From a virus: a stretch of DNA of 22,750 nucleotides. Made by a program: the position numbers and the translations under genes. Shown in pieces: positions 1 to 22,750 of this stretch. The notes under the pieces were generated by a model. It was not told the origin of the DNA. It ran no database searches and saw nothing but the letters and a program-made list of their open reading frames with translations. Within the stretch, counting starts at the first letter, position 1. Every line of letters begins with the position of its first letter. The DNA is taken from the IMG/VR virus record IMGVR_UViG_3300046028_001732, positions 1 to 22,750 of that record. One strand, written 5' to 3'.

Positions 1-114
1 ATTAAATCTGTAGTTACTGATGCTCCAGTAGAAGTATTGACTGAAGGAGTTTCTAAGAAATTAGATCCAGCAATGTCTGCTTATGCTGCTCAGCTCAACA
101 AATTAAACAAATAA
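1..114 (+). CDS. 22: Prohead core scaffold protein gp22, C-terminal end only
   Basis: Open from the left edge of the window in frame 1, ending at TAA 112-114. The visible 37 residues end in a DPAMSAYAAQL-type stretch, which resembles the conserved C-terminus of T4-like scaffold gp22. In T4 this protein forms the inner core of the prohead and is destroyed by the gp21 protease during maturation. The assignment rests mainly on position: gp22 lies directly upstream of gp23 in T4-like genomes, and here only 10 bases separate this stop from the capsid start. The N-terminus is outside the window, so length and start cannot be judged. Confidence 0.75.
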   Translation: MKSVVTDAPVEVLTEGVSKKLDPAMSAYAAQLNKLNK

Positions 115-124
115 GGAAATCCAA

Positions 125-1444
125 ATGCAATCTCGTCAAGATTTAATGAAAAAATGGGCTCCGATTCTTGAGCATGAAAGTGCTCCAAGAATTCGTGACA
201 ACTATCGTAAAGAAGTAACTGCGGTTCTTCTAGAAAACCAAGAAATCGAAATGCGTCGTGGTCGTGAAGCCCTAGGCGAATTAAACGAAGCTGTTCCTAC
301 AAACAATGGCGGTGCTGGCATCGGCTTGCAAGGTGGCGGTGCTCTTGGTCCAGGTACTGGCGTTACTGGTTTTGATCCAGTAATGATTAGCTTGGTTCGT
401 CGTGCAATGCCACAGATGATCGCTTATGACATCTGCGGTGTTCAACCAATGACACAACCAACTGGCTTGATTTTCGCAATGAAATCACGCTACGCTGCGA
501 ACGATGGTACTGAGGCTCTATTCAACGAAGCTGATACAGATCGTTCTGGTGCAGCATCTCCTGTTCACTCTGGTGTTTATGACTTCGGTGGTTCTGAAAC
601 TACTGGTGTTGGTATGACTACTGCTGTTGCTGAAGACAAAGGTAACTCTGGTAACACATTCGGCGAAATGGCTTTCTCTATCGAAAAGACTGCTGTAACT
701 GCAAAGACTCGTGCTTTGAAGGCAGAATACTCTATCGAATTAGCACAAGACATGAAGTCTGTTCATGGTCTTGACGCTGAAGGTGAATTAAGCAACATTC
801 TCTCTACAGAGATTCTTGCTGAAATCAACCGTGAAGTTATCCGTACTGTCTACAAGACTGCTAAAGCAGGTGCTCAAGTTGGTGTAACTACTGCTGGCAC
901 TTTTGACTTAGACACTGACTCTAATGGTCGTTGGTCTGTTGAGAAATTCAAAGGTCTAATGTTCCAAATTGAACGTGAAGCCAATGCTATCGGTCAACAA
1001 ACTCGTCGTGGTCGTGGTAACATTATCATCACTTCAGCTGATGTGGCTTCTGCCCTTGCAATGGCTGGTGTGTTGGATTATTCTTCTGGCTTGTCTGGTA
1101 AGAATGACCTAACTGTTGATGATACTTCTACTACTTTCGCTGGTGTTCTAAACGGTAAGTATAAAGTTTATGTTGATCCATATACTTCAAACGTATCTGA
1201 CACTCAGTTCTTCGTTGTTGGCTACAAAGGCGCATCTGCTTTTGACGCTGGCTTGTTCTATTGCCCATATGTTCCATTGCAAATGGTTCGTGCAGTTGAT
1301 CCTAACACCTTCCAGCCAAAAATTGGCTTCAAGACTCGTTATGGTCTAGTTGCTAACCCATTCGTTTCATTGGATGGTACTGGTGGTTTGACAGCAAACG
1401 AAAACTACTACTATCGTCGTGTTAAAGTCGCTAACATAATGTAA
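125..1444 (+). CDS. 23: Major capsid protein gp23
   Basis: 439 residues, versus about 521 in T4 gp23. It forms the hexamers of the phage head. Recognisable T4-like stretches are the N-terminal KKWAPILEHE region, the VRRAMPQMIAYDICGVQPM block around residues 90-110 (T4 has VRRAIPNLIAFDICGVQPM) and FKTRYGLVANPF near the C-terminus. A likely gp21 cleavage site of the (L/I)xE type is LNE|AVP after Glu55, matching the T4 cut after Glu65, and it is followed by a Gly-rich stretch. The shorter length suggests a reduced or absent T4-type insertion domain (inference). An AAGGAA Shine-Dalgarno at 113-118 overlaps the upstream stop and fixes the ATG at 125. A terminator follows at 1487-1517. Confidence 0.96.
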   Translation: MQSRQDLMKKWAPILEHESAPRIRDNYRKEVTAVLLENQEIEMRRGREALGELNEAVPTNNGGAGIGLQGGGALGPGTGVTGFDPVMISLVRRAMPQMIAYDICGVQPMTQPTGLIFAMKSRYAANDGTEALFNEADTDRSGAASPVHSGVYDFGGSETTGVGMTTAVAEDKGNSGNTFGEMAFSIEKTAVTAKTRALKAEYSIELAQDMKSVHGLDAEGELSNILSTEILAEINREVIRTVYKTAKAGAQVGVTTAGTFDLDTDSNGRWSVEKFKGLMFQIEREANAIGQQTRRGRGNIIITSADVASALAMAGVLDYSSGLSGKNDLTVDDTSTTFAGVLNGKYKVYVDPYTSNVSDTQFFVVGYKGASAFDAGLFYCPYVPLQMVRAVDPNTFQPKIGFKTRYGLVANPFVSLDGTGGLTANENYYYRRVKVANIM

Positions 1445-1486
1445 TCGACTGGTCGGTTTAAAAAGCCGACATAGAAGCGGTACTTT

Positions 1487-1517
1487 AAGAGGGTTCTTTC
1501 GGGAACCCTCTTTTTTA
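1487..1517 (+). terminator. Rho-independent terminator after gp23
   Basis: A ten-base-pair stem, with AGAGGGTTC pairing to GAACCCTCT and one more A-T pair at the base, closes a TTTCGG loop and is followed by a T-run (1511-1517). A second, weaker hairpin lies just upstream (GTCGG 1452-1456 with CCGAC 1466-1470). The capsid transcript would therefore end with two consecutive stem-loops, a plausible 3' stabiliser plus terminator for a very abundant mRNA. Confidence 0.9.
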
Positions 1518-1521
1518 TTTG

Positions 1522-1529
1522 GATAAATA
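1522..1529 (+). promoter_or_regulatory. Late promoter, GATAAATA
   Basis: GATAAATA differs at one base from the T4 late consensus TATAAATA, which is recognised by gp55 with gp33 and the sliding clamp. It lies between the gp23 terminator and a virion gene. In T4 the element spans -13 to -6, so the predicted +1 is position 1535, the A of the downstream ATG. There is no room for a Shine-Dalgarno between them. Confidence 0.7.
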
Positions 1530-1534
1530 ATGTT

Positions 1535-2065
1535 ATGGCCACAACTATCACCTGCCCAATACCAGATAACATCACTCCATTATCACCTAATGGATTCATG
1601 TTCAACATCACCAGATTACCTGATTTGGCATTCTTTTGCCAATCGGTAAATATTCCAGGTATCACTCTTGGTGCTCCTGAATTCGGCAATCCATTTAATA
1701 TGCAACCAATTCCAGGTGAATCATTAACCTATGATCAACTAACTGTTCAGTTCCTAGTTGATTCTGATATGGTAAATTATAAATCAATATACAATTGGAT
1801 TATTGCTTTAGGATTTCCACAGTCTTATGAACAGTATATAAGTTTTAATGAATATGACACAGTAAATTATTCTGAGTTAGCAAAGAACTACTCTGATGCA
1901 ACTTTACAAATTTTAAACGGCAATAATCAAACTGCTCAGATGATTCAATTTGTTGATTTATTTCCAATCACTATTGACTCATTGATGTTTGCATCTACGA
2001 ATACAGATGTGCAATACCTAGTAGGGAATGCAACATTCCGCTACGGATACTATAAATTCTTGTAA
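1535..2065 (+). CDS. Tail-tube-like (gp19-fold) virion protein
   Basis: 176 residues. The pattern resembles the T4 gp19 tail-tube family, which also includes gp48 and gp54. It has an early FFCQSVNIPGI stretch (T4 gp19: FQCKATALPAG), a LTVQFLVDSDMVNYKSIYNW strand-helix block, a DATLQILNGNN segment, a LFPITIDSL stretch and a closing ATFRYGYYKF strand. T4-like phages often carry more than one protein of this fold, so this could be the tube protein itself or a tube-cap or baseplate paralogue. I cannot tell which. Control by a late promoter and its position next to gp23 support a virion role. No Shine-Dalgarno is visible before the ATG, in keeping with a leaderless mRNA. Confidence 0.6.
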   Translation: MATTITCPIPDNITPLSPNGFMFNITRLPDLAFFCQSVNIPGITLGAPEFGNPFNMQPIPGESLTYDQLTVQFLVDSDMVNYKSIYNWIIALGFPQSYEQYISFNEYDTVNYSELAKNYSDATLQILNGNNQTAQMIQFVDLFPITIDSLMFASTNTDVQYLVGNATFRYGYYKFL

Positions 2066-2072
2066 GACAAAC

Positions 2073-2101
2073 TTGATTTTTTTGTAATACTGCGGTATAA
2101 T
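2073..2101 (+). promoter_or_regulatory. Sigma70-like promoter of the uvsY-uvsW operon
   Basis: TTGATT at 2073-2078, a 17-base spacer, and TATAAT at 2096-2101. The -10 contains an ATG at 2100 that is in frame with uvsY, but it lies upstream of the transcription start and cannot be the uvsY start. Confidence 0.85.
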
Positions 2102-2126
2102 GGCAGTATATAAATGTGAGGATATT

Positions 2127-2564
2127 ATGAACATAGAGCAATTGCAAGAAGAATGGGACATTGATTGCCAGATAGATGATAACTATCTCGGTGAAACAAC
2201 CACAGCTACTCCTAAGTTACATGCCAAGTATTTAAAACTACTTGTCAATGTCAAACTAAAACACACCAAACTCCAATCAGATTACAACTTGTTACGCAAG
2301 AATAAGTTTCGCCTATATCGTGGTGAACTATCTCGTGATGAATTGACTAATCTTGCATGGGAACAATGGCAAGGTGTTAAGCCATTGAAGAATGAGATGG
2401 ATGAATTTCTCTCAGGTGACACTGAACTAAATACATTAAGAGTCAAGATTGATTACCTTGAGACAATGATATATTTTCTTGAATCTGTTCTTGGCCAAAT
2501 CAAAGCCAGAGACTGGCAGATTAAAACTGCAGTTGAATGGAAGAAATTCTTAGCTGGTATGTAA
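2127..2564 (+). CDS. uvsY: UvsY recombination mediator protein
   Basis: 145 residues (T4 UvsY has 137). UvsY loads the UvsX recombinase onto single-stranded DNA coated with gp32. The match is by overall pattern: N-terminal MNIEQLQEEWDIDCQID (T4: MRLEDLQEELKKDVFID), a basic middle region, and a C-terminal IKARDWQIKTAVEWKKF helix (T4: IKSRGFAIKHIQDMRAF). The partner gene uvsW follows directly, as in T4. The start was set at 2127 because GAGGA at 2118-2122 precedes it and the in-frame ATG at 2100 lies inside the promoter -10. The stop TAA (2562-2564) shares its last base with the uvsW ATG, so the two genes are probably translationally coupled. Confidence 0.9.
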   Translation: MNIEQLQEEWDIDCQIDDNYLGETTTATPKLHAKYLKLLVNVKLKHTKLQSDYNLLRKNKFRLYRGELSRDELTNLAWEQWQGVKPLKNEMDEFLSGDTELNTLRVKIDYLETMIYFLESVLGQIKARDWQIKTAVEWKKFLAGM

Positions 2565-4045
2565 TGATAAAAATTGAGAAGTTAGACGAAGTTTATGTTA
2601 GAGTTTTTAGCGATGGTTCTATTGAACAAGAACTCGCTGATTTCTTTACGTATGAATATCCAGGCGCAAGATTTACTCCACAATTCAGAGCAAGACTCTG
2701 GGATGGTAAAGTTCGTCTGTACGATCAGGTTAGAAAGACACTCTACGTAGGATTAGTTTCTTATGTTGAAGAGTTTGCCACTCGCAATGGGTATGGCATT
2801 GAATACGTAACTCCTGTATTCCATCAAAACAATATCACACATCAGATTGTAGAAGACTATGCCAAGTCACTCAATCCTCATGGTCGTGGTAAACCAATCG
2901 AAATCCGAGACTATCAAGTTGAAGCAGTAAAGACTGCTCTCGATAAAGAGCGCACACTGCTATTATCTCCCACAGCGTCAGGAAAGTCATTTATAATTTA
3001 CACATCAATGCGTTGGCATATTGCACATGATCGTAAATGTATCATTATAGTTCCAACAACATCTCTTGTCGAACAGCTGTTCACTGATTTCGAAGACTAC
3101 TCCTCTGCCAATGGTTTTAATGTTGATGGATCCTGTCAAAAATTATATGCAGGATTTACTAAAGAGTTTACCAAAGATGTTCTAATTACAACATGGCAGT
3201 CTGTATATCTACAACCTAAATCTTGGTTTGCTCAGTTCAATGTAATTTTTGGAGATGAAGCACATCAGTTCAAAGCAAAGTCCCTAACAACAGTTATGGA
3301 AAAGATGGATAAGATTCGTTATCGTATTGGTACAACAGGTACACTTGATAACAAAAAGGTTCATCGTTTAGTCCTTGAAGGTATGTTTGGTCCAGTTCAT
3401 AAAGTTACTACAACCAAAGCACTCATGGACTCAGGTAGGTTGACTACCCTAAATATAATGTGTGTGATGTTAAAGTATAACGAAGAAATTCGTAAGGCAC
3501 AAAAGAATAAAACTTACCAAGAAGAGATGGACTTTCTTGTAAGTAATGAAAGACGAAATAAATTTATTCGTAATCTTGCAGTAAAATCTGAGGGTAATAC
3601 TTTAGTGCTTTTCCAGTTCGTTGAAAAACATGGCAAGATTTTATATGAATTGATAAAAGATAAGGTTCATGAGAATCGCAAAGTGTTCTTTGTTTACGGA
3701 GGAACAGATACAACCGATCGTGAATCAATTCGTCACATTACAGAGGGTGAGAGCGACGCTATCATTATTGCTAGTTTTGGTACATTTTCCACTGGCATCA
3801 ACATACCGTCTCTGGAGAATGTCATTTTTGCATCACCATCGAAAAGTAAGATCCGTAACTTGCAGAGTATTGGTCGTGGATTGAGATTGAAAGATGGTAA
3901 GACACAATGTAATCTGTTTGATCTTGCCGATGATTTGCACTGGAAGTCTTGGAAGAATCATACGTTAAACCATGCAGCTGAACGATATAAAATTTATGCT
4001 GAAGAAGAATTTAAAGTTAAAATAATAGAGGTGGATCTATGTTAG
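2564..4045 (+). CDS. uvsW: UvsW-type DNA/RNA helicase
   Basis: 493 residues, close to T4 UvsW. This superfamily 2 helicase remodels branched recombination intermediates and R-loops and helps switch T4 from origin-dependent to recombination-dependent replication. An N-terminal domain with the FRARLWDGKVRLYD stretch (T4: FRYGNWDGRIRLLD) precedes the motor. Motif I is SPTASGKS at 135-142 and motif II is DEAH at 231-234. GTTGTLD corresponds to motif III, FGTFSTGINIPSL to motif V, and QSIGRGLRLKDG to motif VI with its arginine finger. The ATG at 2564 is preferred over an in-frame ATG at 2537 because it gives the T4-like N-terminus. The 3' end overlaps the next start by seven bases. Confidence 0.96.
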   Translation: MIKIEKLDEVYVRVFSDGSIEQELADFFTYEYPGARFTPQFRARLWDGKVRLYDQVRKTLYVGLVSYVEEFATRNGYGIEYVTPVFHQNNITHQIVEDYAKSLNPHGRGKPIEIRDYQVEAVKTALDKERTLLLSPTASGKSFIIYTSMRWHIAHDRKCIIIVPTTSLVEQLFTDFEDYSSANGFNVDGSCQKLYAGFTKEFTKDVLITTWQSVYLQPKSWFAQFNVIFGDEAHQFKAKSLTTVMEKMDKIRYRIGTTGTLDNKKVHRLVLEGMFGPVHKVTTTKALMDSGRLTTLNIMCVMLKYNEEIRKAQKNKTYQEEMDFLVSNERRNKFIRNLAVKSEGNTLVLFQFVEKHGKILYELIKDKVHENRKVFFVYGGTDTTDRESIRHITEGESDAIIIASFGTFSTGINIPSLENVIFASPSKSKIRNLQSIGRGLRLKDGKTQCNLFDLADDLHWKSWKNHTLNHAAERYKIYAEEEFKVKIIEVDLC

Positions 4046-4500
4046 ATGACAACGAGTTCTATATTGTAATGAAACTTACATCAGGTGAGCAAGTAATGGC
4101 TGTGCTCAAAGAAGAAGATGAGGAACATGTTCTGCTTGATTTTCCATTATGTATTAGAACGATTCCAATTTTAGAGGCAGGTCGTGAGCATATAACTGCT
4201 CATCCTTTATGTCAATTCTCCGATGATAGAACTTTTGTAATCTCCAAGCGAGACATTATGTTTGTGAAGAAGTTGCATCATGCATTCATTCCTCATTATC
4301 AACGTATTGTTGCAGAGCATGAAAAAGTTTCTTTTATCTCTAAAGATAAAACAGAAGAGTTACTCTGGGAAGATGATGTAGATCAGGAAGAAGCAAAGAG
4401 AAGAATCTTAATTCTTGAGGAGTTAGCGAAAACTCCAAAGGATGAAAGAGAAGAAGAAAGATACAGAGTCTTTATCGAAGGTAATGATACAGTTAACTAA
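4039..4500 (+). CDS. Small Sm-like (LSM-fold) phage protein, putative
   Basis: 153 residues. The N-terminus, YIVMKLTSGEQVMAVLKEED, has the strand pattern and KLxSGEE-like signature seen in Sm/Hfq-like small phage proteins of T4-type viruses. A second protein of the same type is encoded at 18740-19036, with KLISGEELIAKV. Sm-fold proteins commonly bind RNA, but no function is established for this group. The C-terminal third (from about residue 110) is strongly charged and predicted helical, rich in Glu, Lys and Arg. The start overlaps the uvsW stop, so it belongs to the uvsY-uvsW operon. The fold call is a pattern judgement without a profile search. Confidence 0.5.
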   Translation: MLDDNEFYIVMKLTSGEQVMAVLKEEDEEHVLLDFPLCIRTIPILEAGREHITAHPLCQFSDDRTFVISKRDIMFVKKLHHAFIPHYQRIVAEHEKVSFISKDKTEELLWEDDVDQEEAKRRILILEELAKTPKDEREEERYRVFIEGNDTVN

Positions 4501-4590
4501 GAGTAACGATCAACCCTAACATAGTGATTATGCCTCAAGTCAATTAAAAAAACAAATTTATTTTATCTACAATTTACAATTAAATAAGAT

Positions 4591-4619
4591 TTGTCTTTTC
4601 GTTATGTTTGATGTATACT
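4591..4619 (+). promoter_or_regulatory. Sigma70-like promoter of the gp55 operon
   Basis: TTGTCT at 4591-4596, a 17-base spacer and TATACT at 4614-4619, preceded by TG as in extended -10 promoters. The 150-base gap from 4501 holds nothing else clear: it is A/T-rich with an A-run near 4545 but no convincing terminator stem. Confidence 0.8.
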
Positions 4620-4655
4620 TATGAATAAATTGAATTAAATGAGGAACGAGTATGT

Positions 4656-5219
4656 ATGGCACACTATGTAAATAACGCTGACTTTCTTGCAGCTATTGTA
4701 GAGATGCGAGCCAAGAAAAAAGAAGCTGAAGAAAAAGGTTTACCCAAGCCAATCGTTAGCAACTATATTGGCGAATGTATTCTAAAGATAGCAAACCATC
4801 TTTCCTATAAACCCAACTTTATCAATTATTCATACCGTGAGGAAATGATTTCCGATGGCATTGAAAACTGTCTCCAGTATATTGATAACTTTGATCCCAC
4901 CAAGTCTAATAATCCATTTGCGTATTTTACGCAGATTATATACTATGCATTTCTGCGAAGGATTGCCAAGGAAAAGAAACAAAGTTATATTAAAGGTAAG
5001 TTAATTCAAGATATGCCATTTGAGATGTTTGAAGTTCAGGATGGTGATGATAAAGACTATCATAATGCCTACATGGATTTTGTTCAGAACAATAGTACCT
5101 TTGATGATTCTTGGATGGATCGCAAAAAAGAAAAAGCAGCAAAGAAAAAGATGGACAATACATTAAATAGTTTTTTGGATGATGAAAATGACACAGGACT
5201 TACAAAAGTGGATTCGTGA
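4656..5219 (+). CDS. 55: Late-transcription sigma factor gp55
   Basis: 187 residues (T4 gp55 has 185). gp55 replaces sigma70 on host RNA polymerase and recognises the -10-like late promoter TATAAATA. Conserved features are YVNNADFLAAI at the N-terminus (T4: YVNNKELLQAI), YREEMISDGIENCLQYIDNFD (T4: [21 protein letters not shown]) and NPFAYFTQIIYYAFLRRIAKEK, the sigma region 2-like core. NSFLDD near the acidic C-terminus resembles the T4 gp55 tail that binds the gp45 clamp. Its presence fits the TAAATA-core promoters at 1522, 17639 and 18523. GAGGA at 4641-4645 sets the start at 4656. The ATG at 4652 opens only a seven-codon frame. Confidence 0.93.
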   Translation: MAHYVNNADFLAAIVEMRAKKKEAEEKGLPKPIVSNYIGECILKIANHLSYKPNFINYSYREEMISDGIENCLQYIDNFDPTKSNNPFAYFTQIIYYAFLRRIAKEKKQSYIKGKLIQDMPFEMFEVQDGDDKDYHNAYMDFVQNNSTFDDSWMDRKKEKAAKKKMDNTLNSFLDDENDTGLTKVDS

Positions 5220-6366
5220 GTTAACAGCAGGACATAATATAGTAAGAAGATCTTTTCCTGCTCTATCAAGAAGTACAAAAAGTAAGGCTAGAAAAAGAGG
5301 TAAGAGACTTCTTAGAAAATATACATGGGATGCGTTTGATAACCAATTTGATTTGAATGAGATTATGAGCAATAATGAAAAAATATTTTTAGGTGTTTCT
5401 GATTTCGAAGACTTAGTCACAGTCGAAATTATGAAGCGACGTGTTGATGCAAAACTATCAACAGTACAACGTGAGACAACTGTTCTCTGTGATCGTCAAC
5501 GATGGTCCAAGTGGGCAGAAGAACAATATAAAGATTGTTTGTTCGTTCAAAGTAATTCTTCAACTGGATTTATTATTGAAGAAGGTACTAATAATTTCAT
5601 CAAGTTTGATGTAAACTCTAACTCAACCACTGTTCGTGCATTCGGTGATGCTGAATTTGCAGAAGACATGGTTGAGATTGTTGAGTCTAACTTTGATGTT
5701 GTGACATCTTATATCGAATGGATCTATAGTTCTGATGGTGGTTCTGTAAATGTTCCATTGAATCGTGATCGTCTTCCAACTGAAGAAATGTATCCATTCC
5801 TTAATGGCGAATCCCTTGGTGATTACTACGATCGTTACATGGAATCTTCTGCCAACATTCTCCTACTAATTGGACCTCCAGGAACTGGTAAGACTACATT
5901 CATTCGTGGTCTGCTTGCTCATCGCAACTGCTCTGCAATCGTAACATATGATGCTGGCATTCTTGAGAAAGATGGATTCTTCGCAAAGTTCATTGAGGAT
6001 GATGCAGAAGTTATGGTTCTTGAAGACAGCGATGCCTTCTTGAAATCTCGTAGCGATGGCAATACAATGATGCATCGTTTCCTAAATGTGGGTGATGGTC
6101 TTGTGACAACCAAAGGTAAGAAGATGATCTTCTCTACCAACCTTCCAAGCATTCGTGATATTGACTCTGCTCTTATTCGTCCAGGTCGTTGCTTTGATAT
6201 TGTTACATTCGATGTTCTTAATGCTGATGCTGCTAAGTCTCTTGCAAAGAAACTGAAAGTTAAATTACCAGAAGTGAAAGATACTTACTCTATTGCAGAA
6301 GTGTTTAATCAACAATCTGATAATACCAAAAAATCTAGCACAAATAGAAAGGTAGGTTTTCTTTGA
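5188..6366 (+). CDS. AAA+ ATPase with a basic N-terminal extension
   Basis: About 392 residues. The C-terminal half is a classical AAA domain of the BCS1/spastin-like type. It has Walker A GPPGTGKTT near residue 230, Walker B VMVLED about 50 residues later (Glu-Asp order, as in BCS1-like proteins), a STN sensor 1, and DSALIRPGRC carrying the arginine finger. The first 60 residues are very basic (SKARKRGKRLLRK). The substrate is unknown. Related ATPases occur in other T4-like phages of aquatic bacteria, as I recall. Three in-frame ATGs (5179, 5182, 5188) lie inside gp55. 5188 is preferred because only it has a GGA at usable spacing, and a start at 5366 is also possible. The gene overlaps gp55 by about 30 bases. 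Confidence 0.8.
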   Translation: MTQDLQKWIRELTAGHNIVRRSFPALSRSTKSKARKRGKRLLRKYTWDAFDNQFDLNEIMSNNEKIFLGVSDFEDLVTVEIMKRRVDAKLSTVQRETTVLCDRQRWSKWAEEQYKDCLFVQSNSSTGFIIEEGTNNFIKFDVNSNSTTVRAFGDAEFAEDMVEIVESNFDVVTSYIEWIYSSDGGSVNVPLNRDRLPTEEMYPFLNGESLGDYYDRYMESSANILLLIGPPGTGKTTFIRGLLAHRNCSAIVTYDAGILEKDGFFAKFIEDDAEVMVLEDSDAFLKSRSDGNTMMHRFLNVGDGLVTTKGKKMIFSTNLPSIRDIDSALIRPGRCFDIVTFDVLNADAAKSLAKKLKVKLPEVKDTYSIAEVFNQQSDNTKKSSTNRKVGFL

Positions 6367-6545
6367 ACGCACATCTAGAGATGTTAAGTGATAAAGTTCG
6401 TAAAGGAGAACCAATTGGGTTTCTTGAAGCAATCGCAGTTATTGAATATCAAGAGAGGTTAAAACAGGAACGAAAAAATAATTCAATTGTCTGTAAGATT
6501 AAAAGATTTTTTGGTACTAATGGTCCAGCAAAAGGAACTCCATGA
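6363..6545 (+). CDS. Small phage protein, unknown function
   Basis: 60 residues from a TTG start that overlaps the TGA of the preceding ATPase gene (TTGA). AAGGTAGG lies 8-15 bases upstream and makes the TTG credible; an ATG at 6381 would give a shorter protein without a ribosome binding site. The core KGEPIGFLEAIAVIEYQERL followed by a Lys-rich tail resembles short proteins found near genes 46 and 47 in T4-like phages. I do not recognise a domain. Its stop overlaps the gp47 start (ATGA), so it is likely co-translated with the nuclease subunit. Confidence 0.65.
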   Translation: MNAHLEMLSDKVRKGEPIGFLEAIAVIEYQERLKQERKNNSIVCKIKRFFGTNGPAKGTP

Positions 6546-7597
6546 AAGTTGCTATAATAACAGATCAACATTTTGGAGCGAGGTCGGATTCAATCGCATT
6601 CTTAGACTTCTTCGAAAAATTCTATGACAATACTTTCTTTCCTGCTCTCGATGCAAATGCTATTGACACTGTTCTTGTTCTTGGCGATACTTTTGATAGA
6701 AGGAAGTATATCAACTTCTACGCACTCGACAGAGCAAAGAAAATGTTCTTCGACAAATTGGAAGAGCGAGGTATTCGGGTGCATATGTTGGCTGGTAATC
6801 ATGACACATACTATAAAAATACTAATGAAGTAAACTCTCCAGATTTACTTCTAGTTGAATATGGTAACATTGATGTTATCTCTAAACCAGAAACAATAGT
6901 TATTGATGGAACATCCATTTGTATGTTGCCATGGATTTGTCCAGAGAACTATCAAGAATCATTGGATCATATTAAAAACACTAAAGCCGAAGTTTGTATG
7001 GGACATCTTGAGATTGCTGGCTTTGCAATGTATAGAGGAATGGAATCACATGATGGACTGGCTAAAGAAACTTTTGAGAAGTTTGATTTGGTTTTTTCTG
7101 GGCACTATCATCATAGGAGTAGTGATAAGCATATTCATTATCTCGGAAATCCGTACGAACTTACATGGCAGGACTATAACGATCCCAGAGGATTCCACCT
7201 GTTCGATCTTAGTACAAGAGAACTTGAATTCATTTGCAATCCTTATCGAATGTTTGAACGAATCGAATACAACGACAAAGACCAAGAACCTGTCGACTTA
7301 GATGCACTTGAACTTGAATACAAGTATGTAAAATTAGTAGTTGTAAACAAGAATGACTTTTATAAATTTGACAAATTCATTCAGAAGTTGTATAATAAGG
7401 GTTGTCATGAGATCAAGATTATTGAAGACATGTCAGAGTTTCAAGATGGTGAAATTGGTGAAGAACTTAATCTCGAAGATACAGTATCTGTTCTCACCCA
7501 CTACATTGATAGTATTGAGACTGATGTTGACAAAGAACAAATCAAGACGTATATGAGAACACTTTACACTGAGGCGATCAACATTGAGGTAGTATAA
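6542..7597 (+). CDS. 47: gp47, Mre11-like nuclease subunit of the recombination complex
   Basis: 351 residues (T4 gp47 has 339). With gp46 it forms the Mre11/Rad50-type complex that resects DNA ends for recombination-dependent replication and degrades host DNA. The calcineurin-like phosphoesterase motifs are all present: DQH at 8-10, GDTFDR at 48-53, GNHD at 85-88, GHLE near 154 and GHYHH at 187-191. These supply the metal ligands. The Tyr/Phe-rich LGNPYELTW segment and an acidic C-terminal region follow. The ATG at 6542 overlaps the preceding TGA. In this phage a 103-residue gene separates gp47 from gp46. Confidence 0.96.
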   Translation: MKVAIITDQHFGARSDSIAFLDFFEKFYDNTFFPALDANAIDTVLVLGDTFDRRKYINFYALDRAKKMFFDKLEERGIRVHMLAGNHDTYYKNTNEVNSPDLLLVEYGNIDVISKPETIVIDGTSICMLPWICPENYQESLDHIKNTKAEVCMGHLEIAGFAMYRGMESHDGLAKETFEKFDLVFSGHYHHRSSDKHIHYLGNPYELTWQDYNDPRGFHLFDLSTRELEFICNPYRMFERIEYNDKDQEPVDLDALELEYKYVKLVVVNKNDFYKFDKFIQKLYNKGCHEIKIIEDMSEFQDGEIGEELNLEDTVSVLTHYIDSIETDVDKEQIKTYMRTLYTEAINIEVV

Positions 7598-7908
7598 TGC
7601 AACAACTTAATATAGAGTATTTCTTTCCACTTACGGAACAGATTAATCTTAACTTAGATTTCACGCTAACCGAAAAGTATATTTTAGATAAGCGATCAGA
7701 GCAGGCAAAAAATTCTGTTACTAGTGGTATGTTATTGCCAGTTGGTGATGGTGGAACTATTTGGGCTACAATTTCTAGTAATATCGGTAGTCCATCTTTT
7801 ACTATTAATGTTGATGCAATGCCGATTACTATTATCTCTAAAAAGAAACCCAATTTTATAATGAAGTTCATTTATAAATCTATGGGTATGAAATGGAAAG
7901 CTGAATGA
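7597..7908 (+). CDS. Unknown small protein between gp47 and gp46
   Basis: 103 residues, not recognised. It appears beta-rich, with alternating hydrophobics such as LNLDFTLTEKYIL and SFTINVDAMPITIIS, and ends in a basic helix-like tail rich in Lys and Met. There is no signal peptide or clear membrane segment. It overlaps both neighbours: its ATG uses the last base of the gp47 stop and its own TGA overlaps the gp46 ATG. A GAGG sequence about 8 bases upstream serves as ribosome binding site. Coupling on both sides suggests stoichiometric production with the nuclease subunits, but a functional link is only inferred. Confidence 0.65.
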   Translation: MQQLNIEYFFPLTEQINLNLDFTLTEKYILDKRSEQAKNSVTSGMLLPVGDGGTIWATISSNIGSPSFTINVDAMPITIISKKKPNFIMKFIYKSMGMKWKAE

Positions 7909-9620
7909 TCGTATTTAAAAGCGTACAGTGGAAGAACTTTTTATCTACTGGTAACTCACCGAATAAAGTTTTACTAAACAGATCTCAAACTACTCTTATC
8001 ATTGGTAAGAATGGTGAAGGTAAGAGCACAATCTTAGATGCATTGTGCTTTTCGTTATTTGGCAAACCATTTCGTAACATCAACAAAGGTCAACTCGTAA
8101 ACTCTATCAATGGTAAAGGTTGCGTTGTTGAGATTGAATTTGACATCAATGGTAAAGAGTACAAAATCATTCGTGGTATCAAACCCAATGTATTTGAAAT
8201 CTGGCAAGATGGAGAGATGATCAACCAAGATGCTGCATCAAGAGACTATCAAAAGATTCTTGAGCAACAGGTTCTTAAATTAAACTACAAGACATTCACC
8301 CAAGTTGTTATACTTGGATCTGCATCGTTTGTTCCATTCATGCAGTTGCCAACTACTCAACGAAGAGAAGTTATTGAAGACATTCTTGACATTCGTATTT
8401 TCTCTACAATGAATTCGTTGTTGAAGGAAAGGGTACAGGAAACTAAAGATGCTATTATCAAAATCGAAAACGAAATCGCAACCGCCAAGACAAAGGTTGA
8501 ATCACAAACACAAATCATCAAAACTATTTCTGAAGCAAAGACTAGTGCCATCGAAAGTATCGGAGCAAAAATTTCTGTTAACACTACTGAGATTTTATCT
8601 ACAGAGGGCGAGATCGAATCTATCATTTCGGAGATCAATACTCTTAAAGCAAGCATCAATGACAAGGAAAATGTATCTGATGACATTGACAAAGCCAAAT
8701 CAATTAGAAGTAAGTTGCTCCAGAAAATCGAAACTTGTGAGCACAACACAGAGTTCTTTAGTGAACATGATGTTTGCCCATCGTGCAACCAAGATATTGC
8801 AGAACAATACAAAGAGAGTATTATCAAAGACCTCAATGATAAATTGCTGGAGCAGAATGGAAAGGTTGGTGAACTCGAAACAATCTTATCCAATCTTAAT
8901 GAAAAACTATCTGATATTAATAAAATCCAATCAGAAATTACCAGTAAAAACATTGAACTATCTACACGAAACTCTACGATCACCTTACTCAATAAACAAA
9001 TTAAAGAGATGCAGATTGAAATCGATAGCGCAAAAACTGATACGACAAATATCGATGAAGAGAAAACCAAACTAAAAGATCTAGCCAAAGAAGCCATTGG
9101 TAAGATTGGTCAAAAGACTCAACTACAAGAGCAAAGAAATCTTGAAGATGTTGCCAATATCCTATTGAAGGACACTGGTATCAAGACAGCAATCATTCGT
9201 GAGTATCTTCCAATCATGAATAAGTTGATCAACAAGTATCTCCAAGCAATGGATGCTTACATCCACTTCGAGTTAGATGAGGCATTTAACGAATCAGTTA
9301 AGTCTAGATTCCGTGATGACTTCACTTATGCTTCTTTCTCTGAAGGTGAGAAGATGCGTATCGACTTAGCAATTCTGTTCACATGGAGACAGATTGCAAA
9401 GATGAAAAACTCTGTCAATACAAACCTACTGTTACTGGATGAGATCTTCGACTCATCGCTGGACACAGCAGGAACAGATTACTTCTTGAACCTAATGAAC
9501 CAATTTGGAGACAACACAAACATCTTTGTTATTTCGCACAAGGGTGATCAGTTGTTTGACAAGTTCAGATCCGTCATTAAATTCGAGAAACGCAATGATT
9601 TTTCCATTATTGCAACTTAG
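7905..9620 (+). CDS. 46: gp46, Rad50-like ATPase subunit of the recombination complex
   Basis: 571 residues, near the T4 gp46 length. It is an SMC/Rad50-type ATPase that controls the gp47 nuclease. Walker A GKNGEGKST lies at 34-42, followed by the Q-loop region. A long coiled coil rich in Ile, Lys and Glu runs from about 170 to 430 and is interrupted by a zinc hook CPSC at 291-294. The ABC signature SEGEK is at 479-483 and Walker B LLLLDE ends at Asp512-Glu513. A helical C-terminal NTPase half completes the head. The start ATGA overlaps the preceding stop. It is the last gene of the operon that starts at the gp55 promoter. Confidence 0.96.
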   Translation: MIVFKSVQWKNFLSTGNSPNKVLLNRSQTTLIIGKNGEGKSTILDALCFSLFGKPFRNINKGQLVNSINGKGCVVEIEFDINGKEYKIIRGIKPNVFEIWQDGEMINQDAASRDYQKILEQQVLKLNYKTFTQVVILGSASFVPFMQLPTTQRREVIEDILDIRIFSTMNSLLKERVQETKDAIIKIENEIATAKTKVESQTQIIKTISEAKTSAIESIGAKISVNTTEILSTEGEIESIISEINTLKASINDKENVSDDIDKAKSIRSKLLQKIETCEHNTEFFSEHDVCPSCNQDIAEQYKESIIKDLNDKLLEQNGKVGELETILSNLNEKLSDINKIQSEITSKNIELSTRNSTITLLNKQIKEMQIEIDSAKTDTTNIDEEKTKLKDLAKEAIGKIGQKTQLQEQRNLEDVANILLKDTGIKTAIIREYLPIMNKLINKYLQAMDAYIHFELDEAFNESVKSRFRDDFTYASFSEGEKMRIDLAILFTWRQIAKMKNSVNTNLLLLDEIFDSSLDTAGTDYFLNLMNQFGDNTNIFVISHKGDQLFDKFRSVIKFEKRNDFSIIAT

Positions 9621-9640
9621 TAAGTAGTCACTCTCCTCTA

Positions 9641-9659
9641 ACCCCTGTAGATTCGGGGT
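9641..9659. repeat. Inverted repeat between gp46 and the next promoter
   Basis: ACCCC pairs with GGGGT around a nine-base loop that contains TGTA. It is one member of a set of related palindromes that sit just upstream of promoters (also 12078, 13345 and 19091). It lacks a proper T-run, so it could be a weak terminator, an mRNA 3' stabiliser or a protein-binding site. Confidence 0.5.
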
Positions 9660-9669
9660 AAAATAAGTG

Positions 9670-9698
9670 TTGTCTTTAATCACCGACTGGTGTATAAT
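9670..9698 (+). promoter_or_regulatory. Sigma70-like promoter of the 9723-12076 genes
   Basis: TTGTCT at 9670-9675, a 17-base spacer, and TATAAT at 9693-9698 preceded by TG. The predicted start point is near 9705. Confidence 0.88.
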
Positions 9699-9722
9699 AG
9701 TCGTTATATTATGGAGAAAACT

Positions 9723-9896
9723 ATGAAAAATCAATGGGTTGACTTTGATGACTTTGAATTAGCATGTTTGTGTCATGGTTATGGTATCGAAGAAGAGTGT
9801 GTGTTTGAAGGCATCCTCCCTGTGGTATTGGCTAATCGTGCCCAGATTGAAGCACTGTTGACTGACTTAGAATTTGAATTGGCATTTGGAGAATAA
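9723..9896 (+). CDS. Small acidic protein, unknown function
   Basis: 57 residues, not recognised. It is rich in Asp and Glu, with two Cys in LACLCHGYGIEEEC and a helix-like ALLTDLEFELAFGE end. GGAG at 9713-9716 is correctly spaced before the ATG at 9723. The in-frame ATGs at 9690 and 9711 are rejected: the first is within the promoter -10 region and the second has no ribosome binding site. It is the first gene of the transcript that carries the CobT-like gene, which begins two bases after its stop. Confidence 0.65.
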   Translation: MKNQWVDFDDFELACLCHGYGIEEECVFEGILPVVLANRAQIEALLTDLEFELAFGE

Positions 9897-9898
9897 TA

Positions 9899-12076
9899 AT
9901 GGAAATAAAAGCAACTGACCTCTCCGCAAGACTGCTGGCAACTGAAAATCTTTCAGTGATTCGTGCCAGAACTCGCACTGCATCTTTTGACATCAAGAGT
10001 CGTATCCTGACTCTGCCGATGTGGAAAGATATGACTCCCGAAATTGAAGATATGTTAGTTGGTCATGAAGTGGGTCATGCCCTTTACACCAACGATGACT
10101 ATCTTGTACCATTAAAAGAAACCCCTAAGTTACACTCATACATGAATGTCCTAGAAGATGTTCGTATCGAGAAACTTATCAAACGCAAGTATCCAGGATT
10201 GCGTAAACGCATGAACGAAGGATACAAGCAACTCAATGATCGTGACTTCTTTGGCACGAAACAGGTTCAAGACTTTGAAGAACTGTTACTAATTGACAAA
10301 ATCAATCTTTACTTTAAGGCTGGATTCCAGTGTGGTGTAACATTCACACCTGATGAAAAGACATTTGTGAATCGTGCAGAGCGAACAGAAACAGTCGATG
10401 AGATCATTGCATTGGCAAATGATATCTACGCATACTCTAAACAAGTAGCCGAAGAGCGCAAGCAACAACAACAATTTCAAGATGCTGAAGAGGGTGACGA
10501 TGCAGAAGACGAAGATCCATTTGATGGTGACTTTGACATCGATGCTGATGATGACTTCGAAGAACAAGATGATGAAGAAGATATAAAACCATCCAAGAAA
10601 AACAACCAATCTGCTCTGCAAAATGACGACAAGTCAGATCAAGGCGATGACTTAGAATCTAAAACAGAAAGAGCATTTCAAAATAAATTGGAAGACCTTG
10701 CTGATGATTCCACTGAATACAAATACTGGAAATTTGATACAGATTATTTCAAAGATCCAGTTATTGATTACAAAAGAATCCTCAATGAAACTAAAGCACC
10801 TGAGTTGTGGAATATTGAAGCTGACATGGTTGATTATCGTACTCGTAATATGTCTGAAGAAGAACGTCAGAAATATAAAAACATGCAACTTGAAGAATTC
10901 AATCAATTCAAAGCTGATTCTATTCGTACTGTAAATTATCTCGTGAAAGAATTCGAGATGAAGAAGTCTGCTCAACTACACAAACGTGCAATGGTATCAA
11001 AGATTGGTTCATTGGACATGAAGAAAGTCTATGCATACAAATTACAAGACGATTTGTTCAAGCGAATTACTTCTCTGCCAGAAGGTAAAAATCATGGTAT
11101 GGTTCTTCTTGTTGACTGGTCTGGTTCAATGAATGATGTATTAAAAGATACCATGAAGCAGGTTATTAATTTGGCTATGTTCTGCAATCGTGTTCAGATT
11201 CCATATCGTGTCTTTGCATTTACCACTGACTACAAAAATATAATAAATGAAACGAATGGAGAGCGTGAAGCATATAATGCTTGGAGATCTGAAAGACGAG
11301 AGCCAAACAATCTAATTGATTGTGCTGATAGATTTCACTTGTTGGAGTTCTTCAATAACAAAATGACCACCACTGAATTTAATTCGATGGCTCGTCGTAT
11401 TCTTGACTATCGTTTCGATTGGAATGAAGGTTATGCCACTGGTGGCACTCCGCTGAACGAAGCATTGGTATATTGCTACAATACATTGGGTAAATTCATC
11501 AAGAATAATAATATCGAGAAAACAACTTTTATTACTCTTACTGATGGTGATGGTGGTGCGTTAAATACCTATTCATCTGGTCGTTTCGATGACTCTCGAA
11601 CTGAGATTGTTGGTGGTGTTTACAAACGAATCAAGATTAAGAACTTTATCAAAGATGAAGTTACACAGAAGACTTATGAAATTGGTCGCCATTCTGGTAA
11701 TCAAACTGAGATGATTCTTCGAATGATTAAAGATCGTTACAATGTTGCACTGGTAGGATTTCATATCTGCCAGAATCGTGGTCGTAATTTGCGTTCTGTT
11801 GCAGAGTCAAACTTACCTGACTATCGTGGTGATCTTTACGCACTAGTTGAGACTTGGAAGAAAGAATTCAGAGCAAATGGTTTTGCATCAGTGAAGAACA
11901 CTGGTCGTGATGAGTTGTTCTTGATCCCACAATCTTCAACCAAGATTCAAGAGGGTGAGATGGATGTAAAAGCCGATGCAAATGCAAAAGCCATTGCAAA
12001 GAATTTTAGTAAATTCCTCAATGTAAAGAAGACTTCCCGAGTCCTACTCAATCGATTCGTAGGTTTAGTAGCCTAA
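9899..12076 (+). CDS. CobT-like protein: HExxH metallopeptidase motif plus VWA domain
   Basis: 725 residues. An N-terminal region has HEVGH at 56-60 and a downstream NVLEDVRIEK stretch near 83-92, where a third zinc ligand would be expected. A very acidic linker follows at about 195-235. The C-terminal half is a von Willebrand A domain with a complete MIDAS: DWSGS at 406-410, a TGGTPLNEAL stretch near 515 and LTDGDGG near 547. Such proteins in T4-like marine phages are usually labelled CobT because the VWA half resembles that cobaltochelatase subunit. The next gene is a CobS-like AAA+ ATPase, the usual CobT/VWA partner. No chelatase large subunit CobN is present here, so a protein-remodelling or protease role is at least as likely as cobalt insertion. 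Confidence 0.85.
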   Translation: MEIKATDLSARLLATENLSVIRARTRTASFDIKSRILTLPMWKDMTPEIEDMLVGHEVGHALYTNDDYLVPLKETPKLHSYMNVLEDVRIEKLIKRKYPGLRKRMNEGYKQLNDRDFFGTKQVQDFEELLLIDKINLYFKAGFQCGVTFTPDEKTFVNRAERTETVDEIIALANDIYAYSKQVAEERKQQQQFQDAEEGDDAEDEDPFDGDFDIDADDDFEEQDDEEDIKPSKKNNQSALQNDDKSDQGDDLESKTERAFQNKLEDLADDSTEYKYWKFDTDYFKDPVIDYKRILNETKAPELWNIEADMVDYRTRNMSEEERQKYKNMQLEEFNQFKADSIRTVNYLVKEFEMKKSAQLHKRAMVSKIGSLDMKKVYAYKLQDDLFKRITSLPEGKNHGMVLLVDWSGSMNDVLKDTMKQVINLAMFCNRVQIPYRVFAFTTDYKNIINETNGEREAYNAWRSERREPNNLIDCADRFHLLEFFNNKMTTTEFNSMARRILDYRFDWNEGYATGGTPLNEALVYCYNTLGKFIKNNNIEKTTFITLTDGDGGALNTYSSGRFDDSRTEIVGGVYKRIKIKNFIKDEVTQKTYEIGRHSGNQTEMILRMIKDRYNVALVGFHICQNRGRNLRSVAESNLPDYRGDLYALVETWKKEFRANGFASVKNTGRDELFLIPQSSTKIQEGEMDVKADANAKAIAKNFSKFLNVKKTSRVLLNRFVGLVA

Positions 12077-12077
12077 G

Positions 12078-12096
12078 ACCCTTGTATCTACAGGGT
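12078..12096. repeat. Inverted repeat ACCC-t-TGTA-tc-TACA-GGGT
   Basis: A palindrome beginning two bases after the CobT-like stop and ending about ten bases before the next -35. TGTA (12083-12086) pairs with TACA (12089-12092), and ACCC pairs with GGGT with one bulged T. It has the same architecture as the copy at 19091. Confidence 0.6.
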
Positions 12097-12106
12097 AAAA
12101 TAAGTG

Positions 12107-12135
12107 TTGACTTTTATTGTTAATTACAGTATAAT
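12107..12135 (+). promoter_or_regulatory. Sigma70-like promoter of the cobS-like gene
   Basis: TTGACT at 12107-12112, a 17-base spacer and TATAAT at 12130-12135. The 12093-12109 stretch from GGGTAAAATAAG to the start of the -35 nearly repeats the one before the 9670 promoter. The leader to the next ATG is about 40 bases. Confidence 0.88.
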
Positions 12136-12182
12136 AGTTGTTGTGAATTTGTGAAAGTGTAGTTTTTATTATGGAGAATGTG

Positions 12183-13343
12183 ATGGCAAAAACTGATAAC
12201 CAGTTCCGTGATTCGTTTGAATCAAAGATGAAAGAAATGTACCCTGACACTACCACCAAAGGTACTGTTAGTCGTCCAGAACTTTTGGATGTTATGAAAG
12301 CAATGAAGACAGAGAAGTATCCTCTGTGGCTCATGAAGAATAAAGTTGGTCGTGGTTTGTATGCTATTGATGGCACTGGAAACCAGATTGTTGGAAACAC
12401 TGCATTGAAAGCACAACCTGTGAAGCAAGAATCATTTAAGGTGGACTACTCTGATATCTCAGCATTGATCCCTCAGAAAGATCCTAACTTTGTTCCATTC
12501 GGCAACTACGCTGATTTGGAAAACATCATCAAGTCTGGCATCTTTTATCCTGCATATATTTCTGGTCCAACTGGGAATGGCAAGTCAACGATGGTCGAGC
12601 AGATTTGTGCCAAGCACAAGCGTCCATTGATTCGTGTTAACCTTAACATGATGACAGACGAAGAACAACTTATCGGTTCCAAAACATTGGAAGACGGTAA
12701 TGTGGAAATTGTTGAGGGTCCAGTTTTGATTGCAATGCGCAGTGGTACTACACTTTTGCTAGACGAAATTGATGCAGGTTCAGCAAATACTTTGCTTTGC
12801 TTGCAACCGATTCTTGAGGGTAAACCATACTACTTCAAACTCAAGAACGAAATGATTGTTCCAGCTAAAGGATTCAACATCTTTGCAACTGCCAATACTA
12901 AAGGTAAGGGTAGTGACGATGGTCGTTATATTGGTACCAATGTTTTGAACGAAGCATTCTTGGAGAGATTCGCTGTTACATTTGAACAGGAATATCCAAA
13001 TGCAAAGATCGAAGTCAAGATTATCAAGAATCTCATGGAAACATATGGCTGTCTAGATGCCGAGTTTGCAGAGACACTCGTGAAGTGGGCTGAAGCAATT
13101 CGTCGCACTTTCGAGGATGGTGGTGTGGATGAAACAATTACGACTCGTCGTATGATCCATATTGTTCGTGCCTTTGCGATTTTCAAGAGCCAGCAGAAAG
13201 CAGTTGAGTTGTGTTGCAATCGTTTCGATGCTGCAACAAAGGCTGCATTCATCGACTTGTTCGACAAAGTCGCAAACCCTCAACCTGAAGTTGCAGTTCC
13301 CGATGCACCTATATCTCAGGTAGAAGATGAGGTTCCATTCTAA
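12183..13343 (+). CDS. cobS: CobS-like AAA+ ATPase (MoxR/CobS type)
   Basis: 386 residues. A Walker A GPTGNGKST starts at residue 128, followed by a LLLDEID Walker B, a FATANTKGKG sensor 1 and an LNEAFLERF segment that carries the arginine-finger region. This layout is typical of CobS and MoxR ATPases, which act with VWA partners such as the protein encoded just upstream. Residues 1-65 form a separate module ending in KYPLWLMKNKVGRGLYAI, and a near copy of that motif occurs in the next protein (13445-13933). GGAG at 12173-12176 sets the ATG at 12183; an in-frame ATG at 12171 lacks a ribosome binding site. Phage cobS is often discussed as a cobalamin gene, but without CobN or other pathway genes that role is unproven. 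Confidence 0.88.
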   Translation: MAKTDNQFRDSFESKMKEMYPDTTTKGTVSRPELLDVMKAMKTEKYPLWLMKNKVGRGLYAIDGTGNQIVGNTALKAQPVKQESFKVDYSDISALIPQKDPNFVPFGNYADLENIIKSGIFYPAYISGPTGNGKSTMVEQICAKHKRPLIRVNLNMMTDEEQLIGSKTLEDGNVEIVEGPVLIAMRSGTTLLLDEIDAGSANTLLCLQPILEGKPYYFKLKNEMIVPAKGFNIFATANTKGKGSDDGRYIGTNVLNEAFLERFAVTFEQEYPNAKIEVKIIKNLMETYGCLDAEFAETLVKWAEAIRRTFEDGGVDETITTRRMIHIVRAFAIFKSQQKAVELCCNRFDAATKAAFIDLFDKVANPQPEVAVPDAPISQVEDEVPF

Positions 13344-13344
13344 T

Positions 13345-13362
13345 CCCTGCAACTTTGTAGGG
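13345..13362. repeat. Inverted repeat CCCTGCA-actt-TGTAGGG
   Basis: Seven base pairs (one G-T) start directly after the cobS stop. The tail GTAGGGTTATT recurs in the second palindrome at 19118-19140. No strong T-run follows. Confidence 0.55.
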
Positions 13363-13377
13363 TTATTGAAAAAGAAC

Positions 13378-13406
13378 TTGTCTTTAATTCAGAACTGTAG
13401 TATAAT
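13378..13406 (+). promoter_or_regulatory. Sigma70-like promoter
   Basis: TTGTCT at 13378-13383, a 17-base spacer and TATAAT at 13401-13406. The block TTGTCTTTAATTCAGAA is identical to that of the promoter at 19673. Confidence 0.88.
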
Positions 13407-13444
13407 AGTATCTGTTAGTTAGAAACTTTTAAAGGAAATATATT

Positions 13445-13933
13445 ATGTTGAAATTTGCAAACTTGACTTTGTCTCAAAAGCGTTTTGTTGTGACTGTTCT
13501 TGAGTCCAACAAGCAGTACAAAAAAGATCCTCAGATCACTCTGAAGGAATGTGCTGCAATTTATTACACTATTCGTGACCAGCGTACTGGTGCGAAGGGT
13601 GAAAAGATTGGATACCCTAATTGGTTGTTCAATAAAAACAAAGTCGAGCGTGGTGTATACCAGTTGCCGATTCCTACTGATGCTGAGTTGTCTTCTTATA
13701 CCAAAGAATTGGCTGAGAAGAATACTCCTAAGGTAGTTAAGGCTAAAGCCAAAGTTGCGAAACTTGCTAAGGCTAAGACTGTTAAAGTCAAAGCACCTGC
13801 GAAAGTGGTAGTTGCAAAAGAAGATAAGATGGAAGTGTCTCGTCTTCAAAGGATTGTTGATGAATCTGCAGACTTCAGTGATGATGCAGAAGACTTCAAT
13901 GCGATCCTGCGAGAAAATGGAATTGAAGTTTAA
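13445..13933 (+). CDS. Small protein sharing a motif with the CobS N-terminus, with a Lys/Ala-rich tail
   Basis: 162 residues. Residues 1-80 include IGYPNWLFNKNKVERGVYQLP, which matches KYPLWLMKNKVGRGLYAI in the CobS-like protein next door, and the preceding helices also align loosely. The middle (about 95-130) is a low-complexity Lys/Ala/Val segment like histone H1 or HU tails, suggesting nucleic-acid or acidic-partner binding. An acidic C-terminus with DFSDDAEDFNAIL follows. An AAAGGAAA ribosome binding site precedes the ATG. It has its own promoter (13378) and terminator (13949-13983), so it is transcribed as a single gene. Function is unknown. A substrate or adaptor role for the CobS/CobT pair is an inference from the shared module and position. 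Confidence 0.75.
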   Translation: MLKFANLTLSQKRFVVTVLESNKQYKKDPQITLKECAAIYYTIRDQRTGAKGEKIGYPNWLFNKNKVERGVYQLPIPTDAELSSYTKELAEKNTPKVVKAKAKVAKLAKAKTVKVKAPAKVVVAKEDKMEVSRLQRIVDESADFSDDAEDFNAILRENGIEV

Positions 13934-13948
13934 AAACTAAATCATCTT

Positions 13949-13983
13949 TCGTCTGGGTTTCGCCATCACCCAGACGATTTTTT
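13949..13983 (+). terminator. Rho-independent terminator
   Basis: A strong ten-base-pair stem (TCGTCTGGGT with ACCCAGACGA), a nine-base loop, and six consecutive T residues. It isolates the preceding gene from the downstream operon. Confidence 0.95.
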
Positions 13984-14014
13984 ATGTGATGGCTGTTAAT
14001 TGGAGTTATATTAT

Positions 14015-14278
14015 ATGTCTAAACAAGACTTGTTACTGAAACATCTTTCCTTGGGTAAAGTGTTTACCGCTAAGCAAATCAAAGCATCCTTTGGTATTGC
14101 ACATCCTGCAAGCACAATCCGCAACTTGCGTGAGCAAGGTTACTGTGTTTACTCTAACCCAGCAGTTGTGAATGGCGCTGACGTGGTTAAATACCGCATT
14201 GGTAAACCAACTCGTGCCATGGTTGCACTTGCTGCTTCTGTGCGTGGTTCTTCTGCATTCACTGGTCGTCCAGTCTAA
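14015..14278 (+). CDS. Small winged-helix/HTH-like protein, putative
   Basis: 87 residues. The sequence KHLSLGKVFTAKQIKASFG followed by HPASTIRNLREQGYCVYSN reads as a helix-turn-helix followed by a wing: a TAKQIKASFGI turn region, a recognition helix PASTIRNLREQG, and then a strand pair ending in VVKYRIGKP. This is the arrangement of small winged-helix DNA-binding proteins. The C-terminal 20 residues are Ala, Gly, Ser and Arg rich. The ATG at 14015 is preceded by TTGGAG (14000-14005), which is itself an in-frame TTG but better read as the ribosome binding site. No sigma70 promoter is clear between the upstream terminator and this gene. Confidence 0.7.
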   Translation: MSKQDLLLKHLSLGKVFTAKQIKASFGIAHPASTIRNLREQGYCVYSNPAVVNGADVVKYRIGKPTRAMVALAASVRGSSAFTGRPV

Positions 14279-14289
14279 GTGAGTTATTA

Positions 14290-14313
14290 ATGGGCATTCT
14301 TCGGAGTGCTCAT
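14290..14313 (+). terminator. Hairpin/terminator with TTCG loop
   Basis: ATGGGCATTC pairs with GAGTGCTCAT (two G-T pairs) around a TTCG tetraloop, and is followed by the T-rich ATTTGTCATTTCATTT. It is probably a moderate terminator or an mRNA-stabilising stem between two small genes. Confidence 0.65.
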
Positions 14314-14336
14314 TTGTCATTTCATTTGGAGAGAAT

Positions 14337-14666
14337 ATGGCAACCAAAGAAGATATAAAGAAGTCCCAAACAGCTACGACTGGTGGACGCAAATTCGATG
14401 GTAACAAACTTCAATATGGTTTGTTACCACCACTCGCATTAAAAGCGACTGTAGAAATTCTAACATTTGGTGCGGAGAAATACGAACCAGATAATTGGAA
14501 ACATGTTCCTGACTCAAAACGAAGATACTTTGACGCAATGCAAAGGCATCTTTGGGCATGGAAAGAGGGAGAGCAAAACGATCCCGAGACTGGTAAGAAT
14601 CATTTGGCACATGCAATGTGTTGCTTAATGTTCTTATATGAACACGATGTTAAATACTCAAAATAA
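14337..14666 (+). CDS. dATP/dGTP diphosphohydrolase-type domain protein
   Basis: 109 residues that match the phage domain family named for dATP/dGTP diphosphohydrolases (DUF5664-like). Diagnostic stretches are GGRKFDGNKLQYGLLPPLAL at 16-35, ILTFGAEKYEPDNW, RYFDAMQRHLWAWKEGEQ and ETGKNHLAHAMCCLMFL. Conserved Glu, His and Asp residues in these helices fit a metal-dependent, MazG-like all-alpha pyrophosphatase. The expected role is pool sanitation or shaping of purine deoxynucleotides during replication. Substrate specificity cannot be read from the sequence. GGAGAG at 14328-14333 precedes the ATG. The clamp gene promoter begins three bases after its stop. Confidence 0.8.
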   Translation: MATKEDIKKSQTATTGGRKFDGNKLQYGLLPPLALKATVEILTFGAEKYEPDNWKHVPDSKRRYFDAMQRHLWAWKEGEQNDPETGKNHLAHAMCCLMFLYEHDVKYSK

Positions 14667-14668
14667 AT

Positions 14669-14697
14669 TTGCCAAATGCCTCGTTTTGAGGTATAAT
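14669..14697 (+). promoter_or_regulatory. Sigma70-like promoter of gp45 with an inverted repeat in the spacer
   Basis: TTGCCA at 14669-14674, a 17-base spacer and TATAAT at 14692-14697. The spacer contains the inverted repeat CCTC (14679-14682) and GAGG (14688-14691), located where a repressor or a DNA hairpin could act. Confidence 0.85.
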
Positions 14698-14703
14698 GTT
14701 TTA

Positions 14704-14717
14704 TACATAGTAATGTA
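14704..14717. repeat. Palindrome at the gp45 transcription start
   Basis: TACAT-agta-ATGTA is a perfect five-base inverted repeat starting at the predicted +1. It could be an operator or a 5' stem-loop in the clamp mRNA leader. The gp45 ribosome binding site AAAGGAAA lies 10 bases further on. Confidence 0.45.
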
Positions 14718-14737
14718 CAATTTGAAAAAGGAAACCT

Positions 14738-15397
14738 ATGAAATTATCTAAAGAAACTGTATCCCTTATTAAGAATTTTGCTGGTATCAACAGCAATCTT
14801 TTACTTAAGAATGGAAACAAACTAGCAACTATCAGTGCACAAAAAAATGTGATGGCTGATGCAACAACTACAGAGTCGTTTCCCGACTTTGCCATCTATG
14901 ACTTGAATGAGTTTCTGGGTGCGATGTCTTTATTTGAAGATCCTGAATTGGAATTCCAAGACAAGTATGTTTCTATCAAACAAGGTAATATGAACATCAA
15001 GTTCTTTGCTGCAGACCCATCTGTTTTGGTATCACCACAGAAAGCAATTACCTTTCCTGATGCAGAGATTAACTTTAACATGTCGTCAGCGATGTTGGAT
15101 ATGATTAAGAAAACTTCTTCAGTTCTTCGTGCAGCCGATGTGTCAATAGTTGGTGATGGTAGCAAAGTTACTGCTGTTGTTGGAGACAAAAAGAATGCCA
15201 CTGGTAACTCTTACAGTGAATCAATCGGTGACACTGATAAAGTATTTAAGGTAAACTTGAAAGTAGAAAATCTAAAGATGCTTCCAGGTGATTATCAAGT
15301 GTCTATCTCCAGCAAAAAGATTTCTCGTTTCAAAGCACCAAACACCGACTTAGTTTACTATGTCGCAGTAGAAGCTGATTCTACATTTGAGTTTTAA
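14738..15397 (+). CDS. 45: gp45, DNA polymerase sliding clamp
   Basis: 219 residues (T4 gp45 has 228). The trimeric clamp tethers the polymerase and also activates late transcription through gp55 and gp33. It is recognised by MKLSKETVSLIKNFAGINS at the start (T4: MKLSKDTTALLKNFATINS), FAIYDLNEFLGAMSLF (T4: VAIYDLNGFLGILSLV), AADPSVLVSPQKAITFP, LKMLPGDYQVSISSK and the terminal YYVAVEADSTFEF (T4: YVVALEADSTHDF). AAGGAAA is spaced 5 bases before the ATG. Downstream is a hairpin carrying the next promoter's -10, then gp44, as in T4. Confidence 0.97.
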   Translation: MKLSKETVSLIKNFAGINSNLLLKNGNKLATISAQKNVMADATTTESFPDFAIYDLNEFLGAMSLFEDPELEFQDKYVSIKQGNMNIKFFAADPSVLVSPQKAITFPDAEINFNMSSAMLDMIKKTSSVLRAADVSIVGDGSKVTAVVGDKKNATGNSYSESIGDTDKVFKVNLKVENLKMLPGDYQVSISSKKISRFKAPNTDLVYYVAVEADSTFEF

Positions 15398-15422
15398 TTG
15401 ATAAGAGGGTATAATTCCCTCT
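15387..15422 (+). promoter_or_regulatory. Promoter of gp44 with its -10 in a hairpin loop
   Basis: TTGAGT at 15387-15392, a 17-base spacer and TATAAT at 15410-15415. The -10 lies exactly in the loop of a perfect inverted repeat, AGAGGG (15404-15409) with CCCTCT (15417-15422), followed by CTGTTTTATT. The element can be read as a weak terminator for gp45 mRNA and as a promoter for gp44. The -35 overlaps the last codons of gp45. Confidence 0.6.
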
Positions 15423-15448
15423 CTGTTTTATTATGTTTGGATTGATAT

Positions 15449-16399
15449 ATGATTGATAGTCGTGATGAAATGTTTTTGTGGGTAGAAAAGTATCGTCCAC
15501 AGAAGATTGATGATTGTGTTTTGCCACAGGCATTAAAGAATACTTTCCGCCAGTATGTAGAGCAGGGTGAACTGCCTAACTTCTTGTTTACTGGTTCAGC
15601 AGGTGTAGGTAAAACTACAATTGCCAAAGCACTATGTAATGAAATTGGTGCAGAGTTTATGATGATCAACGGATCCGAAGAATCGGGTATTGATACTCTG
15701 CGCACTAAGATTAAGGGGTTCGCTTCCACTATATCATTGACAGATGCCAAGAAAGTTGTCATCCTCGATGAAGCGGATTACCTTAATGCTAATTCGACTC
15801 AGCCAGCGTTGCGTGGATTCATTGAAGAGTTTGCCAACAACTGTCGATTTATCCTTACCTGTAACTTTAAGAATCGTATCATTGAACCTATCCACAGTCG
15901 TTGCGCTGTGGTTGAATTTAAGATTGATTCCAAAGACAAGCAGGAGATCGCTGCAACTTTCTTTAAGCGAGCAGTAACAATCCTCAGACAAGAACAGATT
16001 GAATTCGATCCTAAAGTTGTTGCTGAACTAATCACTAAACACTTTCCAGACTACCGTAGGATTCTAAATGAACTCCAACGATACTCTGTATCAGGTAAGA
16101 TTGATTCTGGTATCCTCGTCAATATGTCCGAGGAATCATTCAAGAGTTTAATCAAACTACTTAAAGAGAAAGACTTTGCCGAAGTCCGCAAGTGGGTTTC
16201 AAAGAACTCTGACTCAGATACTACATCACTATTCCGTGAACTATATGATAGTGCTGCAAATACTATTGAACCAAACAGTGTTCCACAGTTGGTTCTTATT
16301 CTTGCAGACTATCAATATAAAGCAGCATTTGTGGCTGACCATGAACTAAATATTATGGCAGCACTCACTGAGATTATGGCTCAGTGTAAATTTAAATGA
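15449..16399 (+). CDS. 44: gp44, clamp loader ATPase subunit
   Basis: 316 residues (T4 gp44 has 319). Four gp44 and one gp62 form the loader that opens gp45 with ATP. It begins with the clamp-loader signature WVEKYRPQKIDDCVLP. Walker A GSAGVGKT is at 49-56, Walker B LDEAD at 106-110, a TCN sensor 1 near 138, and the HSRC arginine-finger motif at 149-152. The C-terminal part is the alpha-helical collar. The ATG at 15449 (weak TTTGGA before it) gives the T4-like amino-terminal length; an internal ATG at 15467 would remove only six residues. Confidence 0.96.
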   Translation: MIDSRDEMFLWVEKYRPQKIDDCVLPQALKNTFRQYVEQGELPNFLFTGSAGVGKTTIAKALCNEIGAEFMMINGSEESGIDTLRTKIKGFASTISLTDAKKVVILDEADYLNANSTQPALRGFIEEFANNCRFILTCNFKNRIIEPIHSRCAVVEFKIDSKDKQEIAATFFKRAVTILRQEQIEFDPKVVAELITKHFPDYRRILNELQRYSVSGKIDSGILVNMSEESFKSLIKLLKEKDFAEVRKWVSKNSDSDTTSLFRELYDSAANTIEPNSVPQLVLILADYQYKAAFVADHELNIMAALTEIMAQCKFK

Positions 16400-16406
16400 G
16401 GCTAAT

Positions 16407-16736
16407 ATGGAACTTATTTTACTAGTATTATTCGGCATCGTTGTATGGGCACTGGGTGTGAAGTCTGGCTGGGATGCTAGAGAAAGACATGCCAGCAAGA
16501 TAACAAAACAATTTCTTGATGCCATGCAAGATGCTGAAGAAGACCAAGAGGAACTACTCCATATCGTTATCGAAAACCATAATGATATGTTATTTGTTTA
16601 CGACAAAGATACTGAACAATTTATGGCACAGGGATCTACACGAGAAGATGTAGAAAAAGTTCTTGTAGAAAGATTTCCTGGAAAACGATTTGCATGCCAT
16701 GAGTCTATACTTAAAGAAGTTGGGTTTATCCCATGA
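16407..16736 (+). CDS. Membrane-anchored unknown protein inside the clamp-loader operon
   Basis: 109 residues. Residues 2-18 (ELILLVLFGIVVWALGV) form one hydrophobic helix with no cleavage site, so the protein is probably anchored with its C-terminus in the cytoplasm (Lys/Arg just after the helix). An acidic helix and a compact domain follow, with MLFVYDKDTEQFMAQGS and ERFPGKRFACHESILKEVGF. The latter part resembles short proteins encoded near 44/62 in other T4-like phages, but I cannot name a family. GAGG overlapping the gp44 stop serves as ribosome binding site, and the TGA stop overlaps the gp62 ATG. Confidence 0.7.
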   Translation: MELILLVLFGIVVWALGVKSGWDARERHASKITKQFLDAMQDAEEDQEELLHIVIENHNDMLFVYDKDTEQFMAQGSTREDVEKVLVERFPGKRFACHESILKEVGFIP

Positions 16737-17113
16737 CACCATTTGACTTTATTAATGCAATCAATCTTACAAAGAAAGATCTATTAGCAGAAGACCCGAT
16801 GGCTAAGAAGGACTATGTTCCTTTTATTATTAACAGAGGTTTAGGTTATTTCCCCGATACAGTTCTATATGCGAACGAGATGAATCGCAACTCATCTATT
16901 CCAGTGGACTGGCAGTTTTCTTTTTTACTAAATAGTATCTCTAAGAAGAAAAGATTCTCCAAATGGCACAAAAAAGATGCCGAAACAGAGTCTATTCGAT
17001 TAGTTAAAGAATACTTTGGTTATTCCGATTCTAAGGCAATTGATGCCCTAGATATATTGACGGAAGACCAGTTGGTAATGATAAAAGAAAAATTATACAA
17101 AGGTGGAAAATAA
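16733..17113 (+). CDS. 62: gp62, clamp loader small subunit
   Basis: 126 residues, clearly shorter than T4 gp62 (187). Recognition is by position (44-62-regA order as in T4) and by local matches: AKKDYVPFIINRGLGYFPDTVLYANEMN (T4 has [27 protein letters not shown], shown in part), a KKKRFSKWHKKD stretch (T4: PRGKRYGKWAKL), and SKAIDALDILTEDQL. gp62 is the single non-ATPase subunit that links the gp44 tetramer. The C-terminal region found in T4 seems reduced. The start overlaps the preceding stop, and the stop shares a base with the next ATG. Confidence 0.85.
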   Translation: MTPFDFINAINLTKKDLLAEDPMAKKDYVPFIINRGLGYFPDTVLYANEMNRNSSIPVDWQFSFLLNSISKKKRFSKWHKKDAETESIRLVKEYFGYSDSKAIDALDILTEDQLVMIKEKLYKGGK

Positions 17114-17205
17114 TGACTGTCGAATTGATTTATTACGACTGGACGGCTGAGTCCATGCTTGAAGAGATACTTTATAGTACACTTCAAAGAATTGTTTGCT
17201 CTTGA
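17113..17205 (+). CDS. 30-codon ORF at the head of the truncated regA
   Basis: An ATG overlapping the gp62 stop (TAATG) opens 30 codons beginning MTVELIYYDWTAESML and ending at TGA 17203. It sits exactly where regA should begin, but only the next reading frame continues as RegA. It may be the residue of the original regA start region after a deletion or frameshift, or a short leader peptide whose translation feeds the regA frame. I recognise no function. Confidence 0.4.
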   Translation: MTVELIYYDWTAESMLEEILYSTLQRIVCS

Positions 17206-17413
17206 TGGGAAAGAATCTAACATCACGAGTGGTGATATTGAGAGAAGAAATGCTATTGCTGGTTTGCTTCAAGATTGGGATCTATTAAAGATACTAAATA
17301 ATTCACAAGCAGACAACAAAGCATCTTTGTCTCAAATTAAAGTAGTCTCTTTTAAAGAGAAGCCCGATTGGGAACTTGTTCCCAAATATAACATAGGAAA
17401 GAAATTAAAATGA
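17159..17413 (+). pseudogene. regA: regA translational repressor, lacking the N-terminal third
   Basis: The frame from TTG 17159 encodes 84 residues that match T4 RegA (122 residues) from about residue 44: KRYFIVHFKELFALDGKESN (T4: LYYIVHFKEMLRMDGRQVE), then ERRNAIAGLLQDWDLL (T4: VRRDSIAWLLEDWGLI), VVSFKEKPDWELVPKYNIG (T4: VISFKQKHEWKLVPKYTIG). RegA represses translation of many early phage mRNAs, including 44, 45 and its own. The N-terminal helix implicated in RNA binding in T4 RegA is missing. Upstream the frame is open only to 17129 and offers no ATG; TTG 17159 lacks a good ribosome binding site. It is either a degraded gene or a shortened protein made by a rare start or a +1 shift from the 17113 ORF. 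Confidence 0.7.
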
Positions 17414-17583
17414 TTAAACTTGAATTAAGTATTGAAGAATGCAATATGATTCTTCGTGTATTGGGTAAGCACCCATTTGAAGAAGTTGCTGCCGTTATTA
17501 CTAAAATTAAACAGCAAGGTGAGCCACAGGTTGCAGCATTGGAAGCAGAAGCTGCACCAGTTGAATCACCAGCTGCTGAATAA
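17410..17583 (+). CDS. Small conserved phage protein of the LGKxPFEEV type
   Basis: 57 residues. The first half, MIKLELSIEECNMILRVLGK then HPFEEVAAVITKIKQQ, matches a very common short phage protein pattern (a strand, then two helices with an aLGxxPyxxV core). Its function is unknown. The second half is an Ala/Glu/Pro-rich tail. The ATG overlaps the regA TGA (ATGA). T4 has DNA polymerase gene 43 after regA; here this small gene ends the operon. Confidence 0.75.
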   Translation: MIKLELSIEECNMILRVLGKHPFEEVAAVITKIKQQGEPQVAALEAEAAPVESPAAE

Positions 17584-17638
17584 GGATTATCGTTAGTCTA
17601 AAATAATGATTCTCTTTAGTGTATTATTTGCCTTTGGG

Positions 17639-17646
17639 AATAAATA
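17639..17646 (+). promoter_or_regulatory. Late promoter of pqqA, AATAAATA
   Basis: AATAAATA matches the T4 late consensus TATAAATA except the first base. With T4 geometry, +1 falls at about 17652, so the mRNA would begin with the small stem GTCC-gtctt-GGAC (17652-17664), followed by GGAGAAA (17672-17678) and the pqqA ATG. No good sigma70 promoter is visible in 17584-17640. Confidence 0.65.
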
Positions 17647-17683
17647 TAAGTGTCCGTCTTGGACATAACATGGAGAAATAATT

Positions 17684-17755
17684 ATGTGGACTAAACCAGA
17701 AGCAGTAAACATGAGATACGGATTTGAAATCACTATGTATGTGATGACTCGTTAA
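17684..17755 (+). CDS. pqqA: PqqA, precursor peptide of pyrroloquinoline quinone (PQQ)
   Basis: 23 residues starting MWTKPEAV and ending GFEITMYVMTR. This is the exact length of the Klebsiella type (MWKKPAF...GLEVTLYISNR), with Trp2, Lys4, Pro5, Arg11, Gly13, Glu15, Thr17, Tyr19 and Arg23 all in register. Glu15 and Tyr19 are the two residues that the radical SAM enzyme PqqE cross-links, with PqqD as chaperone; proteolysis, PqqB and PqqC then finish PQQ. PQQ is the cofactor of methanol dehydrogenase and some sugar and alcohol dehydrogenases. No pqqB-F gene is in the window, so the peptide would rely on host enzymes. GGAG sits 8-12 bases before the ATG, and a T4-type late promoter lies upstream. 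A phage-carried metabolic gene is the natural reading. Confidence 0.92.
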   Translation: MWTKPEAVNMRYGFEITMYVMTR

Positions 17756-17764
17756 AGAATTCAC

Positions 17765-17835
17765 CTTAGGACCACTAAGTTACGAATCGTTTTAAAGCAG
17801 ACATGACGTACGATGTCGCTGGAGTTGTAACCAGC
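17765..17835 (+). other. Run of stem-loops downstream of pqqA
   Basis: Three hairpins follow pqqA with no ORF of usable size: CTTAG-gacca-CTAAG (17765-17779), GACAT-n8-ATGTC (17800-17817) and GCTGG-n8-CCAGC (17818-17835). The last two are adjacent and could stack. This may be a structured 3' untranslated region that stabilises pqqA mRNA, or a small RNA. No tRNA T-loop or cloverleaf fits. Confidence 0.5.
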
Positions 17836-17838
17836 ATC

Positions 17839-17868
17839 TGATATGCCTTCGGGATATCAATTTTATTT
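17839..17868 (+). terminator. Terminator with C(UUCG)G tetraloop
   Basis: TGATAT and CC pair with GG and ATATCA around a TTCG tetraloop, with one bulged G, then ATTTTATTT. C(UUCG)G is an exceptionally stable loop. It ends the pqqA unit. It also contains an ATG (17843) in frame with the next gene, which should not be used as its start. Confidence 0.75.
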
Positions 17869-17893
17869 AACTCGCTTAATAGGAGAAGCACAA

Positions 17894-18400
17894 ATGGTAA
17901 GACAATTCATTCCCTCAATTTTTGGTGAACACTTCAAAGACTTTGATAAGGTGTTCGTAGGTTTCGATGACCAGTTCTCGAAGATGCAAGTTCTTCATGA
18001 CGAACTAACCAAAAACATTCCCAACTATCCTCCATTCAATGTTCGCAAGAACGGTAATACCTACACGATTGAACTCGCTGTGGCAGGTTTCGCACAAAAC
18101 GAAATCGACATTACTATTGATGGCGGTAAGTTAATCGTTAAGGGTAACTCTGAATCAACTGAACCAGAGGGTACTGATTACTTGTTCAAAGGTATTGGCA
18201 TGCGTGCGTTTACTCGTGCATGGGCAATCGGTGACCAGTATGAAGTTAAGGATGCTGAACTGTTCAATGGTATATTAAAGATCGCTCTCGATCAATTGAT
18301 CCCAGAAGCACAGAAAGCAAAGAAAGTTCCAGTGAAAACTAAGGGACAAAAATCATTCTTACAGGAGGACGCATATGCTAAAGCTGCTGAAACATTGTAA
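17894..18400 (+). CDS. Hsp20/IbpA-type small heat shock protein
   Basis: 168 residues. The N-terminal segment VFVGFDDQFSKM resembles IbpA. An alpha-crystallin domain follows from about residue 50 to 140, with NYPPFNVRKNGNTYTIELAVAGF, the EIDITIDGGKLIVKG strand pair, and NGILKIALDQLIPEAQK closing in the sHsp pattern. The tail has an IPEAQ/VPV-type motif. Small Hsps hold unfolding proteins; phage copies are known in many T4-like viruses and are thought to aid virion protein folding. AGGAGAAG at 17881-17888 fixes the start at 17894; the in-frame ATG at 17843 lies inside the terminator. It has no obvious promoter of its own, so read-through from the pqqA late promoter is possible. Confidence 0.93.
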   Translation: MVRQFIPSIFGEHFKDFDKVFVGFDDQFSKMQVLHDELTKNIPNYPPFNVRKNGNTYTIELAVAGFAQNEIDITIDGGKLIVKGNSESTEPEGTDYLFKGIGMRAFTRAWAIGDQYEVKDAELFNGILKIALDQLIPEAQKAKKVPVKTKGQKSFLQEDAYAKAAETL

Positions 18401-18485
18401 ACAATTTTTTGTCCTTATGCTTGAATCACTTGTTGAGGCTCGCAAAGCCAGAGCCGATGCGATAACAAAGGGTATCGGAAGATAA
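18375..18485 (+). CDS. 36-residue protein overlapping the Hsp20 3' end
   Basis: ATG 18375 in a different frame from Hsp20, with a near-perfect Shine-Dalgarno AGGAGGA at 18363-18369, ending at TAA 18483-18485. The sequence begins MLKLLKHCKQFFVLMLESLV and ends in EARKARADAITKGIGR, a short amphipathic or hydrophobic helix followed by a basic helix. The layout recalls DUF1127-like mini-proteins, but the identity is not established. The strong ribosome binding site inside a coding region is the best evidence that it is real. Confidence 0.6.
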   Translation: MLKLLKHCKQFFVLMLESLVEARKARADAITKGIGR

Positions 18486-18503
18486 ACAAATAATCATACA
18501 AAC

Positions 18504-18525
18504 AGGGAGAGTTTCGGCTCTCCCT
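18504..18525 (+). terminator. Hairpin next to a late promoter
   Basis: AGGGAGAG pairs perfectly with CTCTCCCT around a TTTCGG loop, the same loop as the gp23 terminator. There is no T-run: the stem runs directly into the TAAATA element. It could end or stabilise the upstream mRNA and may need Rho or nothing further. Confidence 0.6.
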
Positions 18526-18530
18526 AAATA
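18523..18530 (+). promoter_or_regulatory. Late promoter, CCTAAATA
   Basis: A TAAATA core fused to the 3' arm of the preceding hairpin. With T4 spacing (-13 to -6) the predicted +1 is 18536, the A of the next ATG, the same geometry as at 1522-1535. Confidence 0.55.
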
Positions 18531-18535
18531 CTTGT

Positions 18536-18739
18536 ATGAAAGCAAAACTATCTCACAACATGATATCTTTCGTCACAGTTCGTCGTGGCGACTGGATATT
18601 AAAAATATCTGTTTACAAAAATAAACAGATAATGTTAGTTGCACAGCATTGTTATGATTTTGAAAGAACATTTGTTTCATTCTTTACTGACCAAAACATT
18701 GCAGCAGATTTTATTGAACAACTTGTCACAGAGGATTGA
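18536..18739 (+). CDS. Small unknown protein, probably leaderless
   Basis: 67 residues, not recognised. It looks beta-rich at first (ISFVTVRRGDWILKISVYKN then KQIMLVAQH) and has a helix at the end (DQNIAADFIEQLVTED). There is no ribosome binding site in front of the ATG: the bases between the hairpin and the ATG are just the late promoter element plus CTTGT. Its TGA is followed immediately by the ATG of the next gene. Confidence 0.65.
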   Translation: MKAKLSHNMISFVTVRRGDWILKISVYKNKQIMLVAQHCYDFERTFVSFFTDQNIAADFIEQLVTED

Positions 18740-19036
18740 ATGAGAGACATTAAAGTATTTAAATTGATTAGTGGTGAAGAACTTATTGCCAAAGTAGAAT
18801 CAACTGGTTATGGATTTGAGTGTGAAACGATCGCAACAATTTTAATGCAGCAAACTAAAGAAGGTGTTGGATTGGCATTGATGCCATATATGCCTTACTC
18901 AGAAGGAATTGTGAAACTACATAGGCATTCCATTGCTTCAGAAGGAACACCATCCATCAAAATGGTCAACGAATTCAACCGATTATTCGGTTCAGGGATA
19001 GAGATCGCTCCAGCGTCTGCTTTAATCGGTCTATAA
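18740..19036 (+). CDS. Second Sm-like (LSM-fold) phage protein, putative
   Basis: 98 residues. VFKLISGEELIAKVESTGYG at the N-terminus matches the KLxSGEE pattern of the protein at 4039-4500 (MKLTSGEQVMAVLKEE). Strand-like segments around ATILMQQTKEGVGLALMPYMPY follow, and the C-terminus ends in a helix and a Gly/Ala-rich tail. Proteins of this pattern are common in T4-like phages of aquatic bacteria. RNA binding is plausible from the fold but unproven. It follows the preceding stop without any gap (TGA ATG), and a strong terminator lies 18 bases downstream. Confidence 0.55.
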   Translation: MRDIKVFKLISGEELIAKVESTGYGFECETIATILMQQTKEGVGLALMPYMPYSEGIVKLHRHSIASEGTPSIKMVNEFNRLFGSGIEIAPASALIGL

Positions 19037-19054
19037 CCCTCTCCAGCCCTCCTT

Positions 19055-19079
19055 AAAACCCTCTCTCGTAGAGGGTTTT
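19055..19079 (+). terminator. Strong terminator, usable in both directions
   Basis: AAAACCCTCT pairs perfectly with AGAGGGTTTT around a five-base loop. The A-run on one side and T-run on the other would allow termination on either strand. Confidence 0.88.
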
Positions 19080-19090
19080 CCGCATTCTAA

Positions 19091-19137
19091 ACCCCTGTAT
19101 CTACAAGGGTTTCTAATCCCCTCAACTCCGTAGGGTT
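19091..19137. repeat. Two promoter-proximal palindromes in tandem
   Basis: ACCC-c-TGTA-tc-TACA-a-GGGT (19091-19110) closely matches the copy at 12078. It is followed by an imperfect CCC...GTAGGG copy (19118-19135) whose tail GTAGGGTTATT matches the one at 13345. The -35 of the next promoter is 15 bases downstream. Confidence 0.55.
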
Positions 19138-19151
19138 ATTAAATTTAGTTG

Positions 19152-19180
19152 TTGTCTTTAATTGCAAACTGCTGTATAAT
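19152..19180 (+). promoter_or_regulatory. Sigma70-like promoter
   Basis: TTGTCT at 19152-19157, a 17-base spacer and TATAAT at 19175-19180, with TTTAATT after the -35 as in the promoters at 13378 and 19673. Confidence 0.88.
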
Positions 19181-19212
19181 ATAGTCTTAGAAAGTTGAAA
19201 AGGAACTGAAAA

Positions 19213-19455
19213 ATGACTGAATTCGAAAGCAAATGCTACGGTATCTCTGCAGAAACTATTCGTAAAGAATACATGGGTTCGATTACTGCTCGTCTGAGTG
19301 GTTTGGAAATGGTTGCGATGAGTGTTCTTTCTGATGCTCAAGAACTGATGTCCTTCGGTAATGATCAAGCAACTGATCAGGCACGCAAAAACATCAACAT
19401 CGCAAAATTCATTCTGTCAGAAATGATGGAAGCACGAATGACTGAAACTGTTTAA
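19213..19455 (+). CDS. Small helical protein, unknown function
   Basis: 80 residues, predicted almost wholly helical: ETIRKEYMGSITARLSGLEM, then VAMSVLSDAQELMSFG, then ARKNINIAKFILSEMMEARM. The Met and Ala content and heptad-like spacing suggest a helical hairpin or oligomer. No family recognised. AAAGGAA at 19199-19205 precedes the ATG. The next gene starts 17 bases after its stop and is probably on the same transcript. Confidence 0.7.
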   Translation: MTEFESKCYGISAETIRKEYMGSITARLSGLEMVAMSVLSDAQELMSFGNDQATDQARKNINIAKFILSEMMEARMTETV

Positions 19456-19471
19456 TTAAAGGAAATATATT

Positions 19472-19669
19472 ATGTTCTATAAATCAAAATCTGAGATCCG
19501 TGCCGAAACCGAAAAACAATTGAAGTTGTTTTTGAAGAAGGGTGGATCGATCGAAGTTGTAAAGGCACGCAAAGCACCAACGCAACGCATGTCTGGTAAA
19601 GTTACAAGATCTGGTTCCACTGGGACTTCTGGATTTGCGACTGGATTCCCTCGCAAGAGTTGCATCTAA
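19472..19669 (+). CDS. Small basic protein, unknown function
   Basis: 65 residues, with Lys and Arg throughout: KQLKLFLKKGGSIEVVKARK, then a Ser/Gly/Thr/Arg-rich tail ending FPRKSCI. It may bind nucleic acid, but no domain is recognised. The 21 bases before and including its start (19456-19476) are identical to those at the start of the 162-residue gene (13429-13449), including AAAGGAAA and the ATG. Confidence 0.65.
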   Translation: MFYKSKSEIRAETEKQLKLFLKKGGSIEVVKARKAPTQRMSGKVTRSGSTGTSGFATGFPRKSCI

Positions 19670-19672
19670 GTG

Positions 19673-19701
19673 TTGTCTTTAATTCAGAATTGCGGTATAA
19701 T
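19673..19701 (+). promoter_or_regulatory. Sigma70-like promoter
   Basis: TTGTCT at 19673-19678, a 17-base spacer and TATAAT at 19696-19701. The -35 begins four bases after the stop of the preceding gene. No palindrome of the CCCTGTA type precedes this one. Confidence 0.88.
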
Positions 19702-19731
19702 AGTAGTATGAAAATCGAAAAGGAATTGCAA

Positions 19732-20106
19732 ATGTCAAACGAATTCAAATCTTGGGAAGAAATGTCTGTGTTGGAACAAATGCAATGCCAGTACTGGGAT
19801 ATGTATAAGGATGCATATGGTGTGCGTCCTCGTGGTGTCGATACCTCTTCTTGGACTGAGGAAGTGTTCATGACTGAATTCGAATTGCTTGGTAAAGTTA
19901 TCGAGCAGGAAGAAATTGCTCGCAAAGAATCCGAAGCCCAAGCGATTGTTCGTTTCGAAGATAGTGTGCTCAATCTAATGCACACTGGCACTAATCGTGC
20001 TCGTGTCATTGCTTGGTTGATGGATGCTGAGGGTGCTAATGGCGACTTCGAGTATTTCTGTTTCACGCAGGGTCTACCCTATGGTTACTTCAAGGAAGTG
20101 GCATGA
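19732..20106 (+). CDS. Conserved phage protein of unknown function
   Basis: 124 residues. The DMYKDAYGVRPRGVDTSSWT segment followed by a long helix with repeated Glu (EFELLGKVIEQEEIARKESE) is a pattern seen in many phage hypothetical proteins. The C-terminal half has RARVIAWLMDAEGANGDFEY. AAAAGGA at 19718-19724 precedes ATG 19732. The in-frame ATG at 19708 coincides with the predicted transcription start and lacks a ribosome binding site. The stop overlaps the next gene (ATGA). Confidence 0.7.
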   Translation: MSNEFKSWEEMSVLEQMQCQYWDMYKDAYGVRPRGVDTSSWTEEVFMTEFELLGKVIEQEEIARKESEAQAIVRFEDSVLNLMHTGTNRARVIAWLMDAEGANGDFEYFCFTQGLPYGYFKEVA

Positions 20107-20462
20107 TTCTCGCTAGAGAACTCACTCAGTGGGATGCTGGTACGGCATGTAACCATACCTACATCATGACTGAATCCATGGACAAAATCTTTGGTTACTT
20201 CAAAAGAAATGATCCAAAAGACTTCATGATGTTCAAGAATCCGATTCGTATTGATACACGCTATCGTAAATTCAAAGTTATCAAACGCAACATGTACTTC
20301 AAGGGACAAGAGCCAACGCATCGAATCTGGGAAGTTAAGGGTACGAAAGACCATGTCTATACTGTAGAACAATCAGAGCATGGAATGTATTGTAGTTGTA
20401 TCGGTTTTAAATATCATGGTAAGTGTAAACATATTGATGGAGTGTTGAATGAACATAAATGA
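20103..20462 (+). CDS. SWIM-type zinc-finger protein
   Basis: 119 residues. The C-terminus has YCSCIGFKYHGKCKHIDGVL, the CxC...CxH arrangement of SWIM zinc fingers, preceded by a strand-rich part (RKFKVIKRNMYFKG, HRIWEVKGTKDHVYTVEQS). SWIM domains occur in proteins that bind DNA or recombination partners. An N-terminal helix includes a Cys-His pair (GTACNHTYIM). It overlaps both neighbours: the start lies inside the preceding stop, and the last 14 bases overlap the ligase start. Coupling to the ligase suggests, but does not prove, a shared role in DNA repair or replication. Confidence 0.8.
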   Translation: MILARELTQWDAGTACNHTYIMTESMDKIFGYFKRNDPKDFMMFKNPIRIDTRYRKFKVIKRNMYFKGQEPTHRIWEVKGTKDHVYTVEQSEHGMYCSCIGFKYHGKCKHIDGVLNEHK

Positions 20463-21756
20463 ATTTCTAAACAGTCTCGCTGAAAATGCCTCACGCAATT
20501 TCAAGATCGACCAATTAAATGCACAGAGCGATAACGAAACTCTGCGTGAGGTAATTCGGCTAGCACTGGATCCATTTACTCAATTCTATCAACGAAAGAT
20601 TCCTGAGTATACCACTGACTCAAAACTATCAAGAAGTCTTGATCAAGCCATGCTTGCATTGTATGACTTGAAGGAAAGAGTCGTGACTGGTAATGCAGCA
20701 ATTGAATATCTCCGTATGCTTCTTTCAACCGTATCAGCTGATGATGCTAAGGTACTGGAGAGAATCATCTCCAAAGATTTGAAGTGTGGAGTTGATGTAT
20801 CGACTGCCAATAAAGTTTGGTCTGGTTTGATTCCTGAATACCCATGCATGTTATGTAGTCCATTCGAACAGAAGTTGGTTGACAAGATTAAATTCCCAGC
20901 CTATGCTCAGATGAAGATGGATGGCATGCGCTTCAATGCAATTGTCCGTGATGGTAAGGTAGAATTCCGTAGCCGAAATGGTAAACAGATTCTGTTGTTG
21001 GGTAATCTCGAAGCAGAGTTTGCTGCACTTGCTGGTAATATTGATTGTGTATTTGATGGTGAATTACTTGTGATGCTTGAGGGTGATCATCAGTTTGCAG
21101 ATCGTCAGACTGGTAATGGTATCCTCAATAAAGCAAACAAGGGAACAATCTCTGCCAAAGAAGCAGCACTGGTTCATGCAACTGTTTGGGATTTGATTCC
21201 ATATGTTCAATTCATTGATGGCTATTGTCAGACTCCATACTCAAAACGATACTCTACTCTGCAAGCAATTATAGCAAAACAAAAAGCAGATGGCAAAAAG
21301 ATTTGGAATGTGACATCAACCATTGTGGAAACTCTGGAAGAAGCACAAGAGATTTTCCAAGGTTATCTTGCAGAAGGATTTGAAGGTATTATTCTTAAGG
21401 ATGGTGCTGGTGTTTGGGAAGACAAACGAAGCAAGACTCAGATTAAATTCAAAGGTGAATTGGAATGCGATCTTAAGATTGTTGCAGTCGAAGAAGGTAA
21501 AGGTAAAGCAGTTGGAATGCTTGGTGCAATTATATGTGAATCCGCAGATTCAATTGTAAAGGTAAATGTAGGATCTGGTTTCAATGATGCACAACGAAAG
21601 CAATATTGGAAAGAAAATATAGTTGACAAAATAGTGGCAGTGAAGTATAATAGTCGTATCAAGAACAAAGCTGGAGAAGAATCTTTGTTCCTTCCAGTGT
21701 TCATTGAACTGCGTGATGACAAAGATGTTGCAGATAAATCAAAGGTGATAAAATGA
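20449..21756 (+). CDS. 30: ATP-dependent DNA ligase (gp30-like)
   Basis: 435 residues (T4 gp30 has 487). It seals nicks in Okazaki fragments and recombination joints. The nucleotidyltransferase motif I is KMDG, with the adenylated lysine at 156 (T4 Lys159) and the usual Arg at 161. Motif III is CVFDGELLV near 200, motif IV is GFEGIILKDG near 310, and motif V is KTQIKFKGELECDLKI. An OB-fold end follows, with VGMLGAIICES and RIKNKAGEESLFLPVF. The N-terminal helical domain has the T4-ligase character (ALDPFTQFYQRKIP). GGAG 7-10 bases upstream supports the ATG at 20449. Confidence 0.95.
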   Translation: MNINEFLNSLAENASRNFKIDQLNAQSDNETLREVIRLALDPFTQFYQRKIPEYTTDSKLSRSLDQAMLALYDLKERVVTGNAAIEYLRMLLSTVSADDAKVLERIISKDLKCGVDVSTANKVWSGLIPEYPCMLCSPFEQKLVDKIKFPAYAQMKMDGMRFNAIVRDGKVEFRSRNGKQILLLGNLEAEFAALAGNIDCVFDGELLVMLEGDHQFADRQTGNGILNKANKGTISAKEAALVHATVWDLIPYVQFIDGYCQTPYSKRYSTLQAIIAKQKADGKKIWNVTSTIVETLEEAQEIFQGYLAEGFEGIILKDGAGVWEDKRSKTQIKFKGELECDLKIVAVEEGKGKAVGMLGAIICESADSIVKVNVGSGFNDAQRKQYWKENIVDKIVAVKYNSRIKNKAGEESLFLPVFIELRDDKDVADKSKVIK

Positions 21757-22124
21757 AAGTAGTAATCAATAGATGTTTTGGTGGTTTCGGTATCTCAAAT
21801 ATCGCATTCGAGAAGTTGCTTGACCGAAAGGGTATTGCATTCGATAAAGTGCCAGCCAAGTTTCCAATTCGTGGAAATGATTCAGACTATTACAAAGCAG
21901 GTAGTGAACAATCTGACGCTACATACATAAGTGAGTATGAGTTCTATGAACAACGCAATGATCCAGATTTGATCGCAGTGATTGAAGAGTTGGGTAAAGA
22001 TTCATGGGGTTGGGCATCAGAACTAGCAATCTTGGATATTCCAGATGATGTTGAATGGCACATTGGCGAATACGATGGACTTGAACATGTAGCAGAAAAC
22101 CATAGAACTTGGTATGGAGATTAA
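21753..22124 (+). CDS. Conserved phage protein, MKVVINRCFGGFGIS family
   Basis: 123 residues. The opening MKVVINRCFGGFGISNIAFE, then a ISEYEFYEQRNDPDLIAVIE segment and an IPDDVEWHIGEYDGLEHV segment ending in HRTWYGD, is a widely shared phage hypothetical protein pattern, including in T4-like and siphoviral genomes. Its function is unknown. Tyr, Asp and Glu are frequent. The ATG overlaps the ligase TGA. Confidence 0.75.
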   Translation: MKVVINRCFGGFGISNIAFEKLLDRKGIAFDKVPAKFPIRGNDSDYYKAGSEQSDATYISEYEFYEQRNDPDLIAVIEELGKDSWGWASELAILDIPDDVEWHIGEYDGLEHVAENHRTWYGD

Positions 22125-22126
22125 TT

Positions 22127-22282
22127 ATGTTAGACTTCGAAGAAATTAGATTGGCTCGAACACTAGGTCGTGCCATTGAAGAAGAAATAAAGAATGGTAA
22201 CAAAGTACCTGACGAAGTTCTTCGAGCATATGAAGAATTATACAAACACTGGCAGTTACAAATGGATAGAGAATTATCATGA
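22127..22282 (+). CDS. Small helical protein, unknown function
   Basis: 51 residues beginning MLDFEEIRLARTLGRAIEEE and containing VPDEVLRAYEELYKHWQLQM. It is a charged, fully helical mini-protein. GGAG at 22116-22119 precedes the ATG with good spacing, and its TGA overlaps the next ATG, which supports it as a real gene in the chain. No family recognised. Confidence 0.65.
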   Translation: MLDFEEIRLARTLGRAIEEEIKNGNKVPDEVLRAYEELYKHWQLQMDRELS

Positions 22283-22750
22283 AACGAGAATTAGACGAAG
22301 CACTCTGTGCTAAGTATCCGCTGATCTTCAAAGATCGTAATGCAGATATGCGCACCACAGCCATGTGCTGGGGACTTGAATGTGGTGATGGTTGGTATAA
22401 CATCATCGATGTTCTTTGTGGTCTATTGACTAGTGATTATCGCCAAGCACAAAGTCGTTATGAATCTATCAAAGATAAAGTTGATCAACCACGCTGGGAA
22501 GGTAGTAAAGATATTATCACCCAAGAAAAGATTGACGAAGCCAAAGTAAAACTAGATGAAGAAACACTGAAGGTTCCAGTTGCTGTTCAAGTGAAAGAGA
22601 AATTCGGTGGACTGAGATTCTATGTTCAGGCTGCAACTAAGGAGCACTATAACTATATCTCATTTGCTGAGAGTATGAGTTATCGTACATGCGAATCATG
22701 CGGTGCTGAAGGTAAGACATATACTGATGGTTGGCATACAACTCTTTGCG
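22279..22750 (+). CDS. Conserved phage protein with zinc-ribbon-like Cys pairs, cut by the window end
   Basis: 157 codons are visible and the frame is open at the right edge. The opening MKRELDEALCAKYPLIFKDR, then DMRTTAMCWGLECGDGWYNI, VKEKFGGLRFYVQ and AESMSYRTCESCGAEGKTYT, matches a common phage hypothetical family. The CESCGAEG pair plus the later HTTLC Cys suggest a small zinc ribbon at the C-terminus. Function is unknown. The start overlaps the preceding stop (ATGA). Confidence 0.75.
   Translation, partial: MKRELDEALCAKYPLIFKDRNADMRTTAMCWGLECGDGWYNIIDVLCGLLTSDYRQAQSRYESIKDKVDQPRWEGSKDIITQEKIDEAKVKLDEETLKVPVAVQVKEKFGGLRFYVQAATKEHYNYISFAESMSYRTCESCGAEGKTYTDGWHTTLC

Follow-up and report, generated by a model that had tools for sequence, protein, structure and literature searches.

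A pqqA gene at a conserved locus of a T4-like phage and its counterparts in phages of methylotrophs

Layout of the pqqA locus

The window (the whole stretch of 22,750 nucleotides that was analysed) comes from an aquatic T4-like phage, a classification fixed by its gp23 major head protein, which shares 61–64% identity with its counterparts in cyanophages and in Methylophilales phage Melnitz. The genes of interest are arranged in the order gp44, gp62, regA, a 57-aa ORF, pqqA, and hsp20, with a DNA ligase gene further on. The features to which we refer below are:

125..1444, + strand, gp23 major head protein (phrog_138, E = 3.4e-158)
17159..17413, + strand, regA translation repressor, upstream flank (phrog_242, E = 2.4e-31, positions 52–132 of 136; only the C-terminal part is in frame)
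17410..17583, + strand, 57-aa ORF between regA and pqqA (place conserved in relatives by tblastn)
17640..17646, + strand, T4-late-promoter-like ATAAATA (the window has just 2 sites of this kind against 6.4 expected)
17651..17665, + strand, small leader hairpin TGTCC-GTCTT-GGACA, just 5′ of the pqqA Shine-Dalgarno sequence (similar in many syntenic relatives)
17672..17675, + strand, Shine-Dalgarno GGAG, 8 bases 5′ of the pqqA ATG (read from the sequence)
17684..17755, + strand, pqqA, ATG to TAA, 23 codons plus the TAA stop
17839..17867, + strand, terminator-like hairpin followed by a T-rich run, between pqqA and hsp20 (not flagged by the terminator scan)
17894..18400, + strand, hsp20 small heat-shock protein, downstream flank (phrog_432, E = 2.4e-36)

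An earlier note on this DNA had proposed a complete 23-codon PqqA gene at 17684–17755, and we confirmed that this ORF is a genuine PqqA-encoding gene in a T4-like phage. PqqA is the small precursor peptide of PQQ, the bacterial cofactor of methanol oxidation. Its translation is MWTKPEAVNMRYGFEITMYVMTR. The peptide scored 30.7 bits (E = 3.1e-7) against the Pfam PqqA profile PF08042 and 31.9 bits (E = 8.3e-8) against the NCBIfam PqqA equivalog TIGR02107, significant matches above the curated cut-offs of 21.1 and 20 bits, respectively, which places it in the PqqA family by both models; it was the single PqqA match in the window's own record. It shares with bacterial PqqA (PF08042 / TIGR02107) the length, the W-x-K-P motif, the R-x-G-x-E-x-T-x-Y core and the cross-linked Glu and Tyr. 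The residues Trp2, Pro5, Arg11, Gly13, Glu15, Thr17, Tyr19, and Arg23 are all present, and Glu15 and Tyr19 form the Glu-x3-Tyr pair that becomes PQQ. Each of the functional positions listed previously (these eight except Arg11) was therefore as claimed, with the reservation that Arg23 is not diagnostic, Lys being the last residue of many copies in phages and hosts. Like its relatives, pqqA is a free short peptide gene that has a start, a ribosome site, and a stop of its own. Its location is also bona fide phage DNA, since it lies between gp44/gp62/regA and hsp20/ligase and complete isolate genomes carry pqqA too.

The flanks show some peculiarities. In the window regA is broken (17113–17160): about 115 internal bases are absent relative to the intact regA of a sister contig (L376), which is apparently the same phage, and the frame is shifted. 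This gap could reflect a true deletion or a fault of the assembly. The 57-aa ORF (17410–17583) matched nothing in PHROG or Pfam, and it is found at the same place, with 53–100% identity, in most syntenic relatives.

In most of these relatives an ATAAGTA or CTAAGTA sequence occurs near the position that corresponds to the ATAAATA of the window. TAAGTA was found 5′ of pqqA at 28 of 33 syntenic loci vs. 2% of the background, and because the loci are related, neither these counts nor those for the leader hairpin are independent. Judged by its sequence, the TAAGTA/ATAAATA element is a putative promoter; the promoter/terminator scan of the window gave no useful sigma-70 site. The TGTCC-N5-GGACA hairpin, whose sequence varies between subgroups, was seen in many T4-like contigs, downstream of regA.

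pqqA in isolated phages and environmental viruses

For the search among known phages, 50,697 phage records were compared by tblastn with three queries, i.e., the window peptide, a host-type peptide, and a Klebsiella-type peptide, and all three retrieved the same twelve records. Nine of them are methylophage isolate records: Melnitz (four variants), Venkman, MEP301, MEP401, MEP402, and P19250A. The tenth is an uncultured podovirus from Manatee Spring (spring water). CAKLQF020000010.1 and CAKLQH020000055.1 (L008), both labeled ‘Acinetobacter phage MD-2021a’, were rejected as phage carriers since they are bacterial DNA; a 12-kb stretch of the longer record, CAKLQF020000010.1, shows a whole pqq operon in a bacterial setting and so looks like mislabelled host DNA. 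A search of plasmids for PqqA returned bacterial records only.

The Pfam PqqA model detected one PqqA in each of the seven whole genomes (7/7) representing the ten phage records, a set that leaves out MEP431–434 (Pelagivirus) and HIM624-A, which were not found in the phage collection, HIM624-A being sought with a related tail protein. All isolates with pqqA infect methylotrophs. The carriers belong to several lineages, among them Kyanoviridae (a T4-like member) and Zobellviridae, so that the gene is not confined to one family. In the methylotroph phages available for checking, which come from unrelated families, pqqA is nearly universal. The window gp23 was matched by 2,501 phage records, and of these the Melnitz records alone are also among the PqqA matches; Pelagibacter phage Mosig, which has a related regA, gave no PqqA match. 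In none of the ten phage records is PqqA annotated: in every case either nothing is annotated over the stretch or a hypothetical gene is placed on the opposite strand, just as expected from the earlier suggestion that gene callers miss this gene. Published descriptions of MEP301, Melnitz, and MEP401/402 make no mention of PqqA in the phage.

Environmental viruses were searched in IMG/VR with degenerate DNA patterns. A PqqA-core pattern gave at least 120 matches, as did a stricter version, vs. none for a reversed pattern of equal information content, so the matches are not due to chance. A pattern of the window type, W-T-K-P-E-A-x-x-M-R-Y-G-F-E-[V/I]-T-M-Y, was found in 98 stretches. Altogether, at least 242 virus contigs carry pqqA, and about 242 virus loci together with the window made up the analysed set of 243 viral pqqA genes. 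All are complete, beginning with ATG and reaching a stop after 23–25 codons, and a Shine-Dalgarno 4-mer precedes 242 of the 243, compared with 10% of background ATGs. Among the carriers are long records of 356 kb and 364 kb, the former with a T4-type head protein. Two contigs (L337 and L376) encode a peptide identical to that of the window at the same place and are apparently the same phage species.

A second type of phage PqqA, I/L/V-R-L-G-F-E-[V/I]-T-M-Y-F, was observed in L012, L021, L023, L029, L036, L040, L048, L056, and L064; none of the sampled bacterial genomes contained it. Terminase and capsid genes are present in L056, while L021 encodes a T4-like gp32 and, directly 5′ of pqqA, a 414-aa ORF with a CxxCH motif. 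Another record, IMGVR_UViG_3300025120_009955 (72,356 bp; L062, L400–L402), is large-phage-like and carries ribonucleotide reductase, GroEL, ligase, and curli genes; its viral nature rests on PHROG matches, since no Terminase_6N was found. Its pqqA, at 41.9 kb, lies 6 kb from a PQQ methanol dehydrogenase gene and near genes for a 946-aa formate-dehydrogenase-like molybdopterin enzyme and a SoxY-SoxZ fusion.

Conservation of the peptide and the missing remainder of the pathway

The 243 viral genes comprise 177 distinct nucleotide sequences and 81 peptides, with a pooled pN/pS of 0.23 and synonymous sites near saturation. As several of the search patterns demanded conserved residues, most of the per-site conservation is partly built in, and for this reason Glu15 and Tyr19 were tested separately by freeing both fully in the window-type pattern. 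The freed pattern matched 99 stretches vs. 98. The one extra stretch (L391), seemingly without Tyr19, was rejected because its DNA ends after ‘TA’. Both residues were unvarying in 99/99 window-type genes, though no longer required. Patterns in which the Glu codon began with a base other than G, or the Tyr codon with a base other than T, gave no matches; replacements of Glu by Asp, Ala, Gly, or Val and of Tyr by Phe, Ser, Cys, or Trp were covered in the window type only.

It had been proposed to look for the same ORF at the same locus in related phages, and this search was successful: in 33 T4-like contigs pqqA lies beside regA and/or hsp20, with both neighbors in view in 25. Across these contigs gp44 is 56–99% and regA 67–100% identical to that of the window; with gp44 diverged to such an extent, pqqA has stayed in place over a long divergence. 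Together with the pN/pS of 0.23, this synteny shows that pqqA is old and selected in phages. Other T4-like contigs (L103, L126, L135, L145) have pqqA near gp23 or a tail gene, and in Melnitz it sits beside a tRNA and a gp5-like gene. These differing positions point to several gains or moves.

PqqB, PqqC, PqqD, and PqqE were searched for around the viral pqqA loci and none was found in the DNA examined, while the same search was positive at 36 of 139 bacterial pqqA loci. No PqqE above the model cut-off (381 bits) was present in the 50 long virus records or the seven named phage genomes. The PqqE model also matched radical-SAM proteins weakly in 10 of the 50 virus records; these scored 32 bits at most and were rejected as other radical-SAM enzymes. 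In turn, six of the seven host genomes encode PqqE over the cut-off, one copy each; the seventh, assembled from a single cell or a metagenome, may lack part of its sequence. The reading of the earlier note that no other pqq gene is present, and that the phage brings only the substrate of the pathway, is consistent with the ORFs of the 22.75-kb fragment, and its relatives bring no PqqE. A methylotroph-type PQQ dehydrogenase was detected in 1 of the 50 virus records and in none of the seven phage genomes.

Comparison with pqqA of Methylophilaceae, also suggested earlier, revealed that the commonest phage PqqA peptides are identical to host peptides of this family, OM43 and Methylopumilus included. 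With peptides common to phages and Methylophilaceae, methylotroph hosts, and PqqE encoded by the hosts, phage pqqA has the marks of a host-derived auxiliary gene. The host of the window phage is very probably a methylotroph, as had been supposed, judging from its PqqA type and its relatives.

In fourteen bacterial genomes, mostly Methylophilaceae, we counted 1–7 pqqA copies per genome. Methylophilaceae are reported to have 3–12 pqqA vs. one pqqBCDE set, and solitary pqqA away from pqqBCDE is normal in this family (PMC4109929). In an OM43 strain no transcript is more abundant than that of the xoxF methanol dehydrogenase gene (PMC5120137). Multiple pqqA copies against a single pqqBCDE set, together with such a dominant xoxF transcript, suggest that these bacteria adjust the dosage of the peptide, and phage pqqA seems to fit this scheme. 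The window copy differs from the multi-copy genes of Methylophilaceae in being under phage control and in departing from the host consensus at Asn9, Tyr12, Ile16, Thr22, and Arg23, among others.

Probable role of phage PqqA during infection

We consider it probable (about 0.76) that pqqA is functional and that the T4-like methylotroph phage uses it as a substrate-only auxiliary metabolic gene. The phage would make extra PqqA peptide during infection, host PqqD would present it, and host PqqE would join Glu15 to Tyr19. Host PqqB, PqqC, and peptidases would then complete PQQ, with one PqqA consumed per PQQ. The higher PQQ level predicted in this way would load methanol dehydrogenase in the infected cell, and, as host gene expression fails, the phage copy would sustain the supply of PQQ, the oxidation of methanol, and the energy of the cell. 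As Methylophilaceae keep several pqqA per enzyme set, peptide supply is plausibly raised to load the very abundant methanol dehydrogenase, and we infer that phage PqqA likewise serves to provide more PQQ for this enzyme. On the other hand, overexpression of pqqAB alone in Acetobacter raised PQQ by 29% only, vs. eightfold for pqqABCDE (PMC7936290), indicating that peptide supply may not limit the flux.

PQQ derived from phage PqqA could also serve another use, such as another PQQ-dependent dehydrogenase, redox protection, or release at lysis. This is suggested by the occurrence of the second PqqA type (IRLGFE[VI]TMYF) in contigs without an established methylotroph link and by the cytochrome-like CxxCH gene immediately upstream of pqqA in L021. 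We find it unlikely, since every isolate with pqqA infects methylotrophs, XoxF dominates the transcriptome of the OM43 strain, and one long virus record pairs pqqA with methanol dehydrogenase.

The earlier note had offered as a further option a decoy that ties up host PqqD/PqqE; PQQ synthesis would then be blocked, shutting the pathway or redirecting SAM. The N-terminal leader that binds PqqD is kept, the affinity of PqqA for PqqD is sub-micromolar in Methylorubrum (PMC10906245), and the phages bring no PqqE, all of which would suit such an inhibitor. Yet an inhibitor needs neither Glu15 nor Tyr19, and no variant losing either was found; moreover, the commonest phage peptides do not differ by a single residue from the substrate that the host itself makes. 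The invariance of the two residues and the identity with host peptides disfavor the decoy, which we regard as improbable, and favor a working substrate.

A locus acting mainly as RNA, through the leader hairpin, or through a regulatory peptide that tunes pqq expression is a highly improbable reading. The hairpin and the promoter-like element are conserved upstream, but the Rfam scan gave no match, the leader plus pqqA folds no more stably than shuffled sequences (z = 0.05), and in the coding region constraint acts at the amino-acid level while synonymous change is free. That pqqA is a chance ORF or a recently captured, functionless host gene, as its very short length and the identity with host copies in many contigs might suggest, is contradicted already by the deep synteny, the pN/pS, the Shine-Dalgarno sequences, and the empty reversed-pattern search, and can be practically dismissed.

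The preferred reading, a working substrate supplied by the phage, invites comparison with psbA of cyanophages, the classical phage auxiliary metabolic gene. Like genes of the psbA type, pqqA is host-derived and host-specific and probably keeps an energy pathway going in infection. It differs in that it supplies the consumed, ribosomally made substrate of a cofactor pathway and not an enzyme or structural subunit. The presence of pqqA in all seven methylotroph-type phage genomes (7/7) and in well over 200 environmental viruses suggests that such phages routinely provide their hosts with the raw material of PQQ. We also lean, with less assurance, toward a broader proposal, i.e., that pqqA is a core, host-defining gene of methylotroph phages, gained repeatedly by T4-like, jumbo, sipho-, and podoviruses, all of which would supply only the consumed substrate of a RiPP cofactor and exploit the pqqA-dosage control of Methylophilaceae.

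If this proposal is true, few unannotated auxiliary genes of aquatic phages would be more widespread than pqqA, which standard gene calling almost always misses, and its sequence would mark phages whose hosts make PQQ. Methylophilaceae (OM43, Methylopumilus, Methylotenera) play an important part in methanol oxidation in coastal seas and lakes; should the majority of their phages have pqqA, infection by viruses would be tied directly to one-carbon oxidation. Phage pqqA offers a simple host marker for uncultured phages and a test case for substrate-only auxiliary genes. Whether the peptide limits PQQ in infection can be tested in existing cultured pairs, i.e., Melnitz and Venkman with H5P1, and MEP401/402 with FZCC0133.

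Our literature search, with subscription papers and preprints outside its scope, returned no report of a general presence of pqqA in methylophages, of its fixed locus, or of its substrate-only nature; the near-universal, substrate-only distribution across families thus appears unreported in the searchable literature. The gene is nevertheless not a wholly new kind of auxiliary gene, as had been suggested, because one sentence of an earlier paper already counts PqqA among the auxiliary genes of VP_266, a T4-like methylophage population of Lake Baikal, for which support of methanol oxidation was proposed (Coutinho et al., 2020, PMC7678222). Both cases concern a T4-like Methylophilaceae virus with a PqqA gene that is interpreted as an auxiliary metabolic gene for methanol oxidation. 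However, VP_266 is one population with PqqA alongside methanol dehydrogenase, whereas pqqA of the window stands alone, and the present data extend to several unrelated methylophage families, a fixed locus, selection, and the absence of PqqE. In a 2026 reservoir study, viral pqqA was listed among phosphorus-cycling genes (PMC13188868).
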